The position numbers and the translations under genes are program-made. From positions 1 through 64,000 of the forward strand of contig NZ_JABWGQ010000035.1 of NCBI RefSeq assembly GCF_014595975.1: a stretch of 64,000 nucleotides of DNA, given 5' to 3'. The DNA is from Sphingopyxis sp. LK2115. Its GTDB lineage: Bacteria; Pseudomonadota; Alphaproteobacteria; Sphingomonadales; Sphingomonadaceae. The notes beneath the pieces were generated by a model. That model made no database searches and was not told where the DNA came from. It was given only the letters and a program-made list of their open reading frames with translations. Position 1 is the first letter of the stretch. Each line of letters opens with the position of its first letter. Shown here piece after piece: positions 1 through 64,000 of the stretch.

Positions 1-261
1 ATGGCCCACGGCCACAGCCGAAATTACACCACCTTGACGGACGCGACCATTGAGGAGGCGGAAATGCGTTCCGCGATCATCGAGCTGGATCTGCTGTGGG
101 ACCACTTGTTTCCCGGGGAACAGGCCCGTGTCGTCCAGCTGCTGGTAGCGCGTGTCGATATTGGCGTCGACACCATGTCCATCAAGCTCCATGCGAACGG
201 AATAGCGGCCTTGGTCGAGGAAATGGGAACCATGCGGACCCGGGAGCTGGCAGCGGCATGA
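1..261 (+). CDS. Serine site-specific recombinase, C-terminal end (partial)
   Basis: This reading frame is open from the first base of the window, so the gene probably begins upstream and only the last ~86 residues are visible. The visible part resembles the C-terminus of large serine recombinases (resolvase/invertase family with a zinc-ribbon recombinase domain). It has the pattern 'LWDHLFPGEQARVVQLLV' followed by a short strand-rich tail ending in 'GIAALVEEMG', as seen after the recombinase domain of phage and island serine integrases. The catalytic serine domain is not in the window. The stop overlaps the start of the next gene (ATGA), so the two are translationally coupled. The family assignment rests on recognised C-terminal wording only, and the ATG at base 1 should not be taken as the true start. 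Confidence 0.6.
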   Translation: MAHGHSRNYTTLTDATIEEAEMRSAIIELDLLWDHLFPGEQARVVQLLVARVDIGVDTMSIKLHANGIAALVEEMGTMRTRELAAA

Positions 262-650
262 ATACGGAACGGCAACTCGAAATCCGCGTCCCAATCACCC
301 TGCGCCGCCGGGGAGGGCGCAAGCTGATCATCACCCCGGATGCAGAGAAAAGCAGGGCTGGGGGGCTACGGGGTGGTCAGGATGGAGCGCTTGTCAAAGC
401 GATTGCCCGGGGGTTCCGCTGGCGCAAGCTGATGGAGCAGGGCCTCTACGAAAGCGTTGATGAAATTGCGGCCAAGGAAAAGATCGACCGCTCCTATGTC
501 AGCCGGCTTTTGCGAATGACTCTGCTGGCTCCTGACATTGTGGAAATGGTACTTGCCGGTCGCCAGCCGCGAGGCATCAACCTGCAGATGCTGAAGCGGC
601 CTATCCCCGATTGCTGGCAGGAGCAGCGGGAGATGTTTCTGACGCTTTGA
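258..650 (+). CDS. Recombinase-associated HTH-like protein
   Basis: The product is a 130-residue basic protein starting at the ATG that overlaps the recombinase stop by four bases. The N-terminus is strand-like and rich in arginine (RVPITLRRRGGRKLI). The middle holds a probable helix-turn-helix, 'SVDEIAAKEKIDRSYVSRLL', followed by 'LLAPDIVEMVLAGRQP'. Proteins of this type are commonly encoded directly after serine recombinases in sphingomonad prophages and islands. The HTH suggests DNA binding, either as a recombination accessory factor or a regulator, but the function is not known. No signal peptide or membrane segment is visible. Together with the upstream fragment it marks the edge of an integrated element. 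Confidence 0.6.
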   Translation: MNTERQLEIRVPITLRRRGGRKLIITPDAEKSRAGGLRGGQDGALVKAIARGFRWRKLMEQGLYESVDEIAAKEKIDRSYVSRLLRMTLLAPDIVEMVLAGRQPRGINLQMLKRPIPDCWQEQREMFLTL

Positions 651-737
651 TTTGAGATATCGCTGGTTGAAGTCCCACTGGTTCCGCCAACATCGCGAAC
701 CAATGAGATGGGCCTCACCCTGCCAGAAAATCCCCAG

Positions 738-1280
738 CTATATCCCTTCGGGCAGTTTGGCGCGCATCGCGGCGCGGCGGTCGAAGTGTTCACCGTCGGC
801 GTAAAAGGTGCCGTCGCCCACCGCATGCAGCCGCCGCCGGTCGGTTCGGGCGGGATCGATATGGGCTGCCTGACCACGCAGCAGCACAAGGTCCAGCCGG
901 GTGATGATCTCTTCGACGCGGCATTCGATATTGGCCAGACACTCCGCGATCAGCGGCGCACGGACATGGCGGGAGGGCAACGGCGTCAGGCCAAAACGCG
1001 CGAACTTGTCCGTATCTGCGCCCGAACAGGTGCCGACGCCGACCACCGTGTCGATCAGGTCGGCGCCCGGGATTGCGAGCACGCATTCGCGCGTGTCGCA
1101 CAGGGCGCGCCAGGAATGGTTCCACGACCCGGTGGTCAGCGCGAATTCTGCCTCGAAGTTGCGAACCATGGTCCAGCTGATGGTCATCACATTGGGCCGT
1201 GTCCCGTCATGGGTGGTGACTAGAACGACCGGCCCCGGCTCGATCAGGGTGAAGGCGCGCGACAGGGGCAGCGGCTCCAT
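738..1280 (-). CDS. Flavin reductase-like / FMN-binding protein
   Basis: The product is a 180-residue protein of the flavin reductase-like domain family (FMN-binding split barrel). 'PGPVVLVTTHDGTRPNVMT' near the N-terminus is the usual opening strand pair, and 'NFEAEFALTTGSWNHSWRAL' and 'LAIPGADLIDTVVGVG' follow. Such proteins bind FMN, and many reduce flavins with NAD(P)H for a partner monooxygenase. No monooxygenase lies beside it, so the substrate is unknown. The start at 1280 was chosen because AAGGAGGAGG sits directly upstream; the earlier in-frame ATG at 1298 lies before this ribosome site. The gene stands alone between the recombinase pair and a degenerate intergenic stretch. Confidence 0.75.
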   Translation of the reverse strand: MEPLPLSRAFTLIEPGPVVLVTTHDGTRPNVMTISWTMVRNFEAEFALTTGSWNHSWRALCDTRECVLAIPGADLIDTVVGVGTCSGADTDKFARFGLTPLPSRHVRAPLIAECLANIECRVEEIITRLDLVLLRGQAAHIDPARTDRRRLHAVGDGTFYADGEHFDRRAAMRAKLPEGI

Positions 1281-1445
1281 CTTCCTCCTCCTTTGCACAC
1301 GGGTGCGTCGTGGTCAGGTTGCGTTCGCATACCCCACTTTGCAGTGAGCCGACAAAGACCTGCTACGGCAAACACCTCCGAATCAGGCGACCGTACCAAG
1401 TGCGTGGAAGCTGTCGAAGGGATTGTAGCTGGTGACGACACTGGC

Positions 1446-1488
1446 TTCCCTTCGGGCGCGGGGCAGCGTGACGCGCACCATTCAACTC
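1446..1488. repeat. 43-bp dispersed repeat, copy 1
   Basis: This stretch matches 1951-1993 in the same orientation at 40 of 43 positions. It begins TTCCCTTCGGG and ends CAACTC. It carries the small palindrome CCCTTCGGG. Both copies stay open on the minus strand and read 'ELxGARHAAPxPKG', but neither has a credible start, so a non-coding repeat is more likely than two genes. Confidence 0.6.
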
Positions 1489-1596
1489 CAGGACGATACC
1501 AACGGCTTCACGCCGCAAGTGCAGGTCTGGACCAAAAGTCGCCAGCATTGGGTTGGCCTGGGCGACCTGCCGGGGTTCGAGACGAATCCCGGCTAG
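1453..1596 (+). pseudogene. Remnant of a GFA-family (glutathione-dependent formaldehyde-activating-like) gene
   Basis: An open stretch ending in TAG at 1594-1596 encodes 'FTPQVQVWTKSRQHWVGL' followed by 'GDLPGFETNPG'. This closely resembles the C-terminal end of GFA/CENP-V family proteins, which typically finish with a 'P-x-x-x-I/V-W-T-K-S-x-x-x-W' pattern. The zinc-binding cysteine region expected upstream is absent: the sequence before 1446 does not continue it and no start codon with a ribosome site is present. It is therefore best read as a truncated relic. The upstream border coincides with the 43-bp repeat, which may mark the breakpoint. Confidence 0.4.
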
Positions 1597-1609
1597 GTGG
1601 CGGCGCCGA

Positions 1610-1744
1610 TCAACCGCGTTTCATGTTGTCCAGACCGGCAACGACGCCCGGCTTGAGCGAGGGATTGGATGCATTCAGTTTCTTGGGCTTGTCCACCTTG
1701 GGCTTGCGCACTTCGCGGTTCGATCTTTTCTGGCTCTTGGCCAT
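1610..1744 (-). CDS. Small basic conserved protein (44 aa)
   Basis: The product is a 44-residue lysine/arginine-rich protein beginning MAKSQKRSNREVRKPK and ending VVAGLDNMKRG. The ATG at 1744 is preceded by GAAGGGAA at a normal ribosome-site distance. An upstream in-frame ATG at 1828 would add residues that look unlike coding sequence and lacks such a site. Short, very basic proteins of this pattern recur in sphingomonads and other alphaproteobacteria as uncharacterised genes. The charge suggests nucleic acid or ribosome association, but this is inference. The gene is monocistronic. No membrane segment is visible. Confidence 0.6.
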   Translation of the reverse strand: MAKSQKRSNREVRKPKVDKPKKLNASNPSLKPGVVAGLDNMKRG

Positions 1745-1853
1745 CGGGAATTCCCTTCGCGGGGCAGATCGCCCCGCCACCCTCTTATCCCCATTCTGCC
1801 AGAACAGCGGTATGAAATCGCCGGGCAATTCAACACGCGCGGTTCATGAATCC

Positions 1854-1885
1854 CGCTGGCAAGTGCGTTGCAATTCTTGCCAGCG
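1854..1885. repeat. Perfect 10-bp inverted repeat with 12-nt loop
   Basis: The arm CGCTGGCAAG (1854-1863) and its exact complement CTTGCCAGCG (1876-1885) form a stable hairpin. No T-run follows on either side, so it is not an obvious terminator. It lies between the small basic gene and repeat copy 2. Confidence 0.6.
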
Positions 1886-1950
1886 CGTCCCGAAATTCGC
1901 GGACGGCTTCGTTGCGGATTGGTGGCAGCGCAGCCTCGCAGTGCGCGGTT

Positions 1951-1993
1951 TTCCCTTCGGGCACGGGGCAGCGTGTCGCGCACCTTTCAACTC
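1951..1993. repeat. 43-bp dispersed repeat, copy 2
   Basis: This is the second copy of the repeat at 1446-1488, with 40 of 43 identical bases and the same orientation, 505 bp further on. Here it is followed by AT-rich sequence instead of the GFA remnant, so similarity ends sharply at the repeat boundary. Confidence 0.6.
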
Positions 1994-2193
1994 TAAAGGT
2001 AATTTCGTTTTCAGTGCTGATGAAGATTTGGCAGGCAAATGAGGTCTGAAAAGCTGGTTCAAGACCGTTCTCAAGGATCTGAAATAAATAGCTATTTTTC
2101 TGTGACCAAACCGGCGCGGTCCAGAGGTTTTGGAGAGAATTGGGCCACCGGAGAGAGAGCGGGCCACATATCTCGTCTCAGGCTTTTTTGCTC

Positions 2194-2221
2194 GCGCCAA
2201 AAGTGGCGCAGAACTGCGCCA
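2194..2221 (-). terminator. Probable terminator of tRNA-Pro(CGG), with alternative pairings
   Basis: Read on the minus strand, TGGCGCAG-TT-CTGCGCCA forms an 8-bp stem followed by ACTTTTGG, about 45 bases after the tRNA-Pro 3' end. A third GCGCCA at 2194-2199 can pair with the same TGGCGC at 2204-2209, giving two mutually exclusive hairpins. The short T-run fits intrinsic termination only moderately. Confidence 0.4.
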
Positions 2222-2267
2222 TTTCAGGTCCCCGTGAGGGGGTGAGATCATTTCGATGTGAAGAAAT

Positions 2268-2344
2268 TGGTCGGGGAGAGAGGATTCGAACCTCCGGCCC
2301 CTGCCTCCCGAAGACAGTGCTCTACCAGGCTGAGCTACTCCCCG
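2268..2344 (-). tRNA. tRNA-Pro(CGG)
   Basis: The reverse strand folds into a complete 77-nt cloverleaf. The acceptor CGGGGAG pairs with CTCCCCG. The D arm is GCTC/GAGC. The anticodon stem CTGTC/GGCAG holds the loop TTCGGGA (anticodon CGG). The T arm contains GGTTCGAAT, and CCA is encoded. It reads the proline codon CCG, frequent in this GC-rich genome. It lies downstream of a recombinase remnant, but no duplicated tRNA 3' end was found that would mark an attachment site. Confidence 0.95.
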
Positions 2345-2451
2345 ACCGATCCGCGCGTCGGCCATGGCCACCGCGAAGGCAGGGCGGTCCTCTAGACGCG
2401 CAATCAGCGAACTTCAAGCGTCAATCGGCACAGGGAAGCTGATTGCCCCCA

Positions 2452-2955
2452 CTACAGCATTTCGGCAGCGCGAAAGCTGAAATGGCCATCGGCGACGAAA
2501 ATCAGATGATCGACCAGATCGATACCCGCAACCCGCAGGAACTGCGCCGTGTCGCGCGTGGCAGCGATATCGGCGTCACTTGGCCAGGCAACGCCCGACG
2601 GGTGATTGTGCGCCATCACAATGCCGGTAGTGCTGCCGGTGAGCAACGCGCGCCAGCATCGCGGCGGGATAATGCAACGTCGCGCCGTTCCGCCATCGAC
2701 GCGATCGAAACGGACAAGCCGCTGATACGCATCGAAGGCCGCAAGGATCAGGCTTTCACGGTCGCCGTCGAATTGAGGGCGCAGCAAATGGGATACAACC
2801 GCATCTTCGGCATCGCACGGCACGAAGCCGCGACGCCGGGCATTGGACCCGGCTGTGCCTGTCGGTTCAAGGATCGTCATTGTCGCCGCATGGCGCAGGC
2901 GCGGGGGCAACCCAACCGCCGACTGCCCCGCATCGGATGGATCGGCGGGCAGCAC
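2452..2955 (-). CDS. RadC-like JAB/MPN domain protein
   Basis: The product is a 167-residue protein whose C-terminal half is a JAB/MPN metalloprotease-like domain as in RadC. The zinc motif 'MAHNHPSGVAWPSDAD' is visible, followed by 'GIDLVDHLIFVADGHFSF', which matches the RadC consensus end. RadC-type proteins were once linked to DNA repair, but their role is unsettled. Full RadC is about 225 residues with an N-terminal helix-hairpin-helix region; that region is not recognisable here, so this is a short form. The start is uncertain: GTG at 2955 gives the full length, and ATG at 2880 would give a bare JAB domain. Neither has a clear ribosome site. It is divergent from thyA. Confidence 0.75.
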   Translation of the reverse strand: MLPADPSDAGQSAVGLPPRLRHAATMTILEPTGTAGSNARRRGFVPCDAEDAVVSHLLRPQFDGDRESLILAAFDAYQRLVRFDRVDGGTARRCIIPPRCWRALLTGSTTGIVMAHNHPSGVAWPSDADIAATRDTAQFLRVAGIDLVDHLIFVADGHFSFRAAEML

Positions 2956-3023
2956 GGGGTGACGCTCTTGTCGTCGCGCGGCGCGGGGCCTAGCAATGGT
3001 GGGAAAGGGAAAGGGAGCGCGCC

Positions 3024-3959
3024 TTGGCTGATTCCATCCATTATGAACTGCAATATCTCGACCTGATGCGCCGCATCTGGGTCGAGGGGGACGAGCGCGT
3101 CGATCGCACCGGTGTCGGCACGCGGTCGCTGTTCGGCGAAACGATGCGATTCTCGCTAAAGGACGATGCGATTCCCTTGCTGACGACGAAGCGCGTTTAT
3201 TGGAAAACGGCGCTGCGCGAGCTGTTGTGGTTCCTCAGCGGCGACACCAATATCCGCCCGCTCGTCGCGCAGGGCGTAAAGATATGGACCGACTGGCCGC
3301 TCGAAAAATATCGCCGCGCGACCGGCGACGAAATCAGCGCCGCCGATTTCGAGGCGCGCATCGTCGCCGACGCGGACTTTGCCGTCGAGTGGGGTGATCT
3401 TGGTCCGGTCTATGGCCACCAGTGGGTGAACTGGCCGCGTTACGAGCCTGCGGGCGCGGGCCTGTTTCGCCGCGCCGAACGCGGGCACAACCAGATTGCG
3501 GCACTGATCGATTCGCTCCGAAACAATCCTGGATCGCGCCGGCATATATTTACCGGCTGGAACGTCGACGATCTGGACCGGATGGCGCTGCCGCCGTGTC
3601 ACATGACCTATCAGTTCCATGTTCGCAGCGACGGCGGACTGTCGTGCCTGTTGTTCCAGCGGTCGTGCGATCTTGGTCTGGGCTTTGCGTTCAACATTTT
3701 CGAGGCGGCGCTGCTCACGCGCATGGTCGCCCAGCAATGCGACCTTCACGCGCACGAGGTCGTGTGGACCGGCGGCGACGTCCATCTCTATCTCAATCAC
3801 GCCGAACTGGTCGAACGCCAGTTGGCGCGCGTGCCCGACGGGAAGCCCATACTGCGTATCCTGCGTCGCCCGCCGAGCATATTCGATTACCGGTTCGACG
3901 ATTTCATGGTCGATGATTATGCGCCGCAAGCCCATATTCCCGCGCCCGTGGCGGTTTGA
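3024..3959 (+). CDS. thyA: Thymidylate synthase ThyA
   Basis: ThyA makes dTMP from dUMP with methylene-tetrahydrofolate in the cytoplasm. The 311-residue protein contains the phosphate-binding arginine region 'DRTGVGTRSLFG', the catalytic cysteine in 'LPPCHMTYQFHV' (about Cys192), the second phosphate site 'FQRSCDLGLGFAFNI', and 'HLYLNHAELVERQL'. It is longer than the 264-residue E. coli enzyme because of an insertion around residues 90-150, a common variant of the family. The start is TTG at 3024, chosen because AAAGGGAG lies 6-7 bases upstream and the protein lines up with ThyA from its first residues. It is followed by the promoter of the bkd operon. Confidence 0.96.
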   Translation: MADSIHYELQYLDLMRRIWVEGDERVDRTGVGTRSLFGETMRFSLKDDAIPLLTTKRVYWKTALRELLWFLSGDTNIRPLVAQGVKIWTDWPLEKYRRATGDEISAADFEARIVADADFAVEWGDLGPVYGHQWVNWPRYEPAGAGLFRRAERGHNQIAALIDSLRNNPGSRRHIFTGWNVDDLDRMALPPCHMTYQFHVRSDGGLSCLLFQRSCDLGLGFAFNIFEAALLTRMVAQQCDLHAHEVVWTGGDVHLYLNHAELVERQLARVPDGKPILRILRRPPSIFDYRFDDFMVDDYAPQAHIPAPVAV

Positions 3960-3968
3960 GACGCGGCG

Positions 3969-3997
3969 TTGCATTCCTATGGAGACCGTAATAATAT
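3969..3997 (+). promoter_or_regulatory. Predicted sigma70-type promoter of the bkd operon
   Basis: TTGCAT (3969-3974) and TAATAT (3992-3997) are separated by exactly 17 bases, close to the consensus for housekeeping promoters. Transcription would start near 4004, giving a ~48-nt leader before the E1 alpha ATG. The thyA stop lies just upstream, so this promoter would serve the three bkd genes. Confidence 0.6.
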
Positions 3998-4051
3998 GTC
4001 GCCACATTGAAATATAACTAGGCGCTGATTCGCGCCCGAAGGGAAGAAGAT

Positions 4052-5347
4052 ATGCCTGAGTCGGATCGCCGACCGGCGCGCAACCTGCCGCCGCTGTCGC
4101 TTCACATCCCCGAACCGCGCTATCGTCCCGGTGACACGCCGGATTTTGGCGACATCGAGATCCCCGCGGTTGAGGCGACCCCGCGCCCCGGCGAAGCGAC
4201 CAGGCCCGATGCGATGCGTGAGCTTTGCTATGGCCTTGTCCGCGTCCTCGATTTCGATGGACAGGCAAAGGGGCCGTGGGATCCGAAACTGCCCGCCGAC
4301 CGGTTGCGCACGATGCTGCGTTACATGATGCTGACGCGGGCGTTCGACGACCGCATGTTCCGCGCGCAGCGGCAGGGCAAGACCAGTTTTTACATGAAAT
4401 GCACGGGCGAGGAGGCAACCTCGATCGCCTCGACGATGGCGATCGACCGCGCCGACATGTGTTTCCCCAGCTATCGCCAGCAGGGCATTTTGATCGCGCG
4501 CGAATATCCGCTGATCCAGATGATGAACCAGATTTATTCGAACCGCGGCGATCATCTGCTGGGGCGGCAGTTGCCGATCATGTATTCGGCGCCCGAGCAT
4601 GGATTCTTCAGCGTGTCGGGCAATCTTGCCACGCAATATCCGCAGGCGGTGGGCTGGGCGATGGCGTCGGCGTCAAAGGGCGACAGCCGCATCGCGACCG
4701 TGTGGTGCGGCGAAGGTTCGTCGGCCGAGGGCGACTTCCACTCGGCGCTGACCTTTGCCACGGTCTACAACGCGCCCGTGATTTTCAATGTCGTGAACAA
4801 CCAGTGGGCGATTTCGAGCTTTTCGGGCTTTGCCGGGGGCGAGCGCACGACCTTTGCGGCGCGCGCCGTGGGCTATGGCATCGCGGGGTTGCGCGTTGAC
4901 GGCAACGACGCGCTGGCGGTCTATGCAGCGACGCAGTGGGCGGCCGACCGCGCGCGGACGAACAACGGCCCGACGCTGATCGAACATTTCACCTATCGCG
5001 CCGAAGGCCACAGCACGTCGGACGATCCCAGTGCCTATCGCGCCGCACAGGAAGCGAGCGCCTGGCCCTTCGGCGATCCGATCGTGCGGCTCAAACAGCA
5101 TCTGATCGCACTCGGCGAATGGGATGAGGCGCGTCACGACGCGCTGACCAGAGAACTCGACGAACTGGTCAAGACGACACAGAAGCAGTCCGAAAAGCTG
5201 GGCATTCTCGGTCACGGGATGCACCAGCCGTTCGAAACGATGTTCGAGGATGTGTTCGAGGAGATGCCCTGGCATCTCAAGGAACAATGTGCGCAGATGC
5301 TCGCCGAGCAAGAGGCCAAGTTCGGCCCCGACTGGAAGCCCGAATGA
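4052..5347 (+). CDS. bkdA1: Branched-chain 2-oxoacid dehydrogenase E1 alpha
   Basis: This is the thiamine-diphosphate-dependent alpha subunit of the complex that oxidatively decarboxylates the 2-oxoacids of valine, leucine and isoleucine. At 431 residues it has the branched-chain E1 alpha length. Visible signatures are 'FYMKCTGEEATSIASTMAID', 'CFPSYRQQGILIAR', 'QYPQAVGWAMA' and the TPP motif 'GEGSSAEGDFHSALTFATVY...NNQWAIS'. 'EHFTYRAEGHSTSDDPSAYR' is the phosphorylation-loop region typical of E1 alpha. The start ATG follows AAGGGAAGAAG. The stop overlaps the E1 beta start region, so the genes are coupled in one operon with E2. Confidence 0.95.
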   Translation: MPESDRRPARNLPPLSLHIPEPRYRPGDTPDFGDIEIPAVEATPRPGEATRPDAMRELCYGLVRVLDFDGQAKGPWDPKLPADRLRTMLRYMMLTRAFDDRMFRAQRQGKTSFYMKCTGEEATSIASTMAIDRADMCFPSYRQQGILIAREYPLIQMMNQIYSNRGDHLLGRQLPIMYSAPEHGFFSVSGNLATQYPQAVGWAMASASKGDSRIATVWCGEGSSAEGDFHSALTFATVYNAPVIFNVVNNQWAISSFSGFAGGERTTFAARAVGYGIAGLRVDGNDALAVYAATQWAADRARTNNGPTLIEHFTYRAEGHSTSDDPSAYRAAQEASAWPFGDPIVRLKQHLIALGEWDEARHDALTRELDELVKTTQKQSEKLGILGHGMHQPFETMFEDVFEEMPWHLKEQCAQMLAEQEAKFGPDWKPE

Positions 5348-6378
5348 TGAGCGCCGATACCCAAACCAGGACCATGAACATGATCGAGGCGATCAACAGC
5401 GCCATGGACGTCATGCTCGAACGCGATCCGGCGACCGTCGTGATGGGCGAGGATGTCGGTTATTTCGGCGGTGTGTTCCGCGCCACCGCGGGCCTGCAGA
5501 AAAAGCATGGCAAGACGCGCGTGTTCGACACGCCGATCAACGAATGCGGCATCATCGGCGTTGCGGTCGGCATGGGCGCTTATGGCCTGCGCCCCGTCCC
5601 CGAAATCCAGTTCGCGGACTATATCTATCCGGGGCTCGACCAGCTCGTCAGCGAAGCGGCGCGACTGCGTTACCGTTCGGCGAATGATTTTATCTGCCCG
5701 ATGACGGTGCGCACGCCGTTCGGCGGCGGCATTTTCGGCGGCCAGACGCACAGTCAGTCGCCCGAAAGCATCATGACCCACATCTGCGGCGTCAAGACGG
5801 TGATCCCGTCGAATCCCTATGATGCCAAGGGCCTGCTGATCGCGGCGATCGAGGATAATGACCCCGTCGTCTTCCTTGAACCCAAGCGCATCTATAACGG
5901 TCCGTTCAGCGGCTATTACGACCGCCCCGTCGAACCCTGGTCGAAACATGATGCGAGCGCGGTGCCCGAAGGCTATTACCGCATCGACCTGGGCAAGGCC
6001 GCGACGGTCCGCGCGGGCGAGGCGTTGACGATTCTCGCCTATGGCACAATGGTCCATGTCACCAGGACGATCGTCGAGGAAATGGGCATCGACGCCGAAA
6101 TCATCGACCTGCGCACGCTTTTGCCGCTCGACATCGAAGCGATCGAGGCGTCGGTGAACAAGACCGGCCGTTGTATGATCGTCCACGAAGCGACGCGCAC
6201 CTCGGGCTTTGGCGCCGAACTCGCCGCGCTGGTGCAGGAGCGTTGCTTCTATCACCTCGAAGCGCCGGTCGAGCGCGTCACCGGCTTCGACACGCCCTAT
6301 CCGCACAGCCTCGAATGGGCCTATTTCCCCGGCCCGGTGCGCATCGCGACCGCGCTCACCAAAATCCTGAAGGACTGA
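5347..6378 (+). CDS. bkdA2: Branched-chain 2-oxoacid dehydrogenase E1 beta
   Basis: E1 beta forms the active heterotetramer with the preceding alpha subunit and supplies part of the TPP pocket. The 343-residue protein shows 'MGEDVGYFGGVFRATAGL', 'DTPINECGIIGVAVGMGAYG', 'PVPEIQFADYIYPGLDQL' and the C-terminal transketolase-type end 'EWAYFPGPVRIATALTKIL', all standard for BkdA2. Two adjacent ATGs (5344 and 5347) overlap the E1 alpha stop. The second is preferred because GGAAG lies 8 bases before it. A third ATG at 5374 is also possible. Translation is coupled to E1 alpha. Confidence 0.94.
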   Translation: MSADTQTRTMNMIEAINSAMDVMLERDPATVVMGEDVGYFGGVFRATAGLQKKHGKTRVFDTPINECGIIGVAVGMGAYGLRPVPEIQFADYIYPGLDQLVSEAARLRYRSANDFICPMTVRTPFGGGIFGGQTHSQSPESIMTHICGVKTVIPSNPYDAKGLLIAAIEDNDPVVFLEPKRIYNGPFSGYYDRPVEPWSKHDASAVPEGYYRIDLGKAATVRAGEALTILAYGTMVHVTRTIVEEMGIDAEIIDLRTLLPLDIEAIEASVNKTGRCMIVHEATRTSGFGAELAALVQERCFYHLEAPVERVTGFDTPYPHSLEWAYFPGPVRIATALTKILKD

Positions 6379-6382
6379 CGCC

Positions 6383-7687
6383 ATGGCCCGCTATTCATTC
6401 CGTCTGCCCGACATTGGCGAAGGCATCGCCGAGGCCGAGATCGTCGCCTGGCACGTCAAGGTGGGCGAGCGCGTCGAGGAAGATGCGCAGCTTGCCGACA
6501 TGATGACGGACAAGGCGACCGTCGAAATGGAATCGCCGGTTTCGGGCGTGGTCGTCGAACTGGCGGGCGAGGTCGGCGACCTGATTCCGATCGGATCGAC
6601 GCTGGCGGTGATCGAGACCGATGACGAGACGCTGGAAGCGCCCGCGAAGGAAGCCGCAGAGGACGCGATCGTGGCGGAAACGCCGGGGGCGGAGCAAACA
6701 CCGATGGCTGAAACGGTGGCGCCCTCTCAATCCGTGGACCCTGAGCCTGTCAAAAAGCCGTCCTTGCCGTCGACCGCCGAACGGGAAACCGGCCTATCAA
6801 CAGGTTCAGGCCAGAAGGGGAAGGAAAAGCCGGTGCTGGCCTCGCCCGCCGTTCGCGCGCGTGCAAAGGATCTGGGCATCGACCTGTCGCAGGTGCAGTC
6901 CGACGGCGATCGCATCCGTCACGCCGACCTCGACGCCTTCCTCCGCTATAGCGCGGGGCAGGGCTATCGCGCGCCGGGCGCGAGCCGCGCGCGCGCCGAC
7001 GAGCCGGTCAAGGTCATCGGGATGCGCCGCAAGATTGCGGAAAATATGGCGGCGGCGAAGCGCGCGATTCCGCATTTCACCTATGTCGAGGAAATGGATG
7101 TCACCGCGCTTGAAGCGATGCGCGCGGATTTGAACGCCAATCGCGGCGATCGCCCCAAGCTGACGATGCTGCCCTTCCTGATCGTCGCAATCTGCCGCAC
7201 GATCCCCGATTTTCCGATGATCAACGCCCGTTATGACGATGAAGCAGGCGTGGTGACGCGCCACGGCGCGGTGCATCTGGGCATGGCGACACAGACCGAC
7301 GCGGGGCTGATGGTGCCGGTGATCCGCGATGCGCAGGACAAGAATGTCTGGCAGCTGGCGAGCGAGATCGCGCGCCTCGCCGAAGCCGCGCGCAGCGGCA
7401 AGGCGAAAGTCGAGGAATTGACCGGCGGCACGCTCACCATCACGTCGCTCGGCCCGCTTGGCGGCATCGCGACGACGCCGGTGATCAACCGGCCAGAGGT
7501 CGCGATCATCGGGCCGAACAAGATCGTCGAACGTCCGGTGTTCGATGGCGACGACATTCGGCGGGCCAAGCTGATGAACCTGTCGATCAGTTGCGATCAC
7601 AGGGTGGTCGATGGCTGGGATGCGGCCAGCTATGTTCAGGCGCTGAAGAAGCTGATCGAAACGCCGGTGTTGCTGTTTGCAGATTGA
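6383..7687 (+). CDS. bkdB: Branched-chain 2-oxoacid dehydrogenase E2 (dihydrolipoyl acyltransferase)
   Basis: E2 forms the complex core and transfers the branched acyl group from lipoyl-lysine to CoA. In the 434-residue protein, residues ~1-77 are one lipoyl domain with the lipoylated lysine in 'MMTDKATVEMESPVSG'. A linker spans ~78-150. A peripheral subunit-binding domain lies at ~152-188 ('ASPAVRARAKDLGIDLSQV'). The acyltransferase domain follows and ends with the catalytic 'SISCDHRVVDGWDAASY'. The linker includes an imperfect palindromic repeat (6740-6810) translated in frame. No E3 gene follows, so the dehydrogenase component must be encoded elsewhere. LipA, needed for lipoylation, is at 60106. 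Confidence 0.95.
   Translation: MARYSFRLPDIGEGIAEAEIVAWHVKVGERVEEDAQLADMMTDKATVEMESPVSGVVVELAGEVGDLIPIGSTLAVIETDDETLEAPAKEAAEDAIVAETPGAEQTPMAETVAPSQSVDPEPVKKPSLPSTAERETGLSTGSGQKGKEKPVLASPAVRARAKDLGIDLSQVQSDGDRIRHADLDAFLRYSAGQGYRAPGASRARADEPVKVIGMRRKIAENMAAAKRAIPHFTYVEEMDVTALEAMRADLNANRGDRPKLTMLPFLIVAICRTIPDFPMINARYDDEAGVVTRHGAVHLGMATQTDAGLMVPVIRDAQDKNVWQLASEIARLAEAARSGKAKVEELTGGTLTITSLGPLGGIATTPVINRPEVAIIGPNKIVERPVFDGDDIRRAKLMNLSISCDHRVVDGWDAASYVQALKKLIETPVLLFAD
6740..6810. repeat. Palindromic repeat inside the E2 coding sequence
   Basis: Arms at 6740-6759 (CCTGAGCCTGTCAAAAAGCC) and 6791-6810 are complementary at 15 of 20 positions. The arm sequence resembles the 'CCTGAGCNTGTC' palindromes widely dispersed in sphingomonad genomes. 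It lies within the flexible linker between the lipoyl and subunit-binding domains and keeps the frame. Confidence 0.55.
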
Positions 7688-7706
7688 ACCTGCCCGGTTC
7701 GGTTCG

Positions 7707-7772
7707 TGTCGAGCAAGGTCGGGACACCCCGGCGGCGCGTGCTGACGATGGGCATTTCGACCTTGCTCGATG
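7707..7772. repeat. Inverted repeat pair between convergent bkdB and the DUF11 barrel gene
   Basis: CGAGCAAGGTCG (7710-7721) is exactly complementary to CGACCTTGCTCG (7758-7769) across a 36-bp spacer. Each arm sits in a wider, partly self-complementary unit. The site separates two convergent genes and may act as a bidirectional terminator or a REP-type element. No T-run is present. Confidence 0.5.
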
Positions 7773-7793
7773 CAAGCGGAGTCCGCGGCGGGC

Positions 7794-10700
7794 TTAAAGC
7801 CCTAATCCCGCAAAGCTCGTCTGGTCGAACTTCAGCTTGAAAGTCACATAGGCGCCCGATCGGGAGAATCGCGCATCCTCGAAATCGCGGTCGTGGAAGC
7901 CCGCGAAATTGTAACCGAAGGTGATGTTGGCGTTCGTCATCGGCGCCAGCGTCACCGTTGGCCCCCCGGCCCAGCTGACGGTATCGGCATCGGTGCCCAC
8001 GCGCACGGTGCCCGATGCCCCGACATCGACATGCTCGCCAAGGTTGAAACGAAAGTCGGCGCCGATCAGGTTCGACCAGCCCTTGACGTCATCCGCGCCG
8101 AAGCGGTCGAAATTATAGCGTGTGCCCCAGAAAAGTCCGACCTCGGCGCGCTCATGCCACCTGCCGCCTTCGCCGCGCACACCGAGCGGGGTCCAGTTGA
8201 TCGACAGACTGCCCAGCAGGCGGCGGCTCGTCGCGTCGCCGTCGATCGTCAGCGCGGCGCCGCCAATCGGTCCGGCCTGCCCCGCAACAGCATCGCGCAC
8301 CTTGTCAGAGCGGAACTCGCCCTTGCCCAGCCACGAAACCTGTGAGTTGGCCGGGCGGTGCGCCCAGCTCATCTCGAACTGGATCACCTCGGTCGTCGGC
8401 GTCGTGCCGTTGCCGCTGGCCTTGGCATAGGTGAACAGCGCGCCCAGGGCACGGCCTTCGCCCAGTTGGCGCAGACCGCCGAGCGTCAGGCCATAGCGGT
8501 TGGCAAGTTCACCATCGCGATATTCGGCACGGCCGGTGAGTGTCCAGCGGTCGGCGCGCCAGGTCGCGCCGGTGCTGATCGCCAGGAAATCCTCGGTCAG
8601 CACAGTGTTGCCGCCCAGAAAGCCGCCCGATGCGACCGGCTGCTGCGCGTTCAGCACGTCGCCCGCGCGAATCCCGCCGATCGTGCGATTGCCGTCGACC
8701 GAGACATCGACCGACAGATGGTTACCGAGCTTCAGCGACTGCGACAGCCCATAGGCAGCGAAGCTGCGCGGGCCATATTCGCCGATGTCCTGCCGGTTCG
8801 CGGTGGCGAGCAGGCGTGCGCCGGACCAGGGGGTGAGGTCGAAACCGAGCCGCGCGGTGCGCGCGCGGACCGTATCGCCGTCGGCGATTTCATAACTGCC
8901 GACGAGGTTGACGTCGCGGCTGATGCCGAAGCGTGCGCCCAGCCGGTGCCGTGTCGGGAAGTCGATGCTCGCATCCCTGCCGCCCAGAGCAAATTCGGTC
9001 TGCGCATCGAGTTCGAGGCGCTTATCGAACAGGCGCTGCGTCGCGCCGACCTGAACGATGGTCGAGCGGTTGCGCGCGGCGTCGGACAGGCGATCGTCGG
9101 CGTGCGTCAGCCCGGCGCGCGCGATGCTGCTGCCATTGTCATATTCGACCAGCGCGCGCGCGGCGCGGCGCCGCGCGCCGGTATCCAGATAGTCTTCCTG
9201 CCAGGCGCTGCCCGTCAGCGACAGCGTGCGCGTCGCGCGAAGGCGGGCATCAACGCCCAGCTTGCGCGTGCCGTCCTCTCCGCGATTGAGTTGACCCGCG
9301 CCGAAACCGGCCTCGCGCTCGCGGATATAGGCCAGGAAATCGGCGGCGCTGCCATGATGTTCGGCCTCGATCAGCCATGCTTTCGCGGTTCCTGCGGCGG
9401 CGCTGCCGCCGTGCAGCGCTTTCGCATTGCTCACCGCCAGTTCGGCGCGGACTTCGGTGTCGATATTCGGGCGATAGCGCACGTCGATGCCGCCAATGTC
9501 GGTCTGGGTGTTGCCGTCCTCGTCGTGGATGAAGGTCGCGCCGATACGCAACTTTTCATCGTCCGACCGATAGCTGACGCGACCGCCGGCGTTGAGCACG
9601 CGCTGGCCGACACCATCGACTTCATATTCGGCGACGATGAACTGCGGGTCGAGGTTCGACGACCGACTGAGCACTGGTGCGCGAAAACGGATCGTGCCCG
9701 ACAGATAGTCGATGTCGTAATCGACGTGGCGGGTCAGGGCGACGCTGTCGACGATGCGTTCGCTGTGCAGCCGGTCGCGCGTCTCGATGACGACCCGCTC
9801 GCTGTTCGGCACAATATCCTTTGCGCCGAGCTGGTACGGTCCCGTCAGGCCATTGCCCTGGATCTCGTCACGGCGGAACCGATAGGGGGTGTCGGCGACG
9901 AAGGCGGTCGCGGCAAGATTGCGGCCGCGATACTCTGCCTTGCCGCCGTTGAGTGCGCGCTGGTAGCGGGCAAGCTCAGGTTCCGAAATGCCCGTCTCGA
10001 TATCGCCGAACATCGCGTAAAATTGCGGGCGTTCGAGCCGCAGATAGAGCTTGCGAACCGATGCGGCATCATGGCGTGTCTCGTTGCGGTCGGCATAGAT
10101 GGTATAATAGGCGCGCGGATCGATCACGCCGCCGAAGCGCGCATCGTCCGCCTTCTTGTCGCTGTCATAGGCGAGCGTCATCAGCCATTTTCCGCGCACG
10201 CGTCCCTTGGCATAGAGCGCAAGGCGCCCGTCGGCATTGAGGTCGTCCAGCGTCTCGGCGACCGGCTCCATCCGGTCATCGAGCGTGTTGTATCCGAGCG
10301 TCCCCGCAGCAAAGCCGACGACGGTCCACGCACGATCGCCGGGGTCGAGCCAGGTTTCGATCACCTGCTTGCGCGTCACCCGATCGTCGCGGAACAGAAA
10401 GTCGATCGACAGCGTGCCCGAGGCGGTCGTCGGTTCAAGCTCGATATAGGCGATGCCGTCGTCGCCATCGACCTTCCAGACCGGTTGCGCGCGTTCGAGG
10501 CCCGACAGCTGGCGTGCCTGCTGCGCATCGGCCTCGATCGCCGGATAATAGGGTGCAGGGACGCTGAAATCGCCGGTCAGCCCGGCGCGGATCGGCTTGC
10601 CGTCGCGGTCGGTCAGGCGAACGGCGATCACCGGGCGCGTCACGCCATCGGCGACGAGCACCGATTTTTCGCGGATCAGCGCCGCGCGCATCGGGGTGAT

Positions 10701-12905
10701 CGAATAATGGACGCTGCGCTCGATCGTTTCGACCGTCGCGCCGTTCGCATCCTTTATTTCGGCCACCAGCCGGTTTTCGCCCTCGCGGATTTCGAGCCCG
10801 CGCCACAGGCTGACCGCGACGCGGCCGTCGGCCGATTTGCTGACGCCTTCAAAGGTCAGCGGATCGGCGGGCTGGCCGTTGACGCGCAGCGCGACGATCT
10901 GTCCCGGCGTGTGTTTGATCGCGGCGCGGATGGCCTTGGCGCGTGGATTATGGTCGGCGGCGGGGAAAAGCCAGCCGATGCCGGGTTCTTGCCCGGCCAG
11001 CCAGTCGCGATGGGCGCCGGCCGCTTCGGGATCGGAAAGGGGCGTCGCCACCGGGCGCGCGGAGGGGGCCGACGCAGCGCGCGGGGTGCTGGCGGCGGCG
11101 CGGAAGTCGGCGCGTTTCAGCGCGCCGCCGCGACCTTCGACAAAGCGCGAGATGGCGCTGCCCGCGCTTTGTGCGCTCCGCGCGCAATCGACGGCGGCGC
11201 GGTCAAGCGGCAGCGTCGAAGGATCGATCTGCACGACGTGCAGGCCGGGGCGCACCCCTGCGAAATGATAGCGGCCATCTTCGTCGGTGACGGTATAGCT
11301 GCCGTCCTGCAGCATCACGCGCACGCCCATGATGCCGTCGGCCTTGGCGGGATCGACCGCGCAGCCGCCGTCCGTGATACGGCCGATAATCGTCATGCGA
11401 TCGCCGAGCTGGTCGCGTTTGATCGCGATCGTCGCTTCGGCGATGTTGCTGGTCGTCCCGCGATTGTCGGTCGCGCTGGCGCGGTTCAGCGCGCTGCCCG
11501 GCTGCGCCGAGACGGCGACTTCGGCCAGATAGGTGAGCAGCACCGACCGCGCGGCCGCGATGCCGGGCAGGGTGACGGTGAAGGCGCGGCCGTTCGACTC
11601 TATCGCGGCGTCGACGCGCGCGCCATCGACGCGCACCGTGTCGGCACGCAGCCGCATCCCGGCCGGCAGGACGTCGCGCACCGTCACCGCGCCGGTGGTG
11701 CGCCGCGCGTCGCGATTGGCGACCTCGATCCGATATTGCACGACATCGCCCGGCACCGCGACCTGTGTGGAAGTCGTCTTGCGCAGGACCAGTGGCAGGC
11801 CGGGCTGGTCGACGGGAATGTCGACGCGCACCGGGGCGGGACTGTTCAGGGTAAAGGCACGGCCATAGCTGGCGTCGACGATGGTAAACGGCTGGCCGTC
11901 GTCGGGACGGCGAAATGCGGCCAGATCGGCCGGGCTGGCGGCCGACGGCGCGGTGAAGGGCGCGGGGGGGGCGACGATCAGCCGGTAGCTGCCCGGCGCG
12001 ACGAAGGGAAAGCGATAGTCGCCCGCCGGGAAGTCATAGACCGTCCCGCCCGAATCGGTGACGCGCTGTCCGGTGATAACGCTGGAAGGATAGGCCGAAA
12101 CGCCGTCGTCGCCGAACACGGCGGCGGGCTGGCCGGTGGCGGCATCGACGATCGTGACACGGCTGCCCGCCACGGGCGCGCCGTCGCCGCTGTCGAACAC
12201 GATGCCAAAGGGGTCGACAAGGAAGTCGATCGTCGCGAGCGCAACCAGACTGGCGCTCGCCCGATCGGACACGCGCAGTGTCAGCGGCGCGCCGGGGTTG
12301 ACCGACAGGCGACAGTCGCCCTGCACCACGGCGGGCGGCACGCCGATCGTGTTGATGAAACCGACGAACTCGCCGCTGTTTGCGGCGGTTTCGGTGAGGG
12401 TGATCGATTCGCGGTCGCCATTTTCGAGATCGAGAAGGACGGGCAAGGTGTCGCGCGCCTGCGGGTCGCGATTCGCCGATACGAGCGTCACGCCCACGAC
12501 GAGCATTTCGCCGGCGCGAAAGCGGTCGCTGCTCTGAAGCGATGCCGGGGCGGTCGACATCCCTTGATAAACGCCGGCGAGCGGGATTGCGGCCGTTGCG
12601 GTCGCGCTGAGCGCCCCGACGCCGCCCGTTCGCGCGCGGACGCATTGTGTCGGCGCGAGCGGTACCGAGCGGTCGCCGCCGCCGGTCGTCAGGCGATAGG
12701 TTGCCATGCGCGGCGGATCGGACGGGCGCGGGACGACGGCCACGTCGACGCGGTTCGACAGCGTCGCACCGCGATGGCCGTGATGCGTCCATTCGGCCGA
12801 CGCGGTGTTCGTGATCACCTGCGCGCGCGCCGCCGGAGCCGCAGGCAGCAGCGCTGCCGCAACCAGTGCAGTCAGAAGGCCAAGGGATGTGTCGCGGATA
12901 GCCAT
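7794..12905 (-). CDS. Large DUF11-domain outer-membrane barrel protein (1703 aa)
   Basis: Residues 1-28 are a signal peptide ending PAARA. The mature N-terminus 'VITNTASAEW' repeats a motif seen at the start of two smaller proteins upstream. About 370-495 is a DUF11-type Ig-like domain ('AVPGDVVQYRIEVANRDA', 'VTVRDVLPAGMRL'). About 505-560 is an SdrD-B/carboxypeptidase-regulatory-like beta fold ('VTDEDGRYHFAGVRPGLHVV'). About 660-850 are further beta domains. From ~860 to the end, alternating short strands with many aromatic and charged residues ('DYDIDYLSGTIRFRAP' and similar) suggest a large outer-membrane beta barrel. It is the last gene of a four-gene minus-strand cluster. The probable role is an anchor or export pore for the cluster's secreted DUF11 proteins; this is inference. 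ATG at 12905 begins a clear signal peptide. Confidence 0.8.
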   Translation of the reverse strand: MAIRDTSLGLLTALVAAALLPAAPAARAQVITNTASAEWTHHGHRGATLSNRVDVAVVPRPSDPPRMATYRLTTGGGDRSVPLAPTQCVRARTGGVGALSATATAAIPLAGVYQGMSTAPASLQSSDRFRAGEMLVVGVTLVSANRDPQARDTLPVLLDLENGDRESITLTETAANSGEFVGFINTIGVPPAVVQGDCRLSVNPGAPLTLRVSDRASASLVALATIDFLVDPFGIVFDSGDGAPVAGSRVTIVDAATGQPAAVFGDDGVSAYPSSVITGQRVTDSGGTVYDFPAGDYRFPFVAPGSYRLIVAPPAPFTAPSAASPADLAAFRRPDDGQPFTIVDASYGRAFTLNSPAPVRVDIPVDQPGLPLVLRKTTSTQVAVPGDVVQYRIEVANRDARRTTGAVTVRDVLPAGMRLRADTVRVDGARVDAAIESNGRAFTVTLPGIAAARSVLLTYLAEVAVSAQPGSALNRASATDNRGTTSNIAEATIAIKRDQLGDRMTIIGRITDGGCAVDPAKADGIMGVRVMLQDGSYTVTDEDGRYHFAGVRPGLHVVQIDPSTLPLDRAAVDCARSAQSAGSAISRFVEGRGGALKRADFRAAASTPRAASAPSARPVATPLSDPEAAGAHRDWLAGQEPGIGWLFPAADHNPRAKAIRAAIKHTPGQIVALRVNGQPADPLTFEGVSKSADGRVAVSLWRGLEIREGENRLVAEIKDANGATVETIERSVHYSITPMRAALIREKSVLVADGVTRPVIAVRLTDRDGKPIRAGLTGDFSVPAPYYPAIEADAQQARQLSGLERAQPVWKVDGDDGIAYIELEPTTASGTLSIDFLFRDDRVTRKQVIETWLDPGDRAWTVVGFAAGTLGYNTLDDRMEPVAETLDDLNADGRLALYAKGRVRGKWLMTLAYDSDKKADDARFGGVIDPRAYYTIYADRNETRHDAASVRKLYLRLERPQFYAMFGDIETGISEPELARYQRALNGGKAEYRGRNLAATAFVADTPYRFRRDEIQGNGLTGPYQLGAKDIVPNSERVVIETRDRLHSERIVDSVALTRHVDYDIDYLSGTIRFRAPVLSRSSNLDPQFIVAEYEVDGVGQRVLNAGGRVSYRSDDEKLRIGATFIHDEDGNTQTDIGGIDVRYRPNIDTEVRAELAVSNAKALHGGSAAAGTAKAWLIEAEHHGSAADFLAYIREREAGFGAGQLNRGEDGTRKLGVDARLRATRTLSLTGSAWQEDYLDTGARRRAARALVEYDNGSSIARAGLTHADDRLSDAARNRSTIVQVGATQRLFDKRLELDAQTEFALGGRDASIDFPTRHRLGARFGISRDVNLVGSYEIADGDTVRARTARLGFDLTPWSGARLLATANRQDIGEYGPRSFAAYGLSQSLKLGNHLSVDVSVDGNRTIGGIRAGDVLNAQQPVASGGFLGGNTVLTEDFLAISTGATWRADRWTLTGRAEYRDGELANRYGLTLGGLRQLGEGRALGALFTYAKASGNGTTPTTEVIQFEMSWAHRPANSQVSWLGKGEFRSDKVRDAVAGQAGPIGGAALTIDGDATSRRLLGSLSINWTPLGVRGEGGRWHERAEVGLFWGTRYNFDRFGADDVKGWSNLIGADFRFNLGEHVDVGASGTVRVGTDADTVSWAGGPTVTLAPMTNANITFGYNFAGFHDRDFEDARFSRSGAYVTFKLKFDQTSFAGLGL

Positions 12906-12973
12906 GCCAGCCCCGAAGGGAGCAGCGGCGGCCGGTGCCCCCGGCGCGCGCGCTGTTCCCGCCCGTTACCTGG

Positions 12974-14038
12974 TCAGTTGACCGTGGCGCGGAAAACGAG
13001 GGTGCGCGTCGCGCCCGCGGCGATCGTTGCGATCGTCCCCGACACGTTGGGCGCCGAATAGCTGCCGCCTGCCGTGCCGTCGGCGTTGCACGTTCCTGCG
13101 GTGACCGTGCCGTTCAGCAGGATCGTGCCCGCGTTGAAGGTCAGCTGGCCGGGCACGGGGTCGTTGATCACGACCGACGTGGCGTCAGCGCTGCCCGAAT
13201 TGGCGACGGCGATGCAATATTCGACGACCGCGCCCGGAATCAGTTTCGGGTTGGTCGTGTTGTTGAACGGGTCGGAGATGACGCGACTGGTCTTGGTGAC
13301 GGTGAGCGTCGCCGTCTGGACCGTATAATCGTCATCGTCGCTGTGCGACCCGTCGCGCGCGGCATCGCCGGTCACGCCAGCGACGTCGGCAAAGACGGTG
13401 TCCTTGCCCGCGGTGTTTGCGCCGGTCGTTTCGGTGATCGCCGCGCCCTGACTGCCCGACGTGCCGCCTTCGCGCGCCGTCGCGCGAAGGGTCACCCCGG
13501 CGACGGCGTTGTTGGCGAGCCCGGCCGGAATGTCGGCAACGACGAACAGGCGGATCGCCGTATCGACGACAAGCTCGTCAATATAGCCAGAAACCAGCGT
13601 GTCACCGGCATCCCAACTGCCGATCGAACCCGACGATGTGTTGTCGCGGTAAATGCGCACGTTGGTCGCGTTGAAGCTGTCGGTGCCGCCATGCGCGGCG
13701 GTGCCGCCGACGATCTGCGAGGCGACGAGCGCGAAATCGAGCACTTCGTTCGAGCTGTTGGTCAGCTGAAAGGTCGTCACGGCGTTGGTTTGCCCCGGAA
13801 CGACATTGGTTGTGACGGTGCCGACTTCCTCGACAAGCAGGTTGATCTTGCGATCGACGGTAAAATTGTTCGACGCCGATTGCTGGCCCTGCGCGACGCC
13901 ACCGACCTGATAGTCGACGGTAGCGGTATTGGTGATTGTGGTTCCCGCGGTCGTGCCGGCAGCAAGTGCCGGCGTGGCGGCGAGACTTGAAATCGCCGCC
14001 AGACCGATGAAGCCCACGTTGTTCAGCTTGCTGGTCAT
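12974..14038 (-). CDS. Secreted DUF11-type protein (354 aa)
   Basis: A signal peptide is followed by the mature start 'AGTTAGTTITNTATVDY', then a strand-rich protein low in cysteine and rich in Thr, Asn, Ala, Gly and Asp. 'INLLVEEVGTVTTNVVPGQTN' precedes a first Ig-like region. The last ~110 residues ('VTKTSRVISDPFNN', 'IPGAVVEYCIAVANSGSADA', 'VVINDPVPGQLTFNAGTILL') form a DUF11 domain of the TIGR01451 type. The ATG at 14038 is preceded by AAGGAG at 8 bases. It resembles the 334-residue protein at 14590-15594 in layout and probably belongs to the same surface structure. The function is unknown; a structural surface protein is the likeliest reading. Confidence 0.75.
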   Translation of the reverse strand: MTSKLNNVGFIGLAAISSLAATPALAAGTTAGTTITNTATVDYQVGGVAQGQQSASNNFTVDRKINLLVEEVGTVTTNVVPGQTNAVTTFQLTNSSNEVLDFALVASQIVGGTAAHGGTDSFNATNVRIYRDNTSSGSIGSWDAGDTLVSGYIDELVVDTAIRLFVVADIPAGLANNAVAGVTLRATAREGGTSGSQGAAITETTGANTAGKDTVFADVAGVTGDAARDGSHSDDDDYTVQTATLTVTKTSRVISDPFNNTTNPKLIPGAVVEYCIAVANSGSADATSVVINDPVPGQLTFNAGTILLNGTVTAGTCNADGTAGGSYSAPNVSGTIATIAAGATRTLVFRATVN

Positions 14039-14062
14039 AGCTGAAGCTCCTTGGCTTGGATC

Positions 14063-14090
14063 GATTGCCTATTCCCCACCGCTGGCAATC
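14063..14090. repeat. Hairpin in the gap before the 354-aa DUF11 gene
   Basis: GATTGCC (14063-14069) and GGCAATC (14084-14090) form a 7-bp stem with a 14-nt loop in the short AT-rich gap between two cluster genes. It could shape the mRNA between them. No T-run is present, so termination is doubtful. Confidence 0.35.
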
Positions 14091-14113
14091 ATTAAGCGGT
14101 TATTTTCAGGTAA

Positions 14114-14590
14114 CTATTTGACAATTCCCCGAAACATGAGCTTGCCCGTGGCCCCCGCCGGAATCGGCTTTTGAAAGGCCCAGCGGATATGCGTGACATC
14201 GGCGGGCTGCGCGGCACGGTGTGCGCCGTCGGCCGTCGCTATCGAAAGCTCGTCAAGCCGCCCCCACTGCTTGCCCCCGTCGACCGACACCAGCGGCTCT
14301 GTGTCACCGGCACCGGCGAAACGGACCGCGGCGGGCAGCGGATTGGTGACCACGAACTTGTCGGCGGCCTGTGCGCCGACGTTGCGATAATTCAGGACGA
14401 AGACGAGCCGGTCGCCGGGGACGACGAGCTTCGGTTCTTCGAGCAGGATGCGCTGCTTGCCATCGGCGTCGGTCGAAACCCGCTCGACAAAAACCTTGTT
14501 GTCGAGCGCAACCTGGTTGGCAGCGAAGGCCGGGCCGGGAAGCGCGGCGGCGAGCATAAGCAAAAGGGCAGGGCGCATGGGCATCTCCAT
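14114..14590 (-). CDS. Small secreted DUF11-like single-domain protein (158 aa)
   Basis: A signal peptide (MRPALLLMLAAALPGPAFAA) is followed by a single beta domain. 'LVVPGDRLVFVLNYRNVGAQ' and 'FVVTNPLPAAVRFAG' match the DUF11 pattern in which a 'pGd.v.Y.i...N.g' strand is followed by 'v.d.lP'. It lacks the 'ITNTA' N-terminal motif of its neighbours. Its start ATG overlaps the stop of the 334-residue gene (ATGA), so the two are translated together. The mature protein is about 135 residues, about the size of one Ig-like module. It could cap or link the larger subunits; this is conjecture. Confidence 0.7.
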   Translation of the reverse strand: MEMPMRPALLLMLAAALPGPAFAANQVALDNKVFVERVSTDADGKQRILLEEPKLVVPGDRLVFVLNYRNVGAQAADKFVVTNPLPAAVRFAGAGDTEPLVSVDGGKQWGRLDELSIATADGAHRAAQPADVTHIRWAFQKPIPAGATGKLMFRGIVK

Positions 14591-15594
14591 CAGTGGATCA
14601 TGGTCTGGAAGCTAATGGTGCGGCTCTGACCACCGGCGACGGTGCCGAGCGCGACATTGATCCGCGCGCCGTTGTAATCGCCCGCGTCGGCATCGGCCGC
14701 GTCGGTAAGGGGGCTGCCGCCGAGCGTGATCGAGCCGGGGACATAGCTGGTGTCGGCAGGGATATTGTCGGTGACAGCCAGGCCGCTCACCGAACCGCTG
14801 CCCGTCACCGTCGCGACGATCGTATAGGTGATCGTCGCGCCGGGGATCGGATCGGCGGTGCCGAGCGGGTTGGTGATGCTCGCCGATTTGACGAGCGCGA
14901 CCGTCGCGGCCGACACGACGAACGCCCCGGCATCTTCGCCATCGGCGCCGGTCGCGCCGACGACGGCGTCGCCACCGCCTTCGCCCTGACCGGCAAAGCT
15001 GGTGCCGGGGGTGCCGGTTCCGGTCCTGGCCGCGGCAACCAGGCTGACGATGCCGCGATTGCCGTCGACGACCGTTCCGGGCGTCGTCGTCACGACGAAC
15101 ACGGCGATGCTTTCGTCGGGATCGAGCGTCGGATCGTTCGCCCCCGCAGTGTAAAGCGTGTCGGTGCCCGCGTCGAACAGGCCGTCACCATTGTCGAGAT
15201 AAATCTGTGTGACGGCAGGATCATAATCGTCGCCGCCCGCATTCGCGACCGTGCTCAGCGCGAAAGCCTCGACGCCATTGCCATTGTTGGTGACCGAGAA
15301 GGTCAGAACCTGTCCGGTCGCGCCCGGTGTGGTCGGCACGTCGGCGGGATTGCTCGAATCGACCGTGACGTCGAGCAGTTCGTCGACGAGCAGATCGACG
15401 CGGTTGGAGTCGATCGTCGTTGGCCCGCCGCCGGAATCGAAGCTGGCGGTTGCGGTATTGCTGATCGTTGAACCGGCGCGCGTGCCGGCAGCGGTCGCCT
15501 GCACCGGCAACGCAAGCGCGGCGAGCAGCGCGATGAGTGAACAAGAGGGAAGAAGCCGATGCTTCGCGCCCCCCACAGGCGCTATCATCATCAA
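14590..15594 (-). CDS. Secreted DUF11-type protein (334 aa)
   Basis: This is the first gene of the minus-strand DUF11 cluster. After a signal region ending near 'PVQATAAG' the mature protein begins 'TRAGSTISNTATASFDSGG', matching the N-termini of the 354-residue and 1703-residue proteins. Two beta modules follow: one with 'QVLTFSVTNNGNGVEAFALS' and acidic stretches ('LDNGDGLFDAGTDTLY') that could bind calcium, and a C-terminal DUF11 module ('PIPGATITYTIVATVTGSGS', 'LAVTDNIPADTSYVPGSITL'). The start lies at consecutive ATGs with GGAG upstream. The AT-rich 190-bp gap to the divergent permease gene probably holds the cluster promoter, but no confident -35/-10 pair was picked. Confidence 0.75.
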   Translation of the reverse strand: MMMIAPVGGAKHRLLPSCSLIALLAALALPVQATAAGTRAGSTISNTATASFDSGGGPTTIDSNRVDLLVDELLDVTVDSSNPADVPTTPGATGQVLTFSVTNNGNGVEAFALSTVANAGGDDYDPAVTQIYLDNGDGLFDAGTDTLYTAGANDPTLDPDESIAVFVVTTTPGTVVDGNRGIVSLVAAARTGTGTPGTSFAGQGEGGGDAVVGATGADGEDAGAFVVSAATVALVKSASITNPLGTADPIPGATITYTIVATVTGSGSVSGLAVTDNIPADTSYVPGSITLGGSPLTDAADADAGDYNGARINVALGTVAGGQSRTISFQTMIH

Positions 15595-15786
15595 ATTGAC
15601 TCCGAAAGGTTGGTCCTTGGAGCCGTCAGTCGCCGAAAAAGGGTAATTTCTGGTTAAAAAGTCGTTGGAAAGCTGTGATTTGCTCCAAAAAGGGACAGAC
15701 GCCGCCGTGCTTTTGCCGCAAAGCGGGGCGACTGGCGCGATGCGTGCAGCGAGCGTAAGATGAGACGGTTAACAGGGAGACGCAGG

Positions 15787-16986
15787 GTGGCGGACGATGG
15801 GGGCAGAAAGGATATGCGGCCGTCGCGTGTCAATCCGCTGCGCCAGATCGAGATCGACGATTTTCGCCGCGACCGGCTGCTCGCCGCGCTGGTGCTGATC
15901 CTCGGCGCCAGCTTCTGCCTTGGCCTGCCTTTTGCCTTGCAGGCTGGCGCGGAGTTTTTCCTGCCGCTGACTGCGGCAATCGTCATCGCGATCGCGCTGG
16001 TGCCGCTGCTCGAATGGCTTGAGCGCCGCGGCGTGCCGTCGGCGCTTGCCGCCTTCCTGTCGCTCGCGGCCTTTCTCGCGATCATCAATGCGGCGCTGGC
16101 GATCATCGTCGTGCCCGCGACGGGCTGGTTCGCGCGGCTTCCCGAATCGATTCCGCGTATCCAGAGCAATCTTGCGCCCTTGATCGATTTCTATTCGACG
16201 CTCCAGCGCTTCGTCGATCGCACGCTGACGTCGGTGGCCAGCGGGACCGAGGCGACGGCGCAGGCAGTGGCGGCCACGGCGCCAACGTCGGTGGTCGACT
16301 ATTTCATCTCTTCGGCGCCTGCGGCGGCGATTCAGCTGTTCTTTGCGGTGCTGGTGATCTTTTTCTTCCTTGCTGGCTGGACGCGGCTTCGCCGCGGCAC
16401 GATTCGCCGACGCGGCAGTTTCGACGGGGCGATGCAGACGGCGCGCGTTATCCAGAATGTCGTCGATGCGACAGCCGACTATCTGGCGACGATCACGATG
16501 ATCAACGCAATGCTCGGGCTGATCGTCGCGCTGCTTCTCTGGGCGCTCGGCATGCCGTCGCCCTTCATGTGGGGCGGGATCGTCAGCATCTGCAATTTCG
16601 TGCCCTATCTGGGGCCGATCGTCGCTGCGGTCCTGCTGGGCCTGGGCGGGCTGATGACGTTCGACGCGGTCGGGTTCGCGCTTTTGCCTGCGCTCATCTT
16701 TATCGGGGTGCACCTGGTCGAGGCGAATCTGATCACGCCGCTGGTGCTCGGCAAGCGGCTCACCATCAATCCCTTGCTCATCCTCGTCTCGTTGAGCTTC
16801 TGGGGCTGGGTGTGGGGCACGCCGGGGGCTCTTCTCGCTGTGCCCCTGTTGCTGATCCTCCAGACCGTGCTTGCCTCGACGGGAACGCCCGATCTGGCTG
16901 GATTCCTCTTTGAACATGGCACGCTCACCACGACCGACGAGGTGCGCGACCGATTAAATCGCACACAGGAAGAACGCGACGGTTGA
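15787..16986 (+). CDS. AI-2E family transporter / PerM-like permease
   Basis: The product is a 399-residue inner-membrane protein of the AI-2E transporter (PerM/YdiK/TqsA) superfamily, with about eight hydrophobic segments. Two pairs lie near the N-terminus ('LLAALVLILGASFCLGLPFA', 'FFLPLTAAIVIAIALVPLLE'), and the conserved C-terminal core contains 'WGGIVSICNFVPYLGPIVAA', 'VHLVEANLITPLVLGKRLTI' and 'WGTPGALLAVPLLLILQ'. Members export small molecules or ions; the substrate here is unknown. The GTG at 15787 is preferred because AGGGAG lies 7 bases upstream. ATGs at 15760 and 15814 are in frame but have weak or badly spaced ribosome sites. It is divergent from the DUF11 cluster and is followed by tRNA-Asp. 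Confidence 0.85.
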   Translation: MADDGGRKDMRPSRVNPLRQIEIDDFRRDRLLAALVLILGASFCLGLPFALQAGAEFFLPLTAAIVIAIALVPLLEWLERRGVPSALAAFLSLAAFLAIINAALAIIVVPATGWFARLPESIPRIQSNLAPLIDFYSTLQRFVDRTLTSVASGTEATAQAVAATAPTSVVDYFISSAPAAAIQLFFAVLVIFFFLAGWTRLRRGTIRRRGSFDGAMQTARVIQNVVDATADYLATITMINAMLGLIVALLLWALGMPSPFMWGGIVSICNFVPYLGPIVAAVLLGLGGLMTFDAVGFALLPALIFIGVHLVEANLITPLVLGKRLTINPLLILVSLSFWGWVWGTPGALLAVPLLLILQTVLASTGTPDLAGFLFEHGTLTTTDEVRDRLNRTQEERDG

Positions 16987-17029
16987 CAGGTCGCCGCGCG
17001 GGTCATATTGGCGCGGCTCCCAAGCGCAA

Positions 17030-17106
<77 letters not shown>

Positions 17107-17109
17107 TTT

Positions 17110-17127
17110 CCCGTCGTTCGAGACGGG
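17110..17127 (+). terminator. Hairpin directly after tRNA-Asp
   Basis: CCCGTC and GACGGG form a 6-bp stem with a 6-nt loop starting four bases after the tRNA 3' end. No T-run follows, so it may mark the processing or termination point rather than a strong intrinsic terminator. Confidence 0.35.
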
Positions 17128-17175
17128 ATGGCCACCGCAGCCTGGGATGATGCCATCATGGGAACAGGTTGGATT

Positions 17176-17197
17176 GGCGCCGCTGTTTAGCGGCGCC
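17176..17197 (-). terminator. Hairpin overlapping the stop codon of the DUF2842 gene
   Basis: GGCGCCGCT and AGCGGCGCC form a perfect 9-bp GC-rich stem with a 4-nt loop. It includes the TAA stop of the minus-strand gene (17187-17189). It probably ends the zapA/5-FCL/DUF2842 transcripts, although no T-run follows. Confidence 0.45.
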
Positions 17198-17417
17198 AGG
17201 TCCCCAGTTCCATCCAGCGCAGCAGCGGCTTCAAGGGCGCAATCCACATTATTCCCGCGACGAGATAAAAGAGCGCTTGCACCAATACGGGCCAGCGGCC
17301 CACCCATGGCGACAGGCTGACGACGATCGCCGTCCAGCCGCCGATCAGCGCCAGGATGAGGAACATGCCCGCGGGCTTGCGCCAGCTTGGCTGAGGATCG
17401 GTGGGCTGGTCGTTCAC
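17187..17417 (-). CDS. DUF2842 family membrane protein
   Basis: The product is a 76-residue protein with two hydrophobic segments ('GMFLILALIGGWTAIVVSLS' and 'VLVQALFYLVAGIMWIAPL') and the family ending 'PLKPLLRWMELG'. DUF2842 proteins are short alphaproteobacterial inner-membrane proteins of unknown function. The start is the GTG at 17417, which overlaps the TGA of 5-formyltetrahydrofolate cyclo-ligase as GTGA, indicating coupling. A longer frame from 17432 lacks this logic. Confidence 0.8.
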   Translation of the reverse strand: MNDQPTDPQPSWRKPAGMFLILALIGGWTAIVVSLSPWVGRWPVLVQALFYLVAGIMWIAPLKPLLRWMELGTWRR

Positions 17418-18007
17418 AGGCGGTCTCCGCAAAGGATCAACTCTTGTTCAGTCAGGATCGCATCGAGCGCGATGTCGGTCGATTCGCGCGGGCAATCGTC
17501 GATTTCCTGCACCGACCAGCCGATGCCGATTCGCAATGCATAGGGATGGGCGGCGAAATAGCGGTCGTAATGTCCGCCGCCCTGGCCGATCCGACCGCCC
17601 CGACGATCGAAACCGACAAGCGGACAGAAAATCGCATGCGGTTCGGCCAAGGGTGCACCATCGTCCGGCTGCTGCGTCCGCCACGGCCCCGTCACAAGCG
17701 ATTCGCCGGGGCGCCAGCGGCGAAAGCCCATTTCGGCGACGCGACCCGCGTGATGCGGCAAAGCCAGCGCGTCCTTTGCGGCCAGATGGGCGAGCATCGT
17801 CAGCACATCAGGCTCGTCGCCATGCGCGACATAGGCGCCGACGACGGCGTGATCGGTCAGGCTGGCGGCCAGGGACGCCGGAAGCGTGCGAAAGGCGACA
17901 AGCCCCGCCATTCGATCGAGACTGGCGACGAAATGCCGCCGCCGGAAACGCAACCGTTCGCGCAATTTCTGCTTTTGTTCGGAAAGGCTGGCGCACAGGT
18001 CGGTCAT
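17414..18007 (-). CDS. 5-formyltetrahydrofolate cyclo-ligase
   Basis: This enzyme converts 5-formyl-THF to 5,10-methenyl-THF with ATP, rescuing an inhibitory folate form. The 197-residue length is normal. The start has the basic helix 'QKQKLRERLRFRRRHF'. The signature 'PLVGFDRRGGRIGQGGGHYDRYFA' is the conserved G-R-x-G-x-G-x-G-Y-Y/YD substrate and nucleotide loop. The position after zapA and 6S RNA matches the classic zapA-ssrS-ygfA order, and the gene is probably co-transcribed with 6S RNA. GGAGAGGG precedes the ATG. Confidence 0.92.
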   Translation of the reverse strand: MTDLCASLSEQKQKLRERLRFRRRHFVASLDRMAGLVAFRTLPASLAASLTDHAVVGAYVAHGDEPDVLTMLAHLAAKDALALPHHAGRVAEMGFRRWRPGESLVTGPWRTQQPDDGAPLAEPHAIFCPLVGFDRRGGRIGQGGGHYDRYFAAHPYALRIGIGWSVQEIDDCPRESTDIALDAILTEQELILCGDRL

Positions 18008-18032
18008 CGCCCTCTCCGGGCCGTGAGGGAGC

Positions 18033-18196
18033 GGTTGGCGGGACCGCCGTGGTCGTTTGCCGGAAAATCCTCTGACGCCGGTAACGTCAGGTGGGGACCA
18101 TGTGCGTCGGACCAGGATCCGGGCAGGGACAGCCCCCTTGGATGATGTATCGCCTCAGGGATATTCGCAGCGGCTCGTGCCGGGCAGTGCCCGCCG
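18033..18196 (-). ncRNA. ssrS: 6S RNA (regulator of RNA polymerase)
   Basis: The ~164-nt minus-strand segment lies between zapA and the 5-formyltetrahydrofolate cyclo-ligase gene, the conserved site of ssrS. Its proposed ends pair with each other: 'GGCGGG' near the 5' end with 'CCCGCC' near the 3' end. The interior forms a long interrupted rod, including GACGTTACCGGCGTC near the apex half. 6S RNA mimics an open promoter and sequesters sigma70 RNA polymerase in stationary phase. Ends are inferred from the promoter and the terminal pairing. A covariance-model search would settle identity. Confidence 0.75.
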
Positions 18197-18201
18197 TCCC
18201 C

Positions 18202-18230
18202 TATGTAGGGGGGCGGGCGCCTTCGCTCAA
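18202..18230 (-). promoter_or_regulatory. Predicted promoter of 6S RNA
   Basis: On the minus strand TTGAGC (18225-18230) and TACATA (18202-18207) are separated by 17 bases. Transcription would begin near 18196, matching the paired 5' end of the RNA. The -35 box overlaps the TGA stop codon of zapA. Confidence 0.55.
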
Positions 18231-18673
18231 GGGAGTTGCTCGACCCGCGTGGCGAGCGTTTCGATCCGCTCGGCAATCTGGAGCAGCGCGCGGTTGTGAG
18301 CAGGGTTCGCAGCCGCCGGGGGCACGGCGACGGCTTCGCGCGCCGCCTCAAGCTCCCTGAGCGCCGCCTGCTCGCGCGCGATCGCGGCCTTGAGCTCGTC
18401 GCGCGCCTGCGCCTCGCGGCTTTCAGCGAGTGCAACGGCGGCCCGCAGCGAATCCGATTGGGGTTCGACCTTGTCGATCTTGCCGCGCGCTTCCTGCACT
18501 TCGTCGGCGAGCATCAGCGCCGCGAACAGCAACTGGCGAACTTCGGTCAGACCGGGCATCGTGCGCGTTTTTTCGTCGACGACCGCGGCTAGCTGGATCA
18601 GCCGGGCTTCTTCGCCGTCGGCGCAATGGACGTCATAGGGGCGCCCTGCGATGGTCAGCTTGACATCAGCCAC
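18227..18673 (-). CDS. zapA: Cell division protein ZapA
   Basis: ZapA bundles FtsZ protofilaments at the division ring. In the 148-residue protein, residues ~1-50 show the ZapA head ('VKLTIAGRPYDVHCADGEEA', 'LIQLAAVVDEKTRTM'), followed by a coiled coil from ~60 onward. It is longer than the ~110-residue E. coli protein because of an Ala/Glu-rich C-terminal coiled-coil extension, usual in alphaproteobacteria. The start is GTG at 18673, overlapping the previous gene's stop by eight bases. The 6S RNA promoter begins over the stop codon. Confidence 0.88.
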   Translation of the reverse strand: MADVKLTIAGRPYDVHCADGEEARLIQLAAVVDEKTRTMPGLTEVRQLLFAALMLADEVQEARGKIDKVEPQSDSLRAAVALAESREAQARDELKAAIAREQAALRELEAAREAVAVPPAAANPAHNRALLQIAERIETLATRVEQLP

Positions 18674-18872
18674 GGCCCGCCTCCGCGATCAGCCGGTCAA
18701 GCTCGCCGATGACGGCCGCGACCTCCGCCTTCAGCGCCGATTGGTCGGCAGCCGGGGTGGCGCTGGCGGGTGTGGGGCGGTTGACGCGATCGGCCAGCGC
18801 TTTCTCGATCCGGCTCAGCGCGCGCTCGATGCGACCGATGGCGAGGCTGGATTCGTCGAGATCGAGTTCCAT
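18666..18872 (-). CDS. Small coiled-coil protein upstream of zapA
   Basis: The product is a 68-residue acidic protein, 'MELDLDESSLAIGRIERALS' followed by a helix-forming 'ALKAEVAAVIGELDRLIAEA'. Heptad-like leucine spacing suggests a short coiled coil. A gene like this commonly precedes zapA in sphingomonads. The overlap of eight bases with zapA implies coupled expression and perhaps a related role at the division ring, which is inference. ATG at 18872 is chosen over TTG at 18878; neither has a strong ribosome site. Confidence 0.65.
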   Translation of the reverse strand: MELDLDESSLAIGRIERALSRIEKALADRVNRPTPASATPAADQSALKAEVAAVIGELDRLIAEAGRG

Positions 18873-19028
18873 GGACAAGGGTTAGCAGCGCCAACGAAGG
18901 GGTGCAATCGCCTGTCCACGCCGAAATGCGGGCGAAATTGTGCCGCGAGCGGTTGACTCCTGCCCGTACGGCCGCAAAGGGCAGTCGCACCGAATCCGGC
19001 CACCCAAACATCCTTTCCCGGGGGACTC

Positions 19029-21011
19029 ATGACACATCCCGAAGCCCATTTGGCCGAACGCCAGCTCGCCAACGCGATCCGCGCGCTCGCGATGGACGCC
19101 GTCCAGGCCGCGAACAGCGGCCACCCGGGGATGCCGATGGGCATGGCCGATGTCGCCACCGTGTTGTATTCGGACTATCTGAAGTTCGATCCGACCGATC
19201 CGAAATGGGCCGATCGCGACCGATTCGTCCTTTCGGCCGGTCACGGGTCGATGCTCGCCTATGCGTCGCTGCACCTCGCGGGATATGCGCGGCCGACAAT
19301 CGACGACATCCGCAATTTCCGCCAACTTCACAGCCCCTGCGCGGGGCATCCCGAAAATTTCGAGCTCGAAGGGGTCGAGACGACCACCGGCCCGTTGGGG
19401 CAGGGGCTTGCCACCGCGGTCGGCATGGCCATCGCCGAGCGGCATCTGAACGCCGTTTATGGCGACGATCTTGTCGATCACCGCACCTGGGTGATCGCGG
19501 GCGACGGCTGTTTGATGGAGGGCATTAATCACGAGGCGATCGGACTGGCGGGTCACCTTGGCCTGGGGCGTCTGACCGTCTTGTGGGACGACAACAGGAT
19601 CACGATCGACGGAGCGACCGACCTGTCGACGAGCGAGGACATTGCTGCGCGCTATGCCGCGACGGGCTGGCACGTCGAACATTGCGACGGGCACGACGCA
19701 GCCGACATTCGCCGCGCGATCGACGCCGCGCTGGCCGATCCGCGCCCGTCGCTGATCGCGTGCCGCACGATCATCGGTTTCGGCGCGCCGAACAAGCAGG
19801 GCACGTCGGCCACGCACGGCGCCCCGCTCGGCGCCGACGAGATCGCCGCCGCGCGCAAGGAACTGGGCTGGACCGCCGAACCGTTCGTCATTCCCGGCAA
19901 TGTCGCGGCAGCTTGGGCGGCATTTGGCGAGAAAGGCAAAAAACTTCATGCCGAATGGAATGAACGACTTGCAAATAGCGAAAAGAAAAGCGATTTTGAG
20001 TCGCGGCTGAGTGGCAAGGTCGTTCCGGGCGATGCGTTCAACGCCTATCTCGACAGGCTCGCGGCCGAACCGCCGACGGTCGCGACGCGCAAGGCATCGG
20101 AAAACACGCTGAGCGCACTCACCGCCGACATTGCGTCGCTGATCGGCGGCAGCGCCGATCTCACAGGTTCCAACAACACCAAAACATCGTTTACCAAACC
20201 ACTGACAAAAAGTGATTATTCCGGGCGCTATATCTATTATGGCATCCGCGAGTTCGGCATGGCGGCGGCAATGAACGGCATGGCGCTGCACGGCGGCGTG
20301 ATCCCCTATGGCGGCACCTTTCTGGTGTTCGCCGATTATTGCCGCGCAGCGATCCGCCTGTCGGCGCTTCAGAAGCAGCGCGTCATCTATGTGATGACGC
20401 ATGACAGCATCGGCCTCGGCGAAGACGGCCCGACGCATCAGCCGGTCGAACATCTCCAGTCGCTGCGCGCGATGCCGAACCTGCTCGTCATGCGTCCCGC
20501 CGATGCGATCGAGACCGCCGAATGCTGGGCCATCGCACTGGCGCAGGAAGGGCGCCCGTCGCTGCTCGCGCTGACGCGTCAGAATCTTCCCCCGATACGC
20601 CATGACGTCACGGAAAATCGTTGTATAAAAGGCGGTTATCGCCTGCGCAGTGCATCGGCGGCGCGCCAGGTCGTGCTCGTCGCGACGGGTTCGGAAGTCT
20701 CGCTCGCGCTTGAAATCGCCGACAGGATCGAGGCCGAGGGCCATGGCGCCGACGTCGTCTCGATGGTCTCGACCGAATTGTTCGACGAGCAGGACGCCGC
20801 TTATCAGTCCGACATTCTGCCCGACGATGCGCTGATCGTTTCGATCGAGGCGGGCACGACTTTCGGCTGGGAACGCTATACCGGGCGCGACGGTCTGCGC
20901 TTCGGTATCGACAGCTTCGGTGCTTCGGCACCCATCGATGACCTGTTCAGGCATTTCGGCCTTACCGCCGATGCAATCACCCCCCAGATCCTGGCCCGGC
21001 TGAGCCGTTAA
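19029..21011 (+). CDS. tkt: Transketolase
   Basis: Transketolase moves two-carbon units in the pentose phosphate pathway using thiamine diphosphate. The 660-residue length is normal. The N-terminal domain has 'MDAVQAANSGHPGMPMGMAD' and the TPP motif 'GDGCLMEGINHEAIGLAGHL...WDDN'. The pyrimidine domain has 'GRYIYYGIREFGMAAAMNGM' and 'VMTHDSIGLGEDGPTHQPVE', whose histidines are catalytic. The C-terminal domain has 'VVLVATGSEVSLAL'. GGGGGA precedes the ATG. It opens a plus-strand run with gap, pgk and class I aldolase, so glycolysis and pentose phosphate steps are probably co-regulated. Confidence 0.96.
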   Translation: MTHPEAHLAERQLANAIRALAMDAVQAANSGHPGMPMGMADVATVLYSDYLKFDPTDPKWADRDRFVLSAGHGSMLAYASLHLAGYARPTIDDIRNFRQLHSPCAGHPENFELEGVETTTGPLGQGLATAVGMAIAERHLNAVYGDDLVDHRTWVIAGDGCLMEGINHEAIGLAGHLGLGRLTVLWDDNRITIDGATDLSTSEDIAARYAATGWHVEHCDGHDAADIRRAIDAALADPRPSLIACRTIIGFGAPNKQGTSATHGAPLGADEIAAARKELGWTAEPFVIPGNVAAAWAAFGEKGKKLHAEWNERLANSEKKSDFESRLSGKVVPGDAFNAYLDRLAAEPPTVATRKASENTLSALTADIASLIGGSADLTGSNNTKTSFTKPLTKSDYSGRYIYYGIREFGMAAAMNGMALHGGVIPYGGTFLVFADYCRAAIRLSALQKQRVIYVMTHDSIGLGEDGPTHQPVEHLQSLRAMPNLLVMRPADAIETAECWAIALAQEGRPSLLALTRQNLPPIRHDVTENRCIKGGYRLRSASAARQVVLVATGSEVSLALEIADRIEAEGHGADVVSMVSTELFDEQDAAYQSDILPDDALIVSIEAGTTFGWERYTGRDGLRFGIDSFGASAPIDDLFRHFGLTADAITPQILARLSR

Positions 21012-21047
21012 GGACCGGCCGACCATTCGCAGAAAGGATAACTCGAC

Positions 21048-22055
21048 ATGGCAGTGAAAGTCGCAATCAACGGTTTCGGACGCATCGGTCGCCTCGTGGC
21101 GCGCGCCATTCTTGAACGTCCGGACTGCGGGCTCGAACTGGTTGCGATCAACGACCTTGCCGATGCCAAGGCGAATGCGCTGCTGTTCAAGCGCGACAGC
21201 GTTCATGGCCCGTTCCCCGGAGAGGTTTCGGCCGACGGCGACCAGATGATCGTGGGCGGCAAGGCGATCCGCGTGACCAAGGAACGCGATCCCGCGAACC
21301 TGCCGCACGGCGACCTTGGTGTCGACATCGCGCTCGAATGCACGGGTTTTTTCACCGACCGCGACAGCGCGTCGAAGCATCTGGCCGCCGGCGCCAAGCG
21401 CGTGCTGATCTCGGCCCCCGCAAAGGGCGCCGACCTGACCGTCGTTTACGGGGTCAATCACGACAAGCTGACCGCCGAACATGTCGTAGTGTCGAACGCC
21501 AGCTGCACGACCAACTGCCTCGCGCCGGTCGCCAAGGTGCTCAACGACACGCTGGGCATCGAGCGCGGGCTGATGACCACGGTTCACGCCTATACCAATG
21601 ACCAGAAGATTCTGGACCAGATCCACAGCGACATGCGCCGCGCGCGTGCTGCCGCCATGTCGATCATCCCGACAACGACGGGCGCCGCGCGCGCGGTCGG
21701 CGAAGTGCTGCCCGAACTCAAGGGCAAGCTCGATGGGTCGGCGATTCGCGTTCCGACCCCGAACGTCAGCCTGGTCGACCTGACTTTCACGCCGAAGCGC
21801 GATACAAGCGTCGCGGAAGTGAACCAGATACTGAAGGACGCGTCGGAAGGCGCGCTCAAGGGTGTGCTGGCATTCTCCGATGAACCGCTGGTGTCGATCG
21901 ACTATAATCATTGCCCCGCAAGCTCGACGGTCGACAGCCTTGAAACCGCGGTGCTCGAAGGCAAGCTGGTGCGCGTGGTGAGCTGGTATGACAATGAATG
22001 GGGCTTTTCGAACCGCATGGTCGACACCGCGGGCGTGATCGCGAAGCTGCTGTAG
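21048..22055 (+). CDS. gap: Glyceraldehyde-3-phosphate dehydrogenase
   Basis: This enzyme oxidises glyceraldehyde 3-phosphate to 1,3-bisphosphoglycerate with NAD(P). In the 335-residue protein, '[17 protein letters not shown]' is the nucleotide-binding loop, '[17 protein letters not shown]' holds the catalytic cysteine (Cys153), '[14 protein letters not shown]' the catalytic histidine, and '[17 protein letters not shown]' the conserved end. AGAAAGGA lies before the ATG. It sits between tkt and pgk, with a small hairpin in the gap to pgk. Confidence 0.97.
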
Positions 22056-22064
22056 TTTGCCCGT

Positions 22065-22084
22065 GCCCCTGTGAAGACAGGGGC
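22065..22084 (+). repeat. Small hairpin between gap and pgk
   Basis: GCCCCTG (22065-22071) and CAGGGGC (22078-22084) form a 7-bp stem with a 6-nt loop ten bases after the gap stop. The unit resembles the half-arms of the repeat at 26455-26529. It may stabilise the gap mRNA or attenuate read-through into pgk. Confidence 0.45.
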
Positions 22085-22191
22085 CATCACCGACCTATCC
22101 AAATCGCGGGACGGTTGCGGGTGACGAAAGCGCAGAAGACGGGCCTCTGCCTTTACTGGGGCGCCGCGTCGGGCAATGGAGTGACAAACAA

Positions 22192-23388
22192 ATGACCGCG
22201 TTCAAGACCCTCGACGACATCGGTGACGTCACCGGCAAGCGCGTCCTCGTGCGCGTCGATCTCAACGTCCCGATGATCGATGGCGCGGTCAGCGACGCGA
22301 CGCGCATCCAGGCGGCGATGCCGACGATCCGCGAATTGTCGGACAAGGGCGCGATTGTTCTGTTGCTCGCGCATTTCGGGCGGCCGAAGGGGGCGAAGAA
22401 CCCGACGCAATCGCTCAGCCTTGTCATGGGCGGGGTCGAGGATGTGCTGGGCCATTCGGTGATGTTCATTCCCGAAGCCGTCGGCGAAGGGGCGAAGGCG
22501 GGCGTTGCGGTGCTCGCACCGGGCGATGTCGCGGTGCTCGAAAACACGCGCTTCTATCCCGGCGAGGAAAAGAATGATCCGGCGTTCGCCGCCGCGCTTG
22601 CGGAAATCGGTGATCTCTACGTCAACGACGCCTTCTCCGCTGCGCACCGCGCGCATGGCTCGACCGAAGGCATCGCCCGGCGGCTTCCCGCCTATGCGGG
22701 CCGTGCCATGGAAGCCGAGCTGAAGGCGCTCGACGCCGCGCTCGGCAATCCGGTGCAGCCGGTCGCGGCGGTCGTCGGCGGCGCCAAGGTATCGAGCAAG
22801 ATCGACGTGCTGAGGAACCTCGTCGGCAAGGTCGATCATCTCATCATCGGCGGCGGCATGGCCAACACCTTCCTTGCCGCGCGCGGGGTCGATGTCGGCA
22901 AGTCGCTGTGCGAGCATGAACTGGTCGATACGGCAAATGCGATCTTCGACGCCGCCGACGCGGCGGGTTGCACGATCCATCTGCCCTATGACGTCGTGGT
23001 GGCAAAGGAGTTCGCGCCGAACCCGCCGACGCGCACGGTCAATGTCCACGAAGTTGCCGCCGACGAAATGATCCTCGATGTCGGACCCGCTGCGGTGGAG
23101 GCGCTCGCGGACGTGCTCAAAAATTGCCGCACCCTGGTGTGGAACGGCCCGCTTGGGGCGTTCGAGACACCGCCCTTTGACAGTGCCACCGTGGCGCTGG
23201 CGAAAACGGCCGCGGCGCTGACGCGCGAAGGCTCGCTCACGTCGGTCGCGGGCGGCGGCGATACCGTCGCGGCGCTCAATCATGCCGGGGTTGCGGGCGA
23301 TTTCACCTTTGTCTCGACTGCGGGCGGCGCCTTCCTCGAATGGATGGAAGGCAAGCCGCTGCCGGGCGTCGACGCGCTCAAAGCCTAG
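22192..23388 (+). CDS. pgk: Phosphoglycerate kinase
   Basis: Pgk transfers phosphate from 1,3-bisphosphoglycerate to ADP in glycolysis. In the 398-residue protein, '[15 protein letters not shown]' is the substrate-binding start, '[14 protein letters not shown]' and '[15 protein letters not shown]' bind phosphoglycerate, '[14 protein letters not shown]' is the hinge, and '[16 protein letters not shown]' is the nucleotide loop. It follows gap after a 136-bp gap and precedes the class I aldolase. Confidence 0.97.
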
Positions 23389-23464
23389 GTTTCGGCGCAT
23401 TGCATCCTGCACAGCGGGACGCTATGCGCGCCGCCACATACGTATGCAAATCATCGGAGACCTT

Positions 23465-24355
23465 ATGACAACCGCCAATGCCGAGATGCTGGACCAGATC
23501 AAGTCGGGACAGGGCTTCATCGCCGCGCTCGACCAGAGCGGGGGATCGACGCCCAAGGCATTGAAGGGTTATGGCATCGACGAGAATGCGTTTTCGAACG
23601 ACGAAGAAATGTTTGCGCTGATCCATGCGATGCGTTCGCGGATCGTCACCGCGCCCTGTTTCAATGGCGAAAAGGTCATCGGCGCGATCCTGTTCGAACG
23701 GACGATGGACGGTGAAGCGGGCGGCAAGCCGGTGCCGGTGCTGTTGTGGGAACGCGGCGTCGTGCCGTTCCTGAAGGTCGACAAGGGGCTGGAAGACGAA
23801 GTCGATGGCGTCCAGCTGATGAAGGCGAATCCGGGCCTCGATGATCTGTGTGCGCGCGCGGTTGCCAAGGGCGTGTTCGGGACCAAGATGCGCAGCGTGA
23901 TCAATCTTGCCAGTCCGGCGGGGATCCGGGCCATTGTCGACCAGCAGTTCGCCGAAGCGGCGCGGATCGCCGCGCACGGCCTTGTCCCGATCATCGAACC
24001 TGAGGTGAACATCAAGAGCGTCGAGCGGGATGCGGCGGACCGGCTGTTGCTGAAAGAGCTTCTTGCGGCGCTTGACGTCTGGACCGGCGGGCCGGTGATG
24101 CTCAAGCTGTCGCTGCCCACCGAGGCGGGGCTGTTCCAGCCGCTCGTTGACCACCCCAAGGTGTTGCGCGTCGTTGCGCTGTCGGGTGGCTTTGCGCGGG
24201 CAGAGGCCTGCGCCGAACTGGCGAAGAATCCCGGCATCATCGCAAGCTTCAGCCGCGCCCTGCTCGAAGACCTGCGCGCGTCGATGAGCGACGAGGAGTT
24301 CAACGCTTCGCTTCGTGACGCGATCGACGAGATTCACGCGGCCTCGGTGGCGTAA
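23465..24355 (+). CDS. fda: Class I fructose-bisphosphate aldolase
   Basis: This aldolase cleaves fructose 1,6-bisphosphate through a Schiff-base lysine and needs no metal. The 296-residue protein has the bacterial class I (FdaB-like) layout: 'GFIAALDQSGGSTPKAL' at the start, 'GVVPFLKVDKGLE', 'LVPIIEPEVNI', and 'VMLKLSLPTE' with the likely Schiff-base lysine (~214). 'VVALSGGFAR' and 'IASFSRALLEDLRASMSDEE' follow. ATG 23465 has GGAGA six bases upstream. It is the last gene of the tkt-gap-pgk-fda run and converges on a lipoprotein gene. Confidence 0.93.
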   Translation: MTTANAEMLDQIKSGQGFIAALDQSGGSTPKALKGYGIDENAFSNDEEMFALIHAMRSRIVTAPCFNGEKVIGAILFERTMDGEAGGKPVPVLLWERGVVPFLKVDKGLEDEVDGVQLMKANPGLDDLCARAVAKGVFGTKMRSVINLASPAGIRAIVDQQFAEAARIAAHGLVPIIEPEVNIKSVERDAADRLLLKELLAALDVWTGGPVMLKLSLPTEAGLFQPLVDHPKVLRVVALSGGFARAEACAELAKNPGIIASFSRALLEDLRASMSDEEFNASLRDAIDEIHAASVA

Positions 24356-24370
24356 GGCGATGGAAGAAGA

Positions 24371-24399
24371 GCGGCAAGCGGTGGATGACCGCTTGTCGC
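24371..24399. terminator. Hairpin between convergent fda and lipoprotein genes
   Basis: CAAGCGGT (24375-24382) and ACCGCTTG (24388-24395) form an 8-bp stem, extendable outward. Its place between two convergent stop codons suggests bidirectional termination, but there is no T-run. Confidence 0.4.
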
Positions 24400-24421
24400 C
24401 ATTCTCCCCAATGGTGGGCGG

Positions 24422-24817
24422 TCAAAGGCCGCCCGCGAAGGTGAAGGAAAAGCGGTAGTCGCTGATGTCGATCGCCGCGCCGCTCATTTTGTCGGGGCGC
24501 ACCGCGGCGAGCGTAAACTGGCCGTCGGCCAGATGCACGGCTTTGCCGAGTTCGGCCTCGAACGGCTGTTTCCTGCCATCGCCGCGGTGCCAGATCATCT
24601 TCAATCGAACGCGCCCGGCCCAGATGCAGCGCGCGTTCATCGGGCAGCGGCTGTCCTCGATGATCGCGACCGGTTCGACGATCGGGCCGTCGACATAGGC
24701 CTTTTGACCGAGGCTGACATTGTCGCTGTCGGCAAGCGGCGGCGCCATCGTCGTCGCGCACGCCGACAACAGCAGCGAGGACAGGATAATCGACGTGCCG
24801 AGCATGATCTTCTGCAT
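24422..24817 (-). CDS. Putative lipoprotein
   Basis: The 131-residue precursor begins with a lipoprotein signal ('MLGTSIILSSLLLSAC' with lipobox LLSAC). The mature part has no cysteine-rich or enzymatic signature except 'SRCPMNARCIWAGRVRLKM', in which two cysteines might form a disulphide. That pattern, with 'VAIIEDSRCP' before it, recurs in small uncharacterised sphingomonad lipoproteins. It is divergent from thiE with only 35 bases between starts, so the promoters must be compact or overlapping. Membrane-anchored; function unknown. ATG 24817 is chosen because it puts the signal peptide at the N-terminus. Confidence 0.7.
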   Translation of the reverse strand: MQKIMLGTSIILSSLLLSACATTMAPPLADSDNVSLGQKAYVDGPIVEPVAIIEDSRCPMNARCIWAGRVRLKMIWHRGDGRKQPFEAELGKAVHLADGQFTLAAVRPDKMSGAAIDISDYRFSFTFAGGL

Positions 24818-24852
24818 TTGCCCGCATCTGGTGCCGCCGCTATGAACGCGCG

Positions 24853-25503
24853 ATGACCACAGCAACGCACGGGCCAGGCTGCCAGCTTTACCTGATTTCC
24901 CCGCTCGACGTCGGCGGCGATTTTGCCGTGCGGCTGGAGGAGGCGCTGGCCGCGGGGCCGGTCGCGGCCTTTCAGTTTCGCGTCAAGGGGCTGGACCAGC
25001 ACGAGGCGGCGCGGCTCGCCGAGCCGTTGCAGGCGATCTGCGCGGCGCACGAGGTCGCCTTCATCGTCAACGACGATATCGCGCTGGCAAAGCGGCTGAA
25101 GGCCGATGGCGTGCATCTGGGGCAGGGCGATGGCGATCCGAAGGACGCGCGCCGTCAGCTCGGTCCCGGTGCACAGATTGGCGTAACATGCCATAACAGC
25201 CGTCACCTCGCGATGGAGGCTGGCGAGGCGGGCGCCGATTATGTTGCCTTCGGCGCCTTTTTCCCGACGACGACGAAGGCGGTCGAACATCGCGCGGACC
25301 CCGAAATACTGACATGGTGGCAGGGATTGTTCGAACTGCCCTGCGTGGCGATCGGGGGAATCACCGTCGACAATGCGCGAACGCTCGTCGAGGCAGGGGC
25401 CGATTTCCTTGCGGTGTCGGGAGGCGTCTGGGCCTATCGCGACGGTCCGGGCGCTGCGGTGCGCGCCTTTACCGAAATTATGGACAGTCAGCCCGCGGGA
25501 TAA
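24853..25503 (+). CDS. thiE: Thiamine-phosphate synthase ThiE
   Basis: ThiE joins the pyrimidine and thiazole halves to form thiamine phosphate. The 216-residue TIM-barrel protein shows 'AFQFRVKGLDQHEAARLAEP', 'VAFIVNDDIALAKRLKADGV', 'HLGQGDGDPKDARRQLGPGA', 'IGVTCHN', 'ADYVAFGAFFPTTTK' and 'CVAIGGITVDNARTLVEAGA'. In these, the phosphate- and pyrophosphate-binding segments of the family are present. Context with the aldolase is conserved in sphingomonads. No TPP riboswitch was seen, and the 35-bp divergent gap leaves no room for one. Confidence 0.9.
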   Translation: MTTATHGPGCQLYLISPLDVGGDFAVRLEEALAAGPVAAFQFRVKGLDQHEAARLAEPLQAICAAHEVAFIVNDDIALAKRLKADGVHLGQGDGDPKDARRQLGPGAQIGVTCHNSRHLAMEAGEAGADYVAFGAFFPTTTKAVEHRADPEILTWWQGLFELPCVAIGGITVDNARTLVEAGADFLAVSGGVWAYRDGPGAAVRAFTEIMDSQPAG

Positions 25504-25661
25504 TCGCGTCCGGGCCTTTTCGTATCGCCTTTCTTCGGGCGCTGTGCCGCCCTGTCCTTGCGCCAGCCGAACAGGCCGACGCACGGCGCTTCGCGTGGTT
25601 CAGGGGCCGCGTCACCGCGCAGCGGCGGCGGGGAGGGTGGAGAAAGTTCTGCGTTCATCAT
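25488..25661 (-). CDS. Small hypothetical protein (57 aa)
   Basis: The product is a 57-residue proline/arginine-rich protein containing 'EAPCVGLFGWRKDRAAQRP'. It is not recognised. The ATGATG start has AGGAG six or seven bases upstream, which is the main reason to call it. Its 3' end overlaps the thiE end by 16 bases in convergent orientation. No signal peptide or membrane span is visible. Low complexity and short length leave it doubtful. Confidence 0.45.
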   Translation of the reverse strand: MMNAELSPPSPPPLRGDAAPEPREAPCVGLFGWRKDRAAQRPKKGDTKRPGRDYPAG

Positions 25662-25886
25662 GGCCGCTCCTATGCCAGCGCGCGTCTGCGGCATATTGGA
25701 TCGATCCGACAAATCGGTTTCGGTTCATCGCATTTCCCGGCCGACGGCGCGCAGCCTGCCGAGCGGAGCCCACGCCGACACGGCGACTTGCCCTTCGCCC
25801 CGCACGCGGCTAAAGGCGCGCTCCTGTGACCGGCTTATACAATAGGCCGGCGGCTCTTTCCATCCTTGTCCAAGTGAGTGTGCGCG

Positions 25887-26450
25887 ATGAAGATCACCGG
25901 CGTTGAAATCCGTCCCGGCAATATAATCGAGTTTGAAGGTGGCATCTGGAAGGTCACCAAGATCCAGCACACGCAGCCGGGCAAGGGCGGCGCCTATATG
26001 CAGGTCGAGGCCAAGAATCTGATCGACGGGCGCAAGCTCAACAACCGTTTTCGCAGCGCCGATACGGTGGAAAAGGTTCGCCTCGACACCAAGGATTTCC
26101 AGTTCCTCTATGCCGAGGGCGACGACCTCGTCTTCATGGACAAGGACAGTTTCGAGCAGATCAACATCAGCAAGGACGTCGTTGGCGAAGCGCACGAGTT
26201 CCTGCAGGACGGCATGGACGTCGTGCTCGAGCTTTGGGAGGAGCGCCCCATCTCGGTCGAGCTGCCCGAACAGATCGAGGCAACCATCGTCGAGGCCGAT
26301 GCGGTGGTGAAGGGCCAGACGGCCTCGTCGTCGTACAAGCCCGCGATCCTCGACAATGGCGTGCGCGTGATGGTGCCGCCGCACATCACCAGCGGGACGC
26401 GCATCGTTGTCAATGTCTATGACCGCGAATATGTGCGCCGCGCGGAATAA
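25887..26450 (+). CDS. efp: Elongation factor P
   Basis: EF-P relieves ribosome stalling at polyproline. The 187-residue protein has '[19 protein letters not shown]' at the N-terminus, the modification loop '[18 protein letters not shown]' with the conserved lysine at about 33, and the C-terminal '[20 protein letters not shown]'. The start is set at 25887 because EF-P proteins begin at MKI; an upstream in-frame ATG at 25878 adds only three residues. The lysine residue suggests EpmA-type or other modification, but no modification gene is nearby. A strong inverted repeat follows immediately after the stop. Confidence 0.96.
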
Positions 26451-26454
26451 CCAA

Positions 26455-26529
26455 CGTCGCCCCCGCGAAGGCAGGGGCCGCTAGCGTTTTACATTGCCGA
26501 CAGCGGCCCCCGCCTTCGCGGGGGCAACG
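26455..26529. repeat. 28-bp inverted repeat between efp and the inositol monophosphatase gene
   Basis: Arms 26455-26482 and 26502-26529 are complementary at 26 of 28 positions around a 19-base spacer. Each arm contains its own GC-rich near-palindrome (CCCCCGCGAAGGCGGGGG type), the pattern of a paired REP element common in sphingomonads. It starts four bases after the efp stop and ends near the ribosome site of the next gene. It can act as a terminator for efp. Confidence 0.75.
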
Positions 26530-26546
26530 CGTTGAAGGAAAGCGAC

Positions 26547-27365
26547 ATGGCCGTATCCGGCATCATCACCGTCATGGAGCGCGCCGCGCGTAAGGCCGGG
26601 TCCAAACTGCGCCGCGATTTCGGCGAGGTGGAGCATCTCCAGGTTTCGCAAAAGGGCCCGGCGGATTTCGTATCGAAAGCCGATCAGGCCGCCGAGCGCA
26701 CGCTTTACGACGAGCTGACCCATGCGCGTCCCGGCTGGGGCTTCCTGATGGAAGAGGCCGGCGAGATCGAGGGCGAGCCGGGCAAGCCGCGATTCATCAT
26801 CGACCCGCTCGACGGCACGTCGAACTTCCTTCATGCGATTCCGCATTTCGCGATCTCGATCGCGGTGCAGGAGCCGAAGCTCGGCGGCGGCTGGGGCGAC
26901 GTCACGGCGGCGCTGATCTATCAACCCGTCACCGACGAAAGCTATTGGGCCGAGCGCGGCCGCGGCGCGTGGCTGCACGACCGGCGCCTGCGCGTCGCGT
27001 CGCGCCGCCATCTGAGCGAATGCCTGATCGCGACGGGCATTCCCTATATGGGTCACGGCGATATGGCGCAGTGGAGCCGCATTTTCGGCGCGGTCGCTCC
27101 CGAAGTCGCGGGCATCCGCCGCTTCGGCGCCGCCAGCCTCGACCTCGCCTGGGTCGCCGCGGGGCGCTACGATGGTTTCTGGGAAAGCGACCTGCAGGTC
27201 TGGGACGTCGCGGCGGGAATGCTGCTGGTGCGCGAGGCCGGCGGTTTCGTCAGCGATTTCCGCGGCGGCGACCGGGCGATCGAACGCAGCGAATATATCG
27301 CAGGCAGCGCCGCGGTCCATTCAAAACTGCAGAAACTGGTCGCTGGCGCGCTGCGCAACGCTTGA
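26547..27365 (+). CDS. suhB: Inositol monophosphatase family protein (SuhB-like)
   Basis: The product is a magnesium-dependent sugar/inositol phosphatase of 272 residues. Metal site 1 is 'LMEEAGEIEG' (E-E), site 2 'FIIDPLDGTSNFLHAIPHFA' (D-P-L-D-G-T), and the C-terminal motif 'LQVWDVAAGMLLVREAGG' (W-D-x-A-A-G). 'GAASLDLAWVAAGRYDGFWE' is also typical. In bacteria SuhB can also act in rRNA antitermination. The ATG at 26547 has AAGGAAAG upstream and is preferred to the TTG at 26532. It is isolated between two palindromic repeats. Confidence 0.92.
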   Translation: MAVSGIITVMERAARKAGSKLRRDFGEVEHLQVSQKGPADFVSKADQAAERTLYDELTHARPGWGFLMEEAGEIEGEPGKPRFIIDPLDGTSNFLHAIPHFAISIAVQEPKLGGGWGDVTAALIYQPVTDESYWAERGRGAWLHDRRLRVASRRHLSECLIATGIPYMGHGDMAQWSRIFGAVAPEVAGIRRFGAASLDLAWVAAGRYDGFWESDLQVWDVAAGMLLVREAGGFVSDFRGGDRAIERSEYIAGSAAVHSKLQKLVAGALRNA

Positions 27366-27373
27366 TTTACAAT

Positions 27374-27403
27374 CCGTCATCCCGACGAAAGCCGGGATGA
27401 CGG
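27374..27403. repeat. Hairpin repeat between convergent genes
   Basis: CCGTCATCCCG and CGGGATGACGG form a perfect 11-bp stem with an 8-nt loop. The core 'GTCATCCCG...CGGGATGAC' is a widespread dispersed palindrome in alphaproteobacteria. It separates the convergent suhB and YbjN-like genes and may serve as terminator for both. Confidence 0.65.
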
Positions 27404-27418
27404 TGCCAGGCGGCCAGC

Positions 27419-27901
27419 CTATTCGTCGAAAACATATTCCCGGAAACTGTCCATCAGCGAAGCCCAGGTGTTGAAGGTTTCGCCGACATTCTCGCGCGGG
27501 ATTCCCGCGAAATCGAGGTCAACGTCCATTTCGAGCACCGGGTCGCCGGCATCGTCCTTATAGGCACGCGCGAAGCGCTTTTCCTTGTTCCACTGGTTCA
27601 GCCGTTCGAGCGACATATTCTTCGCATCGCTGAAGCCCATATAATATTGCAGCGTCTTGCACTTTTGGCCCCCGTCGCAATTCATAAAAAGAACAAGGAA
27701 CTTCAGGCCATTGCGGCTGCTCTCGATATAGGGATCGTCGCCATCTTTGGCGATGATCGTCGCGGGCCAGCCCTGCGACTCGACGATCGCCTTGATCGTC
27801 GCCGGATCCGCTGCGTTCACCAGTTCGGAATGGGCCGGCGTCGTCCAGAACAGTGCGGTCGCGGCGAGTGCGAGCGCGGCGCGCGTGGTAATTGGTCCCA
27901 T
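27419..27901 (-). CDS. YbjN-domain exported protein
   Basis: The 160-residue protein has an N-terminal signal peptide ('AALALAATALFWTTPAHSE') and a YbjN-type sensory/chaperone-like fold. 'IKAIVESQGWPATI', 'KFLVLFMNCDGGQKCKTLQY' and 'LNQWNKEKRFARAYKDD' are the family's conserved blocks. It is probably periplasmic. YbjN proteins are linked to motility and stress in enterobacteria; the role here is unknown. ATG 27901 is selected because GGGAG sits five bases before it; the upstream ATG at 27913 lacks a site. It is divergent from the nuo operon. Confidence 0.8.
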   Translation of the reverse strand: MGPITTRAALALAATALFWTTPAHSELVNAADPATIKAIVESQGWPATIIAKDGDDPYIESSRNGLKFLVLFMNCDGGQKCKTLQYYMGFSDAKNMSLERLNQWNKEKRFARAYKDDAGDPVLEMDVDLDFAGIPRENVGETFNTWASLMDSFREYVFDE

Positions 27902-28041
27902 ATTAGCTCCCATCGTCGATATAGCGCCCGAAAGACGCGGCATTGCGACCCGTTTTTTCGATCTATCACAGCGACAGGCCCACTCGCCAGCGTGCATTGG
28001 GGTGTTGGTCACGCAAGATACGAAAATCCTGCCTGCGGTGC

Positions 28042-28070
28042 TTGCGACACGCGGCGCGCTGGCCTAAAGC
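28042..28070 (+). promoter_or_regulatory. Weak candidate promoter for the nuo operon
   Basis: TTGCGA (28042-28047) and TAAAGC (28065-28070) are spaced by 17 bases, about 60 bases before the nuoA start. The -10 is poor, so this is only the best candidate seen in the 230-bp divergent gap. Confidence 0.25.
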
Positions 28071-28129
28071 GCCCCCGATAACCGGGTGCGCGCCACCCCA
28101 AAAATTGCACAACGGAACTGCGAGCTCCC

Positions 28130-28504
28130 ATGGTCGATCTGACTCAGTATCTGCCGATCCTGATATTCCTGGTCATTGCGGTCGGGTTGTCGGCGGCCTT
28201 TGTCTTCCTGCCGATGGGCGTCGCGCGGCTGACCGGGGCGCACAAGCCCGATCCGGCGAAGCTGACCGAATATGAATGCGGCTTTCCCGCATTCGAGGAT
28301 GCGCGCAGCCAGTTCGATGTGCGATTCTATCTCGTCGCCATCCTCTTCATCATCTTCGACCTCGAAGCCGCATTCCTGTTTCCGTGGGCAGTCAGCCTTG
28401 AAGAAATCGGTTGGGCTGGTTGGGCGACGATGATGATTTTCCTCGCCGAGCTTGCAATCGGCCTGATTTACGCATGGAAGAAAGGGGCGCTGGATTGGGA
28501 ATGA
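28130..28504 (+). CDS. nuoA: NADH-quinone oxidoreductase subunit A
   Basis: NuoA is a small membrane subunit at the junction of the two arms of complex I. The 124-residue protein has three hydrophobic segments: '[20 protein letters not shown]', '[20 protein letters not shown]' and '[16 protein letters not shown]'. Between them is the conserved cytoplasmic loop '[20 protein letters not shown]' with the cysteine that responds to enzyme state. It is the first gene of the 14-subunit operon. The stop overlaps nuoB as ATGA. Confidence 0.97.
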
Positions 28505-29055
28505 GCAATTCGAGCATCCTGATGCCCGGCCAGATGCCGGTGGCGCCGGGGACCAGCCCCGACCAGTCGTTTTTCGACGACCTCAATAGCGAGGTAGGCG
28601 ACAAGGGATTCCTCGTCACCTCGACCGAGGATCTGTTCAACTGGGCGCGCACCGGCTCGCTCTGGTGGATGACCTTTGGCCTTGCCTGCTGCGCGGTCGA
28701 GATGATTCACGTCAATATGCCGCGATACGACATGGAGCGGTTCGGCGTCGCGCCGCGGGCCAGCCCGCGTCAGTCCGACGTGATGATCGTCGCGGGCACG
28801 CTCTGCAACAAGATGGCGCCCGCGCTGCGCCGGGTTTACGACCAGATGTCGAACCCGAAATACGTGATCTCGATGGGCAGCTGCGCCAACGGCGGCGGTT
28901 ATTATCACTACAGCTATAGTGTCGTGCGCGGCTGCGACCGCATCGTGCCCGTCGACATCTATGTCCCCGGTTGTCCGCCGACCGCCGAGGCTTTGCTTTA
29001 TGGCGTGATGCAGTTGCAGCGAAAGATTCGCCGCACCGGAACGATCGAACGCTGA
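28501..29055 (+). CDS. nuoB: NADH-quinone oxidoreductase subunit B
   Basis: NuoB carries the terminal [4Fe-4S] cluster N2 next to the quinone site. In the 184-residue protein, the N2 ligands are in '[13 protein letters not shown]' (adjacent cysteines), '[19 protein letters not shown]' and '[20 protein letters not shown]'. The start at 28501 overlaps the nuoA stop by four bases, and the protein ends one base into nuoC. Both overlaps indicate translational coupling. Confidence 0.97.
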
Positions 29056-29969
29056 TGGCCAGTCCTGCTCCCCTGATTGCGCCCCGTGCGGGCCTTGCCG
29101 CAGCGCTTGAAAAGCTGTTGGGCGGCGATCTCATCGCGCATGCCTTCGCCGCGGGCGAAGACAGCATTACCGTGCGCCGCGAGGCGGTCGCGGCGGTGAT
29201 GGTCAGCCTGCGCGACAATCTCGATTACCAGCAGCTGATGGAAATCGCCGGGGTCGACTATCCCGACCGGTCGGAGCGGTTCGAGGTCGTCTATCACCTG
29301 CTCAGCGTCACCAAGAACCACCGCCTGCGCGTGCGCGTGTCGACCGACGAAACGACGCCGGTGCCGACGATCGTGCCTGTCTGGCCGGTGGCCGGCTGGC
29401 TCGAGCGCGAAGTGTTCGACATGTATGGCGTGCTGTTCGCGGGCAATCCCGACCTGCGCCGCATCCTGACCGACTATGGTTTCCAGGGCCATCCGCAACG
29501 CAAGGATTTTCCGCTGACCGGCTATACCGAGTTGCGCTATTCCGAAGAGGACAAGCGCGTCGTCTATGAGCCGGTGAAGCTGGCGCAGGATTTCCGCAAC
29601 TTTGACTTCCTGAGCCCATGGGAAGGCGCCGATTATGTGCTGCCGGGCGATGAAAAGGCCGGTGGGACGGGCGAAGCGCCGGGCAAGGGCGCGCCGACGT
29701 CGATGACGTCAAAAGAGGTCAAGGCCGCCGACGACAAGGCGAAGGCACCGCCGCCGCCGACCCCGAAGACTAGCGACAGCCCGGCGCAGACCGGCGCGGG
29801 TGCCAGGGTCAACAAGGCTGCGGCGAAGACGAGCCGCGACGGCGCGAAGGCGACTGCGGGCGCCAGGGCAAAGACTCCCGCGACGACGAAGGCCGAGGCT
29901 CCCGCCAAGCCCAAGGCTTCGGCCAAGCCGCGCGCCTCGCGCAAGCCGAAAACCGGAGGTGACGCATGA
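29055..29969 (+). CDS. nuoC: NADH-quinone oxidoreductase subunit C with long C-terminal tail
   Basis: NuoC is a peripheral-arm subunit without cofactors. Residues ~1-195 form the normal domain ('[20 protein letters not shown]', '[20 protein letters not shown]', '[20 protein letters not shown]'). The protein then continues for about 105 residues of Ala/Lys/Pro/Thr-rich, probably disordered sequence (29652-29966) resembling histone H1-like tails. Family members are usually ~200 residues, so the tail is unusual in length. It stays in frame up to the nuoD overlap (four bases). Confidence 0.95.
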
Positions 29970-31222
29970 CGGATGCTCCTCAAGTGAAGCACCACGGCAG
30001 CGACATGTTCGAAGGCTATCCGGTCGACACTGCGAACACCGCGGGCGATCAGGCTGTCACCAATTATACGATCAACTTCGGTCCGCAGCATCCCGCGGCG
30101 CACGGCGTGTTGCGCATGGTCATGGAACTTGACGGCGAGATCATCGAGCGTGTCGATCCGCACGTCGGGCTGCTCCACCGCGGCACCGAAAAGCTGATCG
30201 AATATAAGACCTATTTGCAGGCGCTGCCCTATTTCGACCGGCTCGACTATTGCTCGCCGCTGGGGATGGAGCATAGCTATGTCCTCGCGATCGAGAAGCT
30301 GCTCGACCTCGAAGTCCCCGAACGCGCGCAATATCTGCGCACCCTGTTCGCCGAGCTGACGCGCATCTGCAACCATATGCTCAACATCGGGTCGCACGTC
30401 ATGGACGTCGGCGCGATGACCCCGAACCTCTGGGTGTTCGAGCTGCGCGAGGATTGCCTTAACTTCTTTGAACGCGCGTCGGGCGCGCGCATGCATTCGG
30501 CCTATTTCCGTCCGGGCGGCGTGCATCAGGATGTGCCCGAACGGCTGCTCTACGACATCGGCGAGTGGTGCGAAAAGCGTCTGCCCAAGCTGTTCGGCGA
30601 CGCGATGAGCCTGGTCGTCGACAACCGCATCTTCAAACAGCGCAACGTCGACATCGCGACGGTAAGCAAGAAAGATGCGCTGGCGTGGGGCTTTTCCGGC
30701 CCGATGATCCGCGGCAGCGGCATCGCATGGGATTTGCGCAAGGCGCAGCCCTATGACGCCTATGCCGCGATGGAGTTCGACATTCCCGTCGGCACGCGCG
30801 GCGACTGCTACGACCGGTTCATGGTGCGCGTGCAGGAAGTCTATCAGTCGGCGAAGATCATCAAGCAGTGCCTGCGCGACATGCCGAGCGGCCCGATCGC
30901 CAGCCTCGACCGCAAGGTCGTCCCGCCCAAGCGCGGCGAGATGAAGCAGTCGATGGAATCGCTGATCCATCATTTCAAGCTCTATACCGAAGGTTTCCAC
31001 GTCCCCGCTGGCGAAGTCTATGTCGCGACCGAAAGCCCCAAGGGCGAATTCGGCGTCTATCTGGTCAGCGACGGCACCAACAAACCCTATCGTTGCAAGA
31101 TCCGTCCGACGGCGTTTTCGCACCTTCAGGCGATGGACATGATGTGCAAGGGCCACATGCTCGCCGACACCACCGCGATCATCGGCGCGATCGACGTCGT
31201 GTTCGGGGAGTGCGACCGGTAA
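29966..31222 (+). CDS. nuoD: NADH-quinone oxidoreductase subunit D
   Basis: NuoD, related to the large subunit of NiFe hydrogenases, forms the quinone pocket with NuoB. In the 418-residue protein, '[20 protein letters not shown]' includes the pocket histidine, and '[18 protein letters not shown]', '[18 protein letters not shown]' and '[20 protein letters not shown]'-type segments follow (here with K for R at the first position). The C-terminus '[17 protein letters not shown]' is typical. Its stop overlaps the following small membrane gene. Confidence 0.97.
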
Positions 31223-31401
31223 TGCTGCGCGAACTTGCCATTCTTGTCCTGGTGCTTGCAGGCTTTGCGTCTGCGGTCGCGGCCTATCTTGCCGCATTCC
31301 ATGGCGAGGTAACGATAAAGGAAGTCGTCTCGACCGCATTTGCCGCGACGCTGGGCATGTATGTCGGACGATATATTGAACGAGGTCTAGCCCGTGGCTG
31401 A
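31222..31401 (+). CDS. Small membrane protein inside the nuo operon (59 aa)
   Basis: The ATG at 31222 overlaps the nuoD TAA by one base, and the TGA overlaps the nuoE start by eight bases, so the frame is embedded in the operon with no spare sequence. The product has one or two hydrophobic segments ('ELAILVLVLAGFASAVAAYL' and 'VVSTAFAATLGMYVGRYI') and an arginine-containing end. It is not one of the 14 standard subunits. A role as assembly or accessory factor of complex I is possible but is inferred only from position. Confidence 0.65.
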   Translation: MLRELAILVLVLAGFASAVAAYLAAFHGEVTIKEVVSTAFAATLGMYVGRYIERGLARG

Positions 31402-32062
31402 CGCACCCCAAATCCCTGACGAAGCCGAAGTCCGCGCGCGCTGGGGCGCCTTTGCGTGGACGGCGGAAAATGCCGAGAAGGCAAAGGCGGTCATCGCGCG
31501 CTATCCCGCGGGGCGCCAGCGCTCGGCGGTGATGCCTTTGCTCGACCTTGCGCAGCGCCAGGTCGGGGCCGAGACGAACACGCAGGGCTGGCTGCCCGTG
31601 CCGGTGATCGAATATGTCGCAGCGCAGCTCGATATGCCCTTCATCCGCGCCTATGAGGTCGCGACCTTCTACACCATGTACAATCTCGTCCCCGTCGGCC
31701 GCTATCATGTGCAGGTCTGCGGCACGACGCCGTGCCTGCTGCGCGGTTCGGACGATGTGATGGCGGCGTGCAAGAATCGCGGCATGGTGAAGGGCAAGAC
31801 GACTCCCGACGGGCTGTTCACCCTGACCGAGGTTGAGTGCATGGGCACCTGCGCCAACGCGCCGATGGTCCAGATCAACGACGATAATTACGAAGACCTC
31901 GATTACGACAGCATGACGCGCATCCTCGACGAGCTTGCCGCAGGCAAACAGCCCAAGACGGGTACGCAGAACCCGCAGCGCCACACAAGCGAGCCGGAAG
32001 GCGGGCCGACCACGCTGAAAGAAATGGTCAAGGCGAACCACGACTATCGGAAGGAGTGGTGA
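31394..32062 (+). CDS. nuoE: NADH-quinone oxidoreductase subunit E
   Basis: NuoE holds the [2Fe-2S] cluster N1a beside the NADH site. In the 222-residue protein, the ligands lie in '[18 protein letters not shown]' and '[20 protein letters not shown]', the C-x4-C and C-x3-C pattern. It is about 50 residues longer than the E. coli subunit through a C-terminal extension ('[20 protein letters not shown]'), common in alphaproteobacteria. The start is GTG at 31394, inside the preceding small gene. NuoF follows after one base. Confidence 0.96.
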
Positions 32063-32063
32063 C

Positions 32064-33356
32064 ATGAGCCTTCTGGACAAGGATCGCATCTTCACCAATC
32101 TTTACGGCTTCCAGCCGTGGAACCTCAAATCCGCGCAGATGCGCGGCGATTGGGACAATACCAGGGACCTGATGAAGCGCGGCCAGGACGCGATCATCGA
32201 GGAGATCAAGGCGTCGGGGCTGCGCGGCCGCGGCGGCGCGGGCTTTCCGACCGGGCTCAAATGGAGCTTCATGCCAAAGGAGCCGCGCGAAGACCGTCCG
32301 AGCTTCCTCGTCATCAACGCCGACGAATCCGAGCCGGGTAGCTGCAAGGACCGCGAAATCATCCGCCACGATCCGCACAAGCTGATCGAAGGCGCATTGA
32401 TCGCGGGTTTTGCGATGCGCGCGCGCGCCGCCTATATCTATATACGCGGCGAGTTCATCCGCGAGGCCGAGACATTGTTCGCGGCAGTGCAGGAGGCGTA
32501 TGACGCCGGGCTGCTCGGCAAGAATGCGGCGAAATCGGGTTATGATTTCGACGTTTTCGTCCACCGCGGCGCCGGGGCCTATATTTGCGGCGAAGAAACC
32601 GCGATGATCGAAAGCCTGGAGGGCAAGAAAGGCCAGCCGCGTCTGAAACCGCCGTTCCCGGCGGGCGCGGGCCTTTATGGATGCCCGACCACGGTGAACA
32701 ATGTCGAAAGCATCGCGGTCGTCCCGACGATCCTGCGGCGCGGCGCGGCGTGGTTCTCGTCCTTCGGGCGCGAGAATAACAAGGGCACCAAGCTCTTTCA
32801 GATCAGCGGCCATGTGAACAAGCCGTGTGTGGTCGAGGAAGCGATGAGCATTCCCTTCCGCGAGCTGATCGACAGGCATTGCGGCGGCATTCGCGGCGGT
32901 TGGGACAATCTGCTTGCGGTGATCCCCGGCGGTTCGTCGGTGCCGCTCGTGCCCGCGGCCGAGATCATGGATGCGCCGATGGATTTCGACGGGCTGAAGG
33001 CGCTCGGTTCGGGCCTTGGCACAGCCGCCGCCATCGTGATGGACAAGTCGACCGACATCGTCCAGGCGATCAGCCGCATCAGCTATTTCTACAAGCATGA
33101 AAGCTGCGGCCAGTGCACGCCGTGCCGCGAAGGCACCGGCTGGATGTGGCGCGTGATGGAGCGGCTGCGCACCGGCGACGCCGACATCGGCGAAATCGAC
33201 ACCTTGTTCGACGTGACCAAGCAGGTCGAAGGCCATACCATCTGTGCGCTCGGCGACGCCGCGGCGTGGCCGATCCAGGGTCTGATCCGCCATTTCCGCC
33301 CCGAACTCGAACGCCGCATCCGCGAGAATGGCGGCGCGCTGGAGGCAGCCGAATAA
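32064..33356 (+). CDS. nuoF: NADH-quinone oxidoreductase subunit F
   Basis: NuoF binds NADH, FMN and [4Fe-4S] cluster N3 and is the electron entry point. In the 430-residue protein, '[20 protein letters not shown]' is the NADH loop, '[20 protein letters not shown]' and '[20 protein letters not shown]' the FMN region, and '[20 protein letters not shown]' with the later '[16 protein letters not shown]' provides the cluster cysteines. The stop overlaps the nuoG ATG by one base. Confidence 0.97.
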
Positions 33357-35368
33357 TGCCCAAAGTCACCGTAGATGGCGTAGAACTCGACGTTCCGCAG
33401 GGCGCAACCGTCTTGCAGGCGTGCGAGATGGCGGGGAAGGAAATCCCGCGCTTCTGCTACCACGAGCGCCTGTCGATCGCGGGCAATTGCCGCATGTGCC
33501 TGGTCGAAGTGTCGCCGGGACCGCCGAAGCCGCAGGCAAGCTGCGCGCTGCCGACGGCCGAGGGGCAGGTGATCCGCACCGACAGCCCGATGGTGAAGAA
33601 GGCGCGCGAAGGGGTGATGGAGTTTTTGCTCATCAACCACCCGCTCGACTGCCCCATCTGCGATCAGGGCGGCGAATGCGACTTGCAGGACCAGTCGGTC
33701 GCTTATGGCCGCGGCGCGACGCGCTATGACGAGAACAAGCGCGCGGTGACCGAGAAATATATGGGGCCGATCGTCAAGACGGTGATGACCCGCTGCATCC
33801 AGTGCACGCGCTGTGTCCGCTTTGCGGAGGAAGTCGCGGGCGTGGAGGACATCGGCGCGATCTATCGCGGCGAGAATATGCAGATCACCTCCTATCTCGA
33901 ACGCGCGGTCGCGAGCGAGCTTTCGGGCAATATCGTCGATTTGTGCCCCGTCGGCGCGCTGACCAGCAAGCCCTATGCGTTCGAGGCGCGGCCGTGGGAA
34001 CTGACCAAGACGCTGGGCATCGACATGATGGACGCGGTTGGCACCAATGTCCGCATCGACAGCCGCGGGCGGCAGGTGCTGCGCGTGCTGCCGCGCGTCA
34101 ACGACGACGTCAACGAGGAATGGGCGAGCGACAAGACGCGCCACCATGTCGATGGCCTTGTGCGTCGCCGCCTTGATCGTCCGTTCGTGCGCAAGGACGG
34201 CCAGCTCGTCGAGGCGAGCTGGGCCGAGGCGTTCGAGGCGATCAAGGCGGTGAACGCGGGTTCGTCGGTTGCGGCGATTGCGGGCGATCTCGTCGATTGC
34301 GAGACGATGTTCGCGGCCAAAGCGTTGGTGAACGCGCTCGGCTCGTCGCTGCTCGAAGGGCGGCAGACCGGCCTTGATTACGATGTTACCAGCCTGTCGG
34401 CGGTCAATTTCAACACGACCATCGCCGAGGCCGAGAATGCCGATGTGATCCTGCTCGTCGGCACGAACCTGCGCTGGGAAGCGCCGCTGATTAACACGCG
34501 CGTCCGCAAGGCGGTGTGGAAGAAGGGGGCCAAGGTCTTTGCGATCGGGCCTGAAACCGACCTGACCTACAAGACCGAATGGCTTGGCGACGACGCGTCG
34601 CTGGTGGCGAAACTGCCCGCGCATGTGATGGAAGCGCTGAAGGGCGCCGAACGGCCAATGCTGATCTTCGGCGGCGGCGCGCTCTCGGTGCCCGGCGTTC
34701 ACGGCGCGGGGCTGGCGCTTGCCAAGGCGGTGAACGCGGTCAGGGACGGCTGGAACGGCTTCAATGTCGTGCATTTCTCGGCCGCGCGCATGGGTTCGCT
34801 GATGCTCGGCTACGGCCTGCCCGGCGGGATCAGGGATGTGATCGCAGCCAAGCCGAAGCTTGCCTTCTTCCTTGGCGCCGACGAGGTCGATTTTGCGGCG
34901 TTTGCGGAAACGTTCAAAGTCTATGTCGGCCATCATGGCGACAAGGGTGCCCATGCCGCCGACGTCATCCTGCCCGCCGCGGCGTGGACCGAAAAGGATT
35001 TCACCACCGTCAACACCGAAGGCCGCGTCCAGCGTAGCGAAAGGGCGGTGTTCGCTCCGGGCGATGCGCGCGAGGACTGGAGCATTTTCCGCGCGCTTGC
35101 CGATGCGCTTGACGTCAATGTCGGCTTCGACAGCTTCGACGAGTGCCGCGCGGCGATGATCGCGGCGGTACCCGCGCTTGGACAGGAGGGCCTTGCCGAC
35201 TATGGCTGGACGGTGCCCAAGCTGCCCGCGAAGCCCGAAGCACGCGCGATCCCGTCGCCGATCAAGGATTTCTATCTCACCAATGCCATCTGCCGCGCAT
35301 CGCCGACGATGCAGCGCTGCTCGCAAGAGCTGATCCATGGCGAAGACTTTGCGGAGGCGGCGGAATGA
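33356..35368 (+). CDS. nuoG: NADH-quinone oxidoreductase subunit G
   Basis: NuoG is the largest peripheral subunit. Residues ~1-80 are a [2Fe-2S] ferredoxin domain ('CYHERLSIAGNCRMCLVEV'). 'LLINHPLDCPICDQGGECDL' carries the His-Cys3 [4Fe-4S] cluster, and 'TRCIQCTRCVRFAEEVAGVE' with 'LCPVGALTSKPYAF' another. The rest (670 residues in total) is a molybdopterin-oxidoreductase-like domain without molybdenum. The first codon is the ATG overlapping the nuoF stop. The stop overlaps the next small gene as ATGA. Confidence 0.96.
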   Translation: MPKVTVDGVELDVPQGATVLQACEMAGKEIPRFCYHERLSIAGNCRMCLVEVSPGPPKPQASCALPTAEGQVIRTDSPMVKKAREGVMEFLLINHPLDCPICDQGGECDLQDQSVAYGRGATRYDENKRAVTEKYMGPIVKTVMTRCIQCTRCVRFAEEVAGVEDIGAIYRGENMQITSYLERAVASELSGNIVDLCPVGALTSKPYAFEARPWELTKTLGIDMMDAVGTNVRIDSRGRQVLRVLPRVNDDVNEEWASDKTRHHVDGLVRRRLDRPFVRKDGQLVEASWAEAFEAIKAVNAGSSVAAIAGDLVDCETMFAAKALVNALGSSLLEGRQTGLDYDVTSLSAVNFNTTIAEAENADVILLVGTNLRWEAPLINTRVRKAVWKKGAKVFAIGPETDLTYKTEWLGDDASLVAKLPAHVMEALKGAERPMLIFGGGALSVPGVHGAGLALAKAVNAVRDGWNGFNVVHFSAARMGSLMLGYGLPGGIRDVIAAKPKLAFFLGADEVDFAAFAETFKVYVGHHGDKGAHAADVILPAAAWTEKDFTTVNTEGRVQRSERAVFAPGDAREDWSIFRALADALDVNVGFDSFDECRAAMIAAVPALGQEGLADYGWTVPKLPAKPEARAIPSPIKDFYLTNAICRASPTMQRCSQELIHGEDFAEAAE

Positions 35369-35505
35369 CCCCGGTGCATGCTATTGCGTCCATCCTGTTC
35401 GTCGGGATGGGCTATTCGGTCTGGCGGGGTTTCAACCCCAGGGGCAGGTCAGAGAAGCCCGGCCCGCATAACGGCTGGCGCAATCAGGACGGCGCGAAGA
35501 AATGA
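35365..35505 (+). CDS. Small membrane protein between nuoG and nuoH (46 aa)
   Basis: The frame is joined to both neighbours by four-base ATGA overlaps (35365 with nuoG, 35502 with nuoH). That is the same linkage as between true nuo genes and good evidence that it is translated. It has one membrane segment ('[20 protein letters not shown]') and a basic, soluble tail ending DGAKK. It matches no standard subunit. It may be an accessory or assembly factor of the membrane arm; there is no direct evidence for this. Confidence 0.65.
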
Positions 35506-36548
35506 CCGAGACTTTCATTTCGTGGGGCATGGACCCGAACTGGGCATGGGGCGTCGCGACGATTTGCGGCATCCTGCTCATCGCGCTGCCGTTGATGCTC
35601 GCCGTCGCGATGATCATCTATGCCGACCGCAAGATCTGGGCGGCGATCGCGCTGCGCCGCGGGCCGAATGTTGTCGGCCCATTCGGTCTGCTCCAGTCGT
35701 TCGCCGACGGGCTCAAGGTGTTCCTCCAGGAAACGATCGTCCCGTCGGGCGCCAACAAGGGCCTGTTCCTGATCGCGCCGATCATCACCTTCACAGTGGC
35801 GCTGCTCGCCTGGGCGGTGATTCCGTTCAATTCGGGCGCGGTGCTGGCCGACATCAATGTCGGGCTGCTCTACATCCTCGCCATCTCGTCGCTCGGCGTT
35901 TATGGGGTGATCCTGTCGGGCTGGGCGTCGAACTCGAAATATCCCTTCTTTTCGGCGCTCCGCGCGTCGGCGCAGATGATCAGCTATGAAGTGTCGATCG
36001 GATTTATCCTGATCGGCGTCGTGCTGTTCGCCGACAGCTTCAATATGAACGAGATCGTCAAGGCGCAGCAGGGGCACGGGCTCGGCATCGTCAACGCGTT
36101 CGGATTCAACCTGCTGCTCTTCCCGCTTGCGGTGATGTTCCTGATCTCGGCGCTCGCCGAAACCGCGCGCGCGCCGTTCGACCTGACCGAAGCGGAAAGC
36201 GAGCTCGTCGCGGGCTATCAGACCGAATATTCGTCGATGAGCTTCGCGCTGTTCTGGCTTGGCGAATATGCCAATGTCCTTTTGATGTGCACGCTCAACG
36301 CGGTGCTCTTCTGGGGCGGCTGGCTGCCGCCGATCGACTGGGCGCCGCTCTATGCCGTCCCCGGCATCGTCTGGCTGTTCGTGAAAATCCTGTTCTTCTT
36401 CTTCATCTTCAGCTGGGTCAAGGCGACCGTTCCACGATACCGCTATGACCAGCTGATGCGGCTGGGCTGGAAAATCTTCCTGCCGATCTCGCTGATCTGG
36501 GTGTTCCTGATCTCGGGCTATCTGATGCTGACGAGGTATGGGGCATGA
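35502..36548 (+). CDS. nuoH: NADH-quinone oxidoreductase subunit H
   Basis: NuoH links the peripheral and membrane arms and lines the quinone channel. The 348-residue protein has about eight membrane spans. '[20 protein letters not shown]', '[20 protein letters not shown]' and '[20 protein letters not shown]' are the conserved cytoplasmic loops, with the acidic residues thought to couple quinone chemistry to proton movement. It overlaps the small upstream gene and the orphan gene downstream by four bases each. Confidence 0.97.
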
Positions 36549-37018
36549 TTGTGTCCATGCTTCTGGCTCAGGCCATGGTTGAAACCATCGACAAGCGGCC
36601 CCAACGCGCTGTGCCCGCGACGGCATTTCGTTGCACGATGCTCGCCGTCGGCGACAGCAAGGGAGTGGCTGGCCAGTTCGACCTTCATGGCACCACGCCG
36701 CTTGCACCCGAAGGCCATCAACCGAATGACGGCTTCCCCATCATCTTGGGTAGCAGCACCGGAAGCGCGCTTGCCGGACGCGGCATCACCAACCCGATTC
36801 ACAACAGTGATTGGTTTCGCGATTTTCAGATCACGCGAATTGTTGGCAGTGACCAGTATGTGATCAATCTGAAGCTGCGTCGGGAAGGACGCTCGATGGC
36901 CTATGTTACGCGGTTCGGCGATTGGCCGCCAAACGCCGCGGGAGAGCGGGAACCTTTTCGATACGACGCGGTCGGCATCTGTGTTGCCGAGTTCAATCCA
37001 AGCGAGCAGCCATCATGA
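36545..37018 (+). CDS. Unrecognised 157-aa protein inserted between nuoH and nuoI
   Basis: ATG 36545 overlaps the nuoH stop, and the TGA overlaps the nuoI ATG (37015), so this gene is fully stitched into the operon. The product begins with a short hydrophobic stretch ([13 protein letters not shown]) that is too weak for a sure signal peptide. The body is strand-rich with '[15 protein letters not shown]', '[14 protein letters not shown]' and '[20 protein letters not shown]'. No family is recognised. Codon choice looks less GC-rich at third positions than in the flanking nuo genes, suggesting later acquisition. Confidence 0.7.
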
Positions 37019-37500
37019 GTGTCAGCCACATCATCAAAAGCTTCACCCTGTGGGAGTTCGTAAAGGCGCACGCCCTCACGCTGAAATATTTCTTCAAGCC
37101 GAAAGCGACGATCAACTATCCGTTCGAGAAGAACCCGCTCAGCCCGCGTTTCCGCGGCGAACATGCGCTGCGGCGTTATCCGAACGGCGAGGAACGCTGC
37201 ATCGCGTGCAAGCTGTGCGAGGCGGTGTGCCCGGCGCAGGCGATCACGATCGAGGCCGAGCCGCGCGACGATGGTTCGCGCCGCACCACGCGCTATGACA
37301 TCGACATGACCAAGTGCATCTATTGCGGCTTTTGTCAGGAAGCCTGCCCGGTCGATGCGATCGTCGAGGGGCCGAACTTCGAGTTCGCGACCGAAACGCG
37401 CGAAGAACTGCTCTATGACAAGGCCAAGCTGCTCGCCAACGGCGACAAATGGGAACGCGCGATCGCGGCGAATCTTGCCGCCGACGCGCCCTATCGGTAA
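37015..37500 (+). CDS. nuoI: NADH-quinone oxidoreductase subunit I
   Basis: NuoI holds two [4Fe-4S] clusters (N6a, N6b) leading to N2. In the 161-residue protein, '[17 protein letters not shown]' and '[20 protein letters not shown]' are the two C-x2-C-x2-C-x3-C-P motifs. '[17 protein letters not shown]' precedes them, as in other alphaproteobacterial NuoI. It starts at 37015, overlapping the inserted orphan gene by four bases. Confidence 0.97.
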
Positions 37501-37512
37501 GGGCGCGCGCAC

Positions 37513-38124
37513 ATGATTCAGCTTATCGCCTTCTATCTTTTCGCGACGATCGTCATTGCGTCCGGCGCAATGGTGATCTTTGCCCGCAACCCGGTCCACA
37601 GCGTGATGTGGCTGATCCTCGCCTTCTTCAACGCGGCGGGGCTGATGCTGCTCGCCGGGGCGGAGTTCATCGCGATGCTGCTCGTCATCGTCTATGTCGG
37701 CGCGGTTGCGGTGCTGTTCCTGTTCGTCGTGATGATGCTCGACATCGATTTCGCCGAACTGCGCGCCGGTTTCGTGCGTTATCTGCCGCTTGGCGCGCTG
37801 GTCGCGATCATCCTGGCGGCCGAGCTGGTGTTCGCGGTCGGCGCATGGAACGCGGGCGGGGTTGATCTGGCCGCGCGCGCGGCGCCCGTCGTCAGCGACA
37901 AAAGCAATATCCAGCAGATCGGCGAGCTGCTCTACACGCGCTACATCTTCCTGTTCGAGGCGGCGGGTATCGTCCTGCTGGTGGCGATGATCGGCGCGAT
38001 CGTGCTGACGCACCGCCAGCGCGGCGGGGTGCGGACTCAGAATATTTCGCAGCAGGTGCGCCGTCGTCCAGAGGATGCGACGCGCCTTGTCGATCCGGGC
38101 ACCGGGCAGGGGGTTGAGCTGTGA
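37513..38124 (+). CDS. nuoJ: NADH-quinone oxidoreductase subunit J
   Basis: NuoJ is a membrane-arm subunit of 203 residues with five hydrophobic segments. These include '[20 protein letters not shown]' and '[20 protein letters not shown]', where the pi-bulge glycine/tyrosine region of transmembrane helix 3 lies. A polar C-terminal tail follows. The GTG start of nuoK overlaps the stop as GTGA. Confidence 0.96.
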
Positions 38125-38426
38125 TTTCGGTTGGCCATTATCTCGCCGTTTCGGCGGTGCTCTTCACGCTCGGCGTGCTCGGCATCTTCATCAACCGCAA
38201 GAATATCATCGTCATCCTGATGGCGATCGAGCTCATCCTGCTGGCGGTGAACATCAATCTTGTCGCGTTCAGCGCCGCGCTGGGTGACCTGGTGGGGCAG
38301 GTGTTTTCGATGTTCGTGCTGACCGTCGCTGCCGGTGAAGCGGCGATCGGCCTTGCAATCCTTGTTATCTATTTCCGCGGCCGCGGCACCATTGCCGTCG
38401 ACGATGCCAACCGGATGAAGGGGTAA
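38121..38426 (+). CDS. nuoK: NADH-quinone oxidoreductase subunit K
   Basis: NuoK is a three-helix antiporter-related membrane subunit of 101 residues. '[20 protein letters not shown]' holds the conserved glutamate of helix 2 used in proton transfer, and '[20 protein letters not shown]' the second glutamate. The start is GTG at 38121, overlapping the nuoJ TGA. NuoL follows after four bases. Confidence 0.96.
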
Positions 38427-38430
38427 GCCG

Positions 38431-40476
38431 GTGATCCAGGCGATCGTATTCCTGCCGCTGCTCGCGGCGCTTGTCGCAGGGCTGGGCCAGCGCGCCATCG
38501 GCCCCTTTGCATCGAAGCTCGTCACGACAGGTGCGCTGTTCACCAGCTGTGCGCTCAGCTGGCCGATCTTCCTGTCCTTCGTGACGGGGACCGGTGAGGC
38601 CGAAGTCGTTACGGTGCTGCACTGGGTGTCTTCCGGCGCGCTCCAGTTCAACTGGGAGCTGCGCGTCGACACGCTGACCGCGGTAATGCTCGTCGTGATC
38701 ACCACGGTGTCGGCGCTCGTCCACCTCTATAGCTGGGGCTATATGGAAGAAGACCCGGACCAGCCGCGCTTCTTCGCCTATCTGTCGCTCTTCACCTTTG
38801 CGATGCTGATGCTGGTGACCGCGAACAATCTGGTCCAGATGTTCTTCGGTTGGGAAGGCGTCGGCCTTGCCTCCTATCTGCTCATCGGTTTCTGGTACAA
38901 GAAGCCGAGCGCCAATGCCGCCGCGATCAAGGCGTTCGTCGTCAACCGCGTCGGCGACCTTGGTTTCATGCTTGGCATTTTCGGCACCTTCCTCGTGTTC
39001 GGCACCGTTTCGATCCCGGACATTCTGGCCGCAGCGCCGGGCATGGCGGGCAGCAGCATCACCTTCCTGGGGATGCGGCTCGACACGATGACGATTCTCT
39101 GCCTGCTCCTGTTCATCGGTGCGATGGGCAAGTCGGCGCAGCTCGGCCTTCACACCTGGCTGCCCGACGCGATGGAAGGCCCGACCCCGGTGTCGGCGCT
39201 GATCCACGCCGCGACGATGGTGACCGCGGGCGTGTTCATGGTTTGCCGCCTGTCGCCGATGTTCGAGACCGCACCGATTGCGCTCGGCGTCGTCACCTTC
39301 GTCGGCGCCGCGACCTGCCTGTTTGCCGCGACCGTCGGCACGACGCAGTGGGACATCAAGCGCGTCATCGCCTATTCGACCTGTTCGCAGCTCGGTTACA
39401 TGTTCTTCGCCGCGGGCGTCGGCGCCTATGGCGCGGCGATGTTCCACCTGTTCACGCACGCCTTTTTCAAGGCTCTGTTGTTCCTGGGCGCGGGTTCGGT
39501 GATCCATGCGATGCACCATGAACAGGACATGCGCTATTATGGCGGCCTTCGGAAACATATACCGCTCACCTATTGGGCGATGATGGCAGGCACGCTGGCG
39601 ATTACCGGCGTCGGGATCGCGGGGGTCGCGGGCTTTGCGGGATTCCATTCAAAAGACGGCATCCTCGAAGCCGCATTTGCAGCGGGTGGCGGCGGCGTGA
39701 TTGCCTTCTGGGTCGGCATCTTCGCCGCGCTGCTGACAAGCTTCTATTCGTGGCGCCTCGTTTTCCTGACCTTCCACGGCAAGCCGCGCTGGGAAGAGAG
39801 CGAGCATATCCAGCACGCGGTGCATGGCGAGCATGAAGATCCGTCCGCCGAACATGCGAGCGGCAACCATGCGCCTCACCACCGGGACGCGCATGGCGAC
39901 GGCACGGCGGGTTACCACCCGCACGAGAGCCCGCTGTCGATGCTGATCCCGCTCGGCGTCCTGTCACTCGGCGCGGTGTTCGCGGGTTACGTCTTTGCGC
40001 ACCCGTTTATCTATCCGGAAGAGGGCGCAGCCTTCTGGGCGGGCAGCATCGCGTTCGACGAGCATCTGATGCACACCGCTCACGAAGTGCCGACCTGGGT
40101 GAAGTGGACCCCGTTCACCGTGATGGCGATCGGCCTGTTCCTCGCTTGGAACAGCTATGTTCGCAACACCACGCTGCCCGCGCGCTTCGTGGCGCAGTTC
40201 AGGCTGCTGCACCAGTTTCTTTACAATAAATGGTATTTCGACGAGCTCTACAACATCCTCTTCGTGAAGCCCGCCTTCTGGATCGGCCGCTTCTTCTGGA
40301 AGAAGGGTGACGAAGGCACCATCGACCGCTTCGGTCCCGATGGCGCCGCGGCGCTCGTCGCCGGGGGGACGCGGCTCGCGGTCCGGCTGCAATCGGGTTA
40401 TGTTTATGGATATGCGTTTGTGATGCTGCTCGGTCTTGTCGGCCTCGCCAGCTGGGCCATGGTGAAGTTCCTGTGA
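38431..40476 (+). CDS. nuoL: NADH-quinone oxidoreductase subunit L
   Basis: NuoL is the distal Mrp-antiporter-like proton-pumping subunit, 681 residues, with about sixteen membrane spans and the long lateral helix near the C-terminus. Conserved pieces include '[20 protein letters not shown]', '[20 protein letters not shown]', '[18 protein letters not shown]' and '[20 protein letters not shown]'. A His-rich loop near residues 465-495 contains many histidines, a frequent feature of alphaproteobacterial NuoL. The start is GTG at 38431. The stop overlaps nuoM as GTGA. Confidence 0.97.
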
Positions 40477-42026
40477 GCGGGCTTCCTATCCTCTCACTGA
40501 TGCTGGCGATCCCGGCGATCGGCGCCATCCTCTGCCTCTATGCCGGGGACCGCAACGCGCGCGCCATTGCGCTCGCGGCAACGCTGATCGACTTTGCGCT
40601 TGGCGTCGTGCTCTGGGCCAATTTCGATATCGGCGGCGCGCAGTGGCAGTTCACCGAACGCGCCGACCTGTTCGGGCGCTTCCAGTGGGCGCTCGGCATC
40701 GACGGCATGGCGTTGATGCTCATCATGCTCAGCGTCTTCCTGATGCCGCTCTGCATCCTTGCGAGCTGGGACGCGATCAAGCAGCGCGTCGGCCTTTACA
40801 TGGCGATGTTCCTGATCATGGAAGTCGTGATGATCGGCGTCTTCATGGCGCAGGATCTGCTGCTCTTTTATATCTTCTTCGAGGCCGGGCTGATCCCGAT
40901 GTATTTCATCATCGGCATCTGGGGCGGCGCCAACCGGATCTACGCCGCGTTCAAATTCTTCCTCTACACGCTGCTCGGTTCGGTGCTGATGCTGATCGCG
41001 ATGATCGCGATGATCGCCGAAGCGGGGACGACCGACATTCCGACGCTGCTGAACTATGATTTCCCGGCGGGAATGCAGACCTGGCTGTGGCTGGCCTTCT
41101 TTGCCAGCCTCGCGGTGAAGATGCCGATGTGGCCCGTCCACACCTGGCTTCCCGACGCGCATGTGCAGGCGCCGACCGCGGGCTCGATGATCCTTGCGGG
41201 TGTGCTCCTGAAGCTCGGCGCCTATGGCTTCCTGCGTTTCATGATGCCGATGTTCCCTGACGCTTCGGCGCAGCTGATGTGGCTGGTGTTCGGCCTGTCG
41301 ATGGTCGCGGTGGTCTATACCAGCCTTGTCGCGCTGGTGCAGAACGACATGAAAAAGCTGATCGCCTATTCGTCGGTCGCCCACATGGCCATCGTCACCG
41401 CGGGGCTCTTTGCCTTCAACCAGCAGGGAATCGAAGGCGCGCTGATCATCATGCTCAGCCATGGCGTCGTGTCGGCCGCGCTCTTCTTCTGCGTCGGCGT
41501 GATCTATGACCGGCTGCACACGCGCGAAATCGACCGCTACGGCGGGCTCGCCGTGAACATGCCGGCCTATGCGCTCTTCTTCATGCTGTTCACAATGGCG
41601 TCGATCGGCCTGCCGGGGACCAGCGGATTCGTCGGCGAGTTTCTGAGCCTGCTCGGCATTTACGAGGCGTCGAGCGTCGTCGCCTTTGTCTGCACTACGG
41701 GCATCATCCTCGGTGCCGCGTACATGCTCTATCTCTATCGCCGCGTCGTGTTCGGCGAACTGACCAAGGACGATGTGAAGGCGATGCCCGACCTCAATCC
41801 GCGCGAATGGGCGATCATGGCGCCGCTCGCCGCCGTGGCGCTGTGGATGGGCGTCTATCCCGAAAGCTTCCTCGCGCCGATGCGCGGCGACGTGACCACC
41901 GTGGTCGCGCGCCTGGCTCCGGCGAAACCCGCGGGCGATGCGCAGCTTGCCGCGGGCAAGCCCAACGCCGACGCTGCGCATGGTGAAACGGCGCACGGAT
42001 CGAGCCATGCGGGAGGCGTCCAATGA
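40473..42026 (+). CDS. nuoM: NADH-quinone oxidoreductase subunit M
   Basis: NuoM is the second antiporter-like subunit, 517 residues. '[20 protein letters not shown]' includes the conserved glutamate region of helix 5, '[20 protein letters not shown]' the helix 7 region, and '[20 protein letters not shown]' another channel segment. The C-terminus has a short polar extension rich in Ala, Gly and His. The start is GTG 40473 (coupled to nuoL), and the stop overlaps nuoN. Confidence 0.97.
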
Positions 42027-43453
42027 CCGCCGACCTGATGCTCATCTGGCCCGAGCTGATCCTGACGATCGGCGGCCTCGTCACGCTGATGCTCGGCGCC
42101 TTCATGGGCGACCGGCAGGTCGGCATTTACCAGCTCAGCGCGCTGCTCACGCTTGCTGCCGCCGCGGTGGCCGTCGTCGCGCTGTTCGGCGTCGAGGCGA
42201 CCGTCTTTTCGGGTACGCTGTCGGTCGACGCTTTCGGCGGTTTTGCCAAGCTGCTCATCTATGCCGCGAGCTTCGTGTGCATCCTCATCGCGCCGCGCTT
42301 TTTCAGCGGCGGGATGCGCGCCGAATATCCGACGCTGATCCTGTTTGCGGCGCTCGGCATGGGCATCATGGCCTCGTCGCGCGATCTGATGACGCTTTAT
42401 GTCGGACTCGAACTCAACAGCCTTGCCGCTTATGTGCTCGCGAGCTTCATGCGCACCGACGAGCGGTCGAGCGAAGCGGGACTGAAGTATTTCGTGCTCG
42501 GCGCGCTGGCGTCGGGGATGTTGCTCTATGGCATCTCGCTGCTCTATGGCTTCACCGGCACGACCGATTTCGCGGGCATTGCCGCGGCGATGGGCGACGA
42601 GCCGGGTATCGGCCTGATCTTCGGCATCGTCTTCGTGCTTTCGGGGCTGGGTTTCAAGATCAGCGCGGTGCCGTTCCACATGTGGACGCCCGACGTCTAT
42701 GAAGGCGCGCCGACCCCGGTGACGACCTTCTTTGCCAGCGCGCCCAAGGTGGCGGCGATGGCGCTGATGACGCGGATCGTCGTCGACGCGATAGGTCCCG
42801 CGATCGGCGCCTGGCAGCAGATCGTCATCTTCCTCGCGCTTGCCTCGATCATCCTTGGCGCGGTCGGCGCGATCGGACAGAAGAATATCAAGCGCCTGCT
42901 CGCCTATTCGTCGATCAACAATGTCGGTTTCATGCTGATCGGCCTGGCCGCCGGAACGCAGCAGGGGGTCGAGGGCGTGCTGACCTATCTGCTCGTCTAT
43001 CTTGTCACCACGCTCGGCGCTTTCCTTGTCGTCCTGCAACTGCGCGATGAGCACGGCAATCAGGTCGAAAGCATCCCCGCGCTCGCCGGCCTGTCGCAAC
43101 GGCGTCCCGGACTGGCAGCGGCGCTGTCGGTGTTCCTGTTCAGCCTTGCGGGCATTCCGCCGCTGTTCGGTTTCTGGCCCAAATATCTTGTGTTCGAGGC
43201 TGCTGTGAATGCAGGCCTCGTGCCGCTCGCGGTCGCGGGCATCGTCGCATCGGTTATCGGCGCCTTCTATTATATCGCGATCATCAAGACGATGTATTTC
43301 GACGATAAATCGGAAGTCGAGGTGACCGGCGGCGGCAATGCCGTCGAGGGCACGATCGTCGCGGCCAGCGCGCTGTGGCTGTCGGCGGTCGGCTATCTCT
43401 TCATTCCGATGCTCGCCGTGGCATCGGCGCACGCCGCAGCGGTGCTGTTCTGA
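42023..43453 (+). CDS. nuoN: NADH-quinone oxidoreductase subunit N
   Basis: NuoN is the proximal antiporter-like subunit (476 residues, about 14 membrane spans). 'LYVGLELNSLAAYVLASFMR' holds the helix 5 glutamate, and 'GFKISAVPFHMWTPDVYEGA', 'RLLAYSSINNVGFMLIGLAA' and 'GIPPLFGFWPKYLVFEAAVN' are conserved. It completes the 14-gene set. Its final codons overlap the start of birA. Confidence 0.97.
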   Translation: MTADLMLIWPELILTIGGLVTLMLGAFMGDRQVGIYQLSALLTLAAAAVAVVALFGVEATVFSGTLSVDAFGGFAKLLIYAASFVCILIAPRFFSGGMRAEYPTLILFAALGMGIMASSRDLMTLYVGLELNSLAAYVLASFMRTDERSSEAGLKYFVLGALASGMLLYGISLLYGFTGTTDFAGIAAAMGDEPGIGLIFGIVFVLSGLGFKISAVPFHMWTPDVYEGAPTPVTTFFASAPKVAAMALMTRIVVDAIGPAIGAWQQIVIFLALASIILGAVGAIGQKNIKRLLAYSSINNVGFMLIGLAAGTQQGVEGVLTYLLVYLVTTLGAFLVVLQLRDEHGNQVESIPALAGLSQRRPGLAAALSVFLFSLAGIPPLFGFWPKYLVFEAAVNAGLVPLAVAGIVASVIGAFYYIAIIKTMYFDDKSEVEVTGGGNAVEGTIVAASALWLSAVGYLFIPMLAVASAHAAAVLF

Positions 43454-44175
43454 TCCCGCCGATCGAGCGGATCGCGCAGACAGGTTCGACCAACGCCGAC
43501 CTGCTGGCGCGGCTGGCAGGCGGCGAACATGTCGGCGAGGGGCATTGGCTGGTCGCCGACCGCCAGACCGCCGGGCGCGGCCGCCTGGGCCGCGGCTGGA
43601 ACGACGGGCAGGGCAATTTCATGGGCTCGACGGTCGTTCATCTGAAGATCGGCGATCCGTCGGCCGCGACGCTCGCGCTTGTCGCCGGGGTGGCGCTCGC
43701 CAGGACCGTCGCCGCGCTGGCGCCCGATGCCCGCGCCCAGATCAAATGGCCGAACGACCTGCTGGTGGGCGGTGCCAAATGCGCCGGCATATTGATGGAG
43801 CGCACCGGCAATTCGGTGGTGATCGGCATCGGCGTCAACCTTGTCGCCGCACCCGACCTGCCCGACCGCCCCACCGCAACTCTGTCCACCAAGGGCGCCG
43901 TGATCGACCGCGATAATTTCGCGAACGCGCTCGGCATCGCGATGATTGACGCGCTGTGGACCTGGCGGCAGGAGGGGGTCGCGAGCATCGTGCGCGCCTG
44001 GCTGCCGCTGGCGCACCCCGTCGGCACACCGCTGCGCGTGTCCGAACAGGGCATTGACGGCTTTTTCGACGGCCTTGCCGACGACGGCGCGCTGCGCTTG
44101 CGCCGCGACCACGGGGAGACCATGCTGATTCATGCGGGGGACGTCGAACTCCGTCGCCCGGTGGTTGAAGGATAA
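43450..44175 (+). CDS. birA: Biotin-[acetyl-CoA-carboxylase] ligase BirA (catalytic form)
   Basis: BirA attaches biotin to the carrier protein of acetyl-CoA carboxylase. The ~241-residue protein has the catalytic core only: '[14 protein letters not shown]', '[20 protein letters not shown]' (biotinyl-AMP loop), '[20 protein letters not shown]' and '[11 protein letters not shown]'. The N-terminal repressor HTH of E. coli BirA is absent, so it is unlikely to regulate biotin genes. No ATG, GTG or TTG fits the expected N-terminus. CTG at 43450, overlapping the nuoN TGA, is the likeliest start; GTG at 43375 is the alternative. Confidence 0.9.
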
Positions 44176-44179
44176 CGCC

Positions 44180-44965
44180 ATGCTGCTCGCGATCGACGTC
44201 GGCAACACCAACGCTAAATTCGCGCTGTTTCGCGGCGCCGATCTGCTCGCGCGCTGGCGCATCGCGACCGACGACCGGCGCACGGCCGACGAATATATGG
44301 TGTGGCTCGACCAGTTGATGCGGATCGAGGGACATCATCGCGGCGACGTTGACGCCGTGATCATTTCGACCGTGGTGCCGCGCGCGCTGCATAATCTGCA
44401 ACTGCTGGCTCATAAATATTTCGGCGTCGACGCGCTGATCGCCGGGCGCGACCCGGTGAACTGGGGCATCGCGCTGAAAGTCGACGAGCCGCAATCGGTC
44501 GGCGCCGACCGCGCGGTCAACGCGATTTCGGCACAGGCGGTCGAACCCGGCAAGGACAAGCTGGTGATCAGTTTCGGCACCGCGACGACGCTCGACCATA
44601 TCGGCCCCGACGGCGCCTATCTGGGCGGGATCATCGCGCCGGGCGTCAATCTTTCGCTCGAAGCGCTGGTCGCCGCTGCCGCCAAGCTTCCGCGCATCGC
44701 CATCGAGGCACCCGCGAGCGCCAGCGTGATCGGGCGGACGACCGAAAGCCAGATGCTGATCGGCGTCTATTGGGGCTATGTTTCGATGATGGAGGGGCTG
44801 ATCGCGCGCATGAAGGCGGAAATCGGCAAGCCGCTCACCGTCGTCGCCACGGGCGGCCTTGCGACGCTTTTCCAGGAACAGGCCCATCTGTTCGACCGTA
44901 TCGAACCCGATCTGACGCTGAACGGGCTGATGCACCTTTATTATCAACGAAAGCCAACGACATGA
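44180..44965 (+). CDS. coaX: Type III pantothenate kinase
   Basis: CoaX phosphorylates pantothenate in the first step of CoA synthesis and is insensitive to CoA feedback. In the 261-residue ASKHA-fold protein, '[19 protein letters not shown]' is the phosphate-1 loop, '[18 protein letters not shown]' and '[20 protein letters not shown]' further nucleotide and substrate motifs, and '[20 protein letters not shown]' the C-terminal core. It follows birA by four bases, so the two cofactor genes are likely co-translated. The stop overlaps the RNase J start. Confidence 0.94.
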
Positions 44966-46596
44966 CGACTCCGGGCAAGGAGCTGCTTTTTCTCGCATTG
45001 GGGGGATCGGGCGAGATCGGCATGAACGCCAATCTTTACGGCTGCGACGGCAAATGGATCATGCTCGATCTGGGCGTGACCTTTGGCAGCCACGATTATC
45101 CGGGCATCGACATCGTCATGCCCGACCTGGAGTTTATCGAGGACCGCAGGAACGACCTCCTGGGCATCATCCTGACGCACGGGCACGAGGATCATATCGG
45201 GGCGATCCCCTATCTCGCCGCCGATCTTGGCGTGCCGCTCTATGCCAACCGTTTCACCGCGGGGCTGATCGCGCACAAGCTTGCCGAAGAGGGGCTGGAG
45301 AATGAGGTCGAGATCAAGGTCGTCGACATCGACGACAATTTCCGCATCGGCCCCTTTGGCATTCGCATGGTCCCGCTTGCGCACTCGATCCTCGAAATGA
45401 GCGCGGTGGTGATCGATACGCCCTATGGCCGCATTTTTCACACCGGCGACTGGAAACTCGACGAAGAACCGATCCTGGGCGTGCCCGCGACCGCCGCGGC
45501 GCTCAGCGCGATCGGCGACGAGGGCGTCGATTTCCTCGTGTGCGATTCGACCAACGCCTTCAACGCCGAAGAATCGGGAAGCGAAGGCGCGCTGCGCAAA
45601 GGATTGGAGCAGGCCGTCGGCGCGGCGAAGGGCAGGGTGGTCGTCACCACCTTTGCCTCCAACGCGGCGCGGCTTGCGACATTGGGCGACGTCGCGCGGG
45701 CGACCGGGCGCAGCCTCTGCGTCGCGGGGCGCTCGCTCGACCGCATCCTCGGCGTTGCGCGTTCGGTCGGCTATCTGAAGGATTTCCCGCCGACGGTCGA
45801 TTTCGACGAGGCGATGCGCCTGCCGCGCGACAAGCTGATGGTGATCGCGACCGGGGGACAGGGCGAACCGCGGGCGGCGCTTGCGCGCATGGCCGGCGAC
45901 AGCCACCAGATCAAGCTGGAGGCGGGCGACACCGTCGTCTTTTCGTCGAAACAGATCCCCGGCAACGAGGTCGCGATCGGGCGGATCATGAACCAGCTCG
46001 CGGCAAAGGATGTGCTGACCGTCACCGAAAAACAGGCGCACATCCATGTCAGCGGTCATCCCGGCAAACCCGAACTGGCCGCGCTCTATGGCTGGCTGCG
46101 CCCGAAGCTGGTGGTGCCCGTCCATGGCGAAATCCGCCACATGCATGAACAGGCACGCTTCGCGCTCGAAAAGGGCGTGCCGGGCGCGCTGGTGCAGGAA
46201 AATGGCGACCTCTGCCGTCTGGCGCCGGGGCCGGCACATATCGTCGAGCGCGTGCGCGCGGGGCGGCTGGTCCTCGACGGCGACGTCATCCTGCCCGCCG
46301 ACGGCGAAACGATGAACGAACGGCGCAAGCTGGCGCTCAACGGTCATATCACCGTCGCGGCGATCTTTTCGGGCAGGCGCTTCGTCGACAGCGCGATCAG
46401 CTATCGCGGCGTACCGGTCGAGGATGAGCGCGCGGCTTTCGTCGACGAAATGCGCGAAGCCGCCGAACAGGCCGCGACCGGCCCCGCGCGCGACGAGGAA
46501 AAGCTGCGCGAAGCGATCCGCCTCGGCGTCCGGCGGATCGCGACCGACTGGACGGGGAAGAAGCCGGTGGTCGATGTGATGATCGTCGAGATTTGA
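44962..46596 (+). CDS. rnj: Ribonuclease J
   Basis: RNase J is a metallo-beta-lactamase/beta-CASP ribonuclease with 5' exonuclease activity in mRNA decay and rRNA processing. In the 544-residue protein, '[12 protein letters not shown]' (residues ~70-81) binds zinc. '[20 protein letters not shown]' and '[20 protein letters not shown]' follow, and the beta-CASP region has '[20 protein letters not shown]', '[20 protein letters not shown]' and '[13 protein letters not shown]'. The order nuo-birA-coaX-rnj-DUF1467 is conserved in related genomes. The start overlaps coaX. Confidence 0.94.
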
Positions 46597-46606
46597 GGAT
46601 CGGCCG

Positions 46607-46867
46607 ATGAAATGGACCTCTGCGCTTGCAATCTTCACGCTCTTCTGGGTGTTCAGCGCCTTTTTCGTGTTGCCCTTTCACGGACGCCGCGCGAGCGATG
46701 ACGCCGAGCCGCTGGTCGCGGGGCAGGATCGCGGCGCCCCGGCGCGCTTTCGTCCGGGGCGCGTGCTGCTCCAGATGACGATCGTCGCGGCGGTGGCCTT
46801 TGTGATTTATTACGTCGCCTATGTGAACGGCTGGGCCGATCCCGATGTGCTGACCGGGCGCGCGTGA
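46607..46867 (+). CDS. DUF1467 family membrane protein
   Basis: The product is an 86-residue inner-membrane protein with two hydrophobic segments ('ALAIFTLFWVFSAFFVLPF' and 'LLQMTIVAAVAFVIYYVAYV') and the motif 'VLPFHGRR' between them. DUF1467 proteins are short alphaproteobacterial membrane proteins of unknown function. It sits ten bases after rnj and is the last gene of the long nuo-to-rnj transcript. About 170 bases without a feature separate it from the convergent coiled-coil gene. Confidence 0.85.
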   Translation: MKWTSALAIFTLFWVFSAFFVLPFHGRRASDDAEPLVAGQDRGAPARFRPGRVLLQMTIVAAVAFVIYYVAYVNGWADPDVLTGRA

Positions 46868-47034
46868 GTTCGGGGTAAGCACCGACGATAGCGGTTGCCT
46901 TATTGGAGGGGATTCGAGACGACCACCCCTTTCCGTTCACATCGCGCGAAGTCGAGACCCCAATGGATTGAAGCGACGGCGATCGCCGCTTCCGGCCGAA
47001 AGCTGCGGTCAGCCGACAGGAGGGAGCGAACCGG

Positions 47035-49398
47035 TCAGCCCCGCAGCCGGTCGATCGCCTGCGCCAGCGCCACATAAAGCTTGCCGATGTCCGACGACAA
47101 CAAGGTCACGCTGATCGCCGACCCGTCGCGCGCGCCGATCAGCAGGCGCAGCATTGCCTCGAAATCATGGATGAACTGGTTGACGGCGGCATGGAAACCG
47201 TCGTCATTCTGATAGAGACGCAGGATTTCCCTGACCTCGCTATTCTCGACCAGCTTGACCGCGCGGCGGGCAAAGACGCCGCGATCGCCCTTGAGATAGG
47301 CTTCCCACGCGGCATCGCTCACCTCGCTCGACAAAATCTTGGTGACGTCGATGGCGGTCGATTTCAACGCCTCGGTGAGCACGCCGACCTGCTTCGCAAG
47401 CGAATCGCGGTCGGATGCGGCGATCGCCTGTTCGGCCTCGCTCACGCGCTGTTCGACGCTCGCGCTGGTGTCCATGATTGCGGTCATCTGGCGCATCAGC
47501 CGATCGGCGGCGCCGTTCGCGGCGGCGACAGCGCGCGCCGACGCATCCTCTATCGCCGCGAGCTGCGCCATGATTTCGGTCTGGAAGGCGGCGTCGATCG
47601 CCTCGCTCGCGGTCGCCTTCATCGTCTCGCGCGCGCCGTCGACGAGCCGTTCGAGCGTCAGCCGCGCCTCATTCGCCGCCGAATCGGCGGTTGCGCGAAC
47701 CTCGGCCAGCGTCGCGATCATCCGTGCGCCGCCTTGTTCGCTGAACGCTTCAGCCCCGTCGCGCAGCTTGGCGAGCGCCGCCTCCGCCTCGGCCAGCGAC
47801 GTTTTCAGGCGGTCGGCCATCGCCTGCTGCGCTTCCGCCTGCCCGGCCATCTGCTCCCCGTTCGAGCGCAGCGTCGCCTGCACGGCGTGGACGTGCGACG
47901 CCGTCGACTGCGCGACAAGCTCGGACGCTTCGAGCAGTGGGCGGATTTCGGCGAGCGCCGATTGCGTCGTTTTGCCGTGTCCGGCGATCCGGTCGAGCGC
48001 GTGCGGCAGCGTTTCGTCGAGCTCGCGCGTCACCGCATCGAGCGCGAGCAGAAGCGATTCGGCGTGTGCGATCAACTGCGCCGACGCATGATTGCCGCTC
48101 TGCACCTGTTCCTGGAACGCCGCGAGCTGCGCCCTGGTGTCATCGATCGCGCGTCCGACGACGCCGGTGCTGGCACCCACATTGACGTTGAGCGTTTCGA
48201 GCTGCCTGCCGACCTCGGCGACATGCGCGGCGATCCGGGCGGCAAGCGCGTCACTCGCATCGGCGTGCGCCGACAGCTGCGCGCCCATCGCGTCGCCGGC
48301 ATCGCGCGCCGCGGCAAGCCTGGCGTCCATTTGCGCCGCCGCGGCGTCGACACCATCGCGGAAGCGGTGCCAGATCTCGTCGCTTTGCGTGGACAGTGCG
48401 GCAAGCGTGTCCGACATCATGCGGCGCACCGATGCCGCGCCGTCGGTCGCGCGCGCCAGCGCCGCGTCATGGGCGCCGACCACCTCTGCCGACGCCGCGA
48501 GCAGGCCGCTTTCGGTTTCCTTCGTCTGTTCCTGCAACGCAACCATCGCTTCGAGAAGCGCTTCGGTCGCCGCCTGTCCGGCCTGCGCCGCCCGCGCCGC
48601 CTCTTCGCCCAGCGCGGCGAGTTTGGCTTCGAGATTCGCGCCCTGCTGGTGCGCGACCAGTCCGGCCTCGCGAAAATTGACCGCGAGCCGCTGCGCCACA
48701 TCGTCGATCCGCGGCAGTCCCGCAAGAAGGCCGTCCATCCGCTGCAACGCGACATCGCCTGACCGCGCGAGCTGGTCGTGCGCATTGGCGATGACCGAGG
48801 CATTGCTGGCGAGCTTGTCACTGCTTTCACTGAGTCGCATGACCGTATCGAGGCCGAGCTGCTGGACGAGCCGCGCCTGTTCGCCCAACTGCTTCTGTGC
48901 GTCGGCGAGGTGCAGACCAAGCGCGTGCATCGATTGGTTGAGCGCCTGATTTTCGGCCCGCAACGCGGCGGCGACACGCGCGAACCGGGCCTGTTCCGAG
49001 CGGCCAGAGCGCAGCCAGAGCATCCAGAACATCGCGATCAGGGTGAGCGGCATCGCGATCGTCGCGACAAGCCCCGGCCAGTCCGCAAGCGCTGGAGTTT
49101 GCGCGAAACCATCGGTCGCGATGCCGAGCGCAAACGCCGTCCATCCCAGCGCGATAAGGAGCAGAAGCGTCGGCACGCCGCGCTCGCGCCACGCCGACGG
49201 CATCCCATCCCCTGCGGTGACCGCGTCGGTGGCGTCATCAAACGGTGTCATATCCAGCCATTCACGGTCGCCCGCCGTATCCGCGTCCGCCGCAGGCGCA
49301 CCGCCGGGCGCGGCGGTTTCGACCGACGCTGCGCTGTCCGCTTCCGGTTTTGCCGCGGAATCCCGCCACAATCCGACGATTTTCTTTTCCCCCGTCAT
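47035..49398 (-). CDS. Long coiled-coil inner-membrane protein (787 aa)
   Basis: The N-terminal ~70 residues are soluble and acidic. Two membrane segments follow at ~74-95 and ~107-130 ('GVPTLLLLIALGWTAFALGI', 'LVATIAMPLTLIAMFWMLWL'). Residues ~135-690 are a very Ala/Gln/Glu/Asp-rich helical region with heptad spacing, typical of an extended coiled coil similar in style to chemoreceptor signalling helices but without their hairpin-tip consensus. The last ~95 residues form a separate globular domain ('AWEAYLKGDRGVFARRAVKL', 'AVNQFIHDFEAMLRLLIGAR'). No catalytic motif is visible. A cell-envelope scaffold or polar organiser is possible; the function is unknown. It is divergent from the Hpt-like gene. 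Confidence 0.75.
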   Translation of the reverse strand: MTGEKKIVGLWRDSAAKPEADSAASVETAAPGGAPAADADTAGDREWLDMTPFDDATDAVTAGDGMPSAWRERGVPTLLLLIALGWTAFALGIATDGFAQTPALADWPGLVATIAMPLTLIAMFWMLWLRSGRSEQARFARVAAALRAENQALNQSMHALGLHLADAQKQLGEQARLVQQLGLDTVMRLSESSDKLASNASVIANAHDQLARSGDVALQRMDGLLAGLPRIDDVAQRLAVNFREAGLVAHQQGANLEAKLAALGEEAARAAQAGQAATEALLEAMVALQEQTKETESGLLAASAEVVGAHDAALARATDGAASVRRMMSDTLAALSTQSDEIWHRFRDGVDAAAAQMDARLAAARDAGDAMGAQLSAHADASDALAARIAAHVAEVGRQLETLNVNVGASTGVVGRAIDDTRAQLAAFQEQVQSGNHASAQLIAHAESLLLALDAVTRELDETLPHALDRIAGHGKTTQSALAEIRPLLEASELVAQSTASHVHAVQATLRSNGEQMAGQAEAQQAMADRLKTSLAEAEAALAKLRDGAEAFSEQGGARMIATLAEVRATADSAANEARLTLERLVDGARETMKATASEAIDAAFQTEIMAQLAAIEDASARAVAAANGAADRLMRQMTAIMDTSASVEQRVSEAEQAIAASDRDSLAKQVGVLTEALKSTAIDVTKILSSEVSDAAWEAYLKGDRGVFARRAVKLVENSEVREILRLYQNDDGFHAAVNQFIHDFEAMLRLLIGARDGSAISVTLLSSDIGKLYVALAQAIDRLRG

Positions 49399-49467
49399 CC
49401 CGCCATCTTAACAGCAAATGCCCGCCATGAAACGGAAACTTAACTACGCGGGTGGCAAGGCTGTGGA

Positions 49468-49764
49468 ATGTCGTTCGACAGCGGCCCTCTCGACCGGTAT
49501 CTGAACGCCGCGTGCGGCGACGATCCGGCGATGGCGGCGGATCTGCGCGCCGCGTTCACCGCCAGCGCGCGCGACCTTGCCGACCTGCTGCGCCGCGCGC
49601 GATGCGACGCCAATTGGGAAATGGCGGCGCTTCGCCTCAAAGGCCTGGCGGCCACATTCGGCATCGTGCCGCTCATCGAACTCGCCGAGGAAGCGATAGC
49701 GGGCGCGCCGGGCGACCCCGCGGTGCTGCGCGCGATCAACCGCGTCATCGACGAGATCGGCTGA
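49468..49764 (+). CDS. Hpt-like domain protein lacking the phosphate-accepting histidine
   Basis: The product is a 98-residue all-helical protein matching the histidine phosphotransfer fold. 'LADLLRRARCDANWEMAALR' and 'LKGLAATFGIVPLIELAEEA' follow the Hpt pattern 'AH-x-LKG-x-A-x-x-x-G'. The position of the phosphorylated histidine is leucine (residue 55; A-L-R-L-K-G), so it cannot accept phosphate in the usual way. It may inhibit or scaffold a phosphorelay instead. It is divergent from the 787-residue coiled-coil gene. Confidence 0.6.
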   Translation: MSFDSGPLDRYLNAACGDDPAMAADLRAAFTASARDLADLLRRARCDANWEMAALRLKGLAATFGIVPLIELAEEAIAGAPGDPAVLRAINRVIDEIG

Positions 49765-49926
49765 CCGCCGCAGCGGGTTCAATCGCCGTTCAGCCGCGCG
49801 CATCCAGAGAAATATCGATAGCGGCTGTCTTGCCATGGCAACGCGACGGGTTTAGCCGCGTTAGCGACAAGCGGCCGGGCGTGCGTGCGCGGCGGACGGC
49901 CCACGAGTTTCAGAGGAGAGATTTCG

Positions 49927-51207
49927 ATGTTCAAGCATTTCCGCTCGATGCCTGCAACGGCGATGGCCGCCCTGCTGGGCTGCGCGCTGATGACGACCGC
50001 GACCCCCGCCGCAGCGCAGAAGAAACCCAAGAAGGAAGAAGCCGCCAAGGGCAAATCGCTCAGTCCCAGCAAGGGCTTCGTTCCCGCGCTCAAGAAGATG
50101 ACCGACGCGACCGGCGCCAAGGATGCCGCCGCGTTGCAGGCGGCGATGACCGAGGCGCAGGCGAGCGCGACATCGCCTGACGACAAATATCTGCTGTCCT
50201 TCTATCAGCTTCAGCTCGGCATTCTGAACAAGGACACGGCGCTGCAGGGGCAGGGGCTCGACGGAATGCTCGATTCGGGGCTGACCCCGGCGGAGAATCT
50301 CGCGACCTATAATTTCTATTCGGGCAATTTCGCTTATGGCGCGAAAAACTACGCCAAGGCGATCCAGCGGCTCGAAGCCGCCAAGGCCGCAGGCTCGACC
50401 GAGCCGGCTTTGTCAGCGATCCTGATGGACAGCTATTTGAACGCCGGACAGATTGATCAGGGATGGACGATCGCCAAGGCGGGCATCGATGCCGCGCGCG
50501 CCGCGGGCACCAAGCCGTCCGAGGAGCTTTACGTCCGCCCGGCGCAGGCCTTCCAGAAAGCCAATCGGACCAATGAGATGCTCGACGTCCTGACGATGCG
50601 GGTCGAGGATCACCCTTCGCCCGCGACGTGGCGAAATACGCTCTATATCCTGTTGCAGCAGTCGGGTGGCGACAAGGAACTCAATCTTGACATCCTGCGC
50701 CTGATGCGCGCGACCAATGCGATGACGCAGCGCCCCGAATATCTGGAGTATGCGGCGCTGGCGGTCGAAGCGGGCTATCCGGGCGAAGCCATCGCCGTGA
50801 TCCGTCAGGGACAGGATAGCGGCGTCATTCCCAAGGGCGACGCCCATTTCGGCAGCATCCTGGAAACGCAGACGCCGCGTGCGGCCGCCGACGCCGCCGC
50901 TGTCGCCGCCGACGCAAGCAAGCCCGCGACGCTGAACAATCCCAAAGCGGCGCGTTCGACCGCCGACGTGCTGGTCGGCATCGGCCAGCCGGCAAAGGCC
51001 ATCCCGCTCTATGAAGCCGCGCTCAAGGGGGCGCCGACCGACACCGTTGCGCAGTTCCGACTGGGCGTTGCACAGGCGCTGACCGGGCAGGGCGACGCTG
51101 CTGCGGCCAGCTTTGCCAAAGTGCAAGGCAGCCGTGCGCGGCTGGCCAAGCTGTGGACCGTGCGCGCCAAGGCCGGTGCAGCGCCAGTCGCGACGACCGC
51201 CGGCTGA
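49927..51207 (+). CDS. Exported TPR-like repeat protein
   Basis: The 426-residue protein has a signal peptide ('MAALLGCALMTTATPAAAQ'), then a lysine-rich stretch, then helical repeats: 'YFYSGNFAYG'-like and 'NYAKAIQRLEAAKAAGST', 'SAILMDSYLNAGQIDQGWTI', and a final unit 'STADVLVGIGQPAKAIPLYE...DTVAQFRLGVAQALTGQGDA'. These fit tetratricopeptide repeats used for protein contacts in the periplasm. No enzymatic motif is visible. The ATG at 49927 has AGAGGAGAG upstream. A strong intrinsic terminator follows (51237-51273). The partner is unknown. Confidence 0.75.
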   Translation: MFKHFRSMPATAMAALLGCALMTTATPAAAQKKPKKEEAAKGKSLSPSKGFVPALKKMTDATGAKDAAALQAAMTEAQASATSPDDKYLLSFYQLQLGILNKDTALQGQGLDGMLDSGLTPAENLATYNFYSGNFAYGAKNYAKAIQRLEAAKAAGSTEPALSAILMDSYLNAGQIDQGWTIAKAGIDAARAAGTKPSEELYVRPAQAFQKANRTNEMLDVLTMRVEDHPSPATWRNTLYILLQQSGGDKELNLDILRLMRATNAMTQRPEYLEYAALAVEAGYPGEAIAVIRQGQDSGVIPKGDAHFGSILETQTPRAAADAAAVAADASKPATLNNPKAARSTADVLVGIGQPAKAIPLYEAALKGAPTDTVAQFRLGVAQALTGQGDAAAASFAKVQGSRARLAKLWTVRAKAGAAPVATTAG

Positions 51208-51236
51208 TCGCAGCCGCCGTCGCGACGTCGCGACAA

Positions 51237-51273
51237 GGGCGCCGCTCCCGCGGGAGGCGGCGCCCTTTTTTTT
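51237..51273 (+). terminator. Intrinsic terminator after the TPR gene
   Basis: GGGCGCCGC (51237-51245) and GCGGCGCCC (51257-51265) form a 9-bp GC stem, followed by eight T residues (51266-51273). This is the clearest rho-independent terminator in the window. The region before the convergent Lrp gene stop is only 12 bases, so it ends the TPR transcript tightly. Confidence 0.9.
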
Positions 51274-51285
51274 GTCGTGTGGCGA

Positions 51286-51759
51286 TCAGGGCTCGACGGG
51301 GATGCCTGCCAACTGTTTGGCCGTGCGGATGGTGAGCGACGTCTTGACACTGGTAACGTTCGGCGCCGAGGTGAGATGAGCGGTCAGGAAAGACTGAAAG
51401 CTTTGAAGATCGCGCGCCACAACTTTCAAAAGAAAGTCGATTTCGCCGTTCAGCATATAGCATTCGCGCACCTCGGTCAGTCCGCCGACATAATCCTCGA
51501 ACGCTTTCAGATCGGCTTCTGCCTGGCTGCGCAAGCTGACCATCGCGAACACGGTAATGCCATAACCGAGTTTCGCCGGGTCAAGGTCGGCATGATAGGA
51601 GCGGATGACGCCCGCCTCTTCCAGCGCGCGCACGCGGCGCAGGCACGGCGGGGCGGTCAAACCCACCATCTGGGCAAGCTCGACATTGGTTATCCGCCCA
51701 TTCTTCTGCAATTCGTCCAATATCTGCAGATCAATCTGATCGAATTTCTGACTCGCCAT
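51286..51759 (-). CDS. Lrp/AsnC family transcriptional regulator
   Basis: The 157-residue protein has an N-terminal winged HTH ('FDQIDLQILDELQKNGRITN', 'VELAQMVGLTAPPCLRRVRA') and a C-terminal RAM ligand-binding domain ('GYGITVFAMVSLRS', 'VRECYMLNGEIDFLLKVVAR'). Such regulators sense amino acids and control their metabolism. Some family members regulate branched-chain oxoacid dehydrogenase genes, but no link to the bkd operon here is shown. It is monocistronic, with an AT-rich upstream region likely to contain its promoter and its own binding site. Confidence 0.9.
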   Translation of the reverse strand: MASQKFDQIDLQILDELQKNGRITNVELAQMVGLTAPPCLRRVRALEEAGVIRSYHADLDPAKLGYGITVFAMVSLRSQAEADLKAFEDYVGGLTEVRECYMLNGEIDFLLKVVARDLQSFQSFLTAHLTSAPNVTSVKTSLTIRTAKQLAGIPVEP

Positions 51760-51789
51760 CGTTGAAACATCCGCTTTCCAAAATCGCGA

Positions 51790-51835
51790 TGACCATAATT
51801 ATATTTCAGGCGATTGCAATTGTCCCACAATGCGA
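51790..51835 (-). promoter_or_regulatory. AT-rich putative promoter/operator of the Lrp-type gene
   Basis: A TATAAT (51798-51803 on the minus strand) and the palindrome ATTGCAAT close to it lie 40-60 bases before the regulator's start. The palindrome could be an autoregulatory site. No well-spaced -35 is evident, so only the general assignment is supported. Confidence 0.35.
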
Positions 51836-51922
51836 CGTGGATGGTTAAGGCACTTTCGTGACTGGATGATTCACGCTAGCCGGTAAGCACAGGGTAACCA
51901 ACGACTGTGGGGCTGTTTTGGC

Positions 51923-53566
51923 GTGACTGCTGACTCGATGATCGCGACCATCTTGCGCCAGGCACCCGCCGACCGGCGTACGCGCATCACGGCCTGGCGG
52001 CAACTCACCGATATTCTGGCGCAGCGCGGCAATCAACTGGCGGAAGAGGATGTCCGGCGCAGCCTGCATGCGCTTGCCGTCCTGCGCCCACATGTTCCGG
52101 AGGATGTTCGCCGCGATTGCGCGCGCGCGATCGCGCGCCATGGCCGCTTTGCGCCGCTCGTCGCCTTCTATGCGCATGACGTTGCGGCGGTATCGGCGGC
52201 GATTCTGCGCGAGGTGCGTTTGAGCGAAGCCGACTGGCTCGCGCTGTTGCCCGCGACAAATGCCATGGCGCGATCGGTGCTGGCTGGACGCCGCGATCTG
52301 CCCGAAGGCGTCGGCCGCGCGCTGGCTGCGCTCGGTGCTGCGTCAGTGGCGCTGCCGCACCCGGCGCAGGCGGCGACGGACGACACCCTATCCGCGCCGA
52401 CCCGGCCGGCCGAAAGCGTCGCGGACGCCGCGCCAAGCCAGATCAGCGAACTGGTGCGGCGGATCGACAAATATCAGTCACGCCGCAACCAGCCCGCATC
52501 GGCCCGAAAGCCGCGGCGATCCTTCCAGTTCGAAACCGGCCCCGATGGCGTGATCCACTGGGTCGACGGCATCACCCGCGGCGCCGTCATCGGCCTGTCA
52601 ATCGCCGATGCGGCCTTTGGGGGCGAGCCCGGCACCGACGGGGCCGCCGCGGGAGCCTTTCGCCAGCGCGCCGAGATCGTCCGCGCGCGCCTGTGGCTGG
52701 AGGGAACGGCCGACGAAGCGGGCGAATGGCGCTTCTCCGCGCTGCCCTGGTTCGATCCGGCGACGGGGCAGTTCCGCGGCTACCGCGGCACTGCACGGCG
52801 GCCGCACCACAATGAAACGCCCTATGGCCGACCTCAGGCGGATGATCCGGGCGATTCGATCCGCCAGCTCATCCACGAGCTGCGCAGCCCGCTCAACGCC
52901 ATATCGGGCTTTGCGCAGATCATTTCGGGCCAGATGTTCGGACCGGTCAGCCAATCCTATCGTGCAATGGCCGAAACGATCGTCGCCGACGCGGCGTCGG
53001 TGCAGGCGATCATCGACGACCTGGAAACCGCGGCGCGACGTGGTCATAAGGCGCCCGACCGCGATTCGAACGAAACGGTCGATGTCGCCGCGATCGTGAA
53101 GCAGGTCGAAACCGACCTCGCGGCGTTGCTGGCTGAACATCGCATCGAATTGACGTTGGCGCATGTCGGCAGCGGCCCCTTTCTGGGGCGGGCGAGCGAT
53201 GCCGATGCCCGGCGGATGATCGGACGCCTGCTCACTGCGCTGGTCGATGTTTGCGAGCCGGGCGGGATACTGGTCGGCCAGCTTGTCACCGAATCGCCGC
53301 ACGACGACATGATCCAGCTTCGCATCGTGCGCCCGGCGGCGATCCGCTTTGCCGACGCCGCCGACCTGCTCGATCCCGGTTTCAGCCCCGACGGCGAAGC
53401 GCCGGGCGCGGCCGTACTCAGCCTCGGTTTTTCGCTCCGCCTCGTCGACAGTCTCGCCCGTGCGGCGGGGGGGCGCCTCGACATCGGGCATAACGCCTTG
53501 ACCTTGCACCTGCCGTCCGCCACCTCGAAGCCCGAAACCGAACGGGAGCTCCAGCAGGGCGAGTAG
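51923..53566 (+). CDS. Sensor histidine kinase-like protein with degenerate ATPase domain
   Basis: The product is a 547-residue soluble protein. The N-terminal ~150 residues are helical and repeat-like (possibly HEAT-type). A PAS-like region lies at ~200-290 ('PDGVIHWVDGITRGAVIGLS'). A HisKA dimerisation domain carries the H-box 'LIHELRSPLNAISGFAQI' with His318. The ATPase domain is poor: the N-box has 'RLLTALVDVC' instead of an N-L-x-x-N pattern, and the G2 region 'GAAVLSLGFSLRLV' lacks the usual G-x-G-L-G. It may bind or receive phosphate without autophosphorylating. The start is GTG 51923. No response regulator gene is adjacent. Confidence 0.75.
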   Translation: MTADSMIATILRQAPADRRTRITAWRQLTDILAQRGNQLAEEDVRRSLHALAVLRPHVPEDVRRDCARAIARHGRFAPLVAFYAHDVAAVSAAILREVRLSEADWLALLPATNAMARSVLAGRRDLPEGVGRALAALGAASVALPHPAQAATDDTLSAPTRPAESVADAAPSQISELVRRIDKYQSRRNQPASARKPRRSFQFETGPDGVIHWVDGITRGAVIGLSIADAAFGGEPGTDGAAAGAFRQRAEIVRARLWLEGTADEAGEWRFSALPWFDPATGQFRGYRGTARRPHHNETPYGRPQADDPGDSIRQLIHELRSPLNAISGFAQIISGQMFGPVSQSYRAMAETIVADAASVQAIIDDLETAARRGHKAPDRDSNETVDVAAIVKQVETDLAALLAEHRIELTLAHVGSGPFLGRASDADARRMIGRLLTALVDVCEPGGILVGQLVTESPHDDMIQLRIVRPAAIRFADAADLLDPGFSPDGEAPGAAVLSLGFSLRLVDSLARAAGGRLDIGHNALTLHLPSATSKPETERELQQGE

Positions 53567-53596
53567 ATCGCGCGCTGAACGGGCAAGGGGGCCAAG

Positions 53597-54619
53597 GTGC
53601 AGCCTGCGGGCAATTTCTTCGCATATCCGCCTGCGTCCGAGCTGATTCGGCTCGGCGATGGCGAACGGCCGCGCTTCTGGGTGACGATCGATACCGAAGA
53701 GGATTTCGACTGGGATGCGCCCTTCGCGCGCACGGGATTTGCGCTCGGCTCGATCCCCGCGCTCGCCGATTGCCAGACCTATTTCGAGCGCGCCGCCGTG
53801 CGGCCAATCTATCTGGTCGACTGGCCCGTCGTCGCCGACGACCGCGCAGTCGATATTCTGCGTCCCGCCTGCGCCGCGGGTCGCTGCGAAATCGGCGCGC
53901 AGCTTCATCCGTGGGTGACTCCGCCGCACGACGAGGAAGTGAATGCGCGCAACAGCTATACCGGCAACCTTCCGGTCGCGCTTCAACGCGCCAAAATGAC
54001 CATTCTGCGCGACGCGATCGGCGACCGATTCGGCGTTGTGCCGACCGTCTACCGCGCGGGTCGTTACGGCCTCGGCCTCGAAAGCGCCGCGATGCTTGCC
54101 GCACTCGGCTTTCGCTGCGACACGTCGGTGCGATCGGGCTTCGACTATCGCGCCGGGCATGGCCCGGACTATCGCGCGGCGCCGCTTTACCCCTGGTGGG
54201 TGCAGACGCAAGCCGGGCCGGTTCTCGAAGTGCCGGTGACGACGGTGTTCGACGGGTTGCTGGGGCGGGCGGGGCGAACGCTCTACCATCGCGTCACACG
54301 CAGCGGCTTGCGCGCGGGGGCGGCACTCGCGCGCCTCGGCCTTGTCGAGCGCATCGCACTGACGCCCGAAGGCATACCCGCAGATCGCGCAATCCGGGCG
54401 ATAGACATCGCCATCGACGCGCGCCTGCCGGTGCTCAACTTTTCCTTTCATTCGCCGTCGCTCCAGCCGGGCAACACCCCCTATGTCCGCACGGCGGCGG
54501 ATCTCGACCATTTTTATCGCTGGTGGGACACAGTGCTGGACCATCTCGCGCGGCGCGGGGTCGAATCGACAACAGGGGCCGAAATCATCGCGATGGCCGA
54601 GCGGACGGCCGCAGACTGA
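53597..54619 (+). CDS. Polysaccharide deacetylase-like protein (WalW type)
   Basis: The product is a 340-residue NodB/WalW-like protein. 'FWVTIDTEEDFDW' contains the metal-binding aspartates and 'CEIGAQLHPWVTPPHDEE' the histidine. 'VPTVYRAGRYGLGLESAAML' and 'LPVLNFSFHSPSLQPGNTPY' complete the fold. Such enzymes remove acetyl or formyl groups from envelope sugars. No signal peptide is visible, so it probably acts in the cytoplasm. The start is GTG 53597 with AAGGGGG upstream. It follows the kinase-like gene by 30 bases and may be co-transcribed. Confidence 0.8.
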   Translation: MQPAGNFFAYPPASELIRLGDGERPRFWVTIDTEEDFDWDAPFARTGFALGSIPALADCQTYFERAAVRPIYLVDWPVVADDRAVDILRPACAAGRCEIGAQLHPWVTPPHDEEVNARNSYTGNLPVALQRAKMTILRDAIGDRFGVVPTVYRAGRYGLGLESAAMLAALGFRCDTSVRSGFDYRAGHGPDYRAAPLYPWWVQTQAGPVLEVPVTTVFDGLLGRAGRTLYHRVTRSGLRAGAALARLGLVERIALTPEGIPADRAIRAIDIAIDARLPVLNFSFHSPSLQPGNTPYVRTAADLDHFYRWWDTVLDHLARRGVESTTGAEIIAMAERTAAD

Positions 54620-54687
54620 TCCTTGACGCTTGCCAATGCGCTGCGCGCTCCGCTATCGCCGCCACATCCCCTTGCGGGCAGCGAAGG

Positions 54688-54763
54688 GGGCCTGTAGCTC
54701 AATGGTTAGAGCTGGCCGCTCATAACGGCTAGGTTGCGGGTTCGAGTCCTGCCGGGCCCACCA
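54688..54763 (+). tRNA. tRNA with CAT anticodon, probably tRNA-Ile2(CAT)
   Basis: This is a 76-nt cloverleaf. GGGCCTG pairs with CGGGCCC, the D arm is GCTC/GAGC with an 8-nt loop (AATGGTTA), and the anticodon stem GGCCG/CGGCT encloses CTCATAA. CCA is encoded. CAT could be elongator Met or lysidine-modified Ile. The short D-loop and overall wording resemble tRNA-Ile2 rather than tRNA-Met. It is not an initiator type, which has an unpaired first acceptor base. Confidence 0.9.
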
Positions 54764-54832
54764 TTGCCTGTCCAATTTCCCTTGCATATCCGGCGCGAAG
54801 CCGGTCCACTGCGTTTACGAAGGGAGAGGGGT

Positions 54833-56308
54833 ATGGGCAGGCGGCGAAGGATATTGTTCGGCGGTCTGGCAATCGTTGCGATCGTCGCCGGGACGGTGGC
54901 GATCCGCACCGCAACCTTTGCGCCCACCGACATTGCCGACGGCAGCGATGTCCGGCTCGCGGCGGTGCCCGACTATGACCTGAAGGCTGCGGCCGCGAAC
55001 CTTGGCGCGGCGGTGCAGATCCGCACCATCTCGCATCAGGATAGCACGGAAAACGAGATTGCCGAGTGGGACCGGCTGCACCGCTGGCTGGCGGCCACCT
55101 ATCCGGCCGCGCATATGGCGATGACGCGCGAGATATTGCCGAATCGCACGCTCGTCTATCGCTGGGCGGGGCGCGACGCACGGCGCGCACCGATCATTCT
55201 GATGGCGCATCAGGACGTTGTCCCGGTAACCGAAGGAACCGAGGAGGACTGGAAATATCCGCCCTTCGCCGGCATAGTCGCCGAAGATGCGGTCTGGGGC
55301 CGCGGGACCGTCGACGACAAGGGCTCGCTTGTCGCATTGTTCGAGGCGATCGAGGCGCTGGCGAAAGGCGGCTTTGTTCCCGAACGCAGCATTTACCTGG
55401 TGTCGGGGCATGACGAGGAGGTCGGCGGATCGGGCGCGGCGGCGGCGGCGGCGCTGCTCAAGGCGCGAGGCGTGCGCGCGCTCTACACACTCGACGAAGG
55501 CAGTGTCGTGCTGCGCGATACGCCGGTGATCGACGGTCCGGCGATCCTGATCGGGGTGGCCGAAAAGGGCTATGCGACGCTGAAAGTGACCGCCGAGGCG
55601 CCCGGTGGACACAGTTCGATGCCGCCCGCCGAAACCGGCGTCACGACGCTGGCGCGCGCGTTGCTCGCGATTACCGACGATCCGTTCCCGATCGAGATGC
55701 GCGGTCCCGGCGCGGCAATGGTCGAGGCGCTGGCCGCGCACAAGGGCGGGACGACCAAGATGGCGGTCGCGAACCAGTGGCTTCTGGGATCGGTGCTGAA
55801 ACGGCAATTGTCGGCGTCACCCTCGTCGGCCGCGGCGTTCCACACCACGATCGCGCCGACGATGCTGGAGGGAAGCCCCAAGGAGAATGTGCTGCCGCAG
55901 ACGGCAAGCGCGCTCATCAACTATCGCATCGCGCCGTGGAACAGCTCGGCCGAGGTGATGGCGCGCGCCAGGGCGGCGGTCGGCGATGCCCCCGTCACGC
56001 TGAGCTGGGCCAGGCCGCCCAACGAGCCTTCGCGCGTGTCGTCTACGCGTTCACAGGGCTGGAAATATGTCGTCGCCGCCGCGCGCGCCGATGCCGCCGA
56101 TGCCGTCGTCGCGCCTTTCCTGGTCGTCGGCGCGACCGACAGCCGCAGCATGGGCGACGTTTCCGAGGATGTGTACCGTTTCATGCCAATGCACTTCACG
56201 CTCAAGGAAACTGCGATGATTCACGGCACGAACGAACATATGAAGATCGACAGCCTGCGGCGGATGATCGATTTCTATGCGCGGCTGATCGCGACCTCGG
56301 CCGGATGA
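54833..56308 (+). CDS. M20 family metallopeptidase (carboxypeptidase PM20D1-like)
   Basis: The product is a 491-residue zinc peptidase of the M20 family. An N-terminal membrane or signal segment ('ILFGGLAIVAIVAGTVAI') is followed by the catalytic domain. Metal ligands are H126 in 'IILMAHQDVVPV' and D161 in 'VWGRGTVDDKGSL', with the catalytic acid pair in 'VSGHDEEVGGSG' (E195/E196) and a late histidine in 'MIHGTNEHMKID'. The dimerisation domain 'APGGHSSMPPAETGV' lies between. It probably hydrolyses N-acyl amino acids or peptides at the membrane. ATG 54833 follows AAGGGAGAGGGG. Confidence 0.9.
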   Translation: MGRRRRILFGGLAIVAIVAGTVAIRTATFAPTDIADGSDVRLAAVPDYDLKAAAANLGAAVQIRTISHQDSTENEIAEWDRLHRWLAATYPAAHMAMTREILPNRTLVYRWAGRDARRAPIILMAHQDVVPVTEGTEEDWKYPPFAGIVAEDAVWGRGTVDDKGSLVALFEAIEALAKGGFVPERSIYLVSGHDEEVGGSGAAAAAALLKARGVRALYTLDEGSVVLRDTPVIDGPAILIGVAEKGYATLKVTAEAPGGHSSMPPAETGVTTLARALLAITDDPFPIEMRGPGAAMVEALAAHKGGTTKMAVANQWLLGSVLKRQLSASPSSAAAFHTTIAPTMLEGSPKENVLPQTASALINYRIAPWNSSAEVMARARAAVGDAPVTLSWARPPNEPSRVSSTRSQGWKYVVAAARADAADAVVAPFLVVGATDSRSMGDVSEDVYRFMPMHFTLKETAMIHGTNEHMKIDSLRRMIDFYARLIATSAG

Positions 56309-56338
56309 GTGCGCCGATAGGCTGGCCAACAGGGGAAG

Positions 56339-56415
<77 letters not shown>

Positions 56416-56479
56416 ACGACCGGACCCGCGCCTTAGACATGACGGGGGAGCAAGTCCATCCCATGCGCATCGCAGGCAA

Positions 56480-56512
56480 AGAAAAAGGCGGCCTTCCGAA
56501 GGGAAGGCCGCC
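56480..56512 (-). terminator. Intrinsic terminator of the Ala-rich lipoprotein gene
   Basis: Read on the minus strand, GGCGGCCTTCC and GGAAGGCCGCC form an 11-bp stem with a short loop, followed by TTTTTC. It lies about 40 bases after the lipoprotein stop and before tRNA-Pro(TGG). Confidence 0.85.
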
Positions 56513-56549
56513 CATTTTCGTTTCAGTCAATGCCCCGGAGGGCTGTGAC

Positions 56550-56831
56550 TTACTTCTTTTCTTCAGCCGGAGCAGCAGCGGCGTCGGCAGCCGGAGCTTC
56601 AGCGGTCGCAGCAGCGTCGGCCGGAGCAGCGGCAGCAGCGTCGGCACCAGCAGCGGCAGCTTCGGCGCCAGCGGCGGCGGCGTCGGCGCCGGCAGCAGCG
56701 GCGTCAGCGCCTTCTTCGGCGACCGCTTCGGCAGCCGGAGCTTCGGTGGTGGCTTCTTCAGCAGCCTTTTCACCGCAAGCGGCGAGGGCGAACATGCTGG
56801 CAGCAACGGCGATAGCAGCAAACTTCTTCAT
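56550..56831 (-). CDS. Alanine-rich repeat lipoprotein
   Basis: The 93-residue precursor has a lipoprotein signal (MKKFAAIAVAASMFALAAC). The mature part is almost wholly Ala, Glu, Asp, Gly and Pro, with four tandem 7-residue units of the type GADAAAA near its middle, and ends EEKK. Such helical, acidic tails can span part of the periplasm, like small abundant lipoproteins. A good promoter (56893-56920) and a strong terminator suggest high, independent expression. It is not an enzyme. Repeat number may vary between strains. Confidence 0.75.
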   Translation of the reverse strand: MKKFAAIAVAASMFALAACGEKAAEEATTEAPAAEAVAEEGADAAAAGADAAAAGAEAAAAGADAAAAAPADAAATAEAPAADAAAAPAEEKK

Positions 56832-57266
56832 GATGTGTGGGCTCCCTAAAATGCCTTTCCGCGACGGGATTTTCCCCAACCGCGAGCGGCGGGATTTAGA
56901 GGTTCCGCGTGAATCGTCAACAAAAATAATTGAGATGGCGGGGCGTGGCGGATTTGTGTCACTTTACCGAAAGAACGTGCGATGGGCAATAATTCGCGAG
57001 GGCGATAGAATCGCCAAACCTGGCCGTGGCAAGGCGGAAGCGCCTGCGCGAACATGGCGCCCGACGCCGGCAATGGCGCCGTAACGCGCCCGGTCCGGCG
57101 CGATCTGCCGCGCCTTGCGCCGGCTTGCCCGGTCCGATGCCCGAAGCAGCCCGCATGGACGGGCACCGTAACGGCTCCCTCCTGATTGCCAAGCCAGTGC
57201 CCATTCGCTAACCGGCGCGCAACTCTTCCGGCCGCCGTCGCGGCCCAGCCTTTACCGGAGCATTTC
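56832..57266. other. Divergent intergenic region between the lipoprotein and ettA
   Basis: These 435 bases hold the lipoprotein promoter near 56900 and an AT-rich patch (about 56915-56995). A GC-rich part follows up to the ettA ribosome site, with imperfect GC palindromes but no recognisable RNA or gene. The ettA promoter is probably in the AT-rich patch; no confident box pair was found. Confidence 0.4.
56893..56920 (-). promoter_or_regulatory. Predicted promoter of the Ala-rich lipoprotein gene
   Basis: On the minus strand TTGACG (56915-56920) is followed after 16 bases by TAAATC (56893-56898). The start codon is about 60 bases downstream. The -35 is near-consensus; the -10 is moderate. Confidence 0.5.
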
Positions 57267-58946
57267 ATGGCCGCCCAATATAGTTTCGTGATGAAGGGTC
57301 TGACCAAGACCTATCCCGGCGCACAAAAGCCGACGCTCAACAATCTGAACCTGCAATTCTATCCCGACGCCAAGATCGGCATCGTCGGCCCGAACGGCAC
57401 GGGCAAGTCGACACTGATGAAAATCATGGCGGGCATCGACAAGGATTTTGCTGGTGAAGCTTGGCCTGGCGAGGGGATCACCGTCGGCTATCTCGCGCAG
57501 GAGCCGCAACTCGACCCGGCGAAGACGGTCAAGGAAAATGTCATGGACGGCGTCCGTCCGGTCGCCGACATGCTCGACCGCTTCAACGAGATCAGCGCGC
57601 TGATGGCCGATCCGCCCGCCGACGCCGATTTCGATGCGCTGATGGAGGAAATGGGCAGCCTGCAGGAAAAGATCGACGCGGTCGACGGCTGGACGCTCGA
57701 CAACCAGCTCGAAATCGCGATGGAGGCGCTCCGCTGCCCGCCCGGCGACTGGAGCGTCGAAAATCTGTCGGGCGGTGAACGTCGCCGCATCGCGCTCACG
57801 CGGCTGCTGCTCGAAAAGCCGTCGATCCTGCTGCTCGACGAGCCGACCAACCACCTTGATGCCGAAAGTGTCGCCTGGCTGGAAAAGCATCTCGTCGACT
57901 ATCCCGGCAATGTCATCCTCGTCACCCACGACCGCTATTTCCTCGACAATGTCGTGAACTGGATCCTCGAACTCGATCGCGGACGCTATTTCGTCTACGA
58001 GGGCAATTATTCGACCTACCTTGAAAAGAAGGGCAAGCGGCTCGAACAGGAAGCGCGCGAGGATGCCGGCCGCCAAAAGGCCATCAAGGACGAGCTCGAA
58101 TGGATCCGGCAATCGCCAAAGGCGCGCCAGGCCAAGTCGAAGGCGCGTATCAAATCGTTCGACCAGCTTGTCGAAGCGCAGGAAAACCGCGCACCCGGCA
58201 AGGCGCAGATCGTCATCCAGGTTCCCGAACGGCTCGGCGGCAAGGTGATCGAGGTCAAAAATATCTCGAAGGCCTATGGCGACAAGCTGCTGTTCGAGGA
58301 TCTGTCCTTCACATTGCCGCCGGGGGGGATTGTCGGGGTTATCGGCCCCAACGGTGCAGGCAAGTCGACCTTGTTCAAGCTGATTACGGGACAGGAACAG
58401 CCCGACAGCGGCAGCATCAGCATCGGCGACACGGTGCGCCTCGGCTATGTCGACCAGAGTCGCGACGCGCTCGACCCGAACAAGAATGTCTGGGAAGAAA
58501 TTTCGGGCGGCCACGACATGATGTCGATCGGCAAGCATGAAATGCAGACCCGCGCCTATGTCGGCGCGTTCAACTTCAAGGGCACCGACCAGCAGAAAAA
58601 GGTCGGCCAGCTGTCGGGCGGCGAACGCAACCGCGTCCATATGGCCAAGATGCTGAAACAGGGCGGCAACGTCCTGCTGCTCGACGAACCGACGAACGAC
58701 CTCGACACCGAAACGCTGGCGGCGCTGGAGGAAGCGCTCGAAAACTTTGCGGGTTGTGCCGTGGTCATCAGCCACGACCGCTTTTTCCTCGATCGCCTTG
58801 CGACGCACATCCTGGCTTTCGAAGGCGACAGCCATGTCGAATGGTTCGAGGGCAATTTCGAGGCCTATGAAGAGGACAAGATCCGCCGCCTCGGCGAGGG
58901 CGCGACGCGCCCGCACGCGACGACCTACAAGAAATTGTCGCGCTGA
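57267..58946 (+). CDS. ettA: Energy-dependent translational throttle protein EttA
   Basis: EttA is an ABC-F ATPase that binds the ribosomal E site and gates translation by cellular energy. In the 559-residue protein, the first ATPase domain has Walker A 'IVGPNGTGKSTLMKI' and signature 'NLSGGERRRIAL', and the second 'VIGPNGAGKSTLFKLI' and 'QLSGGERNRVHMAK'. The linker between them ('QEAREDAGRQKAIKDELEWI', 'QSPKARQAKSKARIKSFDQL') is the arm-like P-site tRNA interaction motif. The C-terminal wording 'ATRPHATTYKKLSR' matches EttA. ATG 57267 follows CCGGAG. Confidence 0.95.
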   Translation: MAAQYSFVMKGLTKTYPGAQKPTLNNLNLQFYPDAKIGIVGPNGTGKSTLMKIMAGIDKDFAGEAWPGEGITVGYLAQEPQLDPAKTVKENVMDGVRPVADMLDRFNEISALMADPPADADFDALMEEMGSLQEKIDAVDGWTLDNQLEIAMEALRCPPGDWSVENLSGGERRRIALTRLLLEKPSILLLDEPTNHLDAESVAWLEKHLVDYPGNVILVTHDRYFLDNVVNWILELDRGRYFVYEGNYSTYLEKKGKRLEQEAREDAGRQKAIKDELEWIRQSPKARQAKSKARIKSFDQLVEAQENRAPGKAQIVIQVPERLGGKVIEVKNISKAYGDKLLFEDLSFTLPPGGIVGVIGPNGAGKSTLFKLITGQEQPDSGSISIGDTVRLGYVDQSRDALDPNKNVWEEISGGHDMMSIGKHEMQTRAYVGAFNFKGTDQQKKVGQLSGGERNRVHMAKMLKQGGNVLLLDEPTNDLDTETLAALEEALENFAGCAVVISHDRFFLDRLATHILAFEGDSHVEWFEGNFEAYEEDKIRRLGEGATRPHATTYKKLSR

Positions 58947-58951
58947 CCGGT

Positions 58952-59395
58952 ATGAGGGCTGGGGAGGGCATCTCTGCGAGCGCGATCCGCATGGACGCGG
59001 AAGCGCTCAACGCGTTCATGGCAGAAGCCTTTCCCCAATCGGAGCCGGGATCGCGCGGCTATGTGGTGTCGGCCACCCCCGGTCATGTGCGAGCGCGGAT
59101 GGACCCGACCGACAAGGCGCTGCGTCCCGGCGGGCTGATTTCGGGGCCGACGCAGATGGGCTTCGCCGACATGGCGGCCTATGCGCTGGTGCTCGCGCAT
59201 ATCGGGCCAGTGGCGATGGCGGTGACGAGTGCGCTGGGTTATCAGTTTCTGCGCCCGTGCCGCCCCGGCTCGCTGTTTGCCGACGCGCACATGCTGCGGC
59301 TCGGCAAGCGGCTCGCGGTCATGGACGTGCGGATCTGGACCGACGATCCGCTAAAACCGGTCGGGCAGGCGAATGTGACCTACGCGATTCCGTGA
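58952..59395 (+). CDS. PaaI-family hotdog thioesterase
   Basis: The 147-residue protein has the hotdog-fold thioesterase pattern. 'GGLISGPTQMGFADMAAYAL' is the conserved catalytic helix region (with D in place of the more common E), and 'YQFLRPCRPGSLFADAHMLR' the central strand. It probably hydrolyses acyl-CoA. It follows ettA by five bases and may be read through from it. The ATG at 58952 is used because no better start with a ribosome site is visible; ATG 58991 would also give a complete fold. Confidence 0.75.
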   Translation: MRAGEGISASAIRMDAEALNAFMAEAFPQSEPGSRGYVVSATPGHVRARMDPTDKALRPGGLISGPTQMGFADMAAYALVLAHIGPVAMAVTSALGYQFLRPCRPGSLFADAHMLRLGKRLAVMDVRIWTDDPLKPVGQANVTYAIP

Positions 59396-59404
59396 CGCGG
59401 CGGC

Positions 59405-60043
59405 TCAGGCTGGGCTGAATGCGCCCGTGGCATCGTCCATGACATGCAGCACCCCGTCACTGATCGCAAAAAAGGCACCGCGCAGTTTCAGCGTGCCGCG
59501 CGCTTCCTTTTCCTGAATACAGGGAAAAGTGCGAAGATTCGCGATGCTGACACGCACCGCCGCCATTTCCATCGCACGGCCCGCGTCGCGGCTGTCGAGG
59601 TCAGAATGCTCGGCCCGCACCTCGTTGCTCGCGCCATCGAGCAGAGCGATCCAGTCGGCGATAAAGCCGCCGCGGCCCGGTTCGGCGCCAGCCATCGTCC
59701 CATGCAACGCGGCATGGCAGCCGCCGCACAGGCCATGGCCCATGACGACGATTTCCTCGACCTTCAGGAACTGCACAGCAAACTCCAGCGCGGCCGAGAC
59801 GCCGTGACGTCCGGGCGTCGTTTCAAACGGCGGCACCAGCGCGGCGACATTGCGCACGACAAAGATTTCGCCCGGACTGGTATCGAAAATCTGGGACGGT
59901 TCGACGCGGCTGTCGGAACAGGCGATCACCATCACCTTGGGCGACTGCCCCTCGGCAAGCTCATTCCAGCGGTCACGCTGTTCCTGCCATCCGCCGTTAC
60001 GGAAACGGCGATAGCCTTCGATCATGTCGGCAAAGTGAGTCAT
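59405..60043 (-). CDS. Beta-carbonic anhydrase
   Basis: The enzyme interconverts CO2 and bicarbonate with a zinc ion. In the 212-residue protein, ligands are Cys42 in '[15 protein letters not shown]' (with the Asp44-Arg46 dyad), His103 and Cys106 in '[10 protein letters not shown]'. '[20 protein letters not shown]' is the usual middle block. It is cytoplasmic. The start at 60043 is favoured because family members begin near '[10 protein letters not shown]'. It is divergent from lipA, and its upstream 62 bases must contain both promoters. Confidence 0.92.
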
Positions 60044-60105
60044 GGCGGCCCCATAGCATAAGTAGAGAGGTTGAGAAGAGGGACACAGGCGACTATGTGG
60101 GCGCG

Positions 60106-61041
60106 ATGAACGCTCCCGCCTCACCCCCCGCCACGCCGAGCCAGCGCCAGCGCAAGCCCGACTGGATTCGCGTCAAGGCACCGACCAGCCCCGGCTATGC
60201 CGAAACACGCAAGCTGATGCGCGAACTCAATTTGCATACGGTGTGCGAAGAGGCGGCGTGCCCGAACATCGGCGAATGCTGGACCAAAAAACACGCCACG
60301 GTGATGATCCTCGGCGACACCTGCACGCGCGCTTGCGCCTTTTGCAACGTCAAGACGGGCATGCCCCGCGCGGTCGACCCGTTCGAGCCAGAACATACCG
60401 CGATCGCCGCCGCCAAGATGGGGCTGACGCATATCGTCATCACGTCGGTCGACCGCGACGACCTGCCGGATGGCGGCGCCAGCCAGTTCGTCAAGGTTAT
60501 CGAGGCGCTGCGCCGCGAAACGCCGCAGACGACGATCGAAATCCTGACCCCCGACTTTCGCAACAAGCCCGAAAGCGCGATTGCGGCGATCGTCGATGCC
60601 CGCCCCGACGTCTATAATCACAATCTCGAAACCGTGCCGCGGCTCTACCCGACGATCCGCCCCGGCGCGCGCTATTATGCCTCGCTGCGGCTGCTCGAAA
60701 GCGTCAAGCGGCGCGATCCGTCGATCTTCACCAAGTCGGGCATCATGCTGGGGCTTGGCGAGGAACGGATGGAGGTGCATCAGGTGATGGACGACATGCG
60801 CAGCGCCGACATCGATTTCATGACGATGGGCCAATATCTGCAACCGACGCCGAAACACGCCAGGGTGATCGACTTCGTGACGCCACAGGCGTTCGATGCC
60901 TATGCGCAGATCGCGCGCGCCAAGGGCTTCTTGCAGGTTGCCTCGTCACCGCTGACGCGCTCCAGCTATCACGCGGGCGATGATTTCGAACGGATGCGCG
61001 CGGCGCGCAAGGCGCAACTGGCGCGCGCGCGCGCCGACTGA
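60106..61041 (+). CDS. lipA: Lipoyl synthase LipA
   Basis: LipA inserts two sulphur atoms into octanoyl groups on E2 and GcvH. In the 311-residue radical SAM enzyme, the auxiliary cluster ligands are '[13 protein letters not shown]', the SAM cluster '[13 protein letters not shown]', and the C-terminal serine is in '[15 protein letters not shown]'. Further conserved parts are '[18 protein letters not shown]' and '[14 protein letters not shown]'. ATG 60106 is chosen over GTG 60097. It supplies the lipoyl group for the E2 at 6383. Confidence 0.96.
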
Positions 61042-61048
61042 CCTGACC

Positions 61049-61528
61049 TTGCCCCGCCACCACGAAACCCGCAACCTGCCATACAGCGCCGAACAGATGT
61101 TCGCGCTGGTGACCGACATCGCACGCTATCCCGAGTTCCTGCCGTGGGTCGTCGCGCTGCGCGTTCGCAGCGACAGCGAGCATGAGGCGGTGGCGGACAT
61201 GATCGTCGGCTTCAAGGGGCTGCGCGAGAGTTTTTCGTGCCGCGTCCACAAGCAGCGGCCGCGCGAGGTGGTCGTCAGCTATATCGACGGCCCGATGAAG
61301 CATCTCAGCAACGAATGGCATTTCCAGCCCGCCGCCGGCGGCGGTTGCCGCGTCGATTTCATGGTCGACTTTGCGTTCCGCAACCGGATGTTCGAGGCCC
61401 TCGCGGGCCAGATGTTCGACAAGGCGCTCAGAAAGATGATCGCCGCGTTCGAAGCACGCGCCGAAGAACTTTACGGCGCGGGGAGCGCAACGTCCTCTGA
61501 CGGGCGCAGCGCGTCCTTGTCGGGCTGA
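61049..61528 (+). CDS. Coenzyme Q-binding protein COQ10-like (START domain)
   Basis: The 159-residue protein has the polyketide cyclase/COQ10 START-like fold: 'MFALVTDIARYPEFLPWVVA', 'FSCRVHKQRPREVVVSYIDG', 'GCRVDFMVDFAFRNRMFEAL' and 'MIAAFEARAEELYG'. Family members bind ubiquinone and support respiration; relatives (RatA) affect ribosomes. It starts at TTG 61049, eight bases after the lipA stop, so it is likely co-transcribed. The CTG six bases earlier is less likely. The 3' end overlaps the convergent CinA-like gene by 58 bases. Confidence 0.85.
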   Translation: MPRHHETRNLPYSAEQMFALVTDIARYPEFLPWVVALRVRSDSEHEAVADMIVGFKGLRESFSCRVHKQRPREVVVSYIDGPMKHLSNEWHFQPAAGGGCRVDFMVDFAFRNRMFEALAGQMFDKALRKMIAAFEARAEELYGAGSATSSDGRSASLSG

Positions 61529-62028
61529 AGCAGTTCGAGGGCGAACATTGTTGCGGCTTGACGGATCGCCGCGCGGTCGGCCCCCTCGAACTGGATGCGC
61601 TGGGTGAAATAATCGTCCGGGTCTTGCCCGCGCAGCGCGCGCGCAAAGACGACGAGACCGACGGGCTTCTTCTCGGTGCCGCCGCCGGGACCGGCGATGC
61701 CCGTGATCGCGACGGCGACGTCGGCGTCGCTGTTAGCCAGCGCGCCGGCGGCCATCGCCCAGGCGGTCGCCAGCGACACTTCGCCAAAGGTTTCGAGAAT
61801 CTCGCCGCTGACGTCGAGCTGCCTTTTCTTGGCGTCGGCCGAATAGGTCACGAAACCGGCGGTAAAAACGTCCGAGCATCCGGCGATATCGGTCAGCGCC
61901 GCGGCCACCATGCCGCCGGTGCAGCTTTCGGCGACTGCGACCTTGCGCCCGGCCGCGCGGTTTTGGGCGAGCACGCTCGCGGCAAGATCATCTCGCGCAG
62001 AAAGGCGCGATTCGGCATCGTGCAGCAC
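61471..62028 (-). CDS. CinA C-terminal domain protein (nicotinamide-nucleotide amidohydrolase)
   Basis: The product is a 185-residue stand-alone CinA domain (PncC type). 'VAVAESCTGGMVAAALTDIA' is the conserved signature, followed by 'FTAGFVTYSADAKKRQLDVS' and 'VAVAITGIAGPGGGTEKKPV'. PncC deamidates nicotinamide mononucleotide to recycle NAD. The N-terminal molybdopterin-binding domain of full CinA is absent. It is located three bases after ispDF on the same strand, so the two are probably in one operon. Its end overlaps the convergent COQ10-like gene. Confidence 0.9.
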   Translation of the reverse strand: MLHDAESRLSARDDLAASVLAQNRAAGRKVAVAESCTGGMVAAALTDIAGCSDVFTAGFVTYSADAKKRQLDVSGEILETFGEVSLATAWAMAAGALANSDADVAVAITGIAGPGGGTEKKPVGLVVFARALRGQDPDDYFTQRIQFEGADRAAIRQAATMFALELLQPDKDALRPSEDVALPAP

Positions 62029-62031
62029 GGG

Positions 62032-63210
62032 TCAAATCTCCGGAAGCTGGATGGTCGCAACGGCCTGGGCCGAAATCCCCTCGCGACGGCCGGTGAAACC
62101 CAGCCGCTCGGTCGTTGTCGCCTTCACACTAACCCGTCCGGCCGGAATCGCAAGGATTTCGGCAATGCGGTTGCGAATGGCGACGCGGTGCGGGCCGATC
62201 CGCGGCGCTTCGGCGATGATCGTGAGATCGAGGTGGCCGATCCGCCCGCCCTTCGCCGCCACGCGCTCGCCGGCAAAGGACAGGAAGCGGTGCGACGCGG
62301 CACCGCGCCATTGCGGGTCGCTCGGCGGAAAATGGTCGCCGATGTCGCCATCGCCCAGCGCGCCCAAGATCGCGTCGGTCAGCGCATGCAGCGCGACGTC
62401 GGCATCGCTATGGCCTTCAAGTCCATGACTATGCTCGATTTCTATCCCGCCGATCCACAGCGTCTTGCCCGCGACCAGACGGTGAACATCATAGCCCATG
62501 CCGACGGCGGTTCGCATCATGTCGCTTGTCCCCAGCAGCCCACGCAGGATCGCCATATCGTCGGCATATGTCAGTTTGTGGAGGCGCGCATCGCCTTCGA
62601 CCATCGCCACCGTGACGCCAAGGCTGCGGACGAGCTGCGCATCGTCACTCGCCGCCGCGCCCGAGGCTTTGGCGTGCGCGCGCCGCAAGGTGCCGAGCCG
62701 AAAGGCCTGCGGCGTCTGGACGCGCGCCAGCCGGTCGCGCGCGACGACATCGCCCGCCTCGCCATCCGCCGCCTCGACCAGCGTATCGGGAACCGGCAGA
62801 ACGGGGATCGCCGCTTCGGCCCGATCCAGCGCTGCGAGCAGCCGGTCGATAACGGCGGCGTCGACTCCGGGGCGCGCGGCGTCATGGACGAGCACCATCA
62901 TCTCGTCCGGCAAATCGGACAGCGCGGTCAGCGCATTGGCCACCGATTGCTGTCGATCGGGGCCGGGATCGGCTGAAATCCAGCCTTCGGGCAAAGGTTG
63001 CACCGCCGCCATGACGTCATGATTGGCCACCAGGACGCCGTCCGAAACGCCTTGATAATCGGCCAGGGCGTCGAGACTCCAGCGCAGCACCGGCCTGCCG
63101 CCAAGCATTTCGAGCTGCTTTGGCCGCGCAAAGCCTGCACGCGCTCCGCGGCCGCCCGCAAGCAGGATCGCGGCGACGCGGCGGGGGTGCGGGGCAGGGG
63201 ACTCGGACAT
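62032..63210 (-). CDS. ispDF: Bifunctional IspD/IspF (MEP pathway)
   Basis: The product is a fused enzyme for two non-consecutive steps of isoprenoid synthesis. The N-terminal ~225 residues are IspD ('AAILLAGGRGARAGFARPKQ', 'DEMMVLVHDAARPGVDAAVI'). The C-terminal ~160 are IspF ('MGYDVHRLVAGKTLWIGGIE' with Asp/His zinc ligands, 'GLEGHSDADVALHALTDAIL', 'ATTTERLGFTGRREGISAQA'). At 392 residues this matches alphaproteobacterial fusions. In the pathway IspE acts between the two activities. It is followed by the CinA-like gene. Confidence 0.95.
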   Translation of the reverse strand: MSESPAPHPRRVAAILLAGGRGARAGFARPKQLEMLGGRPVLRWSLDALADYQGVSDGVLVANHDVMAAVQPLPEGWISADPGPDRQQSVANALTALSDLPDEMMVLVHDAARPGVDAAVIDRLLAALDRAEAAIPVLPVPDTLVEAADGEAGDVVARDRLARVQTPQAFRLGTLRRAHAKASGAAASDDAQLVRSLGVTVAMVEGDARLHKLTYADDMAILRGLLGTSDMMRTAVGMGYDVHRLVAGKTLWIGGIEIEHSHGLEGHSDADVALHALTDAILGALGDGDIGDHFPPSDPQWRGAASHRFLSFAGERVAAKGGRIGHLDLTIIAEAPRIGPHRVAIRNRIAEILAIPAGRVSVKATTTERLGFTGRREGISAQAVATIQLPEI

Positions 63211-63285
63211 GGTGCGCGCCGGTTAGCGCAGCCGCGCCTTGCGGGAAAGCGGCTAAGCGTGTAGGGCCTGCTCAATTTTTAGGCA

Positions 63286-64000
63286 ATGCAAACGAAAGCA
63301 TCCCCCATGGCGCCGCTGCGGCCCATCCAGATCGGCAACATCACCATCGCGGATCCGGTGATCCTCGCGCCGATGACGGGCGTCACCGACCTGCCGTTCC
63401 GCAAGCTGGTGCGTTCTTATGGTTCGGGGCTGAACGTCACCGAAATGATCGCCAGCCAGGCGGCGATCCGCGAAACGCGCCAGTCGATCCAGAAAGCGGC
63501 GTGGGATCCGGTCGAGGAACCGGTGTCGATGCAGCTCGTCGGCTGCACCCCCTATGAAATGGGCGAAGCGGCCAAGCTCAACGAGGATCGCGGCGCGGCG
63601 ATCATCGACATCAACATGGGCTGCCCGGTGCGCAAGGTTACCAATGGCGACGCCGGATCGGCGCTGATGCGCGATTTGAAGCTTGCCGCCGCGCTGATCG
63701 AATCCTGCGTGAAAGCCGTTTCGGTGCCGGTGACGGTGAAGATGCGCATGGGCTGGTGCCACGACAGCCTCAATGCCCCCGAACTCGCGCATATCGCCGA
63801 GGATCTGGGGGCGAAGATGGTCACCGTCCACGGTCGCACGCGCAACCAGATGTATCGCGGCGAAGCCGACTGGGCCTTTGTGCGCCGGGTCAAGGACGCG
63901 GTGTCGATCCCGGTAATTGTCAACGGCGACATCTGCTCGGCCGACGATGCGCGCACTGCGCTGGCGCAAAGCGGCGCCGACGGCGTGATGATCGGCCGCG
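63286..64000 (+). CDS. dusB: tRNA-dihydrouridine synthase DusB (partial, 3' end beyond window)
   Basis: DusB reduces uridine in tRNA using FMN and NADPH. The visible ~238 residues begin near '[20 protein letters not shown]' (FMN-binding start), with '[20 protein letters not shown]', the catalytic cysteine in '[20 protein letters not shown]', '[11 protein letters not shown]' and '[20 protein letters not shown]'. The frame is open to the last base, so the gene is cut by the window end. ATG 63286 is used; ATG 63307 is also possible. In alphaproteobacteria it often leads an ntrBC operon, which would lie beyond the window. Confidence 0.93.

Follow-up and report, generated by a model that had tools for sequence, protein, structure and literature searches.

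A conserved four-gene cluster of Sphingopyxis is predicted to encode a DUF11 donor-hairpin surface fibre

On the minus strand of the window, i.e., the whole stretch of 64,000 nucleotides analyzed here, four open reading frames follow each other in the order A, T, B and OMP (Table 1), with an overlap of 1 base between the genes of A and T. The host genome comprises 3.2 Mb, is 99.99% complete, and has Sphingopyxis as its nearest relatives. Each of the four proteins has a signal-peptide-like start, the start codon of gene A being TTG or one of the ATGs just downstream, and a Pfam profile search found DUF11 in all of them, over the Pfam cut-off of 24.6 bits in B (35.8) and OMP (38.1) and under it in A (22.8) and T (17.5). 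These results, with the sub-threshold scores of A and T in mind, agree with an earlier note on this DNA, which had described three small exported DUF11-type proteins encoded before a protein of 1703 aa. No promoter or terminator signal stood out at the cluster. On the plus strand of the window (4052-7687), three genes convergent with the cluster resemble by sequence a branched-chain 2-oxoacid dehydrogenase complex (two E1 subunits and E2).

Table 1. Genes and features of the DUF11 cluster, with their positions in the window.
Feature	Position	Strand	Description
Gene A, 334 aa	14590..15594	-	Shaft subunit candidate: donor hairpin, middle domain and truncated DUF11 acceptor
Donor hairpin of A, residues 37-72	15379..15486	-	GTRAGSTISNTATASF...SNRVDLLV; predicted isopeptide Asn46
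Acceptor DUF11 of A, residues 230-334	14593..14907	-	Ends at Pfam position 82 of 114; Lys236, Asp276
Gene T, 158 aa	14114..14590	-	Acceptor-only DUF11 domain; triad Lys and Asp missing
Gene B, 354 aa	12974..14038	-	Shaft subunit candidate: donor hairpin, middle domain and truncated DUF11 acceptor
Donor hairpin of B, residues 27-66	13841..13960	-	AGTTAGTTITNTATVDY...SNNFTVDRKI; invariant Asn37
Acceptor DUF11 of B, residues 241-354	12977..13318	-	Ends at Pfam position 84-85 of 114; invariant Lys249, Asp293
Gene OMP, 1703 aa	7794..12905	-	Donor-only anchor, putative assembly barrel
Donor hairpin of OMP, residues 29-60	12726..12821	-	QVITNTASAEW...SNRVDVAVV; predicted isopeptide Asn33
Complete DUF11 inside OMP, residues 372-495	11421..11792	-	Whole triad Lys376, Asp411, Asn474
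SdrD-B-like (CnaB-fold) domain of OMP, residues 505-606	11088..11393	-	Pfam 26.1 bits, sub-threshold; model
Predicted outer-membrane beta-barrel, OMP residues ~1087-1703	7797..9647	-	~32 long strands; earlier strands uncertain

The C-terminal DUF11 domains of A, T and B are one beta-hairpin short, and in A and B the protein ends where the Pfam match ends. The missing hairpin, of the form xITNTAxx..SNxxxV, is found instead where the mature chains of A, B and OMP begin, so that A and B each carry a donor and an acceptor, OMP a donor only, and T an acceptor only. A single regular expression recovered the hairpin motif at the mature start of 76/82 relatives of A, 86/87 of B and 81/92 of OMP; among the misses are copies that are cut, frame-disrupted or non-orthologous. 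Placing the real hairpin behind the acceptor gave higher Pfam scores than any of six shuffled hairpins, both for A (DUF11 32.1 against at most 29.3; DUF7507 29.5 against at most 25.1) and for B (DUF11 45.1 against at most 43.8; DUF7507 27.7 against at most 17.8); six shuffles were used because a single one per protein was too weak for the DUF11 score of B. Profile comparisons were also made with the complete DUF11 domain inside OMP, the hairpin of which has diverged. In profile-profile comparison with this domain, acceptor plus hairpin showed no gain over the acceptor alone or over shuffled hairpins, a profile of its tail told N-termini and shuffles apart mainly in A, to some extent in OMP and not in B, and the hairpin profile was weakly drawn to that tail (9/27). 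Based on sequence and models, we predict that the cluster has the defining property of a donor-strand fibre, i.e., an incomplete subunit domain with a matching donor on another subunit.

The distribution of the isopeptide residues follows the same division. A crystal structure (9IFR) is available for a DUF11 domain with a Lys-Asp-Asn isopeptide (PMC12617251), and alignment of the DUF11 domain inside OMP to 9IFR places its three triad residues at the equivalent sites; this domain serves as an internal control for the unsplit state. In the split domains the triad is divided, with Lys and Asp in the acceptors and Asn in the donor hairpins of A, B and OMP (Table 1). Asp is kept in 80/80 A and 84/84 B sequences, and Lys in all 74 B sequences covered and in 78/80 A sequences, both exceptions being truncated or off-frame; in a set of 18 diverse B sequences, N11, K223 and D267 are invariant. 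In T, the Asp site is occupied by Asn in 79/83 sequences and the Lys is absent throughout, with Glu36 and Asn83 in the aligned region of the protein studied here. From these residue patterns, we infer that intermolecular bonds may form at the split triads.

One related locus (L030) has T, B and OMP in one frame, with two stops read through as Ser, and a single-chain AlphaFold model of T-B-OMP-N was built in cis with 55 rows. Matches of complete pilin isopeptide domains (BcpA, SpaD and RrgB) to this model span residues ~3 to 596-599, with an rmsd of 2.3-2.8 Å over 115-127 residues; BcpA 268-410 matched with Z 11.5 and an rmsd of 2.6 Å over 124. As T reaches to about position 135 of the model and the OMP hairpin occupies 568-599 (pLDDT 80-86), the hairpin fills T's open domain. 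Judged by these match ranges, the OMP hairpin is predicted to complete the domain, i.e., hairpin and open domain fit. The hairpin paired with T was that of OMP and not that of B, which was modelled with little confidence (pLDDT 56-65). For this reason, and since every acceptor may accommodate every donor, the model informs about fit and not about the identity of the partner.

OMP also carries carboxypeptidase-regulatory-like modules, as well as the SdrD-B-like module reported in the earlier note, which is sub-threshold in Pfam, while its predicted fold matches solved SdrD B domains (Z 11.7, rmsd 2.5 Å over 96 residues). An AlphaFold2 model of OMP residues 505-1703, built with 41 sequences (mean pLDDT 70.7, pTM 0.54), contains, besides the SdrD-B fold and Ig-like parts, a large barrel of ~32 long antiparallel strands from ~1087 to the C-terminus. 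The C-terminal part of OMP is thus predicted by the model to be a very large antiparallel outer-membrane barrel. A barrel of ~840 residues beginning at ~860 had been proposed in the earlier note, with its absence from a structure prediction named as a ground for refutation; residues 857-989 were modelled at pLDDT <50, so the barrel itself is retained and its start at ~860 is tentative. Foldseek matches of the barrel were mostly outer-membrane barrels, with TM-scores of about 0.3 or less among the matches listed, and no barrel family was assigned because these scores are too low. In VIA, FimD was the top row (Z 14.3, rmsd 6.5 Å, 313 residues), tied with VDAC, TOM40 and porins, which leaves membership of the ushers unsupported, as is membership of the SprA family (TIGR04189, 15.7 bits against a cut-off of 200). 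A family of shorter proteins (about 1,150-1,500 aa; G380:C1:2350498-2351601, L119 = G268:C25 and other Alphaproteobacteria) matches only ~345-770 of the OMP model, and apparently represents a related barrel lacking the DUF11 part.

Conservation of the four genes together, which the earlier note had set as a check, extends from related to distant genomes. The order A-T-B-OMP is held in 66/68 evaluable relatives, ranging from Sphingopyxis to Gallionella and Desulfuromonadales (a hand count that leaves out five loci with a cut contig); the exceptions are L070, without a detectable A, and L073, which is rearranged. Sixteen of twenty further regions (L100-L114, L118) have the same order, two (L115, L117) are without a labelled B, and two (L116, L119) have only distant barrel matches. 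Relatives of OMP were confirmed by tblastn in Sphingopyxis, Sphingorhabdus, Parasphingopyxis, Allosphingosinicella and Novosphingobium, and also in Methylotenera, Gallionella, Sulfuriferula, Burkholderiales, Zetaproteobacteria, Lysobacteraceae, other Gammaproteobacteria and Desulfuromonadales. Among 150 Sphingomonadaceae genomes, B and full-length OMP occur in the identical 48 (Fisher P about 2e-40, a guide only, as the genomes share ancestry), while T is present in 48/48 OMP-positive and 26/102 OMP-negative genomes. Considering the conserved order and co-occurrence, we conclude that the cluster is a conserved system and not a product of chance.

Copies of A or OMP are frame-disrupted at four loci (L035, L044, L026 and L056), through either assembly errors or decay, which suggests that the system can be lost. 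The system is apparently expanded in the rearranged cluster of Desulfuromonas (L073), where there are two T-like genes along with several acceptor-type proteins of great length (960 and 1367 aa).

The whole-genome inventory of DUF11 comprises five proteins. Four are the products of the cluster, and the fifth, encoded on a different contig, has 660 aa and combines a P-domain and a complete DUF11 with a truncated DUF11 at its end. DUF11 proteins of similar size (~660 aa) are present in 26/30 genomes of the genus. In Methylotenera, Zetaproteobacteria, Burkholderiales and others, acceptor-only proteins adjoin the cluster, and their N-terminal parts include an ice-binding-like domain, a weak nidogen-like match and others. 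Read from match ranges, long acceptor-only proteins occur in 40/48 OMP-positive Sphingomonadaceae genomes and in 0/102 of the others, and in 22 sphingomonad genomes such a gene lies within 2.2 kb of OMP. T-like proteins with a truncated DUF11 occur as orphans (L120-L129) in 26/102 sphingomonad genomes without B or OMP. Eight of these genomes were searched and no clear further DUF11 protein was found in them; a DUF11 ending there can therefore exist without a visible partner. The orphan proteins argue for some independent role of T.

Based on these results, we propose that the cluster probably encodes an adhesive DUF11 donor-hairpin surface fibre, which would probably be locked covalently and held by a barrel other than an usher. 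Each subunit would use its N-terminal hairpin to fill the open C-terminal DUF11 domain of the subunit ahead, with A and B as shaft subunits, each able to give and to receive. OMP would form the base, since it can give a hairpin but has no open domain to receive one: its hairpin would close the last subunit, and its barrel would anchor the fibre and possibly export it. The suggestion in the earlier note that the barrel anchors the small proteins is hereby turned into a concrete, still hypothetical mechanism, in which the barrel protein supplies, at its N-terminus, the kind of final DUF11 hairpin that is missing from the small proteins. The split of the domain, the division of the triad and the acceptor-only adhesin-like protein from elsewhere in the genome go beyond that note. 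The acceptor-only proteins with P-domain, ice-binding-like or nidogen-like N-termini would be tip adhesins, comparable to FimH, the acceptor-only tip adhesin of type 1 pili. From the inventory of donors and acceptors, the chain would read tip-(A,B)n-OMP, a polarity that would equal that of chaperone-usher pili. As the triad is divided between acceptor and donor, each joint would probably weld covalently when Lys and Asp of the acceptor meet Asn of the donor.

The role of T is the least certain step. We first took T for the plain tip of a fibre, but gave this reading less weight because the triad is missing from T, orphan T-like proteins exist, and dedicated candidates for acceptor-only adhesins were found. 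T may instead act as a reversible holder of donor hairpins before assembly, above all that of OMP, an assignment to which we give a nearly even chance, whereas a minimal tip or cap appears rather unlikely. The scheme in its full form, i.e., a new class of Gram-negative pilus made of self-welding split-isopeptide DUF11 subunits that are exported and anchored by a giant barrel with the last donor, with T as reversible cap and without usher, PapD chaperone or sortase, is a possibility that we place somewhat below even.

The same split-domain evidence would also suit a non-polymeric adhesin complex, in which the barrel displays a single stalk of fixed length (tip, A and B) through its N-terminal hairpin. 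A and B are single genes, and a fixed order OMP-B-A-tip would need one copy of each; A and B nevertheless each have a matching donor and acceptor with no obvious bar to self-addition, and we regard such a stalk as unlikely. A hairpin could in principle also close its own subunit, and A and B would then be circularly permuted, closed monomers whose hairpins fold into their own C-terminal domains, acting as separate, non-polymerising proteins of the surface or periplasm. Both halves are indeed held in one chain in A and in B, and the entry of the OMP hairpin, and not that of B, into T in the in-cis model is compatible with self-closure of B. Closed monomers, however, do not explain why OMP has a hairpin without an open domain, nor why long acceptor-only proteins are found in 40/48 genomes and only alongside OMP and B, and we consider them about as unlikely as the stalk. 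It is very improbable that the barrel serves as an unrelated transporter or porin, with ordinary stalk or S-layer proteins as its small neighbours in the operon: its best structural matches do include numerous unrelated porins and receptors at similar Z, and DUF11 is frequent in surface proteins (PMC12617251), but OMP and B share one and the same set of 48/150 genomes, the gene order is held over great distance, and the donor hairpin of OMP resembles those of A and B.

If the fibre reading is true, it would add a route to covalently locked surface fibres in Gram-negative bacteria, one that employs DUF11, a domain long listed as of unknown function. It also makes a sharp prediction, i.e., that defined Lys and Asn residues, each from a different gene product, are joined beside a defined Asp. 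The system is common, as it is present in about a third of the sampled Sphingomonadaceae (48/150) and in Methylotenera, Gallionella, Zetaproteobacteria and Desulfuromonadales, and may therefore account for how many environmental bacteria adhere. Isopeptide domains that are split by nature would also be useful as protein-linking tools.

Searches of the whole genome at E<=0.01 gave no match to the usher (PF00577), the PapD-type chaperone (PF00345) or the sortase (PF04203), while the controls (E. coli for the usher, Gram-positive controls for the sortase) were found. The absence of export and sortase genes claimed before thus holds genome-wide for the three families that this check covered. No description of split DUF11 fibres or of DUF11 donor exchange was found in the open-licence PubMed Central literature searched, and this is consistent with the view of an undescribed envelope system.

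Among the known systems, chaperone-usher pili (type 1 and archaic; PMC9452303, PMC12122975) share with the cluster an N-terminal donor combined with an incomplete C-terminal Ig-like domain, modular tip adhesins that are acceptor only, and an outer-membrane barrel encoded in the operon. Unlike in those pili, neither usher nor PapD was found here, the donor is a hairpin completing DUF11, the barrel protein itself carries a donor, and a covalent lock is predicted. The archaeal thread of Sulfolobus (Saci_0406; PMC9715654) is alike in its head-to-tail donor-strand complementation, its proposed covalent bonds between subunits and a terminal protein without one half. It differs in being archaeal, in its subunit and in having no outer-membrane barrel, and in the bond proposed for it an Asn of subunit n is the partner of the N-terminal amine of subunit n+2, in contrast to a Lys-Asp-Asn triad inside the joint.

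The DUF11/CLIPPER domain with its intramolecular isopeptide bond (9IFR; PMC12617251) belongs to the same domain family and has the same Lys-Asp-Asn triad by alignment, which is found in the acceptor-donor pairs of A and B and not in T; there, domain and triad lie in one chain, whereas here they are apparently split between gene products. Gram-positive sortase pili (BcpA, SpaD and RrgB) have complete pilin domains that are among the best matches of T with the OMP hairpin, and a covalent shaft, which here is predicted; unlike in these pili, no sortase was found, and joining would proceed by split domains and not by transpeptidation. The SprA/Sov translocon of type 9 secretion resembles OMP in its very large barrel, with a weak profile match (15.7 bits) and a Foldseek match to 8gl8, but OMP lies far under the family cut-off (TIGR04189, 200 bits). 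Overall, the cluster would work like other donor-strand fibres, and, with neither the usher and PapD genes of chaperone-usher pili nor the sortase gene of sortase pili detected, there is a fair chance that it represents a class of its own.
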